DNA of 64,000 bases from an uncultured Lachnospiraceae bacterium. GTDB taxonomy: Bacteria > Bacillota > Clostridia > Lachnospirales > Lachnospiraceae. Location: contig CANPZL010000010.1 of the NCBI GenBank assembly GCA_947589055.1, positions 1 through 64,000 of the forward strand, given 5' to 3'. The notes below the pieces were generated by a model that was not told the DNA's origin, searched no databases, and saw only the letters and a list, made by a program, of their open reading frames with translations. Of the stretch, positions 1 to 64,000 are shown one piece after another (the first letter of the stretch is position 1; every line of letters begins with the position of its first letter). The translations under genes were made by a program, and so were the position numbers.

Positions 1-72
1 GGCTTTCTGTATGTGACCCTGGACTTGGACGGTTACCAAATGGGCAGCATGAATAAGGCGCTCAACTTATGA
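1..72 (+). CDS. larE: LarE-type sulfur transferase, C-terminal end (partial)
   Basis: Reading from base 1, 23 codons run to a TGA at 70-72. The peptide carries YVTLDLDGYQMGSMN, which matches the conserved end of LarE (family pattern roughly YVtlDLxGYRxGSMN). LarE is the ATP-dependent sacrificial sulfur insertase that makes the nickel-pincer cofactor of lactate racemase and related enzymes. The rest of the gene lies left of the window, so neither the ATP-binding part nor the start can be checked. The call rests on this short tail alone. Confidence 0.6.
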   Translation, partial: GFLYVTLDLDGYQMGSMNKALNL

Positions 73-96
73 TAAGGGCTTTAAGCTAATCTATCC

Positions 97-146
97 TTGC
101 ACGGAGATGTGTGAAGCGCTATCAGCAATTATACATCTCCGTGCAA
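97..146 (+). terminator. Stem-loop after larE, probable terminator
   Basis: A perfect 14-bp inverted repeat (97-110 with 133-146) has a 22-nt loop and is followed by AATTTTGTTCT. It lies 24 bases after the larE stop. The stem is strong but the T-tract is broken, so termination is likely but not certain. Confidence 0.6.
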
Positions 147-201
147 AATTTTGTTCTGATTTTAGATCGCCATTTCGAAGACCGACAGTTGATAAGTTTG
201 A

Positions 202-360
202 TTAGTTCCTTATCACTATCAAGCCAATGTTGAACGAAGTGTTTCTATCATCCAATCAGAACTGGATCTTGCAAAGGAAAAGGATACCTGTGTCATCGGT
301 GCCGTTTACGATATTGAGACTGGACGGGTCGATTTTTTGGAAGAGGAAGAAACTTTCTGA
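202..360 (+). pseudogene. Remnant of a beta-carbonic anhydrase (3' end only)
   Basis: An open frame from 202, just after an in-frame stop at 199-201, to a TGA at 358-360 encodes about 52 residues with no start codon. It includes QANVERSVSII and VIGAVYDIETGRVDFL. These resemble the C-terminal helix and the last strand (GAxYDxxTGxVxfL) of beta-class carbonic anhydrases, which interconvert CO2 and bicarbonate. The zinc-ligand half (CxDSR and HxxC) is absent, and the upstream DNA holds no in-frame continuation. I read it as a 5'-truncated relic; an origin from another family with a similar tail is possible. Confidence 0.5.
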
Positions 361-375
361 GATCATCATCGAGAC

Positions 376-404
376 TTGTCAATTTTTGCTTTTATCATTA
401 TAAT
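376..404 (+). promoter_or_regulatory. Promoter for the aquaporin gene
   Basis: TTGTCA at 376-381 and TATAAT at 399-404 are separated by 17 bases, a near-consensus housekeeping promoter. An AGGAGG ribosome site follows at 452-457, ahead of the ATG at 469. Confidence 0.75.
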
Positions 405-468
405 AATAAAAAGCTTAACATATCAACGTAGTTGTTGAATACGTATATAATGAGGAGGTAGAGAGTAT

Positions 469-1161
469 ATGAAAAAGTATATTGCGGAATTCATCGGTAC
501 AGCTGTCTTGGTGATCCTTGGCTGCGGTACTGCCATGCTGGTGGGGTGTGATGCGGCGGCAGGCGGTGGGTATATCCTGACAGCATTGGCATTCGGTCTG
601 GTGATCGTGGGAATGGCATACTGTATCGGCAACATTTCCGGCTGCCATATCAATCCGGCGGTATCCCTTGGCGTATGGATGAGCGGTGGTATGAGTGGGA
701 AAGATTTTGTTGGCTATATCATAGCCCAGTGCTTGGGAGCATTTGCGGGAACCGGTATTCTGGCAGCTATTTTTACCGCCGGAGGCGTGACGGATATGAC
801 AGGTGGATTTGGTTCCAACGGACTTGCCGGGGTAAATGGAAGCATCGTTTCCGGATTGATCGTTGAAGTCGTCCTCACCTTTATTTTTGTTCTGACGATT
901 TTGGGTGTGACGGACAAAAAAGCAAATCACGGTTCGTTTGCCGGCATTGTGATCGGTCTTACTTTGACGCTGGTACATATCCTGGGGATTGGATTGACCG
1001 GCACCAGTGTGAATCCGGCCAGGAGCCTCGGCCCTGCGGTCGTAGCAGCTATTACCGGAAATACAGCGCCGATCGCCTGCCTGTGGGTATTTATTGTTGG
1101 ACCGTTTGCAGGTGCAGCGTTGGCGGCAGTTGTATATAAGGCTCTGAACAGTGAGAAATAA
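469..1161 (+). CDS. aqpZ: Aquaporin (MIP family, AqpZ-like)
   Basis: This 230-residue membrane channel has about six hydrophobic helices and the two half-helix pore motifs of the MIP family: HINPAVSLG in the first half and VNPARSLGPAV in the second. The residues around the second NPA and the overall shape resemble AqpZ-type water channels rather than glycerol facilitators, which usually carry a longer insertion and an NPARD motif. It would allow passive passage of water, and possibly small neutral solutes, across the cytoplasmic membrane. Its length is normal for the family. It has its own promoter and terminator, so it is a single-gene unit. The start is fixed by AGGAGG 11 bases upstream. 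Confidence 0.92.
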   Translation: MKKYIAEFIGTAVLVILGCGTAMLVGCDAAAGGGYILTALAFGLVIVGMAYCIGNISGCHINPAVSLGVWMSGGMSGKDFVGYIIAQCLGAFAGTGILAAIFTAGGVTDMTGGFGSNGLAGVNGSIVSGLIVEVVLTFIFVLTILGVTDKKANHGSFAGIVIGLTLTLVHILGIGLTGTSVNPARSLGPAVVAAITGNTAPIACLWVFIVGPFAGAALAAVVYKALNSEK

Positions 1162-1195
1162 AAAAGAACTTTAATTGGTAGGTTCATAGAAGAAA

Positions 1196-1233
1196 AAAAT
1201 GCCGAAATCTTGTTTATGAGGTTTCGGCATTTT
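1196..1233 (+). terminator. Terminator after the aquaporin gene
   Basis: The arms AAATGCCGAAA (from 1197) and TTTCGGCATTT (to 1232) form a perfect stem with a 14-nt loop, flanked by A and T tracts. The A/T flanks would let it work in both directions. Confidence 0.85.
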
Positions 1234-1269
1234 GAGATTTTAATACTAGGAAACAAAACCGGAATCGGA

Positions 1270-1298
1270 TTGCACTCTCTTAGGCTCTGTGATAAAAT
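1270..1298 (+). promoter_or_regulatory. Promoter for the SMC operon
   Basis: TTGCAC at 1270-1275 and TAAAAT at 1293-1298 are separated by 17 bases. It sits between the aquaporin terminator and the ribosome site AGGAG at 1322 of the first gene. Confidence 0.6.
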
Positions 1299-1334
1299 TT
1301 TATTAAGAAACTACTTTCCATAGGAGAAAAGACC

Positions 1335-2897
1335 GTGGCAGAAACCTATTTAATGATAAATGATATTCTGGAAGAGCATCACGCTCGTATGCAAAATCTG
1401 CGGAAATACTATCCCTTTTTTGTTTTAAATGAGACAACCTTTTCCCAGTACAGAGAAGGCCGGTATGCACATCTGGATATGGGTTACATAACGATGGCAA
1501 GCCTGCGGTTTTTTATCCATGAAAACCAGTTTAATGATAGGGCAGTTACCTATGAGCAGTATGAGAACTTTTTAAGAGAACTGCTTCGAAGGGATTTTGA
1601 GCTTCATGAAGAAGAAGCAAACGAACGGGAACTGACGGAGTATATTTTTGATAAACTAAAAAATGAGGGACGACCCTTTGAATTCCATTTTTTTGATCCG
1701 GAGGATAAAAAACAAAAGATTGCGAGAGTGAGACTGATCGAGAGCCTTGTACGGGAAGGGACGGTAGAGTATCAGATCACGCCGGAAGGGATTGAATTCT
1801 ATCTGGATACAAAAGAGATCAAGGAAGAAAGTAAGATCAGCATTCAACAGCTTTTATTAGAAAAAATGATAACCGCAAAGAATTTTAAAGGCGGAATGGA
1901 CGTGATCCGCAGGATCAATGGAGAAGTAAAGCGGCTGTTGGAGAAAAAGAGACAGATTGTAGAGCTGCTTGCACAGGATGTATTTCAAGGGGCAAAGCAG
2001 TGTCGGGAATATATGGATACCGTGACACGCTGGTTTGATGAAGAACAGAAGCTGTTTGAAAAAAATAAAGCGCTGGTGGAGCAAACCCTGCAAAAGGCTT
2101 CTCTGGAAGTAAGCGGAAAACAGGAATCGTCGGCATTTTACCGATCACTGGACGAAATCAGTCAGTTGGAAACGCAGTTAAAGAAGACCATTCAGCGACA
2201 CGGTAAGCTGATCCGGGAGGTGACAGAGCTTCAGGATACTGCCGATCAGATGATCCGGCAGGCAAAGCTGCGGAAGCTGCGGAATGTATTTGATTTTCAG
2301 GGATACTTACAGAAGCTCAAAGCACAGGATGATCCTGCGGGAATGCTGTATATTTTGGAACCGTTGTTTGCACCCCGGCTTGAAAAGACCTTTTCCTTCA
2401 AGAATCTTGATAATCTTCTGACAGATCGGACCGGACAGACAGAGAAAGGGGAACCGGTACAGCGGGAAGAAACCAGATTAGACTTTCGGTATGAAGATGA
2501 AAAAGAGGAAGAACGGATCCGGCATAACTTTGGGCGAATGTTTTATGAGCTGGCGGATCAGTTAGAGAAAAAGGGACAGATCGAATTAAAGGAATTTAAT
2601 GCGATATTGGAGATAAAATACGGAGAAACCTTTTTAAGTAATCGGGATTATTATTCGTTTTTGGTCCATCTTTCCCAAAAGACCCGGTATGTGATAAAAG
2701 ATATAAGCAGGAAACCAGAGACCTTGCTGGAGCATCTGCTGGAAGATTCCCTTACGGAAGAGGAAAAGCAGCGATTTGCGGCTCTGGTCTTTCGACTGGA
2801 ATTCTTAAAACAGGAGGAACTGATAATTCCACGGAAAGATTCGGAATTTACGATTACGAATATACGGTTTATCCGGGAGGATATGGAAAACCGTTAA
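1335..2897 (+). CDS. JetA/MksF-like kleisin subunit (Wadjet-type SMC complex)
   Basis: This is a 520-residue, mostly helical soluble protein. I recognise it as the JetA-like subunit (DUF5716 type) found upstream of MukE-like and MukB-like genes in Firmicutes. In MksBEF/Wadjet complexes this subunit is the kleisin that bridges the two SMC heads and recruits the small subunit. A charged helical region from about residue 150 to 300 (EKKRQIVELLAQDVF, QLETQLKKTIQRHG) fits the helical linker, and the C-terminal part ends in a winged-helix-like segment. Translation probably starts at GTG 1335, since AGGAG lies 8 bases upstream; an ATG at 1353 is the alternative. It is the first gene of a tight operon, with JetB starting 19 bases after its stop. 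Exact domain borders cannot be read by eye. Confidence 0.75.
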   Translation: MAETYLMINDILEEHHARMQNLRKYYPFFVLNETTFSQYREGRYAHLDMGYITMASLRFFIHENQFNDRAVTYEQYENFLRELLRRDFELHEEEANERELTEYIFDKLKNEGRPFEFHFFDPEDKKQKIARVRLIESLVREGTVEYQITPEGIEFYLDTKEIKEESKISIQQLLLEKMITAKNFKGGMDVIRRINGEVKRLLEKKRQIVELLAQDVFQGAKQCREYMDTVTRWFDEEQKLFEKNKALVEQTLQKASLEVSGKQESSAFYRSLDEISQLETQLKKTIQRHGKLIREVTELQDTADQMIRQAKLRKLRNVFDFQGYLQKLKAQDDPAGMLYILEPLFAPRLEKTFSFKNLDNLLTDRTGQTEKGEPVQREETRLDFRYEDEKEEERIRHNFGRMFYELADQLEKKGQIELKEFNAILEIKYGETFLSNRDYYSFLVHLSQKTRYVIKDISRKPETLLEHLLEDSLTEEEKQRFAALVFRLEFLKQEELIIPRKDSEFTITNIRFIREDMENR

Positions 2898-2916
2898 ATG
2901 AAAAGAGGAGGATACC

Positions 2917-3639
2917 ATGGACAGTCGGAATATGGATAAGGCATTGGAACTATATGCCAGATTGACAATGGGAGAAGAAGTGAAACGTACAAATCCGGAA
3001 AACGGAAATCTGTATGAAGAATACTACCAGAATGCAGAGGTCTATGAGATAGTAAATCAGATATTAAAAAAACTGAACTTGAGTATCTATGAATATAAGG
3101 AAACTTTATATCTGAGTGCAGGAGAAGGAAACCGGGTATTTGGTTACAGCAATGAAGAGCTAAAGCGGCTGATGGGGCTTCGCTATAATCGGGAGCTTTA
3201 TATGTGTTATTATATCATGTACCGGATCCTGCTCAGTTTTTATCAGGATTCGGCCTCTTATCAGTATCGGGAATACATCCGTTTAGACGAGATTGTAAAA
3301 GAAGTGACGGTATCCCTTTCCGGAATCGTTCGGGATTTAAGCGTTTATGCGATGGAAGAAATAGAAGAAAACAGCTTTCAAAACCTTGCCTTGCTTTGGG
3401 AAGAGCTGCCGGTGGCATCCGGAGAAGATCAGGAGCAGCTTCGTGCCTCAAGAAGCTCTCAAATGGGACTGGTAAAAGTAGTCTGTAATTTCCTGATTAG
3501 TCAGAACCTGTTTGCAGAAATGAATGAGCGGTATTATCCCACGGATCGGATGAAGGCATTAACAGAGCAGTATTTTGAAGAATATCGTGGAAGGCTCTAT
3601 GAATTATTGGAAAGAGGTGAGGCAGATGCCAAGTATTAA
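2917..3639 (+). CDS. JetB/MksE-like small subunit (DUF6063 type)
   Basis: This 240-residue protein lies between the kleisin-like and SMC-like genes, where MksE/JetB is always found. In related complexes this winged-helix protein dimerises on the kleisin and helps clamp DNA. The middle, with NRELYMCYYIMYRILLSFYQ and IRLDEIVKEVTVSL, looks like helical winged-helix repeats. No catalytic motif is seen or expected. The AGGAGG just upstream of ATG 2917 supports the start. Its 3' end overlaps the start of the SMC gene by 14 bases, which suggests translational coupling and a fixed stoichiometry. The assignment relies on context as much as on sequence. Confidence 0.72.
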   Translation: MDSRNMDKALELYARLTMGEEVKRTNPENGNLYEEYYQNAEVYEIVNQILKKLNLSIYEYKETLYLSAGEGNRVFGYSNEELKRLMGLRYNRELYMCYYIMYRILLSFYQDSASYQYREYIRLDEIVKEVTVSLSGIVRDLSVYAMEEIEENSFQNLALLWEELPVASGEDQEQLRASRSSQMGLVKVVCNFLISQNLFAEMNERYYPTDRMKALTEQYFEEYRGRLYELLERGEADAKY

Positions 3640-6600
3640 CCGCATTCGGGTCAACAATGTAAAATATAATTTCGGTACGCAGCAATATGATGATTTTACG
3701 ATGCGTATGTATGGAAAAAATACCTTGTATGATCTTGCAAATGGCGGCGGTAAAAGTGTACTGATGCTTCTTTTGCTGCAAAATCTGATTCCAAACTGTA
3801 CCTTAGATGAAAAGCAACCCATAGAAAAGCTGTTTCGGAATGGCGGCGGCAATACGACGATTCATTCCCTGATCGAATGGAAGCTGGATCAGCCGGAACA
3901 GCAGGACGGATACCGTTATATGACGACAGGTTTTTGTGCCAGAAAAGCAAAGGATTCGCCGGATGATGAAGAAGGCGGCAAGGAAATGGCTGCCATAGAA
4001 TATTTTAATTATTGTATTTTTTATCGGGAGTTTAATGATAATGACATTATCAATCTTCCTTTGGTGAAAAACGGGGAACGGGTCAGCTACAGCGGGTGGA
4101 AAAATTACTTAAAAGAATTGGGGAAACGGGATCTCAGTCTGGAGGTTCGTATCTTTGAACGCAAAGGAGAATATCAGCGGTTTATCAGCCGGTACGGACT
4201 GCATGAAAGCCACTGGGAAATCGTAAGGGGGATCAATAAGACAGAAGGCCATGTCCGGACTTATTTTGAGACGAATTATAAAACCGCCCGAAAGGTTGTG
4301 GAAGACCTGCTGATTGAAGAGATCATCGAGAAGGCTTATCAGGTCAAGGTAGAGGAAAAAGACAGCTCGGACGGAATGGCACATACGTTGTTGGACATTA
4401 AGGATAAATTAGTCGAACTGGCTCGAAAAAAACGGGAAATATCGGATTATGACCGGCAGACGGAGCTGCTTCATGTCTTGGAAGCAAGGGTTGCCGCATT
4501 TTTAGACATATATGAGATTCAGGAAAAAGAAGCGGAAAATATTGCCGACATCTGTGTGACAGGGGCAACGCTGGCAAAAAGCAGGGAAGATGGCATGAAG
4601 GAGCTGGAAAGAAAGCGGGAGGAAAGAAGCCGGCGGCTAAATCGGCAGCGGCATTTACAGGAGTGTTTAAAAATCCGTCAAAACCAACTGAAGCTGGAAG
4701 CCCTGCATCAGGAGCTTGGAGGCATACAGGAAGAGATCCGGGCAGCAGAGACCGCTGTTCATGCCTGCCGGCAGGAATTGGCGCAAAAGGAATCCATGAA
4801 CGATTATCTGGATTATTGGAGGGATAAGACCTTAAAGGAAGAGAATGAAGCGGTAATCGAAGCGGCTCTTCACCAGACGGAAGATCAGCTGTCAGAGCTT
4901 CGGGTATTGGCGGCAGTAAGAAAGGAACGGGATGATTCTGCCCTTAAGGAGTTACGGGCTTCTCTCCGACAGGAGGAAGATACGCTGGCAAAGGTGGAAG
5001 AAAGTATTGCCTCCTTAGAGGTATTGGAACAGGAAACGCAGATTGCCCTTGCACTGGCCGCCCACGACGGTCAACTGGCAGAAAAACGGTATCAGGCAGA
5101 TATACAGAAGATGCAGGAGCTGCACACGGAACTGGAAGAGATCCGTCTCATGGATCCAAAAGAATGGTTGAAAGAACAGGAAGAAAACCAAAACGAACGA
5201 AAAGAAAGCATGGCGGCACTGGAAGCGGCGATCCAAAAAGGGCAACAGGATTACGACCTTCTAAGGCAGGAAGTGGAACCCTTGAAACTGGAGGTGGAAA
5301 AGAAAGAAAAGCAGTTGGAAGAGTTGGAGACAAACTATCGAACCTATCGGGAGCAGACGGGAATCCTAAGGCGGATGCTGGAAATCTATGGCGAAAAGGA
5401 AGCGGAAAAAACAGTAGAATGGGTAACGAATCAGGATATGGACAGACTGCTTCACCAGATTCATCAGCGGTATGTTGCCAATCTTGCTGCTGTTTTTTCT
5501 AAAAAAGAAGACATAGAAACAATAAAGAAGCGGCTGCAGCAGTTGGAAGAAGGCCGCCTGCTCGCTCCCACAGAGGCGGCGGAAAAGGCAAAGTATTATA
5601 TCGAAAGCCGGCACGGAAAGGAAGTATTATTTGGTGTTGATTATCTTGCCGCCCAATCGGAGGAACGACGAAAAGAACTTCTATCCGCTCACCCGTTACT
5701 GCCATACGGGTTATTAGTAGAAGATTTTCAGGCGTTGGATACGGATGGACGATTCCGGGAACTGAATCTGGGGGACGGGTTCCTTCCGGTCTATAACCTT
5801 TCTATGCTGGGACAGACTCGGACAGAAGAAGAGACCGGCTGCGTCATGTATCTGAATCGAGGCATGAACGCCTTTTGCTCGAATACCGCTCTTTGGCAGG
5901 AAAAAGAAAAACGCAAAGAGGAATTGGAAGAATTAACCGCAGAGGTTATGCGTTTAGAAGAAATGAATGCGACCTATCTGGAGGATAGGGACTTCGTAGC
6001 CGGATTACAGGGAATGGCAATCGTAGACGTAGAGCAGGAGCAGCGTAGGCAGAAGGAAGAACTGCAAGTACTTAGGCAGGAGCTAACGGACAAAGAAACC
6101 GGCTTGGAGCAGCTTAAACAGGAGCGAAAGGAGTATCAAAGGAAATGGAGGCAGATACAACAGGAATTCTGCCATTTTCTGGAAGAACGAGGAACGATAG
6201 AGGCCATAGAAGCCTTGAGCCGGCAGATGGAGGAGGCGGAACAAGAGCAAAGAAACGGGAAAGCGGAGCAAAAACGCTTACAGGCATTGCTGGATCAGTA
6301 TCAAAGCGATTTGTTTCGGCAGCGCAGCGCTGAATCAGAAAGCAGACACCGGTTGGAGAATCTGCAAAAGCAGGCGAAAGAACGGTTATCGGATTGGGAA
6401 CAGTATTTTAAAGCATATTATATAGAAGAAACACAATCAGGAGTGCTGTCTCAGGAAAGCAGACAGCAGATGGAACAGGCAGCAGACTGGAGTGATGAAG
6501 TGATCGCCTCTCGGTTCAAGGCATTAAAAACGGTGGTGGAAAAAAATACCATAACGTTAGAAGATAAGAAAAAGTTGATCGCTGCCTTACAGACTGCGAT

Positions 6601-8104
6601 GGATAAAGCGATGAAGTCGATTTCCGGAAGAAACGGGGATCTGGAAGAATTAGAATCCCTTCGGCAAAGCCATCGCCTGTATAAAGCAGAGGAAAAGGAT
6701 TTAGGCCTTCTCAGTACAGAGATTTCCCGGTTATCCTTAATGGAAGATACGCTCCGGTCGGAACTAGCCGGAAAACAACAGCAGGCAGACCGGTTGGAGG
6801 GAAGTATTGAACAGGCGATTCAGACGCTGGAGGAACGGTTTGGCAGCTACGAGGAACCGCAGGGGACTGCTGAAAGAATCGCTGCGGATTTGAAGGAAAG
6901 CGCTTCGCTCCTGGAACAGATGAAACAAGAGAATCAAAAACTGGAACAGGAATATCAGCAATACAGCAAGGAATATTCTGCTATGCTGGATCTGCATAAG
7001 GATGTAAAGCGGATTGTAGAGGGAAATGCCATTTCGCTTCAAAATGCAAAGGTATTGATGATCGGGAAAGAGCAGCTTCGGGATCAGTTTGAAGGAAGCC
7101 TGCTTAGATATGATAAAAGTAAAAAGAGCCTGGAACGGGCTAAAAATGAACTGCATCGGTACAAACTCCAGACAGCACAGGCGTTGATTGAATTGCAGGC
7201 GCTGGATCTTGCGGAAACCGTCAGCAGGGACATCGAGCTTCCTGGGAATCTGGGAGAAGCCAGACAGTTAATTGACAGTCTTTCTTCTATAATAGATGTA
7301 ATTGCTTTGGAGAAAGAACGGGTGGTACAGGGACTGGAGGATATGCAGATAATCAAATCCAATTTTGAGAGCCAGTGTATCCAGCGGTGTCAGGACGTAA
7401 AAAACGAGCTGGAAAAGCTGCCGAAGTTATCTCGGATCATACTGGATGGAGAAGCCATTCAGATGGTGGGACTGACGATTCCTTATGTGAAAGAAGAATT
7501 TTTAAGCCAAAGAATGTCAGAGTATATTGATGATGTAGTAAAAGGGGCGGATAAGTTAACGAATAATCAGGAACGGATCAAATATATTCGGGGCCGGTTG
7601 GAACTAAAAAAATTATTCAGTGTGATCGTTACGGATATGAATGCTATCCGACTGACCTTATACAAGCGGGAACGGATCAAGGAACAGAGCCGTTACCTTC
7701 GGTATGAGGAAGCAGTCGGAAGCACCGGGCAATCGCAAGGAATCTATATCCAGTTTCTGGTCTCCATTATCAATTACATATGCGGCCTCTATTCGCCTGC
7801 CGGAGAAAGTCAGGGGATCTGGAAAACCATATTTATTGACAATCCCTTTGGAGCTGCGAAGGACATCTATATCTGGGAGCCGATCTTTGCCCTTTTAAAA
7901 GCCAATCAGGTTCAGTTGATCGTACCTGCCCGTGGAGCAACGCCTGCCATTACTGCAAGATTTGATGTAAACTATATTCTTGGACAGCAGATGGTAGGAA
8001 AGCGGCAGCAGACGGTTGTCATGGATTATCGCAGTCAGGTAGAACAAGAAGAACTGGAATACCGGAATCTGGAATATGAGCAGGTCAGCTTTGACTTTAT
8101 CTAG
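3626..8104 (+). CDS. JetC/MksB-like SMC ATPase
   Basis: This 1492-residue SMC-type ATPase would be the motor of a loop-extruding condensin-like complex. The N-terminal head has the Walker A motif NGGGKS with Lys at about residue 43. Two very long coiled-coil arms rich in E, Q, K and L flank a non-coiled central region near residues 640-760, the presumed hinge. The C-terminal head has a MukB-like signature STGQSQG at about 1366 and a Walker B segment IFIDNPFG. There Asp1405 is followed by Asn, where SMC proteins normally have the catalytic Glu. I chose ATG 3626 (MPSINRIRV) because it follows a GAGGTGAGG ribosome site and starts right at the head fold; an upstream in-frame ATG at 3575 would add 17 unlikely residues inside jetB. 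No JetD-like nuclease follows. Confidence 0.85.
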   Translation: MPSINRIRVNNVKYNFGTQQYDDFTMRMYGKNTLYDLANGGGKSVLMLLLLQNLIPNCTLDEKQPIEKLFRNGGGNTTIHSLIEWKLDQPEQQDGYRYMTTGFCARKAKDSPDDEEGGKEMAAIEYFNYCIFYREFNDNDIINLPLVKNGERVSYSGWKNYLKELGKRDLSLEVRIFERKGEYQRFISRYGLHESHWEIVRGINKTEGHVRTYFETNYKTARKVVEDLLIEEIIEKAYQVKVEEKDSSDGMAHTLLDIKDKLVELARKKREISDYDRQTELLHVLEARVAAFLDIYEIQEKEAENIADICVTGATLAKSREDGMKELERKREERSRRLNRQRHLQECLKIRQNQLKLEALHQELGGIQEEIRAAETAVHACRQELAQKESMNDYLDYWRDKTLKEENEAVIEAALHQTEDQLSELRVLAAVRKERDDSALKELRASLRQEEDTLAKVEESIASLEVLEQETQIALALAAHDGQLAEKRYQADIQKMQELHTELEEIRLMDPKEWLKEQEENQNERKESMAALEAAIQKGQQDYDLLRQEVEPLKLEVEKKEKQLEELETNYRTYREQTGILRRMLEIYGEKEAEKTVEWVTNQDMDRLLHQIHQRYVANLAAVFSKKEDIETIKKRLQQLEEGRLLAPTEAAEKAKYYIESRHGKEVLFGVDYLAAQSEERRKELLSAHPLLPYGLLVEDFQALDTDGRFRELNLGDGFLPVYNLSMLGQTRTEEETGCVMYLNRGMNAFCSNTALWQEKEKRKEELEELTAEVMRLEEMNATYLEDRDFVAGLQGMAIVDVEQEQRRQKEELQVLRQELTDKETGLEQLKQERKEYQRKWRQIQQEFCHFLEERGTIEAIEALSRQMEEAEQEQRNGKAEQKRLQALLDQYQSDLFRQRSAESESRHRLENLQKQAKERLSDWEQYFKAYYIEETQSGVLSQESRQQMEQAADWSDEVIASRFKALKTVVEKNTITLEDKKKLIAALQTAMDKAMKSISGRNGDLEELESLRQSHRLYKAEEKDLGLLSTEISRLSLMEDTLRSELAGKQQQADRLEGSIEQAIQTLEERFGSYEEPQGTAERIAADLKESASLLEQMKQENQKLEQEYQQYSKEYSAMLDLHKDVKRIVEGNAISLQNAKVLMIGKEQLRDQFEGSLLRYDKSKKSLERAKNELHRYKLQTAQALIELQALDLAETVSRDIELPGNLGEARQLIDSLSSIIDVIALEKERVVQGLEDMQIIKSNFESQCIQRCQDVKNELEKLPKLSRIILDGEAIQMVGLTIPYVKEEFLSQRMSEYIDDVVKGADKLTNNQERIKYIRGRLELKKLFSVIVTDMNAIRLTLYKRERIKEQSRYLRYEEAVGSTGQSQGIYIQFLVSIINYICGLYSPAGESQGIWKTIFIDNPFGAAKDIYIWEPIFALLKANQVQLIVPARGATPAITARFDVNYILGQQMVGKRQQTVVMDYRSQVEQEELEYRNLEYEQVSFDFI

Positions 8105-8952
8105 GAGGAAGCGCTTGAGAAAGCGCTTTCTTGTGCATAGATTAAAAACCGTTTTGGTGTGATACCGGTATATTGCTTGAATTCTCTTTGAAAATGCGCC
8201 TGATCCGAATACCCAAGTTCCGACATATAGTCGCAAATGGAATGTACCGGCTGCTGTAAAATAGAATCTACTACATTCTGAAACCGCACGATACGGGCGA
8301 AGGTCTTGGGGGTAATCCCCATCGAATCTTGAAAAATCCGGGAAATATGCCGCTCGGAATAGTGCAGTTCGTCTGCCAGCTCATGAATCCGTACCGTTCC
8401 CTGTGAAAAATTGATTTCACTTAAAATATGGCCGGTCAGATCATTTACCTCCTGAAGATTGATATATGTATCAAAATAGGAATGGAATAAAGCAATCCGC
8501 TGGGAGAGCCTGCCGGTACACGTTAAATCCTGAAAGAATTTTGCCAGAAAATCTTCCCGGATCTGGTCAAATATGACTTCATGATTGGCAATTTCCTTCA
8601 GGGTCAGTCCTTTATAAGAAATGCAAAGCCCCGGTTTTAATCGGATGCCAAAATACTTTGCGTCCGGTAATCGACGGATCTTTCTGGCTTTTGTGCTGGC
8701 ACCCAAAACCTCGACATAGCTGTTTTCCTGATTCTGGATATTCTGAATAAATAAAATGTCCATACAGCCATTTGGAATATAGGTCACGAAATCCTCCTCT
8801 GAATGTTCATGCCCAGTACGGAATTCATAAAACATAGCCTGATAGGGCTTAGAATTCATAACTTCCTTATAATCCTGAACACCATCCTGAAAAAATGGTT
8901 GATGCAGGATAAAATGACAATCGTTTTCATAGTCAATATTTTTCATTTGCAC
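8101..8952 (-). CDS. AraC-family transcriptional regulator
   Basis: This 283-residue regulator reads against the SMC operon and overlaps its last codon by 4 bases. The C-terminal 100 residues are a typical double helix-turn-helix: IHELADELHYSERHISRIF, then SICDYMSELGYSDQAHFQREF and the closing GITPKRF. The N-terminal part contains IPNGCMDILF and FGIRLKPG, a pattern seen in AraC proteins with a cupin-like sensing domain of the DUF6597 type. The ligand is unknown. The gene is preceded by a leader that carries a small ORF and a terminator hairpin, so its expression may be controlled by premature termination. No obvious target operon lies beside it; the SMC operon points the other way and shares no promoter region. 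Confidence 0.88.
   Translation of the reverse strand: MQMKNIDYENDCHFILHQPFFQDGVQDYKEVMNSKPYQAMFYEFRTGHEHSEEDFVTYIPNGCMDILFIQNIQNQENSYVEVLGASTKARKIRRLPDAKYFGIRLKPGLCISYKGLTLKEIANHEVIFDQIREDFLAKFFQDLTCTGRLSQRIALFHSYFDTYINLQEVNDLTGHILSEINFSQGTVRIHELADELHYSERHISRIFQDSMGITPKTFARIVRFQNVVDSILQQPVHSICDYMSELGYSDQAHFQREFKQYTGITPKRFLIYAQESAFSSASS
8107..8130. terminator. Stem-loop between convergent jetC and araC ends
   Basis: GGAAGCGCTT (8107-8116) pairs with AAGCGCTTTC (8121-8130) around a GAGA loop, with one G-U pair. It lies just after the SMC stop and inside the last codons of the AraC gene. The T-tract is weak on both sides, so it may only slow polymerase or protect the 3' ends. Confidence 0.45.
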
Positions 8953-8979
8953 TCACACTCCAATCCAAACCTACGGGAT

Positions 8980-9042
8980 TTAAAATAAAAAACAGACAAA
9001 AGCATGGACCTCTTTGTCTGTTTCATACATCTCAATTTTCAT
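8980..9042 (-). CDS. Candidate 20-residue leader peptide upstream of araC
   Basis: On the minus strand an ATG at 9042-9040 follows AAGGG by 4 to 5 bases. It opens 20 codons (MKIEMYETDKEVHAFVCFLF) ending in TAA at 8982-8980. The ORF runs through the whole stem and T-tract of a terminator hairpin, and its stop lies at the end of that T-tract. This layout is that of attenuator leader peptides, where ribosome position decides which hairpin forms. No run of a single amino acid suggests the signal. It may be chance; conservation in relatives would decide. Confidence 0.4.
   Translation of the reverse strand: MKIEMYETDKEVHAFVCFLF
8985..9023 (-). terminator. Intrinsic terminator within the araC leader
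   Basis: A perfect 11-bp stem (8990-9000 with 9013-9023) is followed on the minus strand by TTTTTTATTTTAAAT. It lies only about 35 bases before the AraC start codon, too close for a promoter to fit between, so the araC transcript must pass through it. ACGGGATT and AATCCCGT (8973-8980 and 9061-9068) flank the hairpin and could pair as an alternative outer helix. Confidence 0.65.
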
Positions 9043-9078
9043 TTTTCCCTTCGGGAAACCAATCCCGTTTACAGGCAT

Positions 9079-9107
9079 ATCTTACACATTTTCGGATGGA
9101 AAGTCAA
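9079..9107 (-). promoter_or_regulatory. Probable araC promoter
   Basis: On the minus strand TTGACT (9107-9102) and TAAGAT (9084-9079) are spaced by 17 bases. This would start the transcript near 9072, upstream of the leader ORF and terminator. Confidence 0.5.
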
Positions 9108-9223
9108 TATGCAAAAAATCAGAATGTCCTTTTTTTTCAAGATTCTAAAAAAAAAGCGTATTAAACTCAAGCACATCGAATTGCTTTTGCAGTCGAAACA
9201 TTTTGAGTAAGGAGTGAGTGCGT

Positions 9224-10978
9224 ATGGAACTTAGTGAAGAGATTATGAGTGCCATTACCGATTCCGTCACAGGCGAAGTACTGACAGGTGTCTGGTTCTT
9301 GATGGGAGCGGCACTGGTATTCTGGATGCAGGCAGGCTTTGCTATGGTGGAGGCAGGCTTCACCAGAGCAAAAAATGCAGGAAACATTATCATGAAAAAC
9401 CTGATGGATTTCTGTATCGGTACAGTGGTATTTATCCTGATAGGTGCCAGCTTATTGCTGGGAGAAGATGTGGGAGGATTTTGTGGAATCCCTACAATGG
9501 ATATTTTTTCAAACTATGCAGAGTTCGGCTGGTCAGGCTTTGTATTCAACCTGGTATTCTGCGCAACTACAGCGACCATCGTATCCGGTGCTATGGCGGA
9601 ACGGACGAAGTTTTCTTCCTACTGTATTTATTCCGCAGTCATATCCGCTGTGGTATATCCTATTGAAGCACACTGGATCTGGGGCGGCGGCTGGTTGTCA
9701 CAGCTCGGTTTCCATGATTTTGCCGGTTCCTGTGCGATCCATATGGTAGGCGGTCTTTCCGCATTGATCGGTGCGGCTCTTTTAGGACCCCGTATCGGAA
9801 AGTTCATTAAGAAAGACGGTAAAGTAACAAAGGTAAATGCGTTTCCGGGTCACAACTTAGTGATTGGTGCATTGGGGGTATTTATCCTGTGGTTTGGCTG
9901 GTATGGATTTAATGGGGCTGCTGCAACGACGACCGATCAGCTGGCAAGTATTTTCTTAACCACCACGGTCGCACCGGCGGTGGCAACGGTAACATGTATG
10001 CTGTTTACTTGGATTAAGTATGGAAAGCCGGATGTTTCCATGTGTCTGAATGCATCGTTGGCAGGTCTGGTAGCCATTACCGCACCCTGTGATGTGGTAG
10101 ACGTTACAGGCTCCATTGTGATCGGTGCGGTGGCAGGTGTTCTGGTCGTATTCGGCGTATGGCTGTTGGATCATGTACTGCATATTGATGATCCGGTTGG
10201 TGCGGTAGCAGTCCATTTTTGTAACGGATTATGGGGTACACTGGCAGTTGGTCTGTTTGCAACCACTTCTGCACCGGGATGCGAGCTTACCGGTTTATTC
10301 TACGGTGGCGGTTTTAGGCTCTTAGGTATTCAGGCGTTGGGTATGATAACCGTGCTTGCATGGACCGCAGTAACTATGACGGTCGTATTCCTGATCATCA
10401 AGGCGACTAACGGTCTGCGTGTAACGGAAGAAGAAGAGATCGAAGGCTTAGACTTGAAAGAACATGGGCTTCCTTCTGCATATGCAGGGTTTGCGATCAT
10501 GGATGCTACGGCTAATATGACAGAAGTAAATGAAAACACAGATCTTGGACAGGACAACTATGTAGAGGCCTCCGAAGCAAAACGGAATGCTGCGGTTAAG
10601 GTGGTGCATGCACCGGTAGAAAGCGATATGTACAAGATCGTAATTGTTGCAAAGCTGGCACGTTACGAGCATTTGAAGAAGGCATTAAACGATCTGGGCG
10701 TTACCGGTATGACGGTTACACAGGTTATGGGCTGCGGAATCCAGAAAGGTGCCGGAGAGAAATACCGTGGCGTTGAAATGGATGCAACCCTTCTTCCTAA
10801 GGTGAAGGTGGAAGTTGTAGTCAGCAAGATTCCGGTTGACAATGTGGTAGAAGCCGCAAAGAAAGCGCTTTATACCGGACATATCGGAGACGGTAAGATT
10901 TTCGTATATGCCGTAAATCGTGTTGTAAAAGTTCGAACCGGTGAAGAAGATATTGACGCTTTGCAGGATGTAGAATAA
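9224..10978 (+). CDS. amt: Ammonium transporter fused to a P-II regulator (Amt-GlnB)
   Basis: This 584-residue protein has two parts. Residues 1 to about 410 form an Amt/Mep ammonium channel with about 11 membrane helices, including GFAMVEAGFTRAKNAGNI and the WFGWYGFNGA segment of the family. After a linker, residues from about 469 to the end form a complete P-II protein (MYKIVIVAKLARYEHLKKAL, LPKVKVEVVV). The T-loop keeps a tyrosine (GEKYRGVE, near residue 514) at about the place of the uridylylated Tyr51 of GlnB. Free P-II normally plugs Amt in response to 2-oxoglutarate and ADP/ATP; here channel and plug are one polypeptide. The ATG at 9224 lies 9 bases after AAGGAG; a GTG at 9218 is too close. 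It stands alone, with a terminator downstream. Confidence 0.93.
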   Translation: MELSEEIMSAITDSVTGEVLTGVWFLMGAALVFWMQAGFAMVEAGFTRAKNAGNIIMKNLMDFCIGTVVFILIGASLLLGEDVGGFCGIPTMDIFSNYAEFGWSGFVFNLVFCATTATIVSGAMAERTKFSSYCIYSAVISAVVYPIEAHWIWGGGWLSQLGFHDFAGSCAIHMVGGLSALIGAALLGPRIGKFIKKDGKVTKVNAFPGHNLVIGALGVFILWFGWYGFNGAAATTTDQLASIFLTTTVAPAVATVTCMLFTWIKYGKPDVSMCLNASLAGLVAITAPCDVVDVTGSIVIGAVAGVLVVFGVWLLDHVLHIDDPVGAVAVHFCNGLWGTLAVGLFATTSAPGCELTGLFYGGGFRLLGIQALGMITVLAWTAVTMTVVFLIIKATNGLRVTEEEEIEGLDLKEHGLPSAYAGFAIMDATANMTEVNENTDLGQDNYVEASEAKRNAAVKVVHAPVESDMYKIVIVAKLARYEHLKKALNDLGVTGMTVTQVMGCGIQKGAGEKYRGVEMDATLLPKVKVEVVVSKIPVDNVVEAAKKALYTGHIGDGKIFVYAVNRVVKVRTGEEDIDALQDVE

Positions 10979-11006
10979 TTTTCAATCAAATCAGATACCT
11001 ATGCTT

Positions 11007-11038
11007 AGTCCCCGTTTTTTAACGGGGACTTGTGCATT
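11007..11038 (+). terminator. Terminator after amt
   Basis: AGTCCCCGTT (11007-11016) pairs with AACGGGGACT (11021-11030) around TTTT. The following T-tract is weak (TGTGCATT), but the stem is GC-rich. Confidence 0.7.
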
Positions 11039-11087
11039 TATAAATAATACGGACAGTTTTTATTCCGAACTTTGGTAAAATTTTTGG

Positions 11088-11115
11088 TTGATTTTTTTGT
11101 TTTTTTTTCTATAAT
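11088..11115 (+). promoter_or_regulatory. Promoter for the permease gene
   Basis: TTGATT at 11088-11093 and TATAAT at 11110-11115 are 16 bases apart, within a very T-rich stretch. Confidence 0.6.
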
Positions 11116-11179
11116 GTAAAACGACAAGAAATGATGGTCTTTTGAAAAAATGAAAGACCCTTCTGAGGAGGAAAAGAAA

Positions 11180-12535
11180 ATGGCGGCACAAATCATAGCA
11201 GTAGTAATCTTCATCGCAATGTTTGTCCTGATTGTAATGGACAAAATCGAACGACATTATATTACCTTAGGCTGCGGTCTGTTGACATTGCTTCTGGTAT
11301 TTGGTATCTGTATGAAAGATATGAATGCCATTGTGCAGACGCTGAATGTGAAATCAATCTTTACCTTGGAATTCTGGCATACAACGGAGGAAGCGGCTTC
11401 CGCAACCAGTGGAATCAACTGGGAAACCATTATCTTTATTGCCGGAATGATGATTATGGTAGAAGGAATGGCAAGGGCCGGATTTTTCCGTTGGCTTTGT
11501 ATGCTGATCGCAAAGCTGGTACGGTATAAAACGATTCCGTTGCTGTTGACCTTTATGATCATGTCGTTCCTGCTGGCAATGTTTATCGACAGCATCACGG
11601 TCATCCTGTTTTTGGCGGCAGTAACCGTTGAATTGGCACAGCTATTGAAGTTTAATCCGGTTCCTATGATCTTATCGGAAATTTTCTGTGCGAATCTGGG
11701 CGGTTCTGCAACTGTATGCGGGGATCCACCCAATATCATTATCGGGACTTCATTAGGATATACCTTCTTTGACTTTTTAGGAAACACTGGTGTTATGGCA
11801 GCAATCTGCCTTTTGGTAGTGGTTTTCTATTTCTATCTGATTTTCCGGAAAGAGTTAAAACAAAATGGAAATGAGCAGATTGATATAACCAAACTTCCCG
11901 CACCCCGTTCTGCTATTACTGATATGAAAAGCTTTGTGATAAGCTGTATCATTTTTCTGTGTGCGATTAGCTTGCTGGTCACCCATGCACAGACCGGACT
12001 GACAGTAGCGTTTATCGGTGTTTTTATTGCGATCATCACACTTCTTACATCAGGAAAAGCGCTGCTTAAGATCCTGAAAGGAGTAGATTATAAAACGCTT
12101 CTGTTTTTTGTGGGATTGTTTATTGTTGTAGGCGGTTTGGAGCAGACCGGAATCTTAGAGATCGTAGCCGGATTTATCGGAAAGATCAGCGGAGGAAATG
12201 GTATGCTGATGGTGGCGATCATTGTCTGGGGTTCGGCATTTGCCAGTGCATTTGTTGATAATATCCCGTTTGCTGCTACCATGATACCGATCATAAGGGA
12301 ATTATCCGCTGTCTACGGTATGGATCTGTCTACGCTCGCATGGGGATTGTCAATGGGTACGGATATTGGAGGCAGTGCAACTCCCATCGGTGCATCTGCG
12401 AATGTAGTAGGTACCTCAGTTGCTGCGAAAGAGGGGTATCCGATCAGCTGGGGAAAATATTGTAAACGATTAGCTCCTGCGACAATCTTGGTTTTGGTAA
12501 TCTGTACGGTCTGCATATTTGTTCGATATTTTTAA
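11180..12535 (+). CDS. SLC13/ArsB-NhaD-type anion or Na+/H+ permease
   Basis: This 451-residue integral membrane protein of the ion-transporter superfamily (SLC13, ArsB, NhaD) has about 11 helices in two inverted repeats. Matching motifs are GGSATVCGDPPNIIIGTSLG in the first half and DIGGSATPIGASANVVGTS in the second. They form the re-entrant substrate site in the family. The substrate may be a dicarboxylate, sulfate, or Na+/H+ exchange; sequence alone does not decide. I chose ATG 11180 after GAGGAGGAAAA; an in-frame ATG 30 bases upstream has no ribosome site. The next gene, 15 bases downstream, encodes a cytidylate-kinase-like protein, a recurrent neighbour of such permeases in Clostridia, perhaps with a regulatory role (inference). 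Confidence 0.85.
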   Translation: MAAQIIAVVIFIAMFVLIVMDKIERHYITLGCGLLTLLLVFGICMKDMNAIVQTLNVKSIFTLEFWHTTEEAASATSGINWETIIFIAGMMIMVEGMARAGFFRWLCMLIAKLVRYKTIPLLLTFMIMSFLLAMFIDSITVILFLAAVTVELAQLLKFNPVPMILSEIFCANLGGSATVCGDPPNIIIGTSLGYTFFDFLGNTGVMAAICLLVVVFYFYLIFRKELKQNGNEQIDITKLPAPRSAITDMKSFVISCIIFLCAISLLVTHAQTGLTVAFIGVFIAIITLLTSGKALLKILKGVDYKTLLFFVGLFIVVGGLEQTGILEIVAGFIGKISGGNGMLMVAIIVWGSAFASAFVDNIPFAATMIPIIRELSAVYGMDLSTLAWGLSMGTDIGGSATPIGASANVVGTSVAAKEGYPISWGKYCKRLAPATILVLVICTVCIFVRYF

Positions 12536-12550
12536 GGAGGAAGTATTTAT

Positions 12551-13144
12551 ATGGAAAAACAGTTGATTATTTCAGTGGGACGGGAGTTCGGCAGCGGTGG
12601 TCATGAGATTGCCGAGATACTTGCAAAACGGTTTTCACTTCCCTTTTACGACAGAAACCTTTTAGATGAGATTGCCAATGAAAAAGCACTGGAAGAGCAT
12701 GATTTACATCAGTATGACGAACTGCCTAGAAATGTGCTGGCCTCTCGGACCGTTCGGGGTTACAGCAATTCACCGGAAGAAGTAGTAGCACGTATGCAGT
12801 TTGATTTCCTGCGGAAAAAGGCGTTGGAAGGCGAATCCTTTGTAGCAGTTGGACGTTGCTCAGAGGATGTCTTAAAGGAATTTGACGGTTTGGTTTCCTT
12901 CTTTATCATAGCGGATATGGAAACGAAGCTGAAACGGATCATGCGGATACGGGGGATTTCCGAGTTAGAAGCGGAAGCGGTGATTCGGAGACACGATAAG
13001 AAACGGAAAGCATATCATAATTATTATTGTCAGACAAAGTGGGGAGACGCAAGAAATTATGATATGGCGATCAACTGTAGTAAGCTGGGCATGGAAGGAA
13101 CAGCCGACATCATGGAGCAGTTTATCCGTCGAAGAAATCAGTAG
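12551..13144 (+). CDS. Cytidylate-kinase-like protein
   Basis: This 197-residue P-loop protein belongs to the cytidylate-kinase-like family (PF13189 type). Its N-terminal P-loop is SVGREFGSGGHEIAEILA, which lacks the classical GKS and instead has the GSGGHE form typical of this group. YDRNLLDEIA and the late RHDKKRKAYHNYY helix are further family marks. The true Cmk is normally longer and has GPAGAGKS, so this is probably not the essential CMP kinase. It likely binds a nucleotide, but its substrate is unknown. AAGGAGG precedes the ATG. Its tight spacing after the permease gene argues that the two are co-transcribed and functionally linked. Confidence 0.82.
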   Translation: MEKQLIISVGREFGSGGHEIAEILAKRFSLPFYDRNLLDEIANEKALEEHDLHQYDELPRNVLASRTVRGYSNSPEEVVARMQFDFLRKKALEGESFVAVGRCSEDVLKEFDGLVSFFIIADMETKLKRIMRIRGISELEAEAVIRRHDKKRKAYHNYYCQTKWGDARNYDMAINCSKLGMEGTADIMEQFIRRRNQ

Positions 13145-13267
13145 CGGCCGCCGAAAAGTGTCTGTATAATATGTATAAAAGATTGAACAACTCTTTTATT
13201 TGACAGAAAATAATGAAAAATAACCGCTAATATCAATAAAAATATCAAAAATATCTACAAAATGATC

Positions 13268-13308
13268 AATTAAATTCGGAATACTGCATGGTTATTCCGA
13301 ATTTAATT
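13268..13308. repeat. Perfect 16-bp inverted repeat
   Basis: AATTAAATTCGGAATA (13268-13283) is repeated in inverted form at 13293-13308 with a 9-nt loop. On the plus strand the stem is followed by A-rich DNA rather than a T-tract, so it is not a textbook terminator for the upstream gene. It may still end that operon, or act as a protein site or a barrier just ahead of the strong promoter at 13339. Confidence 0.7.
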
Positions 13309-13338
13309 GAAAAAATAAAAATTTTTTCAAAAATTGTA

Positions 13339-13367
13339 TTGACAAAAATATGATCTCCTATTATAAT
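13339..13367 (+). promoter_or_regulatory. Perfect consensus promoter of the orphan transcript
   Basis: TTGACA (13339-13344), 17 bases, TATAAT (13362-13367): a full match to the housekeeping consensus and the best promoter in the window. Transcription should start near 13374, although no credible protein gene follows before the terminator at 13752. Confidence 0.88.
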
Positions 13368-13373
13368 TAAGAC

Positions 13374-13797
13374 ATAGCTAAGAAAAACGACCATTGAGCT
13401 AAATAGTTGGTAAAGGAGGAGATACCCTTGGACACGGGGACTGAACCATCAGTCGATTCAATGACATTCCTATGGAAGAGAAACCACACAGAATGCCTTA
13501 AAATATAAAAGCAAAGGTCCAGATAGAACGTACCTGTCGTACGACAAGAGAATGGGACGCTAGATAGTTAATACATAGGAATGAATGGGTTGGCTTACAA
13601 GACTACACTTATCCTTTCAAAGCAAATTGTGTTTAATGATTACATAGAATTGAAATGTTGATGAGTAATGGCAGGTGTGGAAGATTTAATTATCCAGAAT
13701 GGTTTCTCAAAAATCTCAGGAGGAGATAATTAAAAATGAATAAGGTTTGTTAGAGGAAGTGCTTTCAATAAAAGAAACGCTTCCTCTTTCATTTTAA
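13374..13797 (+). ncRNA. Candidate structured non-coding RNA of about 420 nt
   Basis: A strong promoter and a clear terminator bracket about 420 bases lacking any ORF longer than about 26 codons. Several helices can be read by eye: GACTGA/TCAGTC (13439-13444 with 13449-13454, ACCA loop), CGTAC/GTACG (13529-13533 with 13539-13543), and a long-range 10-bp helix CATTCCTATG/CATAGGAATG (13465-13474 with 13574-13583). A perfect 10-bp helix TTTAATTATC/GATAATTAAA joins 13685-13694 to 13725-13734. The decamer GGAGGAGATA occurs twice (13415 and 13719) and would match the 16S anti-Shine-Dalgarno. Tiny ORFs could use these sites (TTG 13428-13508, 26 codons; ATG 13736-13753, 5 codons). I do not see the hallmarks of RNase P, tmRNA, SRP RNA, 6S or a T-box. 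Its class is unknown. Confidence 0.65.
13752..13797 (+). terminator. Terminator of the orphan transcript
   Basis: AGAGGAAG (13752-13759) with the extension TGCTTTC pairs with GAAACGCTTCCTCT (13774-13787), with one bulge and one G-U pair. It is followed by TTCATTTT. Confidence 0.8.
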
Positions 13798-13800
13798 ACT

Positions 13801-13831
13801 GTACAAAACAAACGCTTCTGGTTGCAGAAGC
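13801..13831 (-). terminator. Terminator of the DUF6512 gene
   Basis: On the minus strand GCTTCTG pairs with CAGAAGC (13831-13825 with 13820-13814, loop CAAC) and is followed by GTTTGTTTTGT. It lies 12 bases past the stop of the minus-strand gene and faces the terminator of the orphan transcript. Confidence 0.78.
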
Positions 13832-13842
13832 AGGATACGATC

Positions 13843-14373
13843 CTATTCTTCCACGACCTGAAAGATCGGAAAGTCCGGTGGAAGAAGGGAAAAACAGGCA
13901 AAGACCAGAACGGTTAGTCCCAGAAGGATCCCGCATAAGATGCCCGGCCATTTTGGAAACCGGCGATGAAACGTAAGGTGGACAGCCAGCCATTGCCCGC
14001 AGAATAATCCGATGGCATAGATGGCAAGATTCAGAAAAATACCAGTCAGTTTAAATCCTGCATACAACAGATAATAGCCGCCGGTTGTGATCAGGATACT
14101 GAGAAAGATACTGATGGTACAGGCAGTCAGCCGGTTTGACCAGCGGAATTCCGGTTCCTGACGCATACGGTGAAGGAAAAGGAGCCATACAACGATCAGA
14201 GAATAAAAGTTGAGTTTTAAATGCTCCCAGACGCTTTCATTTTTCGGAAAAAACAGTCCGACGAATACATTTTCACCTAACAGTGAATATATATTATGAA
14301 ACAGGAAGCCGAGAAAAAATGCAAAGAGGGTCGTAATGCATACCCAGCCCCAATGGAATTGTTTTGGTTTCAT
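13843..14373 (-). CDS. DUF6512 family membrane protein
   Basis: This 176-residue protein has about five hydrophobic helices and the segment PKNESVWEHLKLNFYS, which is the mark of the DUF6512 family of Firmicutes. Function is unknown. The start at 14373 (MKPKQFHWGWV) follows AAAGGTGATT; a longer frame back to 14475 lacks a ribosome site and would run into the divergent epimerase gene. It is transcribed divergently from that gene and has its own terminator. The soluble C-terminus ends in an acidic tail. I see no catalytic motif. Confidence 0.75.
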   Translation of the reverse strand: MKPKQFHWGWVCITTLFAFFLGFLFHNIYSLLGENVFVGLFFPKNESVWEHLKLNFYSLIVVWLLFLHRMRQEPEFRWSNRLTACTISIFLSILITTGGYYLLYAGFKLTGIFLNLAIYAIGLFCGQWLAVHLTFHRRFPKWPGILCGILLGLTVLVFACFSLLPPDFPIFQVVEE

Positions 14374-14468
14374 AGAATCACCTTTCATTTTTTCATAAAT
14401 TGCGGTATAGTGTTTTTGATAGTATGTTACGGAATAAAAAGAATATGCATGAAGCGGGAGGAAGGAAA

Positions 14469-15362
14469 ATGGCATTACACACCTTGCAAAATGGAGAACT
14501 GCGGCTTAGCATTGCAGATGCAGGAGCAGAACTGATGCGTATTGAGGACATCTTGACCGGCACGGATTATCTGTGGCATGGAGATAGCGCATACTGGGGC
14601 AGACGGTCTCCGGTATTGTTTCCGATCGTAGGAAGTCTGAAAGAGAAAGAGTATAAGTATAATGGAAAATCCTATTCAATGGGTCAGCATGGATTTGCCA
14701 GAGATATGGAATTTACCATGACAGAACATACGGTGGACACTATATGGTTTACTTTGCGTGCCGATTCGCAAACGCTCAAGATGTATCCCTTCCGGTTCTG
14801 TCTTGAGATTGGTTACCGTCTGACCGGACGCAGCATTCAGGTAATGTGGAAGGTAAGCAATGAGGATAAAAAGACAATGTTCTTTTCCATTGGGGGACAC
14901 CCGGCTTTTCTGTGTCCCATAAACGGTGAGGGAAAACGACAGGATTACTATTTGATTTTCGATAATCCGGAACCCTTGCATTATAGCAAGCTAAATAAAA
15001 ATGGTCTGGTGGAATCTGAAAATCATTGTCTGGAAACACAAAACGGAGTCTTGGCTATCCGACCGGATTTATTTGATGAAGATGCTTTGATTATAGAAGG
15101 CGGACAGGCACATCGGGTGGCGCTTGCAGATCCGAAACGCCGCCCATATCTGACTGTTACCTTTGATGCGCCGCTGTTCGGGCTGTGGTCTCCGGCAAAG
15201 AAAAACGCTCCCTTTGTCTGCATCGAACCGTGGTATGGACGGTGTGATAAGGAAAGCTTCGATGGCATGCTGGCAGACCGGGAGTACGGGAATGAGCTTC
15301 GTCCCGGCAAAAGCTTTCAAGCGGAATATACCATCTGTTTGTCTGCTCCGGAAGCGGTGTAG
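14469..15362 (+). CDS. Aldose 1-epimerase family protein (galactose mutarotase-like)
   Basis: This 297-residue soluble beta-sandwich protein belongs to the aldose-epimerase superfamily, in the LacX/YeaD-like branch. Characteristic pieces are SPVLFPIVGSLK near residue 50, GQHGFARDMEF near 80, GGHPAF in the middle, and FVCIEPWYG near the end. The conserved His of HGFAR and the Glu of IEPWYG correspond to the active site of mutarotases, which interconvert alpha and beta anomers. The exact sugar or sugar-phosphate is not visible. The ATG at 14469 has GGAGGAAGG upstream; the longer in-frame start at 14400 lies in the promoter region. A separate promoter precedes the next gene, ilvE. Confidence 0.87.
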   Translation: MALHTLQNGELRLSIADAGAELMRIEDILTGTDYLWHGDSAYWGRRSPVLFPIVGSLKEKEYKYNGKSYSMGQHGFARDMEFTMTEHTVDTIWFTLRADSQTLKMYPFRFCLEIGYRLTGRSIQVMWKVSNEDKKTMFFSIGGHPAFLCPINGEGKRQDYYLIFDNPEPLHYSKLNKNGLVESENHCLETQNGVLAIRPDLFDEDALIIEGGQAHRVALADPKRRPYLTVTFDAPLFGLWSPAKKNAPFVCIEPWYGRCDKESFDGMLADREYGNELRPGKSFQAEYTICLSAPEAV

Positions 15363-15412
15363 GCGCAGCGGTTAAGTAAAAGGAGAAAATGCGATCAATC
15401 ACGGGCTGTTGC

Positions 15413-15441
15413 TTGACAGTGGGAGAATCAGGGGCTACAAT
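15413..15441 (+). promoter_or_regulatory. Promoter for ilvE
   Basis: TTGACA (15413-15418) and TACAAT (15436-15441) are 17 bases apart. The presence of a strong promoter here shows that an in-frame start codon at 15389 is not used. Confidence 0.75.
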
Positions 15442-15517
15442 AAAGGAAGTTTTAAGGCATTGTCCAAAAAGAAAAAAAGACAGAGCCGGAAAATATGACG
15501 AGAAAGGTGTGGGGAAA

Positions 15518-16543
15518 ATGGAAAAGAAGAATATCGACTGGGCAAATCTTGGGTTCGGTTATATCAAGACGGATAAGAGATTTGTTTCTACTTTTAAAGA
15601 CGGTGCATGGGATGCCGGACAATTAGTAGAAGATAATATGATAACCATGAGCGAATGCGCCTGTGTATTACAGTATGCACAGACGGTGTTTGAAGGGTTA
15701 AAGGCGTATACGACAGAAGACGGTCATGTTGTCTGTTTCCGGCCGGACTTAAATGCAGAACGGTTGGCACAGTCCGCAGCCAGACTGGAAATGCCGATCT
15801 ATCCGCAGGATAAGTTCATCGATGCAGTAGTGGAAACGGTAAAGGCGAATATCAGTTATGTACCGCCATACGGTTCCGGCGCTACTCTTTATATCCGTCC
15901 CTTTCTGTTTGGAATCAATTCGGTAATCGGTGTAAAACCGGCAGACGAGTATCAGTTCCGGGTATTTACAACACCGGTTGGCCCATATTTTAAAGGCGGC
16001 GTTAAGCCCTTAACGATCAAGATCAGTGATTTTGACCGTGCGGCTCCTCATGGTACTGGTAACATTAAAGCAGGTTTGAATTATGCTATGAGCCTCCATG
16101 CCATTGTTACGGCACACGAAGAAGGCTATGATGAGAATATGTACTTAGATCCTGCAAGCAGGACGAAGGTAGAGGAAACCGGCGGCGCTAACTTTTTATT
16201 CATAACAAAAGATAATAAAGTAGTCACACCAAAATCGAACAGTATTCTGCCTTCCATCACCAGACGTTCTCTGATGGTAGTTGCCAGCCAATATCTTGGA
16301 CTGGAGGTTGAAGAACGTGAGGTTTATAAGGAGGAATTAAAAGAGTTTGCCGAGTGCGGGCTTTGCGGAACCGCGGCGGTGATTTCTCCGGTCGGTAAGA
16401 TTGTAGACCACGGAGAGGAGATTTGTCTCCCCAGCGGTATGAATGCGATGGGACCGGTTACTCAGAAGTTATATGATACCCTTACCGGTATCCAGATGGG
16501 ACGCATAGAGGCGCCGGAAGGCTGGATCAAGGTGATTGAGTAA
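15518..16543 (+). CDS. ilvE: Branched-chain amino acid aminotransferase
   Basis: This 341-residue fold-type IV PLP enzyme moves the amino group between glutamate and the 2-oxo acids of leucine, isoleucine and valine. Visible landmarks are YAQTVFEGLKAY near residue 50, YIRPFLFG near 125, the PLP lysine in GNIKAGLNYAMSLHA near 183, and VEETGGANFLFI with its conserved Glu near 220. Length and order match the bacterial BCAT group similar to the eukaryotic enzymes. The start at 15518 is supported by AAAGGTGTGGGG and by the promoter at 15413. A hairpin terminator follows directly. No other branched-chain biosynthesis genes are adjacent. Confidence 0.93.
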   Translation: MEKKNIDWANLGFGYIKTDKRFVSTFKDGAWDAGQLVEDNMITMSECACVLQYAQTVFEGLKAYTTEDGHVVCFRPDLNAERLAQSAARLEMPIYPQDKFIDAVVETVKANISYVPPYGSGATLYIRPFLFGINSVIGVKPADEYQFRVFTTPVGPYFKGGVKPLTIKISDFDRAAPHGTGNIKAGLNYAMSLHAIVTAHEEGYDENMYLDPASRTKVEETGGANFLFITKDNKVVTPKSNSILPSITRRSLMVVASQYLGLEVEEREVYKEELKEFAECGLCGTAAVISPVGKIVDHGEEICLPSGMNAMGPVTQKLYDTLTGIQMGRIEAPEGWIKVIE

Positions 16544-16560
16544 CGATAAAGTATATTTAA

Positions 16561-16592
16561 GAAAGGGAGCCTTACGGCTCCCCTTTCCTGTT
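16561..16592 (+). terminator. Terminator after ilvE
   Basis: GGGAGCC (16565-16571) pairs with GGCTCCC (16576-16582) around TTAC; outer AAA/TTT bases extend the stem, and a TTTCCTGTTT tail follows. Confidence 0.8.
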
Positions 16593-16614
16593 TAAGAGAA
16601 AGAAGGAAAGTATC

Positions 16615-16788
16615 ATGTTAGAACGAATTGATTATACAGTCATGCGGCTGGATGGGGATTATGCTTATTTACAGGCGGAGGGAGTTCCGGAAACGGAATG
16701 GAAATGTGTGGCAAGAGCATTGCTGCCGGAAGCGGTTACGGAAGGCAGTCATTTGGTTTATGAAATGTTGTCATACCATATGGAATAG
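16615..16788 (+). CDS. Small 57-residue protein, DUF3006-like
   Basis: An ATG at 16615, with AGAAGGAAAG about 5 bases upstream, opens a 57-residue frame ending at TAG 16786-16788. The pattern RLDGDYAYLQ followed by LLPEAVTEGSHL resembles the small DUF3006 family (a short beta-barrel-like protein with a DG.yA..e and LP....G motif). It sits between the ilvE terminator and the promoter of the next gene, so it would depend on readthrough or a promoter hidden in the terminator region. Codon use looks like its neighbours. No function is known. Confidence 0.55.
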   Translation: MLERIDYTVMRLDGDYAYLQAEGVPETEWKCVARALLPEAVTEGSHLVYEMLSYHME

Positions 16789-16823
16789 GCAGTAAGAAAA
16801 TGAAGGAATCCTATGATTTGGAA

Positions 16824-16852
16824 TTGAATTTATTACAATGTCGGGCTATAAT
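16824..16852 (+). promoter_or_regulatory. Promoter for the reductase-activase operon
   Basis: TTGAAT (16824-16829) and TATAAT (16847-16852) are spaced by 17 bases, with GGGAG at 16910 ahead of the ATG at 16924. Confidence 0.72.
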
Positions 16853-16923
16853 TATTTTGTATGTAAATGGGAAAATAAAAGGTAGAAACTGCCTTGTGAT
16901 TGTTAGTTTGGGAGATTTGGACA

Positions 16924-19866
16924 ATGAATAAAATGCTTGTTGATCTACAGGATTTTGTAAAAGAAATAGCCAAGCTGTATGGAAGTCGGACCGCATACCA
17001 GTATCTGGTTGAAGATACCGTGGTTGGTAAGACCTACCGGGATCTGGAACATGACATAAATGCAGTGGCTTCCTTTTTTGTTCAAAAAGGGTATCGGAAA
17101 AAACATATTGCGATTCTTGGTTCCGCCTGCTATCCTTGGATAATTACCTTTCTGGGAATTGCAAACAGTGATAATATCGTCATTCCGCTGGATAAGATGC
17201 TCCCACAGGAAGAACTGCTGAATCTTCTGGTAATGGGGGATGTGGAGATTTTGTTCTTGTCGGAGGAATTTGAACCGATGATGCAATCCATACGGGAAAG
17301 TGAGAATAAAGTTACGGAGATCATCAGTTTTTCCGATGCTGCTTTTCGGGAAATTCTGCGGACAAAACCGGTCGGGCTGCCTGTCCTTGATCCGGAAGCA
17401 TTGGTGGAGATTTTATTTACCTCCGGCACAACCGGAACCAGTAAGGGCGTTATGTTAAGCCAGAAAAATATCGTCAGCAACATTAACGAGATAAACCGTA
17501 TGGATTTTACCCGGAATCTGAAATGCGCTCCGGTAGTGTTGTCGGTTCTTCCGATTCATCATACGTTTGAACTGACGGTAGATAATCTGGGCGTGTTGTA
17601 TTGCGGCGCTACCATATGTATCAATGACAAGCTGGAAAACATCGTAGCAAATCTGAAGCGGTTTCGTCCGGCGGTTATTCTGGTGGTTCCGGCTATTGCA
17701 GAGATTTTTTATAAAAAGGTCATGGAAGGTATAGAAGCCGGCGGCGCTAAAGGAACGATCGCTTTCGCCAAAAAGTGCAACCGTGCATTAAGTCGTTTTA
17801 AGATTGATGCAAGACGAACGTTATATAAAAGGCTGCTGGAAAAATTCGGCGGGAACCTGACGAATATCATCGTAGGCGGAGCGGCCCTGCGGGAAGAAGT
17901 TGCACAAGCCTTTGAAGAATTTGGAATCCATATGTATCAGGGATATGGATTGACAGAATGTGCACCGTTAGTTGCGGCCAATTATCCCGGACAGAATCGG
18001 TTCGGCTCCGTGGGCAGACCGGTTTCTTATATGGATATTAAGATCGAAAATGAAGAAATCTTAGTAAAGGGTCCGGGCGTTATGCTGGGATATTATAAGA
18101 ATCCGGAGGCTACTGCCGAGGCCTTAACAGATGGCTGGTTTCATACCGGAGATCTGGGACGTCAGGACGAGGACGGTTATATCTTCATTACAGGGCGTTC
18201 TAAAAATCTGATTATACTGGATAACGGTAAGAATATCTATCCGGAGGAGCTGGAAGAATATGTCATGACAGTACCCGGTGTAAAGGATGTTATGGTATAC
18301 GATGACAATGGACGTATCAGTGCCATTGTGCAGCCAAATGATGCAGGGGATAAGAACCTGATCAGTCGGATTAAGCAGGGGATTCGGAAAATCAATGAAA
18401 AGCTTCCAACCTATAAACGGATCATAGGGCTGGATTTTCGTATGCAGGAATTTCCTAAGACTACGACGTTAAAGATCAAGCGGCGGGAGGTTTTGCAGTG
18501 GATAAAAGAGAAACGGGAAAAAAAGGCTGTGACCTATGTGCCGCCAGAGACTGCCGAGCAGAAGCGGCTGGCAGTTGCTTTTGAGCAGACGCTGGGCAAA
18601 CGGAATGTAGGAATCAAAGATGATTTCTTTGAACTGGGTGGAGACAGTCTGACCGCATTGGAATTAGCAGCTGTCGTGGGAGTACAGGCACAGGATATAT
18701 ATGAGTATCCCACTATTGAGCAACTGGAAAATGCGATGCTGATGAAGGAAGCGGCAGTCACAAAAGAGGATACTGTGGATGTGAATGCCTTGATCCGCAA
18801 TAACAGCAATCTGGAGTATGATGTAACTCCGCACTATGTTTTACTTACAGGTGCCACCGGTTTTCTGGGGGCGCACATTCTGCGGGAGCTGCTCCGCAGA
18901 AAGGTAAAGGTAGTCTGTCTGGTACGGAACGAGGAACGACTGCGTCCTACCTTGAAAAACTATTTTCCGAAGGAATATGAATACTTTACTTATAAGGTGG
19001 TAAAAGGGGATATAGCGGAACCGCAATTCGGACTGACGCCGGAGGAATATAAGACTTTGGCGGATAAGATTGATATGGTGGTACATACAGCGGCGAATGT
19101 CCACCATGCCGGGCATTATTCGGAATTTGAACGAACCAATGTGATCGGTACGCAGAATGTGATCGATTTTTGTATGACTGCGAATGCGGTACTTCAATAT
19201 ACCTCTACCGCCAGTGTCAACGGTGCGGGAACTGTGGCGCAGAGCAATCCGGACGCAAGCTTTGATGAATTCCGGCTGGATATTGGACAAAGTTATACGC
19301 AAAATGTTTATATTCATTCCAAATTCAAAGCAGAGGAGCGGATTCTCGTTGCTAGAGAAAAGGGCTTAAAGGCGAATATCTTCCGGATCGGGAACCTGAC
19401 ATGGAGGATGTCAGACGGAAAATTCCAGAAAAACGCTCAGGACAGCGGCTTTTTGGATCGTTGCAGAGGATTGTTGAAGATGGGAATGTACAGCAGTGAA
19501 CTGGCGGCATATCCCATTGACTTTACTGCGGTGGACGAATGTGCAGATGCATTTGTAAGGCTTGCCCTCCATAACAAGGTCAATAATATCTATAACCTGT
19601 ATAATCCGAACGTATTTAATCTGGAAACGTTGTGTAAAAAGATGCTTCTGCATTGCAGGCGGGTATCCAGAGAGGTATTTGAAAAGAGCCTGAAGGAACG
19701 GATACAGGATAAAGAGATTGCTGTACTGTCCTTTTATAATGCGATTGCGTCTGCTTCCAGTAATGTGCCGATCAGCAATGAATTTACAGTAAATGAACTA
19801 AAAAGTCTAGGCTTTAAATGGTCAAAGATCAACTTAAAATACTTAAACTACATTAAAACCCTGTAG
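16924..19866 (+). CDS. Carboxylic acid reductase-like A-T-R enzyme
   Basis: This 980-residue three-domain protein starts with an AMP-forming adenylation domain (residues about 10-530) that has FTSGTTGTSKGV at 165-176 and GYGLTECAPLV later. Then comes a carrier domain with the phosphopantetheine site ELGGDSLTALEL (Ser near 576). Last is a thioester reductase domain with the Rossmann motif LLTGATGFLGAHIL near 640 and a YIHSK catalytic pair near 795. This order matches carboxylic acid reductases, which activate an acid with ATP, load it as a thioester and reduce it with NADPH to an aldehyde. No condensation domain is present, so peptide formation is unlikely. The A domain looks like fatty acyl ligases. 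The native substrate is unknown. The phosphopantetheinyl transferase must be encoded elsewhere. Confidence 0.85.
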   Translation: MNKMLVDLQDFVKEIAKLYGSRTAYQYLVEDTVVGKTYRDLEHDINAVASFFVQKGYRKKHIAILGSACYPWIITFLGIANSDNIVIPLDKMLPQEELLNLLVMGDVEILFLSEEFEPMMQSIRESENKVTEIISFSDAAFREILRTKPVGLPVLDPEALVEILFTSGTTGTSKGVMLSQKNIVSNINEINRMDFTRNLKCAPVVLSVLPIHHTFELTVDNLGVLYCGATICINDKLENIVANLKRFRPAVILVVPAIAEIFYKKVMEGIEAGGAKGTIAFAKKCNRALSRFKIDARRTLYKRLLEKFGGNLTNIIVGGAALREEVAQAFEEFGIHMYQGYGLTECAPLVAANYPGQNRFGSVGRPVSYMDIKIENEEILVKGPGVMLGYYKNPEATAEALTDGWFHTGDLGRQDEDGYIFITGRSKNLIILDNGKNIYPEELEEYVMTVPGVKDVMVYDDNGRISAIVQPNDAGDKNLISRIKQGIRKINEKLPTYKRIIGLDFRMQEFPKTTTLKIKRREVLQWIKEKREKKAVTYVPPETAEQKRLAVAFEQTLGKRNVGIKDDFFELGGDSLTALELAAVVGVQAQDIYEYPTIEQLENAMLMKEAAVTKEDTVDVNALIRNNSNLEYDVTPHYVLLTGATGFLGAHILRELLRRKVKVVCLVRNEERLRPTLKNYFPKEYEYFTYKVVKGDIAEPQFGLTPEEYKTLADKIDMVVHTAANVHHAGHYSEFERTNVIGTQNVIDFCMTANAVLQYTSTASVNGAGTVAQSNPDASFDEFRLDIGQSYTQNVYIHSKFKAEERILVAREKGLKANIFRIGNLTWRMSDGKFQKNAQDSGFLDRCRGLLKMGMYSSELAAYPIDFTAVDECADAFVRLALHNKVNNIYNLYNPNVFNLETLCKKMLLHCRRVSREVFEKSLKERIQDKEIAVLSFYNAIASASSNVPISNEFTVNELKSLGFKWSKINLKYLNYIKTL

Positions 19867-19914
19867 GAGAACGAACTTGTCTGTCAGGTCAGGGCTGTCA
19901 GAAGGGACATAAGA

Positions 19915-22854
19915 ATGAAGGTCGGAATAGATATTGGCTCCACAACGATCAAATGTGTCGTACTGGATGATGAAAATACGATAATACATAAAAGCTATGA
20001 GCGGCATTATGCCATGATAAAGGAAAAGATCCGGGAGATTTTAAAGGATCTGATCGAACGGTTTTCTATTCGGGAACCGGTGGTCTGTGCAATTTCCGGC
20101 TCCGCCGGTATGGGACTTGCTAAACGGGTAGGCATTCCCTTTGTTCAGGAGGTCTATGCCACAAAGGTTGCGATCGAGCATCGTCTGCCGGATACGGATG
20201 TGGTGATCGAGCTTGGCGGTGAGGATGCAAAGATCTTATTTCTCAAGGGGAATCTGGAAGTGCGGATGAACGGTACCTGTGCCGGCGGAACCGGAGCTTT
20301 TGCAGATCAGATGGCAAGTCTGATGCAGGTTACTGTAGACGAGATGAATGAGCTGGCAAAAAAGCATGAAAAGATTTATTCCATCGCTTCCCGCTGCGGT
20401 GTGTTTGCCAAGACGGATATTCAGCCCCTTCTGAATCAGGGAGCAAGAAAAGAGGATATTTCTGCCAGTATTTTTTATGCCATCGTGAATCAGACGATCA
20501 CCGGATTGGCACAGGGACGTCCGATTGAAGGAAATATTGTCTATCTGGGCGGACCGCTTACCTTTATGTCAGAGCTTCGTCGCAGCTTCGATGAGACATT
20601 GGACTGCAAAGGGGTCTGTCCGGAGGATTCCCTGCTTTTCGTGGCGCTTGGAGCCGCTTATTTTGCTGAAGAATCCGCAGATCTAGTACAGGCAGTGCGG
20701 ATGCTTGATGAAAATGCAGATATGGTATCCGATTCCGTATTGCCGCCGCTATTTAAAAATCAAGAGGAGTATCGGGTATTTAAGGAACGACATTCCCGCA
20801 GCCGAGTTCCCCGGAGAGAAGGAGAAGCGTACGAGGGCCCTGCTTATCTGGGGATTGATTCCGGCTCCACGACGCTTAAGGTGGTCCTGACCGATGCGGA
20901 AGGTTCGATATTGTTTTCCCGCTATCAGTCGAATCAGGGAGCCCCTATTGAGGTGGTACAAAATACCCTGCTGGATATGTATGCGGCATATCCAAAACTG
21001 CGGATTCGTTCCAGTGCAGTCACCGGATATGGCGAGGATATGATTCGGAGTGCCTTAGGCGTTGATATTGGGATCGTGGAAACGGTAGCGCATTTTACTG
21101 CGGCGAAGTATTTTATGCCGGACGTAGAATTTATCATTGATATTGGCGGACAGGATATGAAGTGTTTCAAGATTCGGAACGGGGCCATTGATAATATATT
21201 CTTAAATGAAGCCTGTTCCTCCGGCTGTGGTTCTTTTCTACAGACCTTTGCCAGCTCTCTGGGCTATTCTATTGAGGATTTTGCAAAGCTTGGGTTATTT
21301 GGAGAGCGTCCGGTGGATTTAGGGTCCCGCTGTACGGTATTTATGAATTCTTCTGTTAAGCAGGCGCAAAAGGAAGGCGTAACGGTAGAAAATATCTCTG
21401 CCGGACTTTCCATCAGTGTGGTAAAGAATGCGTTGTATAAGGTGATCCGGGTTCATTCGGCGGAAGAACTGGGGAAGCGGATCGTGGTGCAGGGCGGTAC
21501 ATTTTTAAATGACGCAGTGCTACGTGCCTTTGAGCAGGAGTTAGGCGTGGAGGTGATCCGTCCGGATATTGCAGGCATGATGGGCGCTTACGGTGCTGCC
21601 TTATATGCCAGATGGCAATGGGAAAAGAACGGAAAGGAAATCGAATCTGGCATATTGACAGAGGAGGAATTACGGAAGTTTACCTATACCATTCAGAGCG
21701 TGACCTGTAAGGGCTGTAATAATCACTGTCAGCTTACGATCAATGACTTTGGCAGCGGACGCCGCTTTATTGGCGGAAACCGTTGTGAAAAGCCAGTTAC
21801 CAATCAGGCGCAGGACGATTCCTTGAATTTATACGAATATAAACGGAAGCTGTTAGAGGAATATTCCGTTGGAACCGGAACTAAAGGAGTGATCGGTCTG
21901 CCGATGGGACTGAATATGTATGAGATGTACCCCTTCTGGCATGCTTTTTTCACCAGCCTCGGTTATCAGGTAAAAATGTCTGGTTTTTCAAACCGGAAGC
22001 TGTATTTGAAAGGACAGGGGACGATCCCTTCCGATACGGTCTGTTTTCCTGCCAAGATGATGCACGGTCATATCCAGCAGTTGATCGAAATGGGAGTAGA
22101 TGCCATCTTTTATCCCTGTATGACGTATAATTTTAACGAGGGAAAAGGGGATAATCATTATAATTGTGCAGTCATTGCCGGTTATCCGGATGTTATAGAA
22201 GCAAATACCACGAATTTTGGAAATATTACATATATCTGCGATTATGTGGGACCTCATGCCAGACATCAGTTTCCGGATCGGATCGGCCGAATTTTAAACC
22301 AAAAGCTGGGAACTTTTACAAAGAAAGAGATCAAAAAGGCCTGTTCCGCCGCCTACGCCGCTTATGATGCTTATATGGAACGAATCCGGCAGCAGGCACA
22401 AACGATCATTACCCAGGCAAGGGAACAGGGGAAGAATATGATTATACTGGCGGGAAGACCATACCATGTGGATCCGGAAATCAATCATGGTATTCATAAG
22501 CTGATTGCCGGACTGGGCTTTGCAGTATTATCAGAAGACGCAGTGGCAGCGCTGGTTCCGAGATTCCGGGTAAATCTGCTGAATCAATGGACGTATCATG
22601 CACGCTTGTTTTCGGCGGCCGAGTATGCGGCCAGGCAGCCAGATATGTATCTGGTGCATCTGGTATCCTTTGGCTGTGGGCTGGATGCGGTTACGACGGA
22701 TGAAGCCAGAAGCATATTGGAAAATGCAGGGAAATTATATACGCAGATAAAAATAGATGAAGTCACCAATCTGGGGGCAGTGAAGATCCGAATTCGCAGT
22801 TTGATGGCAGCGATTGAGCAGACGGAGAGAAGGAAGGATTTGCATGAAGAATAA
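19915..22854 (+). CDS. Fused acyl-CoA dehydratase activase (double BCR/HgdC domain plus DUF2229)
   Basis: This 979-residue protein has two tandem ATPase domains of the HgdC/BadF type, each starting with a phosphate loop (GIDIGSTTIK at 4-13; GIDSGSTTLK near 316). A C-terminal DUF2229 domain follows (VIGLPMGLNMYEMYPFW). Each ATPase domain keeps two cysteines exactly 39 residues apart (Cys122 and Cys161; CSSGCG and SRC in the second). That spacing equals the one holding the shared [4Fe-4S] cluster of dimeric HgdC, so this looks like a dimer fused in one chain. DUF2229 also carries a CKGCNNHC motif and a later C. Such archerases inject an electron into a dehydratase at the cost of ATP. It overlaps the next gene by 11 bases. 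Confidence 0.87.
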   Translation: MKVGIDIGSTTIKCVVLDDENTIIHKSYERHYAMIKEKIREILKDLIERFSIREPVVCAISGSAGMGLAKRVGIPFVQEVYATKVAIEHRLPDTDVVIELGGEDAKILFLKGNLEVRMNGTCAGGTGAFADQMASLMQVTVDEMNELAKKHEKIYSIASRCGVFAKTDIQPLLNQGARKEDISASIFYAIVNQTITGLAQGRPIEGNIVYLGGPLTFMSELRRSFDETLDCKGVCPEDSLLFVALGAAYFAEESADLVQAVRMLDENADMVSDSVLPPLFKNQEEYRVFKERHSRSRVPRREGEAYEGPAYLGIDSGSTTLKVVLTDAEGSILFSRYQSNQGAPIEVVQNTLLDMYAAYPKLRIRSSAVTGYGEDMIRSALGVDIGIVETVAHFTAAKYFMPDVEFIIDIGGQDMKCFKIRNGAIDNIFLNEACSSGCGSFLQTFASSLGYSIEDFAKLGLFGERPVDLGSRCTVFMNSSVKQAQKEGVTVENISAGLSISVVKNALYKVIRVHSAEELGKRIVVQGGTFLNDAVLRAFEQELGVEVIRPDIAGMMGAYGAALYARWQWEKNGKEIESGILTEEELRKFTYTIQSVTCKGCNNHCQLTINDFGSGRRFIGGNRCEKPVTNQAQDDSLNLYEYKRKLLEEYSVGTGTKGVIGLPMGLNMYEMYPFWHAFFTSLGYQVKMSGFSNRKLYLKGQGTIPSDTVCFPAKMMHGHIQQLIEMGVDAIFYPCMTYNFNEGKGDNHYNCAVIAGYPDVIEANTTNFGNITYICDYVGPHARHQFPDRIGRILNQKLGTFTKKEIKKACSAAYAAYDAYMERIRQQAQTIITQAREQGKNMIILAGRPYHVDPEINHGIHKLIAGLGFAVLSEDAVAALVPRFRVNLLNQWTYHARLFSAAEYAARQPDMYLVHLVSFGCGLDAVTTDEARSILENAGKLYTQIKIDEVTNLGAVKIRIRSLMAAIEQTERRKDLHEE

Positions 22855-24151
22855 AAATACCCATTATAAGAAACGGGTGAAATTTACCTTAAAAATGAAA
22901 CGGGATTATACGCTCCTGATTCCGGAAATGGCGCCTCTTCATTTTCGCTTGATCCAGCCGATATTAAGCCGGCAGGGGTTTCGGGTCGCCCTAATGGGCG
23001 GAGAGGGACAGGAGGTATTGCAGAAAGGACTGAAATATGTACATAATGATATGTGCTATCCGGCACTTTTGATCACCGGACAGATGCTTTCGGCAATCGA
23101 AAGCGGTGCGTATGATCCGCATAAAGTAGCTATGGTCATCACACAGTCCGGCGGCGGCTGTCGGGATTCGAACTATATTCACCTGATGCGTAAGGCATTT
23201 GAAAAGGCAGGTTATCCGGACGTTCCCTTTATTTCGGCAAATATCTGGGGCTTGGAATTAAACAGCGGGATCAATCTGTCGCCCCGTACCCTGCTTATGG
23301 CATTGGCCGGAATGATCTATGGGGATATGCTGATGATCGTAAGCAATCAGGTTCAGCCGTATGAACTGCATACCGGTGATACAAAACAGGCAGTTGACCG
23401 CTGGATTGAACGACTTGGAAACACCTTTGCCAAAGGCAGAGGATTCCTGCCAAAGGCCATTGATAAGAACCTGAAGGCCATTGCAGCGGATTTTGCAGCG
23501 ATTCCTGTTGTAAAAGTACCGAAAGTAAAGGTGGCGGTAATTGGTGAATTATTTTTGAAGTATTCTCCTCCGGGGAATAATCATTTAGAGGATTTCCTGA
23601 CCGAGCAGGATTGTGAAGTGTTCATGCCCAGTATGCTTGGCTTTGGCATTTATAAGACCAACGGTGCTTTAGAGGACTTACGTTTGTATGGAGGAAAGCC
23701 TGTAAAGAAGCTGGTCTTGGAGATTGCAATGCAGGTGATGTTCCACATGGAAGACATTCTCATTCGCAACATTGAAGCGAGGAAAGAATTTACCGCTCCA
23801 GAGAGGGTCAATACCTTAAAGAAACGGGCAGAAGGCGTGATCGGGATCGGAAACAGCATGGGAGAGGGCTGGTATCTTGCGGCGGAAATGCTGGAGCTGG
23901 CAGAGCATGGTTACGAAAATATCGTATGTGTACAACCTTTCGGCTGTCTTCCCTGCCATGTTTCCATAAAGGGAATGATAAATAAAGTCAAACGGTTGAA
24001 TCCCCGTATCAATGCGGTGGACATTGAATACGATCCGGGAGCGACCCGGGTAAATCAGGAAAACCGCATTAAACTGATGCTGGCGGTTGCAAAAGAAAAC
24101 TTACAGGCAGAACAAGTCCTGCAAAATGATTTTCTTTCCGGAACAGAATAA
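22844..24151 (+). CDS. 2-hydroxyacyl-CoA dehydratase-related protein
   Basis: This 435-residue protein lies directly after the fused activase, overlapping it by 11 bases. It contains HNDMCYPALLITGQ, QSGGGCRDSNY and QPFGCLPCHV, cysteine-bearing segments typical of the HgdB/BcrB-like iron-sulfur fold. Known dehydratases have two different subunits and remove water from 2-hydroxyacyl-CoA; this group is found as a single subunit beside the activase and its reaction has not been defined to my knowledge. The start at 22844 (MKNKNTHYKKR) follows AGAAGGA. I expect an oxygen-sensitive Fe-S enzyme or reductase working with the product of the gene before it. No acyl-CoA ligase or transferase lies next to it apart from the reductase-like enzyme upstream. 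Confidence 0.8.
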   Translation: MKNKNTHYKKRVKFTLKMKRDYTLLIPEMAPLHFRLIQPILSRQGFRVALMGGEGQEVLQKGLKYVHNDMCYPALLITGQMLSAIESGAYDPHKVAMVITQSGGGCRDSNYIHLMRKAFEKAGYPDVPFISANIWGLELNSGINLSPRTLLMALAGMIYGDMLMIVSNQVQPYELHTGDTKQAVDRWIERLGNTFAKGRGFLPKAIDKNLKAIAADFAAIPVVKVPKVKVAVIGELFLKYSPPGNNHLEDFLTEQDCEVFMPSMLGFGIYKTNGALEDLRLYGGKPVKKLVLEIAMQVMFHMEDILIRNIEARKEFTAPERVNTLKKRAEGVIGIGNSMGEGWYLAAEMLELAEHGYENIVCVQPFGCLPCHVSIKGMINKVKRLNPRINAVDIEYDPGATRVNQENRIKLMLAVAKENLQAEQVLQNDFLSGTE

Positions 24152-24202
24152 AAAAACAAAGGTGATCTATACTAAGGACAGAATCGTAGAAAGGAGCTTC
24201 TT

Positions 24203-24514
24203 ATGGCAGTATTACATGTAACAAAGGACGAATTTGAAACGGAGGTTTTACAGGCAAAAAAGCCTGTATTGGTAGATTTTTTTGCAGACTGGTGCGGCCC
24301 CTGTCAGATGGTGGCACCCTTAGTCGAGCAGCTTGCCGCAGAGACAGAATCTGTGGGTGTTGTGAAAGTAAATATTGATGAAGAACCGGAATTGGCACAG
24401 CAGTATAAGGTGACAAGCATTCCAACCTTTATGTTATTTAAAAACGGAGAAGCAGTGAAAACGGAGATTGGTGCGTTGCCAAAGGCTGAGCTTCAGAAAC
24501 TGATAGCGGAATGA
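24203..24514 (+). CDS. trxA: Thioredoxin
   Basis: This 103-residue protein has the classical WCGPC active site near residue 30 and the cis-proline loop SIPTF near 73. It reduces protein disulfides in the cytoplasm and receives electrons from the thioredoxin reductase encoded 37 bases downstream. AAAGGAGCTT precedes the ATG. Size and motifs are standard. The pair forms a compact redox operon. Confidence 0.96.
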   Translation: MAVLHVTKDEFETEVLQAKKPVLVDFFADWCGPCQMVAPLVEQLAAETESVGVVKVNIDEEPELAQQYKVTSIPTFMLFKNGEAVKTEIGALPKAELQKLIAE

Positions 24515-24551
24515 TTCGATGGAGCTTTGCTTCGGGAAAGGAAGCGGACAG

Positions 24552-25457
24552 ATGTATGATTTGATTATAGTAGGTGCAGGGACCGCCGGTCTGACTGCGG
24601 CAATCTATGGACAGCGGGCGGGAAAACATGTACTTTTACTGGAGGAAGGGATCTACGGAGGACAGATCATAAATTCTCCGGAAATAGAAAATTATCCTGG
24701 AATCTCCAAAGTATCCGGTTATCAGTTCGCCATGAATCTGTATGAACAGGCGGCCTCCTTCGGTGCGAAGCTGGAAACAGGGAAGGTGATCGGATTGCAG
24801 CTTCTAGACGGGAAAAAGCAGGTGAAAACGCAGGAAGCCGTCTACGAATGTGGCGCAGTGATCCTTGCCACTGGTGCAAAGAAACGAAGGCTCGGACTGG
24901 ACCGGGAGGATGCCTTGATCGGACGGGGAATATCCTACTGCGCAGCCTGCGACGGGGCATTTTATAAGGGAAAGACGGTAGCGGTAGTCGGTGGTGGTAA
25001 TACAGCGTTGGAAGATGCGGATTATCTGTCAAATGCGTGCGACAGAGTATATCTGCTTCATCGTCGGGAAGCGTTCCGTGGCGATGACAGTCTGCTTCAG
25101 CGTGTGAAAAAAAGAGAAAACGTGACGATTCTTACAAGTACGGTCGTAGAAGGATTGCTGGGCGGGGAGCAGCTGGAACAGCTTCAGATCAAGAATACTG
25201 TAACTGGTGAAAGAAAGACGCTGGAGTTGAACGGTTTATTTGTTGCGATCGGTCAACAGCCGGAAAATGAAGCGTTTCGGGACTTGCTTGCCTTAGATAA
25301 AGAAGGGTATGTTATCGCATCGGAAGATTGTAAAACGAATGTACCGTGGATCTTTGCGGCAGGGGATTGCAGGACAAAACCTCTGCGTCAGCTGACGACC
25401 GCTGCGGCGGACGGAGCAGTTGCTGCTTTGGCCGCCTGTGAATATCTGAATGCATAA
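24552..25457 (+). CDS. trxB: Thioredoxin reductase
   Basis: This 301-residue flavoprotein has an N-terminal FAD motif (VGAGTAGLTAAIYG), a second dinucleotide motif for NADPH (VVGGGNTALEDADYLS) and the redox pair SYCAACDGAF with Cys130 and Cys133. A closing FAD contact (IFAAGDCR) is near the end. It passes electrons from NADPH to thioredoxin. I chose ATG 24552 because AAGGAAG lies 7 to 9 bases upstream; an in-frame ATG at 24519 overlaps no ribosome site. Ferredoxin-dependent flavin thioredoxin reductases in clostridia can look alike, but the NADPH-type GGGNTA motif argues for the usual enzyme. Confidence 0.94.
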   Translation: MYDLIIVGAGTAGLTAAIYGQRAGKHVLLLEEGIYGGQIINSPEIENYPGISKVSGYQFAMNLYEQAASFGAKLETGKVIGLQLLDGKKQVKTQEAVYECGAVILATGAKKRRLGLDREDALIGRGISYCAACDGAFYKGKTVAVVGGGNTALEDADYLSNACDRVYLLHRREAFRGDDSLLQRVKKRENVTILTSTVVEGLLGGEQLEQLQIKNTVTGERKTLELNGLFVAIGQQPENEAFRDLLALDKEGYVIASEDCKTNVPWIFAAGDCRTKPLRQLTTAAADGAVAALAACEYLNA

Positions 25458-25555
25458 AAAGAAATCGTAAAAGCGCAGACAGCGGGTTGGAGGATTCGTA
25501 ACCGGTTGTCAGGGCTGTTACCACAAATATGTAAAAGAAAGGATAAAGAGGAACT

Positions 25556-25993
25556 ATGAAACTGGAAGTATTACAAAAAGATATGATCGCCGCAATGAAG
25601 GCAAAGGATAAAGCAAGAAAGGATAGCATTTCCGCTTTGGTATCCGCCGTAAAAAAGGCAGGAATTGATAATAACTGCCGGGACGATATTCCGGAGGATA
25701 TGGTAAATCAGGTGATCTTAAAAGAAATCAAAAGCGTAAGAGAACAGCTGGATACCTGTCCGAAAGAGCGGACAGATTTGATGGAACAGTATCAGGCAAG
25801 ATATGATGTGTTTCAGGAATATGCACCGTCTATGATGTCAGAGGCAGAGGTAGAAGCATGCTTGGTTGAAAAGTTTTCTGAGGTACTGGCGACAAAAAAT
25901 AAAGGGCAGATTATGAAAACCATCATGCCGGAATTAAAAGGAAAAGCAGAAGGAAAGGTAATTAGTCAGGTAGTGGCAAGGCTGTGTAAATGA
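25556..25993 (+). CDS. GatB/YqeY domain protein
   Basis: This 145-residue helical protein is of the YqeY type, related to the tRNA-binding tail of the amidotransferase subunit GatB. Family marks are MKAKDKARKDSISALVSAVK near the start and ARYDVFQEYAPSMMSEAEV in the middle. It may help tRNA-dependent amidation or another tRNA-related step, but its precise role is not established. AAAGAGGAACT precedes the ATG. A strong terminator follows. Confidence 0.88.
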   Translation: MKLEVLQKDMIAAMKAKDKARKDSISALVSAVKKAGIDNNCRDDIPEDMVNQVILKEIKSVREQLDTCPKERTDLMEQYQARYDVFQEYAPSMMSEAEVEACLVEKFSEVLATKNKGQIMKTIMPELKGKAEGKVISQVVARLCK

Positions 25994-26034
25994 TGGATTA
26001 TCCCGTAAGATAGCGAAAAATTCAATGGCAAAAC

Positions 26035-26075
26035 AAAACGCACTCCATTCCTCAAAAGGAATCCGGTGCGTTTTT
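26035..26075 (+). terminator. Terminator after the YqeY gene
   Basis: AAAACGCAC with an inner ATTCC arm pairs with GGAAT and GTGCGTTTTT around TCAAAA. A T-tract ends the structure. Confidence 0.85.
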
Positions 26076-26096
26076 CATTTTAAATCTTAATACTAC

Positions 26097-26125
26097 TTGA
26101 CATATAATACTATGTATTATATAGT
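26097..26125 (+). promoter_or_regulatory. Promoter of the padR operon
   Basis: TTGACA (26097-26102) and TATAGT (26120-26125) are spaced by 17 bases, with AAGGAGG ahead of the ATG at 26149. The -10 box lies inside the operator described next. Confidence 0.85.
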
Positions 26126-26130
26126 ATTAT
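26104..26130. promoter_or_regulatory. PadR-type operator, perfect inverted repeat
   Basis: ATAATACTAT (26104-26113) and ATAGTATTAT (26121-26130) form a perfect 10-bp inverted repeat with a 7-base spacer. It fills the space between -35 and -10 and covers the -10 box. PadR proteins bind AT-rich dyads of this kind, so the following PadR protein probably represses its own operon. Confidence 0.78.
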
Positions 26131-26148
26131 GCGTAAGGAGGTATAATA

Positions 26149-26469
26149 ATGGATATTCAGTTAAAGCGGGGAATACTGGACATATGCGTATTAAGTGCGT
26201 TATTGAAGGAAGATTCCTACGGATACAAGATCATGAAAGACTTACAGTCCTATGTGGAAATATCAGAATCCACATTGTATCCGATCCTTCGTAGATTGGA
26301 GGCCTCGTCTGCATTAAAGGTTTATTCAGCGGAGCATAACGGAAGACTGCGAAAGTATTATGCCATTACGCCAGAGGGAAGAGAACGGATTCGGGAATTT
26401 CTGGAGGAATGGAAGGGTGTACAGATCATGTATGAGTATATAAAAAAGGAGATGAAGGAAGATGAATAA
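26149..26469 (+). CDS. PadR-family transcriptional regulator
   Basis: This 106-residue regulator has the PadR winged helix: MDIQLKRGILDICVLSALL, the recognition part SESTLYPILRRLEASSALK and the wing GRLRKYYAITPEGRERI. The C-terminal helix (REFLEEWKGVQIMYEYI) serves dimerisation. It is the short PadR-s2 form that controls membrane-stress genes beside it. It overlaps the DUF1700 gene by 8 bases. The operator dyad at 26104 suggests autorepression, with release by an unknown membrane or drug signal. Confidence 0.93.
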   Translation: MDIQLKRGILDICVLSALLKEDSYGYKIMKDLQSYVEISESTLYPILRRLEASSALKVYSAEHNGRLRKYYAITPEGRERIREFLEEWKGVQIMYEYIKKEMKEDE

Positions 26470-27070
26470 GGATGAATTCTTAACGGAGCTGGAAAGAAAG
26501 CTTGCGGATTATCCGTTTGACGAGACAAAGGCTTCTATAGAATATTATGGAGAGATGATAGATGACCGGATGGAAGACGGTATGCAGGAGGGAGAGGCTG
26601 TCGCTTCCTTAGGCCGGATTGATGAGATTGCCGATAGGATAAAAGTAGAGCTTCCCTTGACTACATTGGTAAAGATGAAAACGAAAGAAAAGACAAAAGG
26701 GAGACGAATACCGGTGTGGGTAATTCTTTTATTAGTCTTAGGATTTCCTCTGTGGGGCAGTCTGTGTCTTGCGATCATAGCAATGCTATTGAGCTTTTAT
26801 GCGGCAATATGGGCGGTCGATATTGCGTTCTGGGCGGTCTGCATCTCTTTATTGGCCATGATCTTACCCGGCATGGTCGGCTTTTTTGCCTGCCTGTTCC
26901 GTGGTTCGGTCGGTTCTGCATTCATTTATCTGGGAAGCGGTCTTGCTTGTGCCGGTTTGGGTATCTTTTTATTCATAGGTATGCGGTTAGTCACGAAAGG
27001 TATATGCCGGGGAACCGGCTGGTGTTATCATCAGATTAAAAAAAGTCTGGTAAGAAAGGAGGAACAGTAG
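26462..27070 (+). CDS. DUF1700 (HAAS domain) membrane protein
   Basis: This 202-residue protein starts with a cytoplasmic helical domain (MNKDEFLTELERKLADYP, DEIADRIKVELPL) typical of the HAAS/DUF1700 family. Four to five hydrophobic helices follow. It is nearly always found between a PadR regulator and a DUF4097 protein, as here. Its job is thought to be sensing or relaying membrane state, though this is not proven. It overlaps padR by 8 bases and is separated from the next gene by a single base, so the three are translated together. Confidence 0.86.
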   Translation: MNKDEFLTELERKLADYPFDETKASIEYYGEMIDDRMEDGMQEGEAVASLGRIDEIADRIKVELPLTTLVKMKTKEKTKGRRIPVWVILLLVLGFPLWGSLCLAIIAMLLSFYAAIWAVDIAFWAVCISLLAMILPGMVGFFACLFRGSVGSAFIYLGSGLACAGLGIFLFIGMRLVTKGICRGTGWCYHQIKKSLVRKEEQ

Positions 27071-27071
27071 C

Positions 27072-28085
27072 ATGAAACACACAGGAAAGGCGTTGATACT
27101 TGCCGGGATTTTGTTGGTTTGCGGAATGACGATCTTTGCTGTCGGCTGGGGAATTCTGATAAAGGCTCCGGAGGATGAGAAGCTTCCGGAAATATATGAA
27201 GAAAAGACCTATACGACGGACGGGGCATCTATTGAACGGATCAAAGCTCGGCTGACGAACGAAGAGATTCGATTTGAACCTGGAGAAGGCGATAAGATAG
27301 AGATTGTTTATTGGGATAACGTTGACAGCCCAGAATGGCTGATCACAGAAAACAGTGAAATTTTAAATATCACACGGGAACCGGACTTTCATTTTTTCTC
27401 GATTCCGAACATTACCGTACCGTTTGCAGAAATGGACAAACAGTATGAGATCACGGTACGGATACCGGAATCCTATGCAGGCGCCTATGATCTGTATTCC
27501 GATTCCGGTCTCCTTTCACTTTCTGATCTGACGGTTGAACAGGAACTCGTCATGGAGATTGCCTCCGGGGAGATCAGGCTTGACAATGTAACTTGCAAAG
27601 GAGATATGCAGTTGGAAATGAGTTCCGGCAAGCTGACGATGAATACAGTAGAAGGAATCGGAATGGATATAAGCCTGCTTAGCGGAATTTGCAGTTTGAC
27701 TGATATAACAGGAAGCGGCGATTGCAGAATGGAAATGAATTCCGGCGTTTCCAGACTTGAGAATCTAAAAATGCAGGGTAACCTGGAACTGGGGCTTACT
27801 TCCGGAAATATAGAAGGTACAGGCATAAGTGCCAATATGCTTACGATTGATGAGACCAGTGGCAGGACTTTACTTTCAGAGGTAAATGTAGAGGAAGGTT
27901 TGAATGTCTATGCGACTTCCGGTAGGATTTCGGTTGATCTGATGGATGAAATGGATGCATTTACCATCATTTCCGACATAACCTCCGGAACCTGCAATCT
28001 GCCGGAATACTATAGAAGCGGGGATAAAGAACTGAATGCTACCGTTACTTCCGGTAATATTACTATATCCTTTGAAGAACATTGA
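27072..28085 (+). CDS. DUF4097-type beta-strand repeat protein
   Basis: This 337-residue protein has an N-terminal hydrophobic segment (residues about 8-30, ALILAGILLVCGMTIFAVGW) that could be a signal anchor. A long repeated beta-strand region follows, in which units of about 20 residues end in SG or SSG (for example EIASGEIRLDNV, EMSSGKLTMNTV, EMNSGVSRLENL, GLTSGNIEGTG). This gives a right-handed beta-solenoid-like repeat. The family (DUF4097, putative adhesin) accompanies PadR/DUF1700. It would sit outside the membrane, role unknown. AGGAGGAACAGTAGC precedes the ATG. Confidence 0.86.
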   Translation: MKHTGKALILAGILLVCGMTIFAVGWGILIKAPEDEKLPEIYEEKTYTTDGASIERIKARLTNEEIRFEPGEGDKIEIVYWDNVDSPEWLITENSEILNITREPDFHFFSIPNITVPFAEMDKQYEITVRIPESYAGAYDLYSDSGLLSLSDLTVEQELVMEIASGEIRLDNVTCKGDMQLEMSSGKLTMNTVEGIGMDISLLSGICSLTDITGSGDCRMEMNSGVSRLENLKMQGNLELGLTSGNIEGTGISANMLTIDETSGRTLLSEVNVEEGLNVYATSGRISVDLMDEMDAFTIISDITSGTCNLPEYYRSGDKELNATVTSGNITISFEEH

Positions 28086-28098
28086 ACATACAGAACAA

Positions 28099-28140
28099 AC
28101 AAAAAAATCGGGGTATTAGGCGTCCTGCCTAATATCCCGA
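28099..28140. terminator. Bidirectional terminator between the DUF4097 and glycosyltransferase genes
   Basis: The stem CGGGGTATTAGGC/GCCTAATATCCCG has a five-base loop. On the minus strand it is followed by seven T residues and overlaps the stop codon of the glycosyltransferase; on the plus strand a shorter AAAAATTTT tail follows. Confidence 0.85.
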
Positions 28141-28853
28141 AAAATTTTCAGTGTATCAATGAACATGGAATAGATGTCCTGCAGCCGGATACGGGAACCG
28201 CTTTGCTCTGTAATGCGTTTATAATCCACGAAAACCGGCATTTCCAGGATTTTTGCATGCTTCTGGCAGGCTCTTGCCAGAATCTCAATATCAAAGGCAT
28301 AACCGGTAGTTTTAAGCTCGAATGCGATGGGTTTGATGATCTCTGCCCGAAACAGTTTCACGCCGGTCTGCGTATCCTTTAACTGCAAGTGGAACAACAG
28401 GTGGAGCAATAGATAATAACCATAGCTTAGGATTTTTCTGGTGAAGGGATAGTGTAATCTGGAATCCTTGTGGAGCTTGGAGCCGATAACAATATCCGCT
28501 TCCGTACATATCAGCTGCTCCATAAACCGTTCCAAGTGTCTGGGTGACAGATCCAAATCTGCGTCAAGAAAGGCGATATATGCACCCTGAGCCTTTTGGA
28601 TTCCTTCCTTGATGGCGCCGCCTTTTCCACGGTTTTTATGATAAGTAAGAACTTTGATCCGATGGTTTTCCTCTCTGGCACGCATTGCCTCCGAAAAGGT
28701 ATGATCCGTGCTTCCATCATTGACTAGGATGATTTCATAATTAGAATAAAAGTCTTCTACGATTTCCGCAGTAGTTAAAAGATTGGAATATATGCATTGT
28801 TCTTCGTTGTATGCCGGCATGACGATTGACAGCATATCCGTTTGTTGTACCAT
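28116..28853 (-). CDS. Family 2 glycosyltransferase (polyprenyl-phosphate sugar transferase type)
   Basis: This 245-residue GT-A enzyme has LSIVMPAYNEEQCI at the start, a nucleotide-binding NDGSTD near residue 45, the metal-binding DADLD near 97 and a DTQTGVKLF segment near 160. These are marks of the dolichol- or polyprenyl-phosphate mannose/glucose synthase branch. The sugar is probably moved from a nucleotide donor onto a lipid carrier on the inner membrane face. No transmembrane tail is seen, so it is the soluble form. A minus-strand promoter at 28911-28883 drives it. Neighbours give no clue about the polymer. Confidence 0.87.
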   Translation of the reverse strand: MVQQTDMLSIVMPAYNEEQCIYSNLLTTAEIVEDFYSNYEIILVNDGSTDHTFSEAMRAREENHRIKVLTYHKNRGKGGAIKEGIQKAQGAYIAFLDADLDLSPRHLERFMEQLICTEADIVIGSKLHKDSRLHYPFTRKILSYGYYLLLHLLFHLQLKDTQTGVKLFRAEIIKPIAFELKTTGYAFDIEILARACQKHAKILEMPVFVDYKRITEQSGSRIRLQDIYSMFIDTLKIFRDIRQDA

Positions 28854-28882
28854 TTCCTTTACCTCGAATCAAACCTTGTATC

Positions 28883-28911
28883 ATTATAATATAGAAGGTT
28901 GAAATACTCAA
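28883..28911 (-). promoter_or_regulatory. Promoter for the glycosyltransferase gene
   Basis: On the minus strand TTGAGT (28911-28906) and TATAAT (28888-28883) are 17 bases apart. Confidence 0.68.
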
Positions 28912-28925
28912 GGCTTTTTACAGGC

Positions 28926-29330
28926 TTAGGAAGGATTTTCCGGTGGGAATAACGTGTTAATATACTGATTGATTTCTTCCTGCTCCTTTTCTGACAAAAC
29001 AAGCAGATGTTCCAAATGTGTAGCATAGTATTGGATACGATAATATAGTTCCATTTGATCTTTTATAGAAGAGTTTAGAAATTGTTCCCATAGGGAAGAA
29101 GCAGGATTTAATTCACCAAACAGAAGATAATCCGCAGAAATATGAAAACGATTTTTATATTTATACAGCGTATCGATCGAAGGGAAGTTTTCACCGCTTT
29201 CCAGCTTTTTATATGCAGAATAAGAAATGTCCAGATGCTCTGCCATAGTTTCCTGCGTCAGACCCAGCTGGGTTCGTATGTTTTTGATCCGTTCCTGATA
29301 GTTTGTATTTTTTGAAAGAGATGATGACAT
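28926..29330 (-). CDS. Xre-family helix-turn-helix regulator
   Basis: This 134-residue DNA-binding protein has a Cro/Xre helix-turn-helix at residues about 12-66 (IRTQLGLTQETMAEHLDISY, AYKKLESGENFPSIDTL). A C-terminal helical tail of about 50 residues (QEEINQYINTLF) may serve oligomerisation. The start at 29330 has AAAGGAAG upstream; a longer frame to 29411 has no ribosome site. It stands alone and is divergent from the DHH gene, which it might control. No phage genes lie near, so I take it as a host regulator. Confidence 0.85.
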   Translation of the reverse strand: MSSSLSKNTNYQERIKNIRTQLGLTQETMAEHLDISYSAYKKLESGENFPSIDTLYKYKNRFHISADYLLFGELNPASSLWEQFLNSSIKDQMELYYRIQYYATHLEHLLVLSEKEQEEINQYINTLFPPENPS

Positions 29331-29442
29331 AATTCGACTTCCTTTCTTAATATCTAAGGTATAGTGTTTCCTAAAAATCAAACAGACATTACGAATATAT
29401 AAAATATACATTTATAAGGCATCTTTAAGCCATGCAGACAAC

Positions 29443-29471
29443 TGGACGAATCGGCATTTCCGCTGTATAAT
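29443..29471 (+). promoter_or_regulatory. Probable promoter for the DHH gene
   Basis: TGGACG (29443-29448) and TATAAT (29466-29471) are spaced by 17 bases. The -35 box is weak, so activation may be needed. Confidence 0.5.
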
Positions 29472-29506
29472 GATAATGATATTTTTAAGGAAGTGAGGGG
29501 TTGAAA

Positions 29507-30427
29507 ATGAGATTAGTTACTCGTTCGGATTTCGACGGATTGGTGTGCGGTGCATTATTAAAGGAGACTGGCATCATTGATTCATGGATGTTTGCACACC
29601 CAAAGGATTTGCAGGATGGATTGATTGCGATCAATGAAAATGATTGTCTGGCAAATGTTCCGTTTGTGGAAGGCTGCGGACTATGGTTCGATCATCATTC
29701 CAGTGAGTTTGAGCGTCAGGAGCTGAAAGGAAAATATAAAGGGGAAAGCCGGATCACCCCTTCCTGTGCCAGAATCATTTATGAATATTATGGAGGCGAA
29801 AAACGGTTTCCACAGTTTGGAGAAATGATGGAAGCAGTGGATAAGGTGGATTCCGGTAATCTTACGATTGAGGAGGTTATGCATCCTACCGGATGGATCC
29901 TGATCGGATTTTTAATGGATCCCCGGACCGGACTGGGAAGATGGAGGCAGTTTACCATATCCAATTATCAGCTGATGGAGAAACTTATGGACGCCTGCCG
30001 GACTATGTCAACAGAAGAAATCCTTGCGTTATCAGATGTTCAGGAACGGATTCAGGTATACGAGGAGCAGACGGAAAAATTTAAGGAAATGGTTCAAACA
30101 TATACACGGGTAGAAGGAAAGGTGATCATTTCGGATCTGCGGGGTGTGGATCCCATTTATACCGGGAATCGGTTTATGATCTACAGTATGTATCCGGAGC
30201 AGAATATATCCGCATGGATTGTCAGCGGCAGAGGCGGAAAGGGCTGTTCTGCGGCAGTCGGCTATAGTATATTGAACCGTACCTGTGATGTGAATGTAGG
30301 AAGCCTGATGCTGAAATATAACGGCGGCGGTCATAAAAAGGTAGGAACCTGTCAGTTTAGCGAGGAAACGATGGAAACAGAGCTTCCAAAGATGTTAAAG
30401 GAACTGTGTCAGCTGGCAAATCAATAG
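29507..30427 (+). CDS. DHH-family phosphoesterase
   Basis: This 306-residue enzyme has RSDFDGLVCGALL at the N-terminus and the motif LWFDHHSSEF near residue 62, which give the metal-binding aspartate and DHH signature. At the C-terminus lies GGGHKKVGTCQF, the DHHA1-like substrate site. Such proteins cleave phosphodiester or phosphoanhydride bonds (exopolyphosphatase, oligonucleotide or cyclic dinucleotide phosphodiesterase); the substrate cannot be told here. No membrane or PAS domain is present, unlike GdpP. GTGAGGGG precedes ATG 29507; a TTG at 29501 is less likely. TrmO follows. Confidence 0.83.
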   Translation: MRLVTRSDFDGLVCGALLKETGIIDSWMFAHPKDLQDGLIAINENDCLANVPFVEGCGLWFDHHSSEFERQELKGKYKGESRITPSCARIIYEYYGGEKRFPQFGEMMEAVDKVDSGNLTIEEVMHPTGWILIGFLMDPRTGLGRWRQFTISNYQLMEKLMDACRTMSTEEILALSDVQERIQVYEEQTEKFKEMVQTYTRVEGKVIISDLRGVDPIYTGNRFMIYSMYPEQNISAWIVSGRGGKGCSAAVGYSILNRTCDVNVGSLMLKYNGGGHKKVGTCQFSEETMETELPKMLKELCQLANQ

Positions 30428-30500
30428 CGGCAGGGAAACTTTAATAGAATGCCGGTTATTCGGAATGCCGGATATGAAACAGCGGGATATGGGTGGAGAT

Positions 30501-31196
30501 ATGGACACAGGCTTTAAGATAATCGCATATGTGCATACGGATTTTCCAGCAAAATTTGGTATTCCCAGACAAAGTGGTCTGATAAATTCCTTAAAAGGAA
30601 CCCTGTGTTTTGAACCGGAATTCCGAAATCCGGATATAGTACGGGGCTTGGAGGAGTTTTCGCATATCTGGCTGTTGTGGAGGTGTTCGGAGTCCATACG
30701 CAATACCTGGTCGGCAACGGTTGCACCACCACGGTTGGGCGGCAGGGTGAAAAAAGGTGTCTTTGCTACCCGTTCGCCATTCCGTCCGAATCCCATCGGA
30801 TTATCCTCTGTACGTTTGGAACGGATTGTATACGATGAAACACTGGGACCGGTGCTTCATATATCCGGAGCAGACATCTTAGACGGTACGCCGGTATATG
30901 ATATTAAACCGTATCTGGCTTATACGGATAGCCATCCGGAAGCAAGGGCAGGCTTTGCGGATACGGTTTTGGGATACGGACTGGAGGTTTCATTTCCGGA
31001 GGCGCTATTGCAAAAGCTTCCGAAAGAGCAGCGGGACACTGTGATCGAACTGCTGCGGCAGGATCCAAGACCGGGAACGAAGGAAGCTCCGGATAAGGAA
31101 TATCGTATGCTGTTTGGGGATTATGATATATGGTTTTTTGTAAGAAACGATCAGGTACAGGTCAGCAACGTGATCTTAAAGCCCAGAGAGGCTTGA
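30501..31196 (+). CDS. trmO: tRNA (N6-threonylcarbamoyladenosine) methyltransferase TrmO
   Basis: This protein of about 231 residues belongs to the TsaA/TrmO family, which methylates t6A37 of tRNA with S-adenosylmethionine. Visible motifs are FGIPRQSGL, the signature VAPPRLGGRVKKGVFATRSP and FRPNPIGLSSVRLE. A C-terminal all-beta extension ends near VSNVILKP. Several in-frame ATGs exist (30465, 30474, 30489, 30501); I chose 30501 because GGTGGAG lies just upstream, though the spacing is short. Its stop codon lies inside the -35 box of the aspS T-box promoter. Confidence 0.88.
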   Translation: MDTGFKIIAYVHTDFPAKFGIPRQSGLINSLKGTLCFEPEFRNPDIVRGLEEFSHIWLLWRCSESIRNTWSATVAPPRLGGRVKKGVFATRSPFRPNPIGLSSVRLERIVYDETLGPVLHISGADILDGTPVYDIKPYLAYTDSHPEARAGFADTVLGYGLEVSFPEALLQKLPKEQRDTVIELLRQDPRPGTKEAPDKEYRMLFGDYDIWFFVRNDQVQVSNVILKPREA

Positions 31197-31222
31197 CATA
31201 TGATTTTTGTCTGATATATAAT
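31193..31222 (+). promoter_or_regulatory. Promoter of the aspS T-box leader
   Basis: TTGACA (31193-31198, overlapping the trmO stop) and TATAAT (31217-31222) are spaced by 18 bases. Confidence 0.85.
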
Positions 31223-31228
31223 GACGAA

Positions 31229-31545
31229 AGAATAAGGCGATGACGAAGAGAAGTAGCCCAATTATCGTTTCCAGCGAGTGGAGGTTGGTGAAAGCTCCAT
31301 AAAGTGAATTGGTGTGAATAACACTTTATCAGCTACAATCTGAACTTAAAGAAATTCCTGTAAGTGATCTGAGCGAGGGATTTCTGCGACAGTAGGTGCG
31401 TCGCAGCTGTGCGAAAAACAGCAGGTTAGGGAGGAATCCATAGCCATAAGGGACTGCAGAGCAGTAAATCAGGTGGCACCGCGGACAGTAAGATGGTTAG
31501 CTGTTCGTCCTGAACAGGAGTTTAGGACGGGCGGCTTTTCTTATT
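31229..31545 (+). promoter_or_regulatory. T-box riboswitch controlling aspS
   Basis: The leader carries the T-box sequence AGGTGGCACCGCGG at 31471-31484, which pairs with the uncharged tRNA end. Stem I can be followed by eye: CCAATT/AATTGG (31258-31263 with 31307-31312) above the specifier loop and ATAAGG/CTTTAT (31232-31237 with 31324-31329) below it. The 5' side of the loop has AGTA, as usual. The 3' side reads TGTGAATAACA and contains GAA (Glu, 31316) and AAC (Asn, 31320, followed by A), but no GAC or GAT for Asp. A 12-bp terminator with three G-U pairs (31500-31511 with 31524-31535) and TTTTC ends it. Uncharged tRNA should stabilise the antiterminator and turn aspS on. Confidence 0.88.
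31500..31545 (+). terminator. Conditional terminator of the aspS T-box
   Basis: The stem GCTGTTCGTCCT/AGGACGGGCGGC has a 12-base loop and is followed by TTTTCTTATTTT. It excludes the antiterminator formed by the T-box bulge. Confidence 0.82.
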
Positions 31546-31677
31546 TTGTAGAGATCCTGCAAATAACGCTTTTGTATGGGAAGTCTGTACGGGAAACGTA
31601 AAAACCGTCCTTTGGGAAACGGAAAGTGAGAATAGAGCATTTCCGAAACGGAAAGAATAAAGAAAAGGAGAAGGAAG

Positions 31678-33429
31678 ATGAATCGTTCAAATGTGTATCG
31701 GAACAAAACCATTGACCAGATTGGCGAACCGGATGTAGGAACAACGCTGAAGGTGGCAGGCTGGATAGAAAATATTCGGGATCATGGCGGCGTATCCTTT
31801 GTGGATCTGCGTGATATGTACGGGGTATTGCAGGTAGTTATGCGGGATACCTCGCTGCTGGACGGGCTGAATAGAGAGGACTGTGTATCAATGGAAGGTG
31901 TGATTGAACACCGGGATGATGAAACCTACAATCCAAAGATTGCAACAGGAACCATTGAGCTGGAGGCACATACCGTTACCGTTTTAGGAAAGGTGTATAA
32001 GCCGGTTCCGTTTGAGATCATGACGTCGAAGGAGATTCGGGAAGATGTCCGCTTAAAATACCGCTATCTGGATCTGAGAAATAAAAAGGTAAAGGATACG
32101 ATCATTTTCCGGTCACAGGTCATTCGGTTCCTGCGGGAAAAGATGGAAGAGATGGGCTTTCTGGAAATCCAGACTCCGATTCTTTGTGCTTCCTCGCCGG
32201 AAGGGGCGAGGGATTATATCGTTCCTTCCCGTAAATTCAAGGGGAAATTTTATGCACTGCCGCAGGCACCCCAACAGTATAAGCAGCTGTTAATGGTATC
32301 CGGATTCGATAAGTATTTTCAGATCGCCCCCTGTTTTCGGGACGAAGATGCCAGAGCGGATCGTTCCCCCGGTGAGTTTTATCAGTTGGATTTTGAGATG
32401 AGCTTTGCGACACAGGAGGATGTGTTCCGGGTAGGTGAAGAAGTGTTATCGGCAACCTTCCAAAAATTTGCTCCGGAGGGATATACGGTAACGCAGGCCC
32501 CTTATCCGGTTTACAGTTATAAGCAGGCTATGCTGGAATTCGGTACGGATAAACCGGATTTGCGAAATCCTCTTCGGATCATTGACGTTACGGAATTTTT
32601 CCAGCGTTGTACCTTCCAACCCTTTCATGGAAAGACAGTCCGTGCCATCAATGTACGGGCAAAGCTGTCGAAGGGGCAGCATGAAAAACTATTGAAATTC
32701 GCTACCGCTATCGGCATGGGCGGACTTGGATACTTGGAAGTATTAGAAGACAGAAGTTATAAAGGTCCCATCGACAAATTCATTCCTGAGGATATGAAGC
32801 AGGAAATGGCGGAGCTGGCAGGCTTGGAACCGGGCGATACGATTTTCTTTATTGCCGATAAGGAAGAACGGGCGGCGGATTTTGCCGGACAGCTCCGGAC
32901 GGAAATCGGAACACGTCTGGATCTACTGGAAAAGAATGCTTACCGTTTCTGCTATGTCAATGATTTTCCGATGTACGAGTACGACAAGGAAACCAAGCAG
33001 ATGATCTTTACCCATAATCCGTTTTCCATGCCGCAGGGCGGATTGGAAGCTCTGAATACGAAGAAACCGGAGGACATTTTAGCTTATCAGTATGATATTG
33101 TCTGCAATGGAGTAGAGTTATCCTCCGGCGCTGTCCGTAACCATGACCTGCAGATCATGGTAAAGGCATTTGAGATAGCCGGTTATACGGAAGAAGATCT
33201 GAAGGAAAAATTCGGCGCTTTATACCATGCATTTCAATACGGTGCACCGCCCCATGCAGGAATGGCACCCGGCGTAGACCGGATGATCATGCTGTTGCGG
33301 AATGAGGAAAATATCCGGGAAGTGATTGCCTTTCCAATGAACGGAAATGCACAGGATCTGATGTGCGGGGCTCCGGGAGAGGTAACCGAACAGCAGCTTC
33401 GGGAGGCTCATATTAAGGTGAGACAGTAG
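31678..33429 (+). CDS. aspS: Aspartyl-tRNA synthetase
   Basis: This 583-residue class II synthetase of the bacterial type has an N-terminal OB-fold (VAGWIENIRDHGGVSFVDLRD), motif 2 in FRDEDARADRSPGEFYQLDFEMSF, a GAD insertion domain and motif 3 in GAPPHAGMAPGVDRMIML. It charges tRNA-Asp, and in organisms lacking AsnRS also tRNA-Asn for later amidation by GatCAB. The preceding T-box seems to read an Asn and possibly a Glu codon rather than Asp, which suggests a non-discriminating enzyme. AAAAGGAGAAGGAAG precedes the ATG. A good terminator follows. Confidence 0.96.
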   Translation: MNRSNVYRNKTIDQIGEPDVGTTLKVAGWIENIRDHGGVSFVDLRDMYGVLQVVMRDTSLLDGLNREDCVSMEGVIEHRDDETYNPKIATGTIELEAHTVTVLGKVYKPVPFEIMTSKEIREDVRLKYRYLDLRNKKVKDTIIFRSQVIRFLREKMEEMGFLEIQTPILCASSPEGARDYIVPSRKFKGKFYALPQAPQQYKQLLMVSGFDKYFQIAPCFRDEDARADRSPGEFYQLDFEMSFATQEDVFRVGEEVLSATFQKFAPEGYTVTQAPYPVYSYKQAMLEFGTDKPDLRNPLRIIDVTEFFQRCTFQPFHGKTVRAINVRAKLSKGQHEKLLKFATAIGMGGLGYLEVLEDRSYKGPIDKFIPEDMKQEMAELAGLEPGDTIFFIADKEERAADFAGQLRTEIGTRLDLLEKNAYRFCYVNDFPMYEYDKETKQMIFTHNPFSMPQGGLEALNTKKPEDILAYQYDIVCNGVELSSGAVRNHDLQIMVKAFEIAGYTEEDLKEKFGALYHAFQYGAPPHAGMAPGVDRMIMLLRNEENIREVIAFPMNGNAQDLMCGAPGEVTEQQLREAHIKVRQ

Positions 33430-33456
33430 GAGCTTGAAAAGAATACTGGTTTAAAC

Positions 33457-33491
33457 ATGCAGGCGTTTGATGTCAAACGTCTGCATTTTTT
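33457..33491 (+). terminator. Terminator after aspS
   Basis: ATGCAGGCGTTTG (33457-33469) pairs with CAAACGTCTGCAT (33474-33486) around ATGT and is followed by TTTTTTG. Confidence 0.9.
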
Positions 33492-33669
33492 GATATGGAC
33501 ATATTTTGATATTGTAGTTGTAGTTATGTTATGCTAAACAGAGGGAAAGTGGATACTGAAAATTATGTCAAGTTTGATGGAAGCGATTTTGATTCTGACA
33601 ACTGTTTTCCCTGAAAAAAACAATAGTTGATGATGGGTTCTTGACGAAACCATTGATCTGTGGTACTCT

Positions 33670-33946
33670 GGTTTATGTGAAACCGATGAAAAAGAGGAAG
33701 TACATTTGTGAAACACCTTACAGAGAGCTGCAAACAGGTGGAATTGCAGCAGGCAGTGACAGATGGAATGGGCTTTTGAGGGCGACCCGAACCGGGAGCG
33801 GTAGGGAAGACGGAGAGGAAACTTCGTTAGCAAATCAGATATATGCAGGTATATCATAAGGTGGTCGTGCATCGCACGTCAAGCAGGGTGGCACCGCAGG
33901 AGCAGAAACTCTTGTCCCAGCAGAATGGGATAAGGGTTATTTTTAT
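33670..33946 (+). promoter_or_regulatory. T-box riboswitch controlling trpB
   Basis: The conserved T-box AGGGTGGCACCGC lies near 33884-33898. Upstream, AGAGAGCTGC and GCAGC form part of stem I, and TGG at 33764-33766 followed by A fits a Trp specifier. The terminator at 33907-33946 can be replaced by the T-box antiterminator when uncharged tRNA-Trp binds. A possible promoter is TTGACG (33641) with TACTCT 17 bases later, which is weak; the exact 5' end is not certain. Confidence 0.85.
33907..33946 (+). terminator. Conditional terminator of the trpB T-box
   Basis: ACTCTTGTCCCA pairs with TGGGATAAGGGT with G-U pairs, followed by TATTTTTATG. Confidence 0.75.
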
Positions 33947-33998
33947 GTTTGAAAGACCGATCCCGAATTATCTATTTAAAATGGAAAGGAGAAGTAAC

Positions 33999-35384
33999 AT
34001 GAGTGAAGAAAAGATTCCTTACAAAATCTATCTGAGTGAGGCGGAGATTCCTAAGCAATGGTATAATATGCGGGCGGATATGAAGAATAAGCCGGCGCCG
34101 CTTTTAAATCCGGGAACCTTGCAGCCGTTGAAGCCGGAAGAACTGGCACCGATTTTCTGTGAAGAGCTGATCGCTCAGGAATTGAATGATACGGATGCTT
34201 ATATTGATATTCCGGAGGAAATTCAGGCTTATTACAAAACCTATCGTCCGTCTCCCACGATGCGGGCGTATCATCTGGAAAAAGCGCTGGGAACGCCTGC
34301 AAAGATTTATTATAAGTTTGAAGGTAACAATACCAGCGGAAGCCATAAGTTGAATTCTGCAATCGCTCAGGCGTATTATGCTAAGAAGCAGGGATTAAAG
34401 GGAGTAACTACCGAGACCGGAGCAGGCCAGTGGGGAACTGCCCTTTCCATGGCGTGTGCGTATTTTGGATTGGATTGCAAAGTATACATGGTAAAAGTAT
34501 CCTATGAACAAAAACCCTTCCGTCGGGAGGTTATGCGTACCTATGGTGCAAGCGTGACACCGTCACCCTCTATGGAGACAGCAGTGGGACGTAAGATTTT
34601 AGAACAGCATCCCGGAACGACAGGCAGCCTTGGCTGTGCGATTTCAGAGGCAGTAGAAGTAGCGACTACAAATGAAGGCTACCGCTATGTACTGGGAAGT
34701 GTGTTAAATCAGGTGCTTCTGCATCAGTCTGTGATCGGACTGGAGGCAAAGGCAGCTCTGGATAAATATGGGATTAAGCCGGACATCATTATCGGCTGTG
34801 CCGGCGGCGGCTCGAATCTGGGCGGTCTGATCGCACCGTTTATGGGAGAAAAGCTAAGAGGAGAAGCGGATTACCGGATCATAGCTGTGGAACCGGCTTC
34901 CTGCCCAAGCTTTACCAGAGGAAAGTTTGCATATGATTTCTGCGATACCGGTATGATCTGCCCGCTGGCAAAAATGTACACGCTGGGCAGTGGATTTATT
35001 CCTTCTGCAAATCATGCGGGTGGTTTGCGGTTCCACGGTATGAGTACCATTTTATCGCAGCTGTATCATGACGGATATATGGAAGCCTGTTCAGTGGAAC
35101 AGACCTCGGTATTTGAGGCGGCGGAGCAATTTGCCAGAACGGAAGGTATCCTTCCGGCACCGGAAAGCAGCCATGCGATCCGGACAGCCATTGACGAAGC
35201 ATTGAAATGTAAGGAAACCGGTGAAGAAAAGACAATCCTTTTTGGGCTTACCGGTACCGGTTATTTCGATATGGTTGCCTATGAGAAATTCCATGATGGA
35301 GAAATGACGGACGTGATTCCTACCGATGAAGATTTACAGGCAGGATTTGACGGAATTCCGAAGTTCCCCGGAAATGAATTCTAA
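33999..35384 (+). CDS. trpB: Tryptophan synthase beta chain-like enzyme (TrpB2 type)
   Basis: This 461-residue PLP enzyme is of the longer TrpB2 type: it has an extra N-terminal region and the lysine site GSHKLNSAIAQAYYA in place of the usual GAHKxN. ETGAGQWGTALS holds the catalytic Glu loop, and CAGGGSNLGG binds the PLP phosphate. It joins indole and serine to make tryptophan. No trpA or other trp genes are adjacent, so it may act alone to salvage indole, which is common in gut bacteria. The Trp T-box just upstream confirms the link to tryptophan. AAAGGAGAAGTAAC fixes the start at 33999; a longer in-frame start at 33843 lies within the T-box RNA. Confidence 0.94.
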   Translation: MSEEKIPYKIYLSEAEIPKQWYNMRADMKNKPAPLLNPGTLQPLKPEELAPIFCEELIAQELNDTDAYIDIPEEIQAYYKTYRPSPTMRAYHLEKALGTPAKIYYKFEGNNTSGSHKLNSAIAQAYYAKKQGLKGVTTETGAGQWGTALSMACAYFGLDCKVYMVKVSYEQKPFRREVMRTYGASVTPSPSMETAVGRKILEQHPGTTGSLGCAISEAVEVATTNEGYRYVLGSVLNQVLLHQSVIGLEAKAALDKYGIKPDIIIGCAGGGSNLGGLIAPFMGEKLRGEADYRIIAVEPASCPSFTRGKFAYDFCDTGMICPLAKMYTLGSGFIPSANHAGGLRFHGMSTILSQLYHDGYMEACSVEQTSVFEAAEQFARTEGILPAPESSHAIRTAIDEALKCKETGEEKTILFGLTGTGYFDMVAYEKFHDGEMTDVIPTDEDLQAGFDGIPKFPGNEF

Positions 35385-35403
35385 GCAGAGAATAAACAAG
35401 AAT

Positions 35404-35441
35404 AAAAAAGGCATTCCGGTATGATCCGGAATGCCTTTTTT
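35404..35441. terminator. Bidirectional terminator between trpB and the foldase gene
   Basis: AAAAAAGGCATTCCGG and CCGGAATGCCTTTTTT form a perfect stem with a six-base loop. A and T tracts on the two sides allow it to end both convergent genes. Confidence 0.93.
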
Positions 35442-35452
35442 GTAACTATACC

Positions 35453-36757
35453 CTACTCAATGATGGAAGTATTTAATAAGGATTCTGAACTGGAAGAATC
35501 GGTTTCTTCGGTGGTGTCTTTCGCCTTCAGATATGCGATTTCCCCTTTGATATCGACTGCATCATATCCGTCTGCAATCAGAGATTCTACATATTCGGAT
35601 GCCTCCTGGGTAGCCAGAGTATCCGATATGGTTTCCCGGCAGGTATCATCATAGGTGCGGCTTACGAATTTTAAGACATAGCAGATGCCGCTTTCACTTT
35701 GGATTACTGTAATGTCCCCTGCTTTTCTGCTCTCGTCCGAGATCCACTCAGAAAAATCAGCATTGGTCTGACTACAGGTGACATTTTCTGTCAATGAATA
35801 TTCGGTATCTCCAGCCTCATAGTTGGTTTTATCATCTTCCTGTGCATATTCCAGACAGAGGGTCTCAAAATCCTCCCCTGCCTCCAGACGCTCTGCCATT
35901 TCCAGAGCCAGTGTGTATGCGGGACTTGAAGTCTTTGTATCCTCCGCATCCGTATCTTCCTGTTCTACCGTTGATTCGGGTTCTTCTGTATTAGTATCTT
36001 CTGTATAGTCCGCCGGGTCAAAGGTGAAGCTATAGTAGCTTACCTGATCGTATTCATCTTTATGGTCTTCATAGTATTCCGTGATGGTATCCTCATCTGG
36101 GGTAGCGTCTTCTTTTAGCTTTTCATAATAAGCGCTGGCAGTATAGCTGTTTTCCATATATTCTTTTACATTAGCAGCGGTAGCGTAATCTCCGAACATG
36201 GATTTGTAATAAGCGGACATGGTCATCTGGCTTTCCTGTGCCGTGGTCTTAGCTGTGGAAATAAAGGTGTTATAATCCTGTGTCGTATCATATTCAAATC
36301 CCTGTTCCGCCGCATCATCTAATAATGCATATTCCTGTTTCATCTGTTCGATTGCGAGCTGTTCAAAGTATTCCTGCCAAGTCATCTCCTCAGAATACTG
36401 CTGTTCATCATAGGGAAGGGAGGGATCCAGACCCATATAGGAAAGGAAATAAGAATAGTTATTGATATAACTGTTCACGGTGCTGTTAAAGTAATAGTCA
36501 TACGCTGTCCTGGTTAAAGTATGGTTACCGATGGAAAGATATGGATCGTTATTGGCAGAATGGATCTCTAATATTTTTTTTACGGAAAAATATCCTGCCG
36601 AACCAATGACAGCGATAGCAAGGAGAATGCATATGGTCCGAAAAATGATGGAATTTCGCTTTTCCTTTTTCGCTTCCTTTCGTCTGGCTTCCATTTTTTT
36701 ATCATATTTTGTTTTTGGTTTTTCCTGTTCGTTTGCTTTTGCTGATTTCTTACTCAT
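35453..36757 (-). CDS. Membrane-anchored SurA/PrsA-like foldase
   Basis: This 434-residue protein has a very basic cytoplasmic start (KKMEARRKEAKKEKR), one membrane anchor at residues about 38-60 (IICILLAIAVIGSAGYF region) and an extracytoplasmic domain. The outer part has a SurA-N-like helical segment rich in Tyr and Asn, then a parvulin-like region. That region carries YYSFTFDPADYT, LAERLEAGEDFETLCLEYA-like helices and ITVIQSESGICYVLKFVSR, interrupted by an acidic low-complexity insert (residues about 255-280). It probably helps fold exported proteins. No lipobox is visible, unlike PrsA. AGGAGTAATAGA precedes the start. Confidence 0.78.
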   Translation of the reverse strand: MSKKSAKANEQEKPKTKYDKKMEARRKEAKKEKRNSIIFRTICILLAIAVIGSAGYFSVKKILEIHSANNDPYLSIGNHTLTRTAYDYYFNSTVNSYINNYSYFLSYMGLDPSLPYDEQQYSEEMTWQEYFEQLAIEQMKQEYALLDDAAEQGFEYDTTQDYNTFISTAKTTAQESQMTMSAYYKSMFGDYATAANVKEYMENSYTASAYYEKLKEDATPDEDTITEYYEDHKDEYDQVSYYSFTFDPADYTEDTNTEEPESTVEQEDTDAEDTKTSSPAYTLALEMAERLEAGEDFETLCLEYAQEDDKTNYEAGDTEYSLTENVTCSQTNADFSEWISDESRKAGDITVIQSESGICYVLKFVSRTYDDTCRETISDTLATQEASEYVESLIADGYDAVDIKGEIAYLKAKDTTEETDSSSSESLLNTSIIE

Positions 36758-36845
36758 TCTATTACTCCTTACATGAATTTCATACTAGTCCACATATGAT
36801 TATGCCATCATGCCTGAAAAACTGCAAGGATTATTTAAGAAAAGA

Positions 36846-36885
36846 AGCAGGAACCTCATACGTCAATGCGTAGAAGGTTCCTGCT
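36846..36885 (-). terminator. Terminator of the second Xre gene
   Basis: AGCAGGAACCT and AGGTTCCTGCT form a perfect 11-bp stem. On the minus strand a TCTTTTCTTAAA tail follows. Confidence 0.8.
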
Positions 36886-36904
36886 TTGTAAGTCGTATCC
36901 GTTT

Positions 36905-37231
36905 TCATCTGCGGACCCAGATTTTAAGTGTCTTTACAAGCTTCCGCTTGTCTTCATCGGTCATTCTTCGGGTTAAATCATTTAGTTCGTAGTCAAGTGC
37001 AGTGGCTTCATATTCGGAATCAATACTTCCAATCAGAGCATCTAATGATACGTGTGTTAGCTCGGCGTAATACATGAGCAAACGCAGGGTCATAGCACTA
37101 CGGTTATTCTCGACGTTGCTGATGTAGCCTGGAGTAACATTCAATGCCTTAGCAACTTGATTTTGGGTTAACCCATTTTCAATGCGTAACTCTTTTACCT
37201 TTTTACCAAGGTTTGCATAAAAATCATCCAT
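36905..37231 (-). CDS. Xre-family helix-turn-helix regulator
   Basis: This 108-residue regulator has an N-terminal helix-turn-helix (KELRIENGLTQNQVAKAL, TPGYISNVENNRSAMTLRLL). A C-terminal tail ending in DEDKRKLVKTLKIWVRR follows. This form, with YISNVENNR and a short C-terminal helix, resembles stand-alone Xre regulators of Lachnospiraceae. ATG 37231 has AAGGAGTG upstream; the longer frame lacks a site. It is divergent from pncB across 400 bases of AT-rich DNA. Targets are unknown. Confidence 0.82.
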   Translation of the reverse strand: MDDFYANLGKKVKELRIENGLTQNQVAKALNVTPGYISNVENNRSAMTLRLLMYYAELTHVSLDALIGSIDSEYEATALDYELNDLTRRMTDEDKRKLVKTLKIWVRR

Positions 37232-37637
37232 TGTAAAACACTCCTTAATATGGTGTATAAAAATACATCGCTGCAATGAATACGTGCCATATATATAATA
37301 ATTATACAATGATTAAAGGGGAAAATAAATCACTATTTTGTATATTTATTATTGTAAAGCTAAGGAAAAAACTAGAAAAATAAAGGAATCATAAAAAAAC
37401 TATATAAAAAATATATAGAAGAAAAAAACGGACAAAAAAGTGACTTAGATGGTTCCGGCTTTTACAGCCGGATAAAATTATGCTTACATACTTATAATTT
37501 CACATAAAGGCTCTTGTATACTTGTCCGGAAGAGAGTAGAATGTTATGAAAAGCTGACTGGAAAATACAGAGAAGGACAGATTGGGACTGACTCATATTA
37601 AGGGAAACGACGTAAGCTTATGATAAGGAGGAAACGT
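37232..37637. other. AT-rich intergenic region upstream of pncB
   Basis: About 400 bases with no ORF of note lie between the divergent Xre gene and pncB. I see a short hairpin CCGGC/GCCGG (37455-37459 with 37467-37471), a TATAAT at 37493-37498 without a good -35 box, and the A-rich stretch 37370-37440. The pncB ribosome site is AAGGAGG at 37624. I do not recognise a riboswitch. Confidence 0.5.
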
Positions 37638-39104
37638 ATGAAAAAGACCCAGTACATGGAACGGAATCTGACAATGGTGATGGATTTTTACGAGCTGACC
37701 ATGAGCAATGGATATTTCTTGGATCAAGATAAGGATATTCGGGTAGCGTTTGATGTGTTTTATCGGAAGAATCCGGACAACGGAGGCTTTGCCATATTTA
37801 CGGGCTTGGAACAGATCGTAGAATATGTACAAAATCTTCACTTTGATGAAGAAGATATTGCATATCTGAAAAGCCAGAATTTATTTGAAGATGAATTCTT
37901 AGACTATCTGAGCCGGTTTCGATTTACCGGTGATATTTATGCGTTTCCGGAAGGAACGATCATGTATCCGAATGAGCCATGCATGACCGTAGTGGCTCCT
38001 TTGATTGACGCCCAGTTGATTGAGACAGCCATCCTATTGCAGATCAATCATCAGTCCCTGATTGCGACAAAGACCAGAAGGATCGTATCGGCGGCGGCAG
38101 GAAGAAACGTATCGGACTTTGGGGCAAGACGAGCTCACAATATGGATGCCGCTATCTATGGTGCGAGAGCCGCCTATATCGGAGGGGCGGACAGTACTGC
38201 TACCGTTTTAGCAGGACAGATGTTTGGCGTTCCGATAAGCGGTACGATGGCACACAGCTTTGTCATGTTTTATCAGGACGAATTTGAAGCGTTTCGGAAA
38301 TATGCAGAGACCTATCCGGATGCCACAGTGCTGCTAGTCGATACCTATGATGTCCTGCGGAGCGGAATACCCAATGCGATCCGGGTGGCTAAGGAAGTAT
38401 TGGAACCGATGGGCAAGCGGTTAAAGGGAGTACGGATTGACAGCGGTGACTTGGCTTATCTGACGAAAAAAACTAGGAAAATGTTGGACAAGGCGGGATT
38501 GGAGGACTGCAAGATCATCATTTCAAACAGTCTGGACGAGTTTACGATCACCTCAATCCTGAATCAGGGAGGCTGTGTAGACAGTTTTGGAGTGGGTGAG
38601 CGTTTGATTACTGCAAAATCAGAGCCGGTCTTTGGAGCAGTCTATAAGATTGCGGCTGTTGAAGAACAGCCGGGTGTGTTTGTCCCCCGGATCAAGATTT
38701 CGGAAAATGTGGAAAAGATCACCAATCCGGGCTTAAAGAAAGTATATCGGATCATCAACGAAGAGGGAAGGGCAATCGCAGATATGATAGCGAAAGCAGA
38801 CGAAAGAATCGATATGAGCCAGCCATTCCGGTATGTAGATCCCACAAAACCGTGGAAAAACCGGTATTTTAGCAACTGCAAGGCGATTGAACTGCAAAAG
38901 CCGATCATACGAAACGGTGAGCTGGTCTATGAGATGCCTTCCTTAAATGAAATTGCGGCTTATGTGAAACGACAGCTTTCAGAAGAGATATGGGAAGAAG
39001 AACAGCGTTTTGAATATCCGCATCTTCATTATCTGGATATGACCCCGGAATATTATGAAATGAAAATGCAGCTCTTAAACGACTTAAGCATTAAGGAAAA
39101 TTAG
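37638..39104 (+). CDS. pncB: Nicotinate phosphoribosyltransferase
   Basis: This 488-residue enzyme of the nicotinate salvage route makes nicotinate mononucleotide from nicotinate and PRPP, usually with ATP hydrolysis. Landmarks are DFYELTMSNGYFL near residue 16, FVFDVFYRKNP-type strands, SDFGARRAHN near 157, VRIDSGDLAYLTKKTRK near 267 and the phosphate-binding SFGVGERLIT near 322. It matches the long bacterial form. ATG 37638 lies after AAGGAGGAAACGT; the in-frame ATG at 37620 has no ribosome site. The upp gene follows 93 bases later, so the two may form a salvage unit. Confidence 0.94.
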   Translation: MKKTQYMERNLTMVMDFYELTMSNGYFLDQDKDIRVAFDVFYRKNPDNGGFAIFTGLEQIVEYVQNLHFDEEDIAYLKSQNLFEDEFLDYLSRFRFTGDIYAFPEGTIMYPNEPCMTVVAPLIDAQLIETAILLQINHQSLIATKTRRIVSAAAGRNVSDFGARRAHNMDAAIYGARAAYIGGADSTATVLAGQMFGVPISGTMAHSFVMFYQDEFEAFRKYAETYPDATVLLVDTYDVLRSGIPNAIRVAKEVLEPMGKRLKGVRIDSGDLAYLTKKTRKMLDKAGLEDCKIIISNSLDEFTITSILNQGGCVDSFGVGERLITAKSEPVFGAVYKIAAVEEQPGVFVPRIKISENVEKITNPGLKKVYRIINEEGRAIADMIAKADERIDMSQPFRYVDPTKPWKNRYFSNCKAIELQKPIIRNGELVYEMPSLNEIAAYVKRQLSEEIWEEEQRFEYPHLHYLDMTPEYYEMKMQLLNDLSIKEN

Positions 39105-39197
39105 TTACTTTTCAGAAGGAATGTTGTATACTGGGTCTGGCAGGATATACTATTCAAAGAAAGCGCAGATGACCAGACAGGTCAGGAGGAAAAAGGT

Positions 39198-39827
39198 ATG
39201 GCTAAGTTTACGATTATGGGACATCCGTTGATTCAGCATAAGATCTCATTGATCCGGGATAAGAATACGGGAACCAATGAATTCCGAAAGCTGATAGAGG
39301 AAATTGCTATGCTGATGGCATATGAGGCATTGCGGGATCTGCCGACAGAAGAGGTGGAGATTGAGACGCCTATCGAAACCTGTATGACGCCTATGATCTC
39401 CGGAAAGAAAATGGCAGTCGTTCCCATTCTGCGTGCCGGTCTGGGTATGGTAAACGGAATCCTTGCGCTGGTTCCTACCGCAAGAGTGGGACATATCGGC
39501 TTGTACCGGGATCCGGAAACCCATCTGCCCCATAGCTATTATTGTAAGCTGCCGGATACCATTGATCAGAGAACGATCCTTGTAGTGGATCCGATGTTAG
39601 CGACTGGCGGGTCTGCTGTAGATGCGATTCGCTTTATCAAGGAGCAGGGAGGAAAGACGATCAAATTCATGTGTATCATTGCGGCTCCGGAGGGATTGGA
39701 ACATTTGCTTGCAAAACATCCGGATGTGCAGGTATATGTAGGGCAGTTGGATCGTTGTCTGAATGAAAACGCTTATATCTGTCCGGGCTTAGGAGATGCA
39801 GGTGACCGTATTTTCGGAACGAAATAG
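39198..39827 (+). CDS. upp: Uracil phosphoribosyltransferase
   Basis: This 209-residue enzyme converts uracil and PRPP to [18 protein letters not shown] at the start, [13 protein letters not shown] near residue 75, the PRPP loop [12 protein letters not shown] near 130 and the closing [13 protein letters not shown] are all present. It matches Upp in length. CAGGAGGAAAAAGGT precedes the ATG. Confidence 0.97.
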
Positions 39828-39871
39828 GTTCGATCCTTACAATAAAGAAAACAGGTAAGACAGGGTAAACC

Positions 39872-40654
39872 ATGAAGGAAAAGAATGTTCAGCAGGAAAA
39901 ACCGGAATCGGGATTAAGAAAAAGGAGAATTGTGTCTATCATAATTCTTCTTGTCTTTGTGGGGATTTTTGTTTTCTTATTTTTAAATATCGGGGTGCCT
40001 TTGGTAGAATTTGTTTCTGACAGCGAACGATTACGGGCGTGGGTAGATTCTAACTGGTTATGGAGCCGGCTTGCTTATACTGGTCTTGTGATCTTACAGA
40101 TCATTGTTGCCTTAATTCCCGGTGAACCGTTTGAGATAGCTGCCGGATACGCATTTGGAGCAGTGGAAGGTACTATCATCTGTGTACTGGGAAGTACGAT
40201 CGGCGGAACTCTTGTGTTTCTGCTGACACGACGGTTTGGAATAAAGCTGGTTGAGGTATTTGTGTCCATTGACAAGATTAACTCCATCCGGTTTTTAAAA
40301 GACAGTAAGAAAAGAGATATTTTATTATTCCTGCTTTTTTTTATTCCGGGTACGCCAAAGGATGCATTGAGTTATTTTGCCGGACTGACAAAGATTGATT
40401 TGAAAACATGGTTGTTGATTACCACCGTTGCAAAGCTCCCTTCTATCATAACATCGACGGTAGGCGGTAACGCCATAGGGATGGAAAACTACCAGTTTGC
40501 CATTATTGTCTTTGCAGCAACCTTGTTACTAAGCAGCGCCGGCCTGCTGTTTTATAATCATTATACCAAACGAAAGCAGGAAGAAGCGGCAGCTCTGGAA
40601 GCCGATTCGGATAAGGAAAGGAAGGAATCGGATTCTGAACGTAGTTGCAAATGA
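39872..40654 (+). CDS. TVP38/TMEM64-family (VTT domain) membrane protein
   Basis: This 260-residue membrane protein has about six hydrophobic segments. The VTT-type core is PGEPFEIAAGYAFG near residue 84 and FFIPGTPKDALSYFAGLT near 157, where the re-entrant helices carry conserved Pro and Gly. Family members are proposed to move or scramble phospholipids, or to tolerate membrane stress; the role here is not known. A charged C-terminal tail (EADSDKERKESDSE) is cytoplasmic. The ribosome site is weak. The metal ABC operon begins shortly after. Confidence 0.85.
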   Translation: MKEKNVQQEKPESGLRKRRIVSIIILLVFVGIFVFLFLNIGVPLVEFVSDSERLRAWVDSNWLWSRLAYTGLVILQIIVALIPGEPFEIAAGYAFGAVEGTIICVLGSTIGGTLVFLLTRRFGIKLVEVFVSIDKINSIRFLKDSKKRDILLFLLFFIPGTPKDALSYFAGLTKIDLKTWLLITTVAKLPSIITSTVGGNAIGMENYQFAIIVFAATLLLSSAGLLFYNHYTKRKQEEAAALEADSDKERKESDSERSCK

Positions 40655-40668
40655 ATTGCAGTTGCATC

Positions 40669-40697
40669 TTGACAATCGGTTAGGGACGTGTGATACT
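40669..40697 (+). promoter_or_regulatory. Promoter for the metal ABC operon
   Basis: TTGACA (40669-40674) and GATACT (40692-40697) are 17 bases apart. A small dyad TGCAA/TTGCA lies just upstream. I do not see a clear Zur or MntR box. Confidence 0.6.
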
Positions 40698-40737
40698 GGA
40701 ATGGTATGCGGTGTTCCATAGCGATTGGAGGATTAAA

Positions 40738-41748
40738 ATGGGAAAAAAGATCGGGGCGGTGCTAGTCATTGCCCTTTTATGTATCGGGATAGGTTTGGCT
40801 TGTCTAAGTGCCGGAACAGATAGCAAGGAAGACGGGGAAAACGGAGATCGTCTTCAGGTGGTCTGTACTGTTTTTCCGGCGTATGATTGGGTGTGCAGGA
40901 TTGCCGGGGAAAAGGTAGAACCGGTGTATCTTATGGATACGGGTGTGGATCTTCACAGCTATCAGCCCTCGGCGGCCGATTTTGTCGCTATTGCGGAGTG
41001 TGATATTGTGATTTATGTGGGAGGACAGTCGGAAGCATGGATGCAGGCGGCGCTTGATAATTCGGTCAATGAGGATCTGCAGATACTTAACATGATGGAA
41101 TTATTGGGAGATACGGTAAAGGAAGAAACTCTTACAGAGGGAATGCAGGAAGAACAGCATTGGTTCCGGACGGAAGAAGAAACGGAATATGACGAGCATG
41201 TATGGCTTTCTCTGCGAAATGCGGAGGTGATCTGTAATGCCATTACAAAGGCCCTCGTTCGGGCGGATAAGGAAAATGCTGCCTATTACGAAAATCGAAA
41301 TCAGGAGTATCAGCAGGAACTGGCGAAACTGGATAAAGCATATGCGGATATGGTGGCAAAGGCAGCCACAAGGACGTTGCTGTTTGGCGACCGTTTCCCG
41401 TTCCGGTATCTGACAGAGGACTATGGATTGGAATATTATGCGGCGTTTCCGGGCTGTTCGGCGGAAACAAAAGCAAGCTTTGAAACGATTACTTTTTTGG
41501 CAGAAAAGCTGGAAAGTTGTCAGTTTACCGGCGTTTTGATCTTGGAAGATTCCAGTCCGGAGATTGCGCAGGCGATCATTGCAAATACAAAGGATAAGGA
41601 TCAGTCGATTTTCGTATTGGATTCCCTTCAGTCTGTAGACCGTACAAAAATCGAAGAGGGCGTAACGTATCTTTCAGTCATGGAAAACAACCGGATCGTA
41701 TTTGGACAGGCTCTGGGAATGGAGGAAGAAGCAAATGGCATTGATTAA
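40738..41748 (+). CDS. Metal ABC transporter substrate-binding lipoprotein
   Basis: This 336-residue lipoprotein has a short signal with lipobox GLAC (Cys near residue 22) and a ZnuA/PsaA-type fold. Probable metal ligands are the His in DTGVDLHSYQPS and the His in DEHVWLSL, plus acidic residues near LEDSS. Between them lies a loop rich in Glu and His (EEQHWFRTEEETEYDEH). Where ZnuA has HDAFGYL this protein has DRFPFRYL, so the third His is replaced. It would bind zinc or manganese outside the membrane. ATG 40738 follows TTGGAGG; the earlier frame start at 40690 is in the promoter. It overlaps the ATPase gene by 14 bases. Confidence 0.88.
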   Translation: MGKKIGAVLVIALLCIGIGLACLSAGTDSKEDGENGDRLQVVCTVFPAYDWVCRIAGEKVEPVYLMDTGVDLHSYQPSAADFVAIAECDIVIYVGGQSEAWMQAALDNSVNEDLQILNMMELLGDTVKEETLTEGMQEEQHWFRTEEETEYDEHVWLSLRNAEVICNAITKALVRADKENAAYYENRNQEYQQELAKLDKAYADMVAKAATRTLLFGDRFPFRYLTEDYGLEYYAAFPGCSAETKASFETITFLAEKLESCQFTGVLILEDSSPEIAQAIIANTKDKDQSIFVLDSLQSVDRTKIEEGVTYLSVMENNRIVFGQALGMEEEANGID

Positions 41749-42451
41749 GTGTCAGGGAGTGGCACTGGGTTATGAAGGAAAAGTCGTAACGGAAGAATTG
41801 AATTTTCAGGTAGAGCAGGGGGATTATCTTTGCATTGTTGGTGAAAACGGAGCCGGAAAAAGCACCTTGATGAAAGCACTGCTCCGGTTGATTGCACCGT
41901 TGCAGGGAACGATTGAAATCGGTGAGGGATTGCATGCGTCTGAGATCGGATATTTACCCCAGCAGACGCCGGTACAGAAAGATTTTCCTGCAACCGTATG
42001 GGAGATCGTGTTGTCTGGTTGTCTCAACCGCTGCGGTTGGAGACCTTTCTATAATAAGGAAGATAAAAAACGAGCCTTAGACGCCATGAGGAGGCTGGAA
42101 ATAGATGACCTTTCCGCACAGAGTTACCGGAACCTGTCCGGTGGGCAGCAACAGAGGGTTTTATTGGCACGGGCACTTTGTGCCACCCGGAAAATGCTGC
42201 TTCTGGATGAGCCGGCAGCCGGCTTGGATCCCGTGGTGACTGGGGAATTGTATGAACTGATACAAAAGTTGAATCAGGAGGGAATTACTGTTATCATGAT
42301 TTCCCATGATATAACGGCGGCGATCACTTATGCCAGTCACATTCTGCATATGGGAAGCCGGCGGCCCTTGTTTTTTGGAACAAAAGAAGCGTATCGGGAT
42401 ACAGACCTTTATCTAAGGCAGGGAGAAAGCGGGGTGACCGTTCATGCATAA
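41735..42451 (+). CDS. Metal ABC transporter ATPase
   Basis: This 238-residue ATPase of the ZnuC type powers uptake by the adjoining binding protein and permease. Walker A is GENGAGKST near residue 37, the signature is LSGGQQQRVLLARAL and Walker B is MLLLDEPAAGLD. The His switch follows in MISHDI. All catalytic residues are present. The start at 41735 overlaps the upstream gene by 14 bases and has GGAGGAAG ahead. It overlaps the permease gene by 8 bases, so the set is translationally coupled. Confidence 0.93.
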   Translation: MALIKCQGVALGYEGKVVTEELNFQVEQGDYLCIVGENGAGKSTLMKALLRLIAPLQGTIEIGEGLHASEIGYLPQQTPVQKDFPATVWEIVLSGCLNRCGWRPFYNKEDKKRALDAMRRLEIDDLSAQSYRNLSGGQQQRVLLARALCATRKMLLLDEPAAGLDPVVTGELYELIQKLNQEGITVIMISHDITAAITYASHILHMGSRRPLFFGTKEAYRDTDLYLRQGESGVTVHA

Positions 42452-43292
42452 TGTTTGGCAGCAGTTGACCACCTATTTTCAATATCCGTTTATCCGTTAT
42501 GCTATGATCGTGGGGATTTTGATCGCCTTATGCTCCTCCTTGCTTGGTGTGACGCTGGTGTTAAAACGGTATTCTTTTATCGGAGACGGATTATCTCATG
42601 TTGCGTTTGGGGCGTTAGCAGTAGGAACCATTTTTCAGATAGAGAACGACTTAATTGTGGTATTGCCGATTACTGTACTGGCGGCTGTTTTACTGCTGTG
42701 GACGGGACAGAATACAAAGATTAAGGGAGATGCCGCCATTGCTATGATCTCCGTTGCTTCGCTGGCGGTAGGGTATCTGATCATGAATGTGTTCTCCACC
42801 TCGGCGAATATCTCAGGAGATGTATGCAGTACATTATTTGGTTCCGCTTCGATCCTGACCCTTTCCCGAATGGATGTGTGGGTCAGTATTCTCATGTCTA
42901 TCGTGGTGGTTGCCATCTTTATTCTTTGCTATAACCGGATATTTGCAGTCACTTTTGATTAAACCTTTGCAACTGCTACCGGAATCTCCGCTAGAAAATA
43001 TAACCTGCTGCTTGCAGTGATCACAGCAGTGATCATCGTGCTTGCCATGAAGCTGGTAGGCTCCCTGCTGATCTCGGCGCTGGTGATCTTTCCGGCGTTA
43101 TCTGCTATGCGGATTTTTCAGAGCTTTCGGCTTGTTATCATCTGTTCTGCTCTGTTGTCCATGCTCTGTGCCGGACTTGGTATCTTATTGTCTATTCTTG
43201 CCGATACGCCTGCCGGTGCCACGATCGTAGCAGTCAATATATTGGTTTTCTTCTTGTGTGCACTGATAGGGGTTCTCCTGAAAAGACAATAG
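42444..43292 (+). pseudogene. Metal ABC transporter permease with an internal stop (ZnuB type)
   Basis: The frame from ATG 42444 encodes a ZnuB-type permease (WQQLTTYFQYPFIRYA, GVTLVLKRYSFIGDGLSHVAF), but a TAA at 42960-42962 stops it after 172 residues. The same frame continues without further stops to 43292 and yields the missing part (TFATATGISARKYNLLL, then MKLVGSLLISALVIFPALSA). Relatives usually have Glu here (FDExFA), so a GAA-to-TAA change explains the break. Read through, the protein has 282 codons, the normal family length. With both other subunits intact, this is a recent mutation, a sequencing error or possible readthrough. A separate 91-residue C-terminal piece could start at GTG 43017, without a good ribosome site. 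Confidence 0.85.
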
Positions 43293-43302
43293 AGGAATCC
43301 TA

Positions 43303-43332
43303 TTGTATGATCCGTTCATTTTGTTGTATAAC
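43303..43332 (+). promoter_or_regulatory. Probable promoter for the kinase-hydrolase fusion gene
   Basis: TTGTAT (43303-43308) and TATAAC (43327-43332) are spaced by 18 bases. GGAGGTG at 43391 serves the following gene. Confidence 0.55.
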
Positions 43333-43410
43333 TAGAGTGTGGTTTATGGGAAAGCGATGTTAAAGGAAGCTGTGAAACCTGCCGACAGGGTGGAGGTGTG
43401 ATAGATAGAA

Positions 43411-46400
43411 TTGACTAAGAATATAATTTCAACCAAGGCAAATACCTTATACGCAATGAAAAATTTGATAACCCACGCCAGAATCGAGAAGATGTATATC
43501 TTAAGGGTAAAAGATTACTGGAGGGACAAAAACAAGGTTTGCAGAGAGATTCAGGACAGATTTGAAGGCTGTCGTATCGTAGTGCGAAGTTCCTCCAGCC
43601 ACGAGGATAGCTGGAAAACCTCTAATGCCGGTCATTATAAGAGTGTTTTGGATGTGGATTCCGCCAGCTTAAATGAGATCCAGACCTCCATTGATGAAGT
43701 CATTGCTTCCTATGAAGAGGATATGGAGTCTGCGGCGGAGGAGCAGGTGCTGATTCAGCGTCAGGCAACGAATGTCTGTGTGAGCGGTGTAGTATTTACC
43801 AGAGATTTACGGGAAAACCGCCCGTATTATCTGGTGAATTATGATGATCTGGGTTCTACGGATTGTGTTACCAGCGGACGTGGCGGGAAAATGCTTTGGA
43901 TCGCAAGGGACGTTGAACAGGACCAGCTGGAATTCCACTGGCAGCAGCTGATTCAGGCAGTACGGGAAGTGGAAAGCATTATAGAAGGAATCCCTCTGGA
44001 TATTGAATTTGCGATCAACAGTAACAATCAGGTGATCTTGTTTCAGATAAGACCTTTGGCAGCCGCTAATTATCATACGTCCGGCTTTGATGAAACCAAG
44101 TTTTATATCTGTAAGCGGAAAATGAAGAAGGAATATGAAAAACGTCTGGATGTGCGGACCGGACAGCCTATGATCCTGTCAGATATGGCATTCTGGAATC
44201 CATCGGAAATTATCGGATCAAACCCCCGTCCGCTGGATTATTCCCTGTACCGCCGGATCATTACACATCGGGCATGGAATGAAGGACTGCGCCCGCTGGG
44301 ATATTGCAGTCTGGATGAAGATCTGATGTATCAGGTGGGAAACAAGCCTTATATCAATCTGAATTATTCCTTTTATTCCCTGATACCGGCATCATTGCCG
44401 CAAACGCTGATTGATAAGCTGGTCAACTATTATCATGAACGGTTAAAGGAGGATTTATCGGCACATGATAAGATCGAATTTGAGATTGTGTTCAGCTGTT
44501 TTGATTTTATGACGGAGGAAAACAGCAAAAAATTATTGGAACATGGATTTTCCGAGCAGGAACGATGTCAGATTGTTACGGAAGTCAAGAAACTCACTAT
44601 GGAAGCCATTTACGGGCATAAGGCGATCTTGGCACAGGATATGGGTTCCTTGAATATTCTGGAATTTACCCGTTCGGAAATTGAAAAGATAGGAGAAAAC
44701 TGTAACAGCGTAAAAGAGTTGATTGAGACGGTAAAATGGCTGTTGGAAGCCATTACCCGGTATGGAACCCCGCAGTTTGCACGACAGGCAAGAATGGCGT
44801 TTATGGCGAGGGCTTTTTTGCGTTCTTTGGTGGAAGCCGGCTATTATACCCAAAGGGAAGCCGATCGTTTTATGCAGTCGATTTCAACCGTATCTACAGA
44901 ATTCAACGAAGATTTTGAGTCCTATTCGGAAGGAAAGATGAGTAAGGAGGAGTTTGACTCAAAATATGGACATTTGCGGAGCGGTACATATAATATCCGC
45001 ACGGAGCGGTATGATGCGATGAATTTTCGGCCGGTATCGGCAAAGGGCAGGCATATAAAAACAGAAAAAAATATCCATTTCCCTATGGAACCCCTTAAAA
45101 GGGCGTTACAGGAGCATGCAATGAATATCCCGGCAGAGGCGTTTCAAAAGTTTTTAGTTTCTGCGATCGAACAGCGGGAATATTTCAAATTTGAATTTAC
45201 CCGTTCACTAAGTCTGGTGATTGAGTGGATCCGCAAGATTGGTCAGTTGATGGGATTTTTGATCGATGAGTTATCTTGGCTTACCATTGAGGATTTGGAG
45301 CGTTATGACCGGACGCTGGATATTGATGATTTAAAGGAGGAATGGACAGCTCTGATACAAAGACGGCATGAAGCATTTCGGCAAAACCGTCTGGTACTTC
45401 TTCCGGAACTGATCTTTTCATCTGGCAGCATTGATATTATTCCGGTCTATGAGGCAAGACCGAATTTTATAACCAGTAAGCGGGTGGCAGGCGAAGTAGT
45501 GCTTTTAGAGGAGGAACGGGATTCAAATATCAGTGGAAAGATCGTGGTAGTGCCGCAGGCGGATCCCGGCTATGAATGGATCTTTACCAAGAATATTAAA
45601 GGCTTTATTACAAAGTATGGTGGTGCGGCGTCGCATATGGCGATCCGTTGTGCCGAATTTGATATTCCGGCAGCGGTAGGGTGCGGAGCGAAGTTATATG
45701 CCAGTATTTCCAAGATGGCATATCTGGAATTGGACTGTAAAAACGGAACGATCCAAGAGGGTATCCAGTATAAGAATCTGCATGCCTTGATTACCCAGCG
45801 GGAGGGTGTGAATCAATACGGTGATGCCACGGATATTCTGGAATCAAAGTATATTCGCTTCTATGAGCTGATGGGATTTATTCCGAAACCGGTATCGAAC
45901 CATACGAAGAATTTTGAACGGTTATTTGATGACAAGATTGACCTGTTGATCGTAGTGGGCGGAGGCGCTTTGGATCCAAAGTGGTATGACCGGGAGCATG
46001 AGGAGGAAACCCAGCCCAATCGGGATCGGACGGAAGAAAAGATGATCAAATACTGTGTTGAACATGCGATCCCTATCGTAGCGACCTGTAGGGGAATGCA
46101 GTATATCAACGTATTGTATGGCGGAAAGTTATCCTATCATCCAAAGCTGCCGGTAGAACGCCCAAGAGGTAAGGATCATAAGGTGCATCTGCTTACGGAA
46201 AACAGAGATATTTATGTAAATAATTACCATCAGGATGTGATCTTTGAAGGCGGGTTAGCCCCCTGTTTTACCCCTATGGCCATCGATGAAGAAAATCATA
46301 TTATCGAAGCTTATTATTCGGAAGAAATGAAACTGCTAGGGCTTCAATGGCATCCGGAGCGGCAGTTTGAAACCGGGGAGGCGGAAGAAGAAACCAGGCG

Positions 46401-46437
46401 TATTATCGTGAATTTTATACAAAAGCATATTCATTAA
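43411..46437 (+). CDS. Fusion of PEP-synthase-like (glutamine kinase-like) and class I amidotransferase-like hydrolase
   Basis: This 1008-residue protein joins two enzymes. The N-terminal part has a PEP-synthase/PPDK-type ATP-binding domain (RIVVRSSSSHED near 55-66, TSNAGHYKSVLDV near 70-82) and a mobile phospho-His domain with GGAASHMAIRCAEF (His742). The C-terminal 170 residues are a class I amidotransferase/peptidase C26-like domain with nucleophile Cys893 (VATCRGMQ) and the pair WHPE (His981, Glu983). In Campylobacter jejuni a PEP-synthase-like enzyme (Cj1418) is a glutamine kinase and a C26-like protein (Cj1417) hydrolyses gamma-glutamyl-CDP-amidate; here similar parts are fused. I infer phosphoramidate chemistry, but no cytidylyltransferase lies nearby. 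TTG 43411 is the likely start, 13 bases after GGAGGTG. Confidence 0.75.
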   Translation: MTKNIISTKANTLYAMKNLITHARIEKMYILRVKDYWRDKNKVCREIQDRFEGCRIVVRSSSSHEDSWKTSNAGHYKSVLDVDSASLNEIQTSIDEVIASYEEDMESAAEEQVLIQRQATNVCVSGVVFTRDLRENRPYYLVNYDDLGSTDCVTSGRGGKMLWIARDVEQDQLEFHWQQLIQAVREVESIIEGIPLDIEFAINSNNQVILFQIRPLAAANYHTSGFDETKFYICKRKMKKEYEKRLDVRTGQPMILSDMAFWNPSEIIGSNPRPLDYSLYRRIITHRAWNEGLRPLGYCSLDEDLMYQVGNKPYINLNYSFYSLIPASLPQTLIDKLVNYYHERLKEDLSAHDKIEFEIVFSCFDFMTEENSKKLLEHGFSEQERCQIVTEVKKLTMEAIYGHKAILAQDMGSLNILEFTRSEIEKIGENCNSVKELIETVKWLLEAITRYGTPQFARQARMAFMARAFLRSLVEAGYYTQREADRFMQSISTVSTEFNEDFESYSEGKMSKEEFDSKYGHLRSGTYNIRTERYDAMNFRPVSAKGRHIKTEKNIHFPMEPLKRALQEHAMNIPAEAFQKFLVSAIEQREYFKFEFTRSLSLVIEWIRKIGQLMGFLIDELSWLTIEDLERYDRTLDIDDLKEEWTALIQRRHEAFRQNRLVLLPELIFSSGSIDIIPVYEARPNFITSKRVAGEVVLLEEERDSNISGKIVVVPQADPGYEWIFTKNIKGFITKYGGAASHMAIRCAEFDIPAAVGCGAKLYASISKMAYLELDCKNGTIQEGIQYKNLHALITQREGVNQYGDATDILESKYIRFYELMGFIPKPVSNHTKNFERLFDDKIDLLIVVGGGALDPKWYDREHEEETQPNRDRTEEKMIKYCVEHAIPIVATCRGMQYINVLYGGKLSYHPKLPVERPRGKDHKVHLLTENRDIYVNNYHQDVIFEGGLAPCFTPMAIDEENHIIEAYYSEEMKLLGLQWHPERQFETGEAEEETRRIIVNFIQKHIH

Positions 46438-46640
46438 GATAAGTCCAAAGATAGTAATAATATCTATAAAATATAGCAGCGGCACAGGCATTTTTCACAA
46501 AAATTTAAAACCGCCAATTTTCAACTTACTTTTTTCGGCTTGATAATGTTAAAATAAGAATAGCTGGTTCGGCCGATTAAAATGCTAAAAAATGGATAGA
46601 ATAAGAGTAGTGAAGGTAGGAAAGAACAGGAGGAAGTGCA

Positions 46641-47150
46641 ATGTTTGAAATTGGCGATTATATTGTATGCGGCAATAACGGCATTTGTATCGTGGAAAAT
46701 GTTAATACCATTGAAGTTCCCGATGTTGATCCAAACAGACTCTACTATATCCTGCGTCCGGTGTTTGCAAAGAGCAGTGTGGTATATATTCCGGTAGATA
46801 ATGATAAGATCATCATGCGGAAGGTTTTAACAAAAGAACAGGTAAATGAATTGATCGACCGGATTCCGGAAATTGAAACGATCGGTGAAAGTAATGACAA
46901 ACAGCGGGAAGAGCGGTTTAAGGAATGTATGCGGCGGTACGATTGCAGTGACTGGATTCGAGTGATCAAAACCTTATATCTGCGGAAGCAGGAGCGGGTA
47001 GAGCGGGGACAGAAGGTAACAGCTACAGATGCCAGGTATCTGAAAACAGCGGAAGATAACCTGTATGGTGAATTTGCAATGGCATTAGGAATCGAAAAAA
47101 ACCAAGTGGAAGAATTTATCGAAAAACGAATTGGCAGTCATAAGGAATGA
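46641..47150 (+). CDS. CarD-family transcriptional regulator
   Basis: This 169-residue protein has an N-terminal CarD/TRCF-type RNA-polymerase interaction domain (FEIGDYIVCGNNGICIVENV, LYYILRPVFAKSSVVYIPVD) and a C-terminal helical domain (RKQERVERGQKVTATDARYLKTAE). CarD-like proteins bind RNA polymerase beta and stabilise the open complex, often at rRNA promoters. AGGAGGAAG precedes the ATG. It has its own terminator. Neighbouring genes do not indicate a special target. Confidence 0.92.
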   Translation: MFEIGDYIVCGNNGICIVENVNTIEVPDVDPNRLYYILRPVFAKSSVVYIPVDNDKIIMRKVLTKEQVNELIDRIPEIETIGESNDKQREERFKECMRRYDCSDWIRVIKTLYLRKQERVERGQKVTATDARYLKTAEDNLYGEFAMALGIEKNQVEEFIEKRIGSHKE

Positions 47151-47155
47151 ATGAA

Positions 47156-47197
47156 AAATATCCTCTTTCGGATTTTCCGGAAGGGGATATTTTTTTG
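47156..47197 (+). terminator. Terminator after the CarD gene
   Basis: A 17-bp stem (47156-47172 with 47176-47192, two G-U pairs) is followed by a run of T residues. Confidence 0.9.
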
Positions 47198-47256
47198 TTT
47201 TGCATAGTTAAGTGAGCCGCTTATGGGAAATGATGAATTCCAAAGCCAGCCTTTTA

Positions 47257-47285
47257 TAGACAATCCCTGCGGTTTATTGTATAGT
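47257..47285 (+). promoter_or_regulatory. Promoter for the thioesterase gene
   Basis: TAGACA (47257-47262) and TATAGT (47280-47285) are spaced by 17 bases. Confidence 0.6.
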
Positions 47286-47323
47286 AGGATAGATAAAAGA
47301 ACGTATATGAAAAAGGTGAAAAA

Positions 47324-47815
47324 ATGGATACATCTCTAAAACAGGACGAAACCGGAAAAAACGCACAGGCGCCCATCCTGCCTGCCGTTAAACAGGCGCT
47401 GCTGGATATGGTTGATAAAAATGCGTATATGAAACGGTTAAAGATCGAGCTTTTAGATATTCAAAAAGGCTTTATTAAAAGCAGGCTTTGGGTGACGCAG
47501 GAGGTCTTAAATCCCTATGGTTCCGTTCATGGCGGCTGTCTGTATTCGCTGGCGGATATTACTGCCGGACTGGCTGCCAGTACTTATAATGTATATTCCT
47601 CTACCATCGACGGACATATGGAATATGTGTTGCCGGCTATGAATACGGAATTTATCATCTGCGAGGCAAGGGAGATTCATCAGGGACTGCATGTTTCCTT
47701 ATATGAAGCATGGCTGTATGATGATAAGAACCAGCTGGTGGATAAGGCAGGCTTTACCTTCTATATGATGCGCCGCAGCATCGTACCGGAAGAAGAAAGT
47801 AAGGGACGTTTTTAA
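47324..47815 (+). CDS. PaaI-family hot-dog thioesterase
   Basis: This 163-residue protein has the hot-dog fold with the family motif NPYGSVHGGCLYSLAD near residue 64, in which HGG and the following Asp form the active site of PaaI-type acyl-CoA thioesterases. The C-terminal strands LYEAWLYDDKNQLVDKAGF match too. It cleaves an acyl- or aryl-CoA; which one is unknown. AAAGGTG precedes the ATG. The serine acetyltransferase gene follows after 40 bases. Confidence 0.88.
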   Translation: MDTSLKQDETGKNAQAPILPAVKQALLDMVDKNAYMKRLKIELLDIQKGFIKSRLWVTQEVLNPYGSVHGGCLYSLADITAGLAASTYNVYSSTIDGHMEYVLPAMNTEFIICEAREIHQGLHVSLYEAWLYDDKNQLVDKAGFTFYMMRRSIVPEEESKGRF

Positions 47816-47855
47816 GAAACGGGAATAAGATAGTTAGGAAAAGAGGTAGGAGCAT

Positions 47856-48842
47856 ATGAAAATGAATCCGGAGGCGACAAGGCAAATCGAAAAAGCAGTA
47901 AAGGAAATCACGGATAATTATCGGGCCAATGATGTGCTGATGGCCAAAGGAGAATGCCGGCTGCCAAGCCGCAGTGCCATTATCCTGATGATCAAGGAGC
48001 TTCGCCGGGTGATGTTTCCCGGATACTTTGGGGAAGAGAATCTCGCAGATCGGGTCGGTGATTATTTTGTAGGTTCGCACATCAACCGTATTTATTTATG
48101 CCTGAAGGAACAAATCGTAACTGCATTGGTTTATCATCATGCAGTACAGGTAGAACAGGCAAGGCAGGAGGAAAAGGAACACTTAGACGCATTGACCTGT
48201 GAAGAAGCCGGGCGGCAGGCGGAAGAAATCTGCCAGTATTTTATCAGTCGGCTGCCTTACATTCAGCAGATGCTCTTAAAAGATGTGCAGGCTGGCTTTG
48301 ATGGTGACCCTGCGGCACAGAGTAAAGAAGATATTGTAGCCTCCTATCCCGGTATGTTTGCCATCTATGTTTATCGGATTGCCCATGAGCTGTATCAAAA
48401 GAAGGTTCCGTATATTCCCAGAATCATGACGGAGTATGCCCATAGCCGGACCGGGATTGACATTAACGCAGGCGCACAGATCGGAGAATATTTTTTCATT
48501 GATCATGGTACGGGCGTGGTAATCGGTGAAACAACAAAGATTGGGAATCATGTGAAGCTGTATCAGGGTGTAACCTTAGGCGCTCTTTCTACCCGTATGG
48601 GTCAGCAGCTTGCAGGTGTAAAACGGCACCCTACCATTGAAGATTATGTAACGGTTTATTCCGGTTCCACGATCTTAGGCGGCGATACCGTGATTGGGGA
48701 GGGAAGTATTATCGGTGGTAATGCGTTTATTACGGAATCTGTAGCCCGCAAAACAAAGGTCATAGTCAAAAAGCCGGAAATGACCTTTCAGGGAGAAGCA
48801 AATGTACCTTTTGACATAAATACATGGATATGGGAAATTTAA
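47856..48842 (+). CDS. cysE: Serine O-acetyltransferase (EpsC-like)
   Basis: This 328-residue enzyme has an N-terminal helical region of about 170 residues and a C-terminal left-handed beta-helix with hexapeptide repeats (INAGAQIGEYFFIDHGTGVV, IGNHVKLYQGVTLGALS). The catalytic His and Asp lie in FIDHGTGVVIGET. It makes O-acetylserine, the precursor for cysteine. The long N-terminal part is typical of the EpsC branch. AAGAGGTAGGAG lies upstream. The gene ends 4 bases into the convergent glycosyltransferase. Confidence 0.92.
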   Translation: MKMNPEATRQIEKAVKEITDNYRANDVLMAKGECRLPSRSAIILMIKELRRVMFPGYFGEENLADRVGDYFVGSHINRIYLCLKEQIVTALVYHHAVQVEQARQEEKEHLDALTCEEAGRQAEEICQYFISRLPYIQQMLLKDVQAGFDGDPAAQSKEDIVASYPGMFAIYVYRIAHELYQKKVPYIPRIMTEYAHSRTGIDINAGAQIGEYFFIDHGTGVVIGETTKIGNHVKLYQGVTLGALSTRMGQQLAGVKRHPTIEDYVTVYSGSTILGGDTVIGEGSIIGGNAFITESVARKTKVIVKKPEMTFQGEANVPFDINTWIWEI

Positions 48843-49861
48843 TTGGCTTCCGTTAAACGGAGATTCAGTTCCGATTGATAATAATCGGCCTGATCAGCGT
48901 CGCCAAGCTTCCGATAACAACGGATCAGCCCTTCAAGTGGCAGCGTATTTCCGTAATGCAGGGCAAGCTCGCATTGGGTTTCATATGCCCCGTTATAATA
49001 CCAGAGGATTGCTTCTTCGTATTCCTCCAGGGCTTCGTAGTAGTTGCCCAGACAGGTGCAGATTTCTGCGCTTCCCTGTCCCTGCGCAAAGTTTTTTAAG
49101 GCGTTTCCCAGAATCAGGTGGGGATCCTGTTCCAATACGCCGCATTTTACGAGAACGCACTGAACCGCACGCAGTTCGTCTTCTTTCAATACCTGTTTTG
49201 ATAATGAAGCAAAATAATCCTTTGCCTCTTTAAAATCCTTTGGTGTGCCGGCGATAAATAATTCCTTTGCATACATGATATTCAGCTTTGGCGAAAGGAC
49301 GGTTCCGGAATGGATCAAAGCACGAAGATTTGCAAAATCCCGGTCGCTGTGGCTTTCATGGGGCTTATGGATGATCGCAATGTCGCTGTCAAAGATCACC
49401 GGTTCCAGACGAAGCGTTTCATGAAGCGGGTCTTGCCAGTAAAATTCCCGCAGACGTTTTAGCAGCTTGGGGCGGTATTCCTTATCGTAGTTATAGGTAG
49501 TACCATATTCTAACTGATTCGTATAGTACATCTGAACAATATCAATTTCCGGCAGCAGGACCCGTTTTAAGTCTAAGATCTGACGGATATTTTCTGCATC
49601 GATCATTTCGTCCGCATCAGCGGTATAGATGTATTCCTTTGTCGCTTTGGAAAACGAAAAATTCCGTGCGGCAGAGAAATCGTTGTTCCACGGGAAGTCA
49701 AAAACGTGCTTGGTATAGGCGGCTGCGATTTCTTTAGTCCGGTCAGTAGACCCGGTATCTACAATGATGATCTCATCTGAGAATTCCTTCACACAGTCCA
49801 GACAACGGGCAAGGACACGTTCTTCATTTTTAACGATCATACAGGTACTTATAGTTATCAT
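48839..49861 (-). CDS. Family 2 glycosyltransferase with TPR-like C-terminus
   Basis: This 340-residue enzyme has a GT-A core at residues 1-220: ISTCMIVKNEERVLARCL, EIIIVDTGSTDRT near 33, YIYTADADEMID near 85. This is the SunS/WaaE-like branch, whose members often glycosylate lipids, peptides or proteins. After about residue 220 several TPR-like helical pairs follow (KDFKEAKDYFASLSKQ, EALEEYEEAILWYYNGA). The start at 49861 is fixed by AAAAGGAGCCTTCT; a frame extending to 50089 has none. An extended -10 box TGGTATACT lies on the minus strand near 49981-49989. The acceptor is unknown. Confidence 0.85.
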   Translation of the reverse strand: MITISTCMIVKNEERVLARCLDCVKEFSDEIIIVDTGSTDRTKEIAAAYTKHVFDFPWNNDFSAARNFSFSKATKEYIYTADADEMIDAENIRQILDLKRVLLPEIDIVQMYYTNQLEYGTTYNYDKEYRPKLLKRLREFYWQDPLHETLRLEPVIFDSDIAIIHKPHESHSDRDFANLRALIHSGTVLSPKLNIMYAKELFIAGTPKDFKEAKDYFASLSKQVLKEDELRAVQCVLVKCGVLEQDPHLILGNALKNFAQGQGSAEICTCLGNYYEALEEYEEAILWYYNGAYETQCELALHYGNTLPLEGLIRCYRKLGDADQADYYQSELNLRLTEAN

Positions 49862-49980
49862 AGAAGGCTCCTTTTCATTTGCTATGGCGGCAAATACATG
49901 CACGGTAACTTTCCCTGCAGGGATTTGCGGTCTATGTGTTCCCATCATGGCATCTTGCCTGCCGGTATTATTCGATTTAT

Positions 49981-49989
49981 AGTATACCA
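49981..49989 (-). promoter_or_regulatory. Extended -10 promoter for the glycosyltransferase gene
   Basis: On the minus strand TGGTATACT matches the extended -10 form (TGnTATAAT). No good -35 box is seen upstream. It is the best candidate in the 250-base gap before dut. Confidence 0.45.
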
Positions 49990-50112
49990 TATCTAAAAAA
50001 AGACGGAAACCGATTTCTGGTTTGGAAAAGAGGAAACCGTAAAAAACTAGACGATTTTTCACAGCTGTGTTACCATAGGTAGGAAGCATAAAAAGGAAAG
50101 GACGGAGGAAAA

Positions 50113-50553
50113 ATGGAACAGGTTACGATAAAGATCAAGTATTTAAATGATGAAATCATACGCTTAAAATATATAGATGGGAAATCCGATTGGATCGATC
50201 TGCGGGCGGCAGAACGGGTAGAATTAAAAGCAGGGGAATTTAAATTGATTCATCTTGGCGTTGCCATTCAACTGCCTCCCGGTTATGAAGCCCATATCGT
50301 GCCGAGGAGCAGTACCTATAAGAATTTTGGCATTTTGCAGGCAAATTCCATAGGGATTATTGATGAGAGCTATTGCGGACCCAATGACTGGTATCGGTTT
50401 CCGGCGCTGGCTATGCGGGATACGGTAATCGAGGTGAATGATAGGATCTGTCAGTTTCGGATTGAAAAACATCAGCCGCAGATTCACTTTGAAGAGGTAA
50501 AGGAACTGGAAGGAGTAGATCGGGGCGGCTTCGGAAGCACCGGTACTCGATAA
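50113..50553 (+). CDS. dut: dUTP diphosphatase
   Basis: This 146-residue trimeric dUTPase shows all five family motifs: [49 protein letters not shown] and RGGFGSTGT near the end. It hydrolyses dUTP to dUMP, lowering uracil in DNA and feeding thymidylate synthesis. AAGGACGGAGGAAAA precedes the ATG. A membrane protein gene follows after 23 bases. Confidence 0.95.
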
Positions 50554-50576
50554 GACGGGAAGAAAGGATAAAAGGT

Positions 50577-51314
50577 ATGCAGGTCAGTTTATTGGTATAT
50601 TTTACAAACCTTTCATATTTCTTATATTTTTTGATATTATATGCGGAACGGATCCAGAGCCTGGTGCGTAGTATACGGAAGGGAAATCCCTTCACGTCCG
50701 GACTGAATCGTTATATGTATGGTCTGACGTTCTTATCCTTAAGCAGTACGCTGATTTATCTGCTGATAGCAGGAAGGCCTATGTTTATCGGTTTGTTTAC
50801 CAGAGATGCAGCGGTATATGCACCGGATCATTTTTTGTTATTGGGAATCGGAGCAGGGATTTTGTTGTTTTCCGGCATGGTACATACCGAATTTACGATT
50901 CCGGGGTTACAGTTTGGGGCTTATGGTGCGTTGGTAGCGGCAATGGTGCTGCAGACGGTCGAAACCGAACCAACCGGTGCGGGGCCGTGGCTCACGCTTG
51001 CCTATATCGTTTCATATGCGATGGCGATTCCGGTTGTTTATCCCTCTGAGATTCAAAGGAAACGACTTTTTCATATCCTTGAATCTGTGGTATCCTTTCT
51101 CATGATCGTGATCTTTACCGGAATGCTGACCGGAATGCTGCCACCGTTTCATTTGGCATTTTTGCTGTTTGCCCTCATCGGGGATAGTGTGGTTCTGGCT
51201 ATGCGCTGGAAGGAATATGTAAACAGCTTTGTACTGATATTTTTGGTATTGACGGTTGTTCTATGGCTGGTGGTTTTCGGAAGACCGTATGCGTTGATAT
51301 ATTTCCTGGCATAA
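50577..51314 (+). CDS. Integral membrane protein of unknown function
   Basis: This 245-residue protein has about seven hydrophobic helices (for example LSYFLYFLILYAERI, FLLLGIGAGILLFSGMVH, AFLLFALIGDSVVLAM). Its polar loops are short. I do not recognise the family. AAAGGATAAAAGGT lies ahead of ATG 50577. The short gap after dut suggests co-transcription, but the roles do not match obviously. A weak hairpin TCCGG/CCGGA lies 15 to 45 bases after the stop. Confidence 0.7.
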   Translation: MQVSLLVYFTNLSYFLYFLILYAERIQSLVRSIRKGNPFTSGLNRYMYGLTFLSLSSTLIYLLIAGRPMFIGLFTRDAAVYAPDHFLLLGIGAGILLFSGMVHTEFTIPGLQFGAYGALVAAMVLQTVETEPTGAGPWLTLAYIVSYAMAIPVVYPSEIQRKRLFHILESVVSFLMIVIFTGMLTGMLPPFHLAFLLFALIGDSVVLAMRWKEYVNSFVLIFLVLTVVLWLVVFGRPYALIYFLA

Positions 51315-51415
51315 ATGCTTAGCCTCCGGACAACAGGATATGCGTACAGGCCGGAAAGTTTTGTATCAGAATCATAAAAAAAGAATGAAAAGTCTATTAA
51401 GAATCAGGGATTTTC

Positions 51416-51444
51416 TTGCAATATCCACTGGCTTTTGTTACATT
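51416..51444 (+). promoter_or_regulatory. Promoter for the cysteine-rich protein gene
   Basis: TTGCAA (51416-51421) and TACATT (51439-51444) are spaced by 17 bases. Confidence 0.5.
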
Positions 51445-51496
51445 TAAAGGACGGTCAAAAACATACCGCATGCAAGGGAAATCCAAAAGAGGTAAA

Positions 51497-51775
51497 ATGA
51501 TGAAGGGATATGCTTTTTTACAGAATCGGGATTGTGAATATTTTCCCTGCCATGCGGATATGGAAACAGAGGCATTTAACTGCCTGTTCTGTTACTGTCC
51601 GCTTTATGGATTGAAAGAAACCTGCGGCGGTGATTTCCGGTATCTAAAGGACGGTACAAAGGATTGTTCCCAATGCAGGATTCCCCATCAGCCGGATGGA
51701 TATGCATATATAAGCAAATATAAAAATGAACTTCTGGAATTAGGAAAGCGCAGGGATAACACGGAACATCCTTAG
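51497..51775 (+). CDS. Cysteine-rich small domain protein
   Basis: This 92-residue protein has a fixed pattern of cysteines: NRDCEYFPCHAD, NCLFCYCPLY, ETCGGD and DCSQCRIPH. This matches the cysteine-rich small domain family (PF04071), often found with cobalamin genes or as a stand-alone metal-binding protein. It probably binds zinc or an iron-sulfur cluster. GAGGTAAA precedes two adjacent ATGs at 51497; I chose the first. No cobalamin genes are adjacent here. Confidence 0.82.
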   Translation: MMKGYAFLQNRDCEYFPCHADMETEAFNCLFCYCPLYGLKETCGGDFRYLKDGTKDCSQCRIPHQPDGYAYISKYKNELLELGKRRDNTEHP

Positions 51776-51821
51776 CGGTTTGTGAGACAGATCGGATAGA
51801 ATGATATAAAGGAGTGACAAT

Positions 51822-53573
51822 ATGCTGAAGACACTGGGAAGGCATATCAAAGAATTTAAAAAGGCGTCCATTTTAACCCCTCTTTTTATGCTGCTTGAGG
51901 TTATGATGGAGACGGTCATACCGTTGATGATGGCGTCGATCATTGATCACGGTGTTAATGTACCGGGCGGAAATATCCGCCATATCATCACCATTGGGAT
52001 TTTTATGGTGGCAGCGGCGGGAATCGGCTTATTTGCAGGGATTATGGGCGGAAAATATGGGGCGTATGCTTCTGCCGGATTCGCACGGAATCTTCGAAAG
52101 GGAATGTTTCAGAACATACAGAATTTTTCCTTTTCCAATATTGATAAATTCAGTACCGCCGGTCTGATCACCCGGTTGACGACAGATGTAACCAATATTC
52201 AGAATGCATATATGATGGTATTGCGAATGGGAACGAGGGCTCCGGCCAGCCTGATCTGTGCAATGGCGGCTGCTTTTTTGATCAATGCAAAAGTAGCAAG
52301 CGTATACCTGATCGCAGTGATCATACTGGGCGGTATCTTAGGCTTTATCATGGTGCGAGCGTATAAATACTTCAATAAGGTGTTTCGGAAGTATGATGAC
52401 CTGAATGCCAGCGTACAGGAGAATGTTTCTGCGATCCGTGTGGTAAAGGCATATGTAAGGGAAGAATATGAAACCGATAAATTCGCACAGGCAAGCGCTA
52501 AGCTCTATAATATGTTCATAAAAGCAGAAACCATACTGGTCTATAATATGCCGATCATGATGACAACGGTATTTACCTGTATCTTGGTCATCAGCTGGCT
52601 GGGGGCGCATATGATCGTGGCCGGGAATCTGAGCACCGGCGACCTGATGAGCCTTCTTGCTTATTGTATGAATATTCTCATGAATCTGATGATGCTTTCT
52701 ATGGTGTTCGTTATGATCAGTATGAGTATGGCAAGCGGCGAACGGATCGCTGAGGTGTTAAATGAAACCAGCGATATTCAAAATCCAGACAAACCGGTTA
52801 TGGAAGTGGCAGATGGAAGCATTGCGTTTCATAATGTGAATTTCCGGTATCGGCAGGAGGAGGGCGAACCGGTCTTAAAGAATATCAATCTTTCTATACA
52901 CTCCGGAGAGACGATTGGAATCATCGGGGGTACAGGAAGTGCCAAAACCAGTTTGATCAGCCTGATTAGCCGTCTGTATGATGTAACGGAAGGAAGCGTA
53001 TCCGTTGGCGGTGTCAATGTAAAGGATTATGATCTGGAGACTTTGCGGAATCAGGTTTCCGTGGTACTGCAAAAAAATACTCTCTTTAGCGGGACCATCT
53101 ATGAAAACCTGCGGTGGGGAGATAAAGATGCGACAGACGAGGAATGCCAAAATGCCTGTCGTCTGGCTTGTGCAGATGAATTTATCGAAAAACTTCCGAA
53201 AAAATATGATACATACATTGAGCAGGGAGGAACGAATGTCTCTGGCGGTCAGAGACAGCGGCTTTGTATTGCAAGAGCATTGTTAAAGAAACCACGCATC
53301 TTGATTTTGGACGATTCCACCAGTGCGGTGGATACAGCGACGGATGCAAAGATACGGAAAGCCTTTGCGGAGGAAATACCGAATACCACGAAGCTGATCA
53401 TAGCCCAGCGGATTTCCAGCGTACAACATGCAGATCGGATTATAGTCATGCATGAGGGGGAAATTGACGGAATCGGAACCCATGATGAACTGTTGAAGAC
53501 GAATGCCATCTATCGGGAGGTCTATGAATCTCAGACTTCAGCCGGTGGAGATTTTGATGAAATTAAGGACTAG
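51822..53573 (+). CDS. ABC exporter half-transporter (degenerate-site subunit)
   Basis: This 583-residue half-transporter has six membrane helices (residues about 20-320) and a C-terminal ATPase domain. Walker A is GGTGSAKTSL and the signature is VSGGQRQRLCIARALL, but Walker B is ILILDDSTSAVDT, with Asp in place of the catalytic Glu. It is therefore the non-hydrolysing partner of an asymmetric heterodimer with the next gene product. Such pairs export drugs, lipids or peptides; the substrate is unknown. TAAAGGAGTGACAAT fixes the start. The gap to the partner gene is 12 bases. Confidence 0.92.
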   Translation: MLKTLGRHIKEFKKASILTPLFMLLEVMMETVIPLMMASIIDHGVNVPGGNIRHIITIGIFMVAAAGIGLFAGIMGGKYGAYASAGFARNLRKGMFQNIQNFSFSNIDKFSTAGLITRLTTDVTNIQNAYMMVLRMGTRAPASLICAMAAAFLINAKVASVYLIAVIILGGILGFIMVRAYKYFNKVFRKYDDLNASVQENVSAIRVVKAYVREEYETDKFAQASAKLYNMFIKAETILVYNMPIMMTTVFTCILVISWLGAHMIVAGNLSTGDLMSLLAYCMNILMNLMMLSMVFVMISMSMASGERIAEVLNETSDIQNPDKPVMEVADGSIAFHNVNFRYRQEEGEPVLKNINLSIHSGETIGIIGGTGSAKTSLISLISRLYDVTEGSVSVGGVNVKDYDLETLRNQVSVVLQKNTLFSGTIYENLRWGDKDATDEECQNACRLACADEFIEKLPKKYDTYIEQGGTNVSGGQRQRLCIARALLKKPRILILDDSTSAVDTATDAKIRKAFAEEIPNTTKLIIAQRISSVQHADRIIVMHEGEIDGIGTHDELLKTNAIYREVYESQTSAGGDFDEIKD

Positions 53574-53585
53574 GAGGGAAATGCG

Positions 53586-55484
53586 ATGCCATCGAGACAG
53601 GCAATGAGGGCAAGACAACCGATGCCTAAAAATGCGGGAAAGGTGCTAAAGCGTTTATTTGGAATCTTGTTTCGACGTTACGGTGTAAGTCTTGCTATAG
53701 TAGCTGTTTGTATTATTATCAGCGTTTTGGCAAATGTACAGGGAACGATGTTTATCCAGACGCTGATCGATGAATTTGTTACGCCGCTGCTTCAGGCGGA
53801 GACGCCGGATTTTCAGCCGTTGTTACGGGAGATTCTTCGGGTGGCAGTCTTTTACGGTGTGGGGATCATCGCCTCTTATACTTATAACCGGATCATGATA
53901 AATGTAACCCAGGGAATGTTAAAATATTTCCGGGATTCTTTGTTTCAAAAAATGGAACGACTTCCCATTAAATATTTTGATACCCATGCACATGGTGACA
54001 TAATGTCGATTTATACCAACGACACGGATACATTAAGACAGATGATCAGTCAGACGATTCCACAGCTGTTTTCCAGCACGATTACCGTCATCAGCACGGT
54101 GGTATGCATGGTGGTTCTAAATATCCCTTTGACTGTGCTGACTTTGCTCATGGTGGGGATCATGCTTGTGCTGGCAAGGAAGATCGGCGGTCTGTCTGCT
54201 AAATATTTTATTGCTCAGCAGCAGGATATTGGAAAGCTGAACGGATATGTCGAAGAGATGATGGAAGGGCAGAAGGTTGTGAAGGTTTTTTGCCATGAGG
54301 AAGAAACCCTGCAACAGTTTAACCAGTTAAATGACCAGTTGTTTGAAAGCGCTTACCGGGCAAATAAATTTGCGAATATTTTAGGGCCGGTCAACGCCCA
54401 GCTTGGCAATATCAGCTATGTAGTCTGTGCGATTGCAGGCGGAATCCTTGCCATTGGCGGAGTTGGCGGATTTACCTTAGGCGGATTGGCGAGCTTTTTG
54501 ACGTTTAATAAGAGCTTTAATATGCCGATCAACCAGATCAGTATGCAGATCAATGCGGTCGTTATGGCATTGGCAGGTGCGGAACGGGTATTCCGTCTGA
54601 TGGACGAAGAACCAGAAGTAGATGAGGGCTATGTAACTTTGGTGAATGCAAAACGGGAAAACGGAACGCTGGTTCCCTGCCCGGAACGTACCGGATTATG
54701 GGCATGGGAGCATAAGCATCAAAACGGTGACGAGACTACCTATGTGGAACTGCGGGGGGATGTTGTATTTGATGATGTAGACTTTGGCTACACAGATGAG
54801 AAAATCGTGCTGCATAATGTAACGCTGTATGCAAAGCCGGGACAAAAGATCGCATTTGTCGGTTCCACAGGAGCCGGCAAGACGACGATCACGAACTTGA
54901 TCAATCGGTTTTATGATATACAAGACGGGAAGATACGATATGACGGAATCAATGTCAATAAAATGAAAAAGGCAGATCTCAGGCGTTCATTGGGCATTGT
55001 GTTGCAGGATACGCATTTGTTTACCGCTACGGTACGGGAAAACATTCGTTATGGACGGTTGGATGCGACCGATGAAGAAGTAGTGGCAGCAGCAAAACTG
55101 GCAAATGCAGACGGGTTTATCCGAAGACTTCCCAAGGGCTATGATACGGTATTGACCGGAGACGGCGCAAACTTAAGCCAAGGTCAGCGGCAGCTGTTAG
55201 CCATTGCCAGAGCCGCAGTAGCGGATCCGCCTGTATTGATCTTAGACGAAGCCACCAGCTCTATTGATACACGGACGGAACGACTGGTACAAAACGGTAT
55301 GGATAAACTGATGGAAGGCAGGACCACATTTGTGATCGCACATCGTCTTTCTACCATACAAAACAGTGATTGTATCATGGTACTGGAACAAGGCAGGATC
55401 GTGGAACGGGGAACCCATGAGGAACTGATACAGGAAAAGGGACGGTATTATCAGTTATATACCGGAAATTCCGTTTTGACGTAA
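53586..55484 (+). CDS. ABC exporter half-transporter (catalytic subunit)
   Basis: This 632-residue partner has a six-helix membrane domain and a C-terminal ATPase. Walker A is GSTGAGKTTITNL, Walker B is VLILDEATSSIDT with the catalytic Glu and the H-loop is VIAHRLS. Its signature is LSQGQRQLLAIARA, a changed form that would face the degenerate nucleotide site of its partner. The long stretch at residues 345-395 between the two domains is acidic and specific to this protein type. GGAGGGAA lies upstream of the ATG. Together the two form one exporter with one active ATP site. Confidence 0.93.
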   Translation: MPSRQAMRARQPMPKNAGKVLKRLFGILFRRYGVSLAIVAVCIIISVLANVQGTMFIQTLIDEFVTPLLQAETPDFQPLLREILRVAVFYGVGIIASYTYNRIMINVTQGMLKYFRDSLFQKMERLPIKYFDTHAHGDIMSIYTNDTDTLRQMISQTIPQLFSSTITVISTVVCMVVLNIPLTVLTLLMVGIMLVLARKIGGLSAKYFIAQQQDIGKLNGYVEEMMEGQKVVKVFCHEEETLQQFNQLNDQLFESAYRANKFANILGPVNAQLGNISYVVCAIAGGILAIGGVGGFTLGGLASFLTFNKSFNMPINQISMQINAVVMALAGAERVFRLMDEEPEVDEGYVTLVNAKRENGTLVPCPERTGLWAWEHKHQNGDETTYVELRGDVVFDDVDFGYTDEKIVLHNVTLYAKPGQKIAFVGSTGAGKTTITNLINRFYDIQDGKIRYDGINVNKMKKADLRRSLGIVLQDTHLFTATVRENIRYGRLDATDEEVVAAAKLANADGFIRRLPKGYDTVLTGDGANLSQGQRQLLAIARAAVADPPVLILDEATSSIDTRTERLVQNGMDKLMEGRTTFVIAHRLSTIQNSDCIMVLEQGRIVERGTHEELIQEKGRYYQLYTGNSVLT

Positions 55485-55502
55485 AAGCAGGAGGAAATTT
55501 AT

Positions 55503-56486
55503 ATGGCGTTTCGTTTTGGGATAATTGGAACCGGATATATGGCGGAAGCCATGGCGGATACAGTCAGGCAGATGAAGGACGTTGAGTTATATGCAGTTGC
55601 TTCCCGGACAGAGGAGAAGGCGGAAGCATTTGCAAAACGGTACGGTGTGAAAAAATATTATGGAAGTTATCGTGCACTGATGGAAGAGGACGCCGTAGAG
55701 CTGATTTATATTGCTACGCCGAATCATCTGCATTATGAACAGGCAAGAGCCTGTATCCAGCATGGAAAACCGGTGTTGCTGGAAAAACCGTTCACGCTGA
55801 ATGAGCAGCAGGCACAGGCATTGATCGATCTGGCGGAAAGAAATCATGTGTTTCTGTGCGAGGCAATGTGGGTGCGGTTTATGCCGCTGATGCAGCAGTT
55901 GAAAAAGGAGATAGAAGCCGGACGGATCGGAGAAGTTACTGCCGTAACTGCAAATATCGGATATGATCTGAAAGAAAAAGAACGGGTCAACCGTTTGGAT
56001 ATGGGTGGTGGCGCTTTGTTGGACATTGGCGTTTATCCCATTACGTTTGCGTTGCAGATTCTGGGGAAGGAAATAGAAACCATCTCCACTTCTATGGTGC
56101 CGATGAATTCCGGGGTGGATGCTCAGGAGTTTGTGAACCTGGTTTATGAAAACGGAGCGGCAGCCGGGCTTTATGCGACCATGCTCTCTAATACGGATAA
56201 GCAGGGGAAGATTTATGGAACGGAAGGTTATATCGTTGTAGAAAATATCAATAATTATGCCGGTTATCAGATATATGACCGACAGGGAGACCGGATAGAC
56301 AGTATCGAAAGGCCGGAACAGATAAGCGGTCTGGAATATGAAGTGCAGGCGTGTATCCATGCCATTCAAAAGGGTGCACTGGAATGCCCGCTTATGACGC
56401 ATGCAGATACCTTGTTTTTGATGCGGATACTGGATACGGTTCGAAAGGCATGGAATCTGCGGTATCCTCAGGAAGAACCGGTATAA
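55503..56486 (+). CDS. Gfo/Idh/MocA-family oxidoreductase
   Basis: This 327-residue NAD(P)-dependent enzyme has the Rossmann start FGIIGTGYMAEAMADT, the loop YIATPNHLHYEQA and LLEKPFTLNEQQA (Lys of EKP) near residue 95. It has the family's beta-sheet C-terminal half. Members oxidise or reduce sugar and inositol carbons; the substrate is not visible. CAGGAGGAAATTT precedes the ATG. It follows the ABC exporter genes closely, perhaps by readthrough. Its 3' end overlaps the convergent SGNH hydrolase gene by 19 bases. Confidence 0.9.
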   Translation: MAFRFGIIGTGYMAEAMADTVRQMKDVELYAVASRTEEKAEAFAKRYGVKKYYGSYRALMEEDAVELIYIATPNHLHYEQARACIQHGKPVLLEKPFTLNEQQAQALIDLAERNHVFLCEAMWVRFMPLMQQLKKEIEAGRIGEVTAVTANIGYDLKEKERVNRLDMGGGALLDIGVYPITFALQILGKEIETISTSMVPMNSGVDAQEFVNLVYENGAAAGLYATMLSNTDKQGKIYGTEGYIVVENINNYAGYQIYDRQGDRIDSIERPEQISGLEYEVQACIHAIQKGALECPLMTHADTLFLMRILDTVRKAWNLRYPQEEPV

Positions 56487-57214
56487 AAGTATTGTCCGTT
56501 TCCGTCGCCTATGGATTCCTGTATTTCATTGATGATAAAAGCGTAGATTTTTTCGTAAGTTGCAGCCGTATAATGCAGCCCGTCAGGGCTGGAAAATCCC
56601 TGGGATAAAAGATAATGATAGGTATCAATATAACGGATAGGAAATGTCTCTGTATCGTCAGAGGCATTTTCTTGGTTATAGCTATCGATCCACGCCTGCA
56701 TACTTGCATTAAAGGCCTCAATACGGGCATTCGAAACACTGGTGCAGGAGGCAGTGCAGGGATTGACAGAAACTATATAAACAGGGCAGTCTGCCCAGTA
56801 TGTCCGGGCATAAGATGCATAAAGGGCTTCATATTGATATAGATTTCCCAAGTCATTGACGCCAAGATTCAGAATGATGATGGAAGGGGAAATCTCGGTC
56901 AGCTCAGGTTTGGCGGCCAGCCAGGAGTAGCCTTTTCCCACCTGCGCCAGAAAAGAGATATTCTCCAGATCATACCCGCTGCGGTTCAATGCTTGGTTCA
57001 TGCCGACGGTTCTGGAATCGCCCACGAAAAGGACAGGATAGTTTGGGAGATAAGTCAGCGTATTGGAAGAGTGGATATGCGGAACCGAACCTACCGGCAC
57101 AGGCTGGGGTGCGGCGATATAGGTGCGGCATGACTTTGGGTTATCAAAGCTGCAGAAGGTTAGCAAAAGGAGAATGTCGATTATAAGAAGAGAAATCGTT
57201 ATTCGTTGTTTCAT
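56468..57214 (-). CDS. Secreted or membrane-anchored SGNH hydrolase
   Basis: This 248-residue protein has an N-terminal hydrophobic segment (SLLIIDILLLLTFCSF) that could be a signal or anchor. The SGNH core shows VLFVGDSRTVGM (block I Ser), ILNLGVNDLG (block III Asn) and DGLHYTAATYE (block V Asp-His). It would cleave an ester, for example an acetyl group on a cell-wall or surface sugar. CCTCC at 57221-57225 (GGAGG on the minus strand) fixes ATG 57214. It stands alone, convergent to the oxidoreductase gene. Confidence 0.87.
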   Translation of the reverse strand: MKQRITISLLIIDILLLLTFCSFDNPKSCRTYIAAPQPVPVGSVPHIHSSNTLTYLPNYPVLFVGDSRTVGMNQALNRSGYDLENISFLAQVGKGYSWLAAKPELTEISPSIIILNLGVNDLGNLYQYEALYASYARTYWADCPVYIVSVNPCTASCTSVSNARIEAFNASMQAWIDSYNQENASDDTETFPIRYIDTYHYLLSQGFSSPDGLHYTAATYEKIYAFIINEIQESIGDGNGQYFYTGSS

Positions 57215-57316
57215 AAATAAAACCTCCATTCCAGACATAGGTTTACCACGATGAAGAAGTCATATTTTAATGAATTTTGCAGGAAGCGTTCGACATGGGA
57301 GTTTGGTTACGGTGGC

Positions 57317-57345
57317 TGGACACATATGGCATTAGTTGCTATAAT
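57317..57345 (+). promoter_or_regulatory. Promoter for the J-TPR/Hsp70 operon
   Basis: TGGACA (57317-57322) and TATAAT (57340-57345) are spaced by 17 bases. No CIRCE heat-shock element is visible around it. Confidence 0.6.
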
Positions 57346-57397
57346 AAGGGATATGAAAAAGATATAGGCTGCAAGGAAATGAAAGCGGGTAGATAGA

Positions 57398-60300
57398 ATG
57401 GATGAGGCATTATTCTGGAAGATATTGAATATCAATCCTACAAAAAATGAATCGGAAATAAAAGAACGGTATCATGAACTGCTGCGGGATGTAAACCCGG
57501 AAGATGATCCGGAGGGATTCAAACGTTTGCGGCAGGCATATGAGGGTGCGTTGGAACTGGCAAAGGCGAAAGAGGAAACGGAAACCGGAGAAAAGAAACC
57601 GAAGGATGAAATTGATCTTTGGCTGGAGCGGATACAGGAGATTTACTGGTATAACGATACGAGAAACGACCCGGAGGTTTGGCGGGAAGCATTTCAAGAT
57701 CCGGTTTGTATTGCTTTGGATACCGCATTGGAGGCACGTGATCGATTTCTCGTTTTTTTAATGAGCCATAATTATCTGGGGCAGACAATTTGGCAGATAA
57801 TTGATAAGGAATTTAACATAATAGCGGATCAACAGGAATTGTTAGAAAACTTTCCAAAGGATTTTTTGGATTTCCTCTGTTACCAGATTAAAAATCCTAA
57901 CTTTTTTGCTTATGAGTACCTTGAGATAACAGGCTTGGATGAGTCGGAGATCCAGTTGGATAGTTATATCGGTGCATATATGAGGATTAAGGGGCAGATC
58001 AATCGGGAGGAATACGAAGGCGATATATGGCGGCAGTTGGATGATCTAAAGGCATACGAGGTATATCATCCCTATGAAGATGTGGAGCGGGTACGTCTGT
58101 ATCTGCGTGAAAACCGGATAGAAGAAGCCGCCGCCCTGCTCCCAAAGCTGGAAGGATTTGCCGGGGAAGATGCTTATATCGCTTTTTACACAGGAAGGAT
58201 TTATTCAGAGCAGGGAAACGATGCAAAGGCACTGGAATATTGGAATTGGATCATTGAAGAGAGACCGGAACACAATGTTTCCTATTTTGCCAGGATACGG
58301 GTGATTCGTTATCTGCTTAAGCAGCAGGACTATCTGACTGCAAAAGATCGGATCATGGAACTTTTTGAGATCAATGGCAGAGATGAAACGGTTCTGGAGC
58401 TGATGCGGGAAGTAAATCTCCCGTTGATCGAATATTACCGGAGCTTGGCTGAAAAAGAACCGGAAAATAAACAGCATATGGTAGAAGCCTGCTGGTGTAT
58501 GTTTCAGAACGAAATGTTTCAGGAAACCTTAAACGAGCTGGAAGCGTTACAGATTCAGCCGGAGGAAGCGGAATACTATGATTATGTAAATATGAAGGGA
58601 CGCTGTTTTCTGGGACTGGAAAAATACGAGGAGGCGATCCCCTATCTGCTGCGTTGGGATGAATGCAGAAAAAATTTGATCGACGACGGTTCGGAAAAAT
58701 ATCAGAAGCGGCAGTCCAGAGAGGGCTTTATCAAATCGGCGATCGGAGCTGCTTATCAGAACCTGAAACGGTTTGATGAGGCGGAAGCCTATTTAAAAGA
58801 AGGAATCCGACTGGAACAGGATAAGGCGATCCGGCTTCCCTTTATGGACCGGCTTGCACTGCTGTACTATGATAATGAAAAGTATGAAAGCTGTGTTGAT
58901 GTGTGTACCGATATTATAGAGGAGGATCCGGGGTATTATCCCGCATATCTGCGTCGGCAGCAGGCATATCATACTATGCGGAACGGACAGGGTGTGGTAG
59001 ATGATTATTACAATGCTATACGGGTCTACTCGAAATATTATAAGCCCTATCTGCTGGCGCTGGAGGTTTTTTGTGCGTTCCATCAGTATGAAGATGCAAA
59101 GAAGGTTATTGAAACCGCAAAGGAACAGGGTGTTGAGCATGAAACACTGAAATTTTATGAGATTCGTGTGTGCAGACACCTTGCACAGTCAGAAGAAGAA
59201 TATCGACAGATCATGGAGCTTTGTCAGAGATTAAAGCAGGAATTAAAGGCAAAAACGCTTGAAAAAGAGAAAACAGAGACAGAGCTTGTAAAAGAAGAGA
59301 TGTGGAGAGACAGTGCCTCTAACACGGAAGTGAACATGGAGGAACTGACATATGAAGAAATCCTTATATATATGGATCTGGGACAAAGCGACGTTGCGAT
59401 GAAGATGATCGTATCGGAGTTAAAAAAAGGAAATCAGGATTTCCGTTTGCATTATATCAAGGCGGATATTCATCAGATGCAGAAGGAATATCCTCAGGCG
59501 CTGACGGAATATAACTGGCTAAGCCAACGTATGCCGGATAATGATAATATCGACTTTGACCGGGGACTTTGTTTGCGGAAAATGAACAGAACGGAGGAAG
59601 CCTTACAGGCATTTCAGACCGCATTAAAAAAGAATCCGGAGCATCCCAGAGCAAATCATGAAATGATGCGGATCTATTCCAAGTGGTTTGACAATTATGA
59701 ACTGCGTTTTGCGTATGGCGAGGCACTCCGCCATATCAATGCACAGCTGAAGATCGATCCGGATGCGTATTATTATATTGAACGTGGCCTTCTTTATATG
59801 GATAATTATAATATGGATATGGCACTTGCGGATTATAAAAAGGCGTTGGAGCTGGAACCGGATAATCTGTATGCGTACAATAATATCGGTTATGTTCTGC
59901 GAATGAAAAAACAGTTTCAGCAGGCAATCCCTTACTTTCAGCAATCCATTTCACATATGAAGGAAGGAGAAACCTTACTGCCTTATACCAATATGGCAAA
60001 ATGCTATGAAGCGTTGTATATGCCCAAACGTGGGATCGAAGTGTTACAGGAGGCATTAAAGGTATTTCCGGAAAGCAGTTCTCTTCATAAGACATTAGGA
60101 GAATTATATCAGCATGCCGGTCAATATGGAGATGCGAAGGAGATATATAAAAAAGCATTCAATGACAAACTGCTTTCACAGACCGGTTTTTATAAAAATA
60201 TGGTAAAGACCTGTATTTTGGAAAATTCTCTGCAGGAGGCGGAAGAATATCTAAAAAAGTGGGTCAGTATTACAAAAAAAGATACCAAAACTACTGCTGA

Positions 60301-60889
60301 TTGGGATAAACGAATGGAAGCATTCGAGCAGATGGGAACCTATTATTTTTTCCGCCGGGAGCTGAAGCAGGCAGTCAAGTTTCTGGAGAAAGCGGTAAAA
60401 ATTGCGGTTACACATCATTTTTACTACGCATGGGCAGGGCGCAATCTGGCACTTTCCTATATGCTGCTGCATCAGCCGGGCAGGGCAAAAGCGATGGCGG
60501 CACAGACAATGGAAATGATGATGAGAGGCGAGAAGATACCGTTCGGGCTTTTAGAGCGGGAGCCGGAAGATCCGCAAACGGAAAGGGCATATCTTGCGTA
60601 TCGCCCTTTGGCCGCTTCCCGGTTGAATCAATTTGCACTTTTTCATGCCTGTATGGGAAATTGGGAACGGGCGGAGGAATATGAAAAGAAAAGCGAACAG
60701 ATTCCCATGTGCAGGAACTGTGGATATGGAGCCTGCTCGGATGCGTTTTTGACACTTGCCTATTTTGCGGAGATTCGTGGAGATATAGCGAAAGCGATTG
60801 AATGGTACAAGCAGACACTGAAGTACAATCCGGCGGATGAGGAGGCCAAGCTGATTATTCAGACACTGCAAAAAAAGATAGAAAGGTGA
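57398..60889 (+). CDS. J-domain-like TPR protein
   Basis: This 1163-residue soluble protein starts with a J-domain-like segment (ALFWKILNINPTKNESEIKE, then FKRLRQAYEGAL). The HPD signature is replaced by Asn33-Pro34-Glu35 (VNPEDDPEGF). The remainder is a long array of tetratricopeptide repeats, some canonical (for example YYIERGLLYMDNYNMDMALA, LYAYNNIGYVLRMKKQFQQA). A cysteine pair CRNCGYGAC near residue 1105 is notable. It is followed by an Hsp70-like gene after 5 bases. I infer a cochaperone or scaffold that recruits the Hsp70 to a client. The ribosome site is weak (AAAGCGGG). Confidence 0.8.
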   Translation: MDEALFWKILNINPTKNESEIKERYHELLRDVNPEDDPEGFKRLRQAYEGALELAKAKEETETGEKKPKDEIDLWLERIQEIYWYNDTRNDPEVWREAFQDPVCIALDTALEARDRFLVFLMSHNYLGQTIWQIIDKEFNIIADQQELLENFPKDFLDFLCYQIKNPNFFAYEYLEITGLDESEIQLDSYIGAYMRIKGQINREEYEGDIWRQLDDLKAYEVYHPYEDVERVRLYLRENRIEEAAALLPKLEGFAGEDAYIAFYTGRIYSEQGNDAKALEYWNWIIEERPEHNVSYFARIRVIRYLLKQQDYLTAKDRIMELFEINGRDETVLELMREVNLPLIEYYRSLAEKEPENKQHMVEACWCMFQNEMFQETLNELEALQIQPEEAEYYDYVNMKGRCFLGLEKYEEAIPYLLRWDECRKNLIDDGSEKYQKRQSREGFIKSAIGAAYQNLKRFDEAEAYLKEGIRLEQDKAIRLPFMDRLALLYYDNEKYESCVDVCTDIIEEDPGYYPAYLRRQQAYHTMRNGQGVVDDYYNAIRVYSKYYKPYLLALEVFCAFHQYEDAKKVIETAKEQGVEHETLKFYEIRVCRHLAQSEEEYRQIMELCQRLKQELKAKTLEKEKTETELVKEEMWRDSASNTEVNMEELTYEEILIYMDLGQSDVAMKMIVSELKKGNQDFRLHYIKADIHQMQKEYPQALTEYNWLSQRMPDNDNIDFDRGLCLRKMNRTEEALQAFQTALKKNPEHPRANHEMMRIYSKWFDNYELRFAYGEALRHINAQLKIDPDAYYYIERGLLYMDNYNMDMALADYKKALELEPDNLYAYNNIGYVLRMKKQFQQAIPYFQQSISHMKEGETLLPYTNMAKCYEALYMPKRGIEVLQEALKVFPESSSLHKTLGELYQHAGQYGDAKEIYKKAFNDKLLSQTGFYKNMVKTCILENSLQEAEEYLKKWVSITKKDTKTTADWDKRMEAFEQMGTYYFFRRELKQAVKFLEKAVKIAVTHHFYYAWAGRNLALSYMLLHQPGRAKAMAAQTMEMMMRGEKIPFGLLEREPEDPQTERAYLAYRPLAASRLNQFALFHACMGNWERAEEYEKKSEQIPMCRNCGYGACSDAFLTLAYFAEIRGDIAKAIEWYKQTLKYNPADEEAKLIIQTLQKKIER

Positions 60890-60894
60890 TCGAC

Positions 60895-62583
60895 ATGATA
60901 ATAGGAATTGACTTAGGGACGACCAATAGTCTGGTCGCATATTATACGGAAGAAGGACCGAAAATCATTCCCAATCGTCTTGGAAAGGCATTGACCCCTT
61001 CCGTAGTGGCTGTGGAGGGAGATCAGATATATGTAGGTGAGACAGCAAGAGAGCGGATGCTGCTTTATCCGGACTCCGGCGCCAGTGTGTTTAAACGAAC
61101 CATGGGCAGTGATAAAAAGTACCGTTTGGAAAAGCATTTCTTTTCATCAGAGGAATTGTCCTCTTTTGTGCTGCGTTCCTTAAAGGAGGATGCTGAGGTT
61201 TTTTTGGGAGAACCGATTACAGAGGCGGTGATCAGTGTACCGGCATATTTTAACGATGCGAGAAGAAAAGCGACGAAACGTGCGGGAGAACTGGCAGGAT
61301 TGAATGTGGAACGGATCATCAGTGAACCGACGGCAGCGGCCATTGCATACGGGTTATATGAATGTAAGGAAGACGCAAAGTTTCTGGTTTTCGACTTAGG
61401 CGGCGGCACCTTTGACGTTTCCATTCTGGAATTATCCGGTTCTATCCTTGAGGTACGGGCGGTAGCAGGCGATAATTTTTTGGGCGGAGAGGATTTTACT
61501 AAAGTTCTGGAGGATATGTTCTATGAAAAGATGAAGGAGTTCCATCGGGAAACGTTAGACAGAAAGACGGAAAAATATATTCATAAGCAGGCGGAACTAT
61601 GTAAGATCGGCTTTGGGGAACATCGTACTTCAGTCATGAGCTGTGTCATCAATGAGAAAACCTATGAGATGGAGGTCGAATTATCCGAATATGAAAAGAA
61701 ATGTGAGGACTTGTTAGAACGAATTCGGGTTCCGGTGAAAAAGAGCCTGATGGATTCCCGTCTGCGGTTATCTGAGATTGATAAAGTAGTTTTAGTAGGC
61801 GGCGGAACCAAGCTTCCGGTGGTACGACGGTTTGTAGGCAAGCTGTTTCGCACCCTTCCGGATACCAGTATCAATCCGGATGAAGCGATTGCTATGGGGG
61901 CGGCTATTCAGGGCGCCATGAAGGAACGGAAGGATTCGATACGGGAAGTGATCTTAACGGACGTCTGTCCCTTTACGCTTGGGACGGAAGTAGTAGTTGA
62001 GCGGGAAAACGGCGGCTATGAAGAAGGACATTTTTGCCCGATCATTGAACGGAATACGGTAATTCCTGCCAGCCGGACAGAAACTCTGTATACCATAAGG
62101 GACAATCAGACGCAGGTATGCGTTAATGTATTGCAGGGAGAGAGCCGGTTCGCAGTGAATAATCTGCTGCTGGGCGAATTAAATGTAACGGTTCCTAAGG
62201 GGCCAAAAGGAAAAGAAAGCATTGATGTTACCTATACCTATGACGTGAATTCCATTCTGGAGGTACAGGTAAAGGTAAATTCCACTGGGGAAATCATTAA
62301 GCAGATCTTAAAGGGGCAGCAGGTCGATATGACGGATGAAGAGATTGCGGCACGTATGGAAGAATTGGCTTATCTGAAGATTCCACCGAGAGAACAAGAG
62401 GAAAATAAGCTGCTGCTGTTACGAGGGGAACGGTTATATGAAGAGAATCTGGGAGAGGATCGACGTGTGATTGAGCGGGCATTGCAACGGTTTGAAATGG
62501 CCTTGAATACGCAAGATCCTGCCCGTATTGAGGCGGCAAGAACGGATTTTCGGGAATTTTTGGAGGAATGGGAGGAAGTATAA
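60895..62583 (+). CDS. Hsp70-family protein, short form
   Basis: This 562-residue protein has the full Hsp70 ATPase domain: IIGIDLGTTNSLVAYY at the start, ISVPAYFNDARRKATKRAGEL near 117, ISEPTAAAIAYGL, VFDLGGGTFDVSI near 169 and VGGGTKLPVVRRF near 310. The substrate-binding beta domain follows (about 370-480), then a shortened helical tail of about 80 residues with no full lid and no EEVD-type end. It resembles HscC-like specialised chaperones more than DnaK. ATG 60895 is chosen because AAAGGTGA is 6 bases upstream; GTG 60886 would overlap the site. The J-TPR gene before it is the likely partner. Confidence 0.9.
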   Translation: MIIGIDLGTTNSLVAYYTEEGPKIIPNRLGKALTPSVVAVEGDQIYVGETARERMLLYPDSGASVFKRTMGSDKKYRLEKHFFSSEELSSFVLRSLKEDAEVFLGEPITEAVISVPAYFNDARRKATKRAGELAGLNVERIISEPTAAAIAYGLYECKEDAKFLVFDLGGGTFDVSILELSGSILEVRAVAGDNFLGGEDFTKVLEDMFYEKMKEFHRETLDRKTEKYIHKQAELCKIGFGEHRTSVMSCVINEKTYEMEVELSEYEKKCEDLLERIRVPVKKSLMDSRLRLSEIDKVVLVGGGTKLPVVRRFVGKLFRTLPDTSINPDEAIAMGAAIQGAMKERKDSIREVILTDVCPFTLGTEVVVERENGGYEEGHFCPIIERNTVIPASRTETLYTIRDNQTQVCVNVLQGESRFAVNNLLLGELNVTVPKGPKGKESIDVTYTYDVNSILEVQVKVNSTGEIIKQILKGQQVDMTDEEIAARMEELAYLKIPPREQEENKLLLLRGERLYEENLGEDRRVIERALQRFEMALNTQDPARIEAARTDFREFLEEWEEV

Positions 62584-62639
62584 AAGTATTCGATAGGATT
62601 CCTTCCTTAATGAAAAAACAAATATAATAAAAATGAAAC

Positions 62640-62684
62640 AAGGACAGTAGCTCAAGAGGGGGAAAGAGTACTGTCCTTATTTTG
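62640..62684 (+). terminator. Terminator after the Hsp70-like gene
   Basis: AAGGACAGTA (62640-62649) pairs with TACTGTCCTT (62669-62678) and is followed by ATTTTG. Confidence 0.78.
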
Positions 62685-62951
62685 GGAGTTAAAGTATGTA
62701 AATGAGGGAGGGTTCCAACAGAGACCATAGATCCAGCGTCTGTGAGATGGGATTCTAAACAGATTTTGAATTTATCTCTGAAGAAACCTTTTATTTACAG
62801 TGCTATAATACCACGATTATTTGATAAAATATATCAATTTTCAGCTATATTTTGTAATTTTACGTCATATTTAAGAAAAAAATATAGAAGTTTATCGGAT
62901 TTGGAAGAAAAATGAATTTGTACCTGTATGGACAATACGGCATGCTATTGC

Positions 62952-62980
62952 TTGCGGAGCTTGAAAGTTTGTTGTATAAT
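62952..62980 (+). promoter_or_regulatory. Promoter for pspA
   Basis: TTGCGG (62952-62957) and TATAAT (62975-62980) are spaced by 17 bases; AAGGAGG at 63041 follows. No sigma-54 sites are seen, unlike the E. coli psp operon. Confidence 0.68.
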
Positions 62981-63056
62981 CTGTTATATGCAGTGGTTGG
63001 TAGGCCTATCACGCAGATACAAGAGGAAGGAACTTAGTTTAAGGAGGGTATTTAAC

Positions 63057-63743
63057 ATGGGAATTTTAAAGAGATTTAAGGACATTATGGCATCGAACAT
63101 CAATGCGTTGCTGGATAAGGCAGAGGATCCGGAAAAGATGATCGATCAATGTCTGCGGGATTTGGAAAGTGATTTGGGAAAGGTTAAGGCGGAAACCGCT
63201 GCGATTATGGCTGATGAGCAGCGAGCTAAGCGGGAATTAGATGATTGTACTGCCGAGATCAATAAGATGCAGTCTTATGCCGAGAAGGCGGTATTGGCAG
63301 GAAATGATGCGGATGCTAAGAGCTTTTTGGCAAAGAAAGCAGAGCTTACAAATACGCAGGCAAGTTTACAACAGGCATATGATCTGGCGGCTGCTAATTC
63401 CATGAAAATGCGTCAGATGCATGATAAGCTGGTGAAGGATATAGGAGAGCTGAATGCCAGAAGAGATTCTATTAAGGCAAAAGTGCGTGTTGCAAAAGCA
63501 CAGGAAAAGATCAACGAAATGGGAAGTTCCATTGGGAATTCACAAGCGTCTATGTCTGCCTTTGATCGAATGGAGGCAAAGGCAAATTCCATGCTGGATA
63601 AGGCAAATGCAATGGCAGAGTTGAATCAAAGTGCGGAAGCAGATTCTCTGGATGATCTTGCATCCAAGTATGATTCCGCTCCTGCTGCATCCGTTGAGGA
63701 TGAACTGGCCGCTTTAAAGGCACAGATGGGAGTTCAGCAGTAG
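63057..63743 (+). CDS. pspA: PspA/IM30 (ESCRT-III-like) family protein
   Basis: This 228-residue, almost wholly helical protein starts with the amphipathic membrane-binding helix GILKRFKDIMASNINALLDK, then EDPEKMIDQCLRDLESDLGK and long coiled helices (AAIMADEQRAKRELDD, ARRDSIKAKVRVAKAQEKI). PspA coats and repairs the inner face of the membrane as ESCRT-III-like rods. I chose ATG 63057 after AAGGAGGGTATTTAAC; an earlier frame start at 62928 lies within the promoter. An SPFH-type gene follows 37 bases later, a common pair in Firmicutes. Confidence 0.93.
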   Translation: MGILKRFKDIMASNINALLDKAEDPEKMIDQCLRDLESDLGKVKAETAAIMADEQRAKRELDDCTAEINKMQSYAEKAVLAGNDADAKSFLAKKAELTNTQASLQQAYDLAAANSMKMRQMHDKLVKDIGELNARRDSIKAKVRVAKAQEKINEMGSSIGNSQASMSAFDRMEAKANSMLDKANAMAELNQSAEADSLDDLASKYDSAPAASVEDELAALKAQMGVQQ

Positions 63744-63780
63744 TCTTACAGGCAAAGGATAGAAACTAGGAGGATATGGA

Positions 63781-64000
63781 ATGGGTTTATTTTCAAATCA
63801 GTTCGCAAATGTAGTGGAATGGGAAGAATATCGGGATGATGTATTGTTTTGGAAGTGGTCCAATGATGAGATCAAAAAGGGATCTAAGCTCATCATACGT
63901 CAGGGGCAGGACGCCATCTTTATGTTCAATGGCAAGGTAGAAGGCATCTTTAAGGATGAAGGAAGCTATGATATTGAAACTCAGATCGTTCCATTCTTAT
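63781..64000 (+). CDS. SPFH-domain protein (partial, N-terminal part)
   Basis: An ATG after AGGAGGATATGGA opens 73 codons that run off the window edge. The start GLFSNQFANVVEWEEYRDD and the segment GSKLIIRQGQDAIFMFNGKV match the SPFH/YdjI-like proteins encoded beside pspA. In Bacillus, YdjI-type proteins recruit PspA to the membrane. The remainder, including a possible C-terminal zinc ribbon, is not in view. Confidence 0.85.
   Translation, partial: MGLFSNQFANVVEWEEYRDDVLFWKWSNDEIKKGSKLIIRQGQDAIFMFNGKVEGIFKDEGSYDIETQIVPFL

Follow-up and report, generated by a model that had tools for sequence, protein, structure and literature searches.

A glutamine-kinase-like enzyme fused to an amide hydrolase in gut Lachnospiraceae, and a possible CTP-independent path to phosphoramidate

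The window, a stretch of 64,000 nucleotides from an uncultured Lachnospiraceae bacterium, contains a gene whose predicted product joins a glutamine-kinase-like part to a class I amidotransferase-like part (Table 1). Within the 1008-residue protein, PPDK_N, the PEP-utilizers mobile domain (residues 709 to 779) and Peptidase_C26/GATase (residues 804 to 989) were all found above their Pfam cut-offs, and His742 of the phospho-histidine domain falls within GGAASHMAIRCAE. Pfam and the alignments thus confirmed the original prediction that a single frame joins an ATP-binding region, a phospho-histidine domain and a class I amidotransferase-like domain, and the domain border, which had been placed at residue 840, was moved to near residues 785 to 788 by Pfam, NCBIfam, alignment and structure match. 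The predicted structure of the fused protein had a mean pLDDT of 89.5 and a pTM of 0.78. An assembly or frameshift artefact was ruled out, as the fusion was intact in 26 further loci among the matches listed (near-identical copies of some genomes included), and it is carried by genomes closed in one contig (G704, G763 and G813) as well as by that of the isolate Lachnoclostridium sp. An196 (L084:6989-10045). Among relatives, a search recovered the fusion in G001, in G006, in G024 and, as two pieces at contig ends, in G007.

Table 1. Features of the fused gene, its neighbours in the window, and symporter genes near related kinases elsewhere
Feature	Position	Strand	Description and basis
Zinc ABC-transporter set, ZnuA/ZnuC/ZnuB-like	40690-43292		Upstream; named by eye
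Shine-Dalgarno-like GGAGGTG	43392-43398	+	12 bases 5' of the TTG start; sequence
Fused glutamine-kinase-like/amide-hydrolase gene	43411-46437	+	1008 aa, TTG start, uninterrupted frame; Pfam/NCBIfam domains and homologues
Kinase part, residues 1-785	43411-45765	+	ATP-binding region, glutamine-kinase-type central region, phospho-His domain; NF004508/PRK05849
Mobile phospho-histidine domain, residues 709-779	45535-45747	+	PF00391
His742 codon	45634-45636	+	Predicted phosphorylated histidine; conserved in alignments
Class I amidotransferase/C26 hydrolase part, residues 788-1008	45772-46434	+	PF07722, PF00117; SpuA/PuuD structure matches
Cys893 codon	46087-46089	+	Predicted catalytic nucleophile; invariant in alignments
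His981 and Glu983 codons	46351-46359	+	Predicted catalytic triad; invariant in 30-row alignment, retained throughout the fused and duo rows
CarD-like regulator	46641-47150		Downstream
PaaI-like thioesterase	47324-47815		Downstream
Symporters near cytidylyltransferase-less kinases	L041:12383-13933, L079:3815-5356, L099:3437-4987, L049:6508-8055, L047:12536-13996, L044:6272-7729		

The fused gene lies among genes that change from genus to genus. It is preceded in the window by a zinc ABC-transporter set and followed by a CarD-like regulator and a PaaI-like thioesterase. In relatives of the same genus, a ZIP-type transporter lies directly upstream in place of the zinc ABC set, and a zinc-linked neighbour is thus recurrent within the genus. 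Quite different housekeeping genes surround the fusion in other genera, and a comparison of the fusion loci found no neighbour common to all fusion lineages, so a conserved operon partner was rejected. Moreover, a surface-polysaccharide (capsule) cluster was found near the gene in none of the fusion loci read, where the neighbours were housekeeping genes.

The kinase half was assigned by NCBIfam to the PRK05849/NF004508 glutamine-kinase family, as residues 3 to 782 scored 781.9 bits against a cut-off of 501. Models of PEP synthase gave at most 56 bits (cut-offs 598 to 976) and the rifampicin (rifamycin) phosphotransferase model gave 29 bits (cut-off 999), and the profile check therefore upheld the original prediction of a glutamine-kinase-like half. 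The best structural match of residues 3 to 785, taken from the predicted structure, was rifampin phosphotransferase (Listeria, 5hv1/5fbu), which has the same order of ATP-binding, middle and phospho-histidine domains but only 17% identity; identity as either PEP synthase or rifampin phosphotransferase was rejected on the family scores. The closest known kinase is Cj1418 of Campylobacter jejuni, which we take to be a PRK05849 member and an L-glutamine kinase (EC 2.7.3.13). To our knowledge, glutamine kinase is the sole enzyme family that phosphorylates an amide nitrogen, and we know of no characterised role for it other than the making of CDP-linked phosphoramidate for capsule. Like Cj1418, the fused protein passes the family cut-off and keeps the phospho-histidine domain and the conserved central motifs, whereas it differs in being joined to a hydrolase, in lying outside a capsule cluster and in having no cytidylyltransferase partner in its genome.

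The hydrolase half was more distant from its nearest family. The closest NCBIfam model for residues 794 to 986 was gamma-glutamyl-CDP-amidate hydrolase (NF045546), the family of Cj1417, at 60.8 bits against a cut-off of 250, and the PuuD family model gave 33.2 bits against 266, on which PuuD identity was rejected. The original prediction of a Cj1417-like half therefore held as to rank, with the same Cys-His-Glu triad and NF045546 ahead of PuuD, but the score fell far under the family cut-off, and the enzyme that makes the known substrate of Cj1417 is absent. NF045546 appears to be a narrow model, because five hydrolases from loci that carry the full gene set also scored under its cut-off (94 to 182 bits), and the shortfall of the fused hydrolase therefore says little about its chemistry. 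Among solved structures, the best matches of residues 788 to 1008 were the C26 gamma-glutamyl hydrolases SpuA (Z 24.7) and PuuD (Z 24.4), at about 23% identity (VIA-align, predicted structure); the fused hydrolase differs from these in its low score to the PuuD model and in being joined to a kinase. A phosphoramidate or N-phosphorylated metabolite pathway, as originally proposed, is a fair reading of the rank order of the two family assignments.

When fused to synthases, class I GATase domains usually serve as ammonia sources, and the GATase fold of the C-terminal domain would allow the same here, with hydrolysis of plain glutamine and channelling of ammonia to the kinase half, which would phosphorylate ammonia or another nitrogen acceptor. 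We consider this reading highly improbable, as the closest folds and the Pfam family are those of C26 gamma-glutamyl hydrolases and the kinase half retains the conserved positions of stand-alone glutamine kinases.

Both active sites appear to be under constraint. Cys893, His981 and Glu983 were invariant in an alignment of 30 hydrolases, and R797, D808, R871, C893, R894, H923, N937, H981, E983 and R984 were kept in the fused clade as in the hydrolases of three-gene clusters. Compared with the nearest of those, the fused hydrolases had four weak but consistent differences (positions 848, 910, 953 and 988), none at an invariant active-site position. The same alignment gave no residues that separate CDP-amidate hydrolases from N-phosphoglutamine hydrolases, and we know of no residue pattern for CDP binding. 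Between the window gene and its two nearest relatives, dN was 0.05 to 0.06 for the hydrolase and 0.13 to 0.14 for the kinase, quoted alone because dS had reached saturation in every comparison except one. Both halves thus evolve slowly, the hydrolase more so and under strong constraint, which is the pattern expected of two working active sites and does not by itself identify the substrate. In the kinase half, 96 of the 103 positions conserved in 36 kinases of three-gene clusters were kept in at least 90% of the fused kinases. That retention speaks against a different amide, such as another gamma-glutamyl compound, being the substrate of both halves in place of glutamine; the kinase is only 33% identical to kinases of clusters that also carry a Cj1415-like kinase, and the hydrolase scores under its own family cut-off, but we give the idea little weight.

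To place the fusion among its relatives, the best 80 loci of a named-genome scan were taken; Campylobacter was not among these, and family models and three-gene clusters were used for comparison in place of the Cj1416 to Cj1418 sequences. Sorting by gene content, which took in window, genome and named loci and counted a few genomes twice, divided 80 kinases into 36 trios (kinase, hydrolase and Cj1416-like cytidylyltransferase together at the locus), 27 fusions, 8 pairs, 8 kinases alone and 1 other. Trios occurred in Thaumarchaeota, Woesearchaeota, Halobacteria, Bacteroidota, Synergistota, Omnitrophota and others, and in most lineages outside the fusion clade and its sisters, from archaea to Bacteroidota, the three genes were adjacent. 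Fusions occurred only in Lachnospiraceae-like Firmicutes, bar a few MAGs with apparently wrong labels. Within the same family, the family model detected the kinase in 14 of 397 genomes, among which frames of about 1010 to 1040 residues were fusions.

The trios had features of their own. Many trio kinases carry an N-terminal nucleotidyltransferase domain, CTP_transf_like or MobA-like (P0004 at L019:2834-5614, L134, L138, L144, L145 and L146), and neither domain was found in the fused clade. Some complete trio clusters hold two further conserved genes (L050:10398-11015 and L050:10981-11703; also L051, L139, L118 and L121), one without a Pfam or NCBIfam match and one formyltransferase-like, a hint of an undescribed modification beside the phosphoramidate set. 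Archaeal trios were found in marine Thaumarchaeota, Haloferax, Woesearchaeota and Altiarchaeales (L126, L129, L132, L144, L123, L124 and L121), and their gene content suggests that phosphoramidate surface groups may occur in archaea.

Phylogenetic trees of the two halves, built separately, pointed to the same history. All 27 fused rows grouped as one clade in the kinase tree (SH-aLRT 100), nested within a 35-row group that lacks the cytidylyltransferase (support 94) and that also contains three pairs and five Lachnospiraceae with the kinase alone; a fourth pair without the cytidylyltransferase (L102) fell just outside. In the hydrolase tree, the fused rows again formed a clade (100/99), which joined the four cytidylyltransferase-less pairs with support of 100/98. 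In Coprococcus-type pairs, the kinase and hydrolase genes lie 2 to 3 bases apart or overlap, and such a close pair is a plausible forerunner of the fusion. Because trios flank the midpoint root on both sides, the simplest view is that the trio is ancestral and the cytidylyltransferase was lost. We conclude from the trees that the fusion arose once.

Taylor and Raushel reportedly assigned the synthesis of a CDP-linked glutamine to Cj1416, its cleavage to Cj1417 and the phosphorylation of the product so released to Cj1415. The cytidylyltransferase of step two is gone from the locus in the fusion clade and in its sister lineages, and whole genomes were searched with a Cj1416-like profile (A2) built from 20 cytidylyltransferases. 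Trio genomes gave 397 (G046), 393 (G695) and 331 bits (G531), and the best matches in fusion genomes were 110 (G813), 110 (G521), 101 (G000), 94 (G763), 90 (G024), 70 (G006), 56 (G001) and 39 bits (G742); the single-contig, 2.86-Mb genome G704 gave no match. Five strong matches from G000, G813, G763 and G024 did not group with the 35 true orthologues, whose clade had support of 98/95; as judged from this placement on the tree, they are distant paralogues. For step four, a Cj1415-like kinase profile found orthologues in the trio genomes G695 and G531, no match in six fusion genomes (G704, G763, G813, G521, G742 and G024), and in G000 and G001 matches of 160 to 164 bits only inside frames of 615 to 626 aa, which look like sulphate-assimilation fusions. 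Several of the genomes are fragmented MAGs, and the main weight for these absences is carried by G704, G763 and G813, each a single contig, with the other genomes in agreement. The original prediction had noted that the step-two enzyme was absent from the window and that another nucleotidyl acceptor or a distant gene was needed; the absence now extends to the fusion genomes searched, and the distant gene was not found. The genome search that it had proposed thus returned neither a Cj1416 orthologue nor a stand-alone Cj1415-like kinase.

The classical route could be kept if gamma-glutamyl-CDP-amidate, or some other nucleotidyl amidate, were made by a distant or unrelated nucleotidyltransferase encoded elsewhere in the genome; the fused hydrolase would then free the nucleoside diphosphoramidate from it. 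The hydrolase does retain the conserved residues of three-gene-cluster hydrolases, and the window genome encodes two NTP transferases of about 100 bits to the A2 profile. One of these, however, is flanked by phosphonopyruvate decarboxylase and PEP mutase, the second has an aminotransferase domain attached, and with all five placed matches outside the trio clade, a step-two enzyme hidden among the NTP transferases of fusion genomes was rejected. Moreover, the paralogues are not common to fusion genomes (none in G704 and weak in G742 and G001), and neither a stand-alone Cj1415-like kinase nor a capsule context accompanies the fusion. We regard a retained CDP route as unlikely. The phosphonate cluster itself lies on contig C4 of the window genome (L156:4112-7357) and comprises phosphonopyruvate decarboxylase, the NTP transferase and PEP mutase, the last preceded by an apparent cytidylyltransferase-type N-terminal part.

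The same absences bear on the capsule. The O-methyl phosphoramidate capsule pathway has a Cj1416-like CTP:phosphoglutamine cytidylyltransferase, a Cj1415-like cytidine diphosphoramidate kinase and a location in a polysaccharide cluster, and all three were lacking in the fusion genomes and loci examined. The Cj1415 to Cj1418 pathway was therefore rejected for the window genome, which lacks steps two and four and has no surface-polysaccharide cluster near the gene. We conclude that a Campylobacter-type phosphoramidate capsule group is unlikely here, because there is no Cj1416 orthologue and no stand-alone Cj1415-like kinase and the gene lies outside capsule clusters. More probably, the protein either produces free phosphoramidate or recycles the precursor of that compound.

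Some sister lineages of the fusion clade have the kinase alone. Five such loci (L099, L106, L109, L111 and L113) occupy a conserved site beside housekeeping genes of the pyrH/frr/dxr type, and profile searches of three kinase-only genomes (G497, G467 and G555) detected neither a hydrolase orthologue (at most 62 bits to the hydrolase profile) nor a cytidylyltransferase orthologue. With neither enzyme in these sisters, phosphoramidate may not be what the clade as a whole is for, and the kinase-only genomes give the best indication that N-phosphoglutamine could be important in its own right. Sodium-coupled symporters (PutP-like SSF and, once, SNF) were also noticed, post hoc, at most a few genes away from kinases that lack a cytidylyltransferase, in several distinct lineages (Table 1). 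Fusion genomes encode 0 to 3 SSF genes each, and the sole SSF match of G763 is the neighbour of the fusion.

If N-phosphoglutamine is a useful product, the kinase could make it for regulation or as a reserve, and the fused hydrolase could remove it, the halves being counter-regulated and not sequential. Consistent with such an arrangement, the kinase and hydrolase stay as adjacent genes in other lineages, and a role in controlling nitrogen or osmotic state would fit the Na+/proline-type symporter found near the gene in several cytidylyltransferase-less lineages. However, the fused protein shows no regulatory domain, and the symporter link, itself a post hoc observation, is missing from other fusion lineages. 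We regard opposed halves of this kind as quite unlikely.

The reaction that we favour is sequential and CTP independent. The kinase half would convert glutamine to N-phosphoglutamine, and the C-terminal Cys-His-Glu domain would then attack the gamma-carbonyl of N-phosphoglutamine. Hydrolysis would release free phosphoramidate and leave glutamate, without passing through a CDP-linked intermediate. The reaction is favoured because the fusion is single in origin, kept and constrained, and because the genomes searched yielded neither the step-two enzyme nor a Cj1415-like kinase standing alone. Against it, no gene that would use phosphoramidate downstream came to light, and no residue tells the binding of CDP from that of phosphate, which leaves some chance of a nucleotide substrate. 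On balance, we put at close to even the chance that glutamine kinase and amidohydrolase, fused in this protein, act without a cytidylyltransferase and yield glutamate and free phosphoramidate, a judgement drawn from genome comparison. The literature searched, which lay mostly outside subscription journals, held no description of such a fusion.

Steps one and three of a known pathway have been kept and fused, step two has been dropped and the gene lies outside capsule clusters, which implies that P-N chemistry serves another purpose in these common gut bacteria. We propose tentatively, and with somewhat less than even confidence, that gut Lachnospiraceae have a dedicated CTP-independent phosphoramidate synthase, such that a pathway for exported polysaccharide would have been turned to core metabolism and phosphoramidate or N-phosphoglutamine would be a real metabolite of these bacteria.
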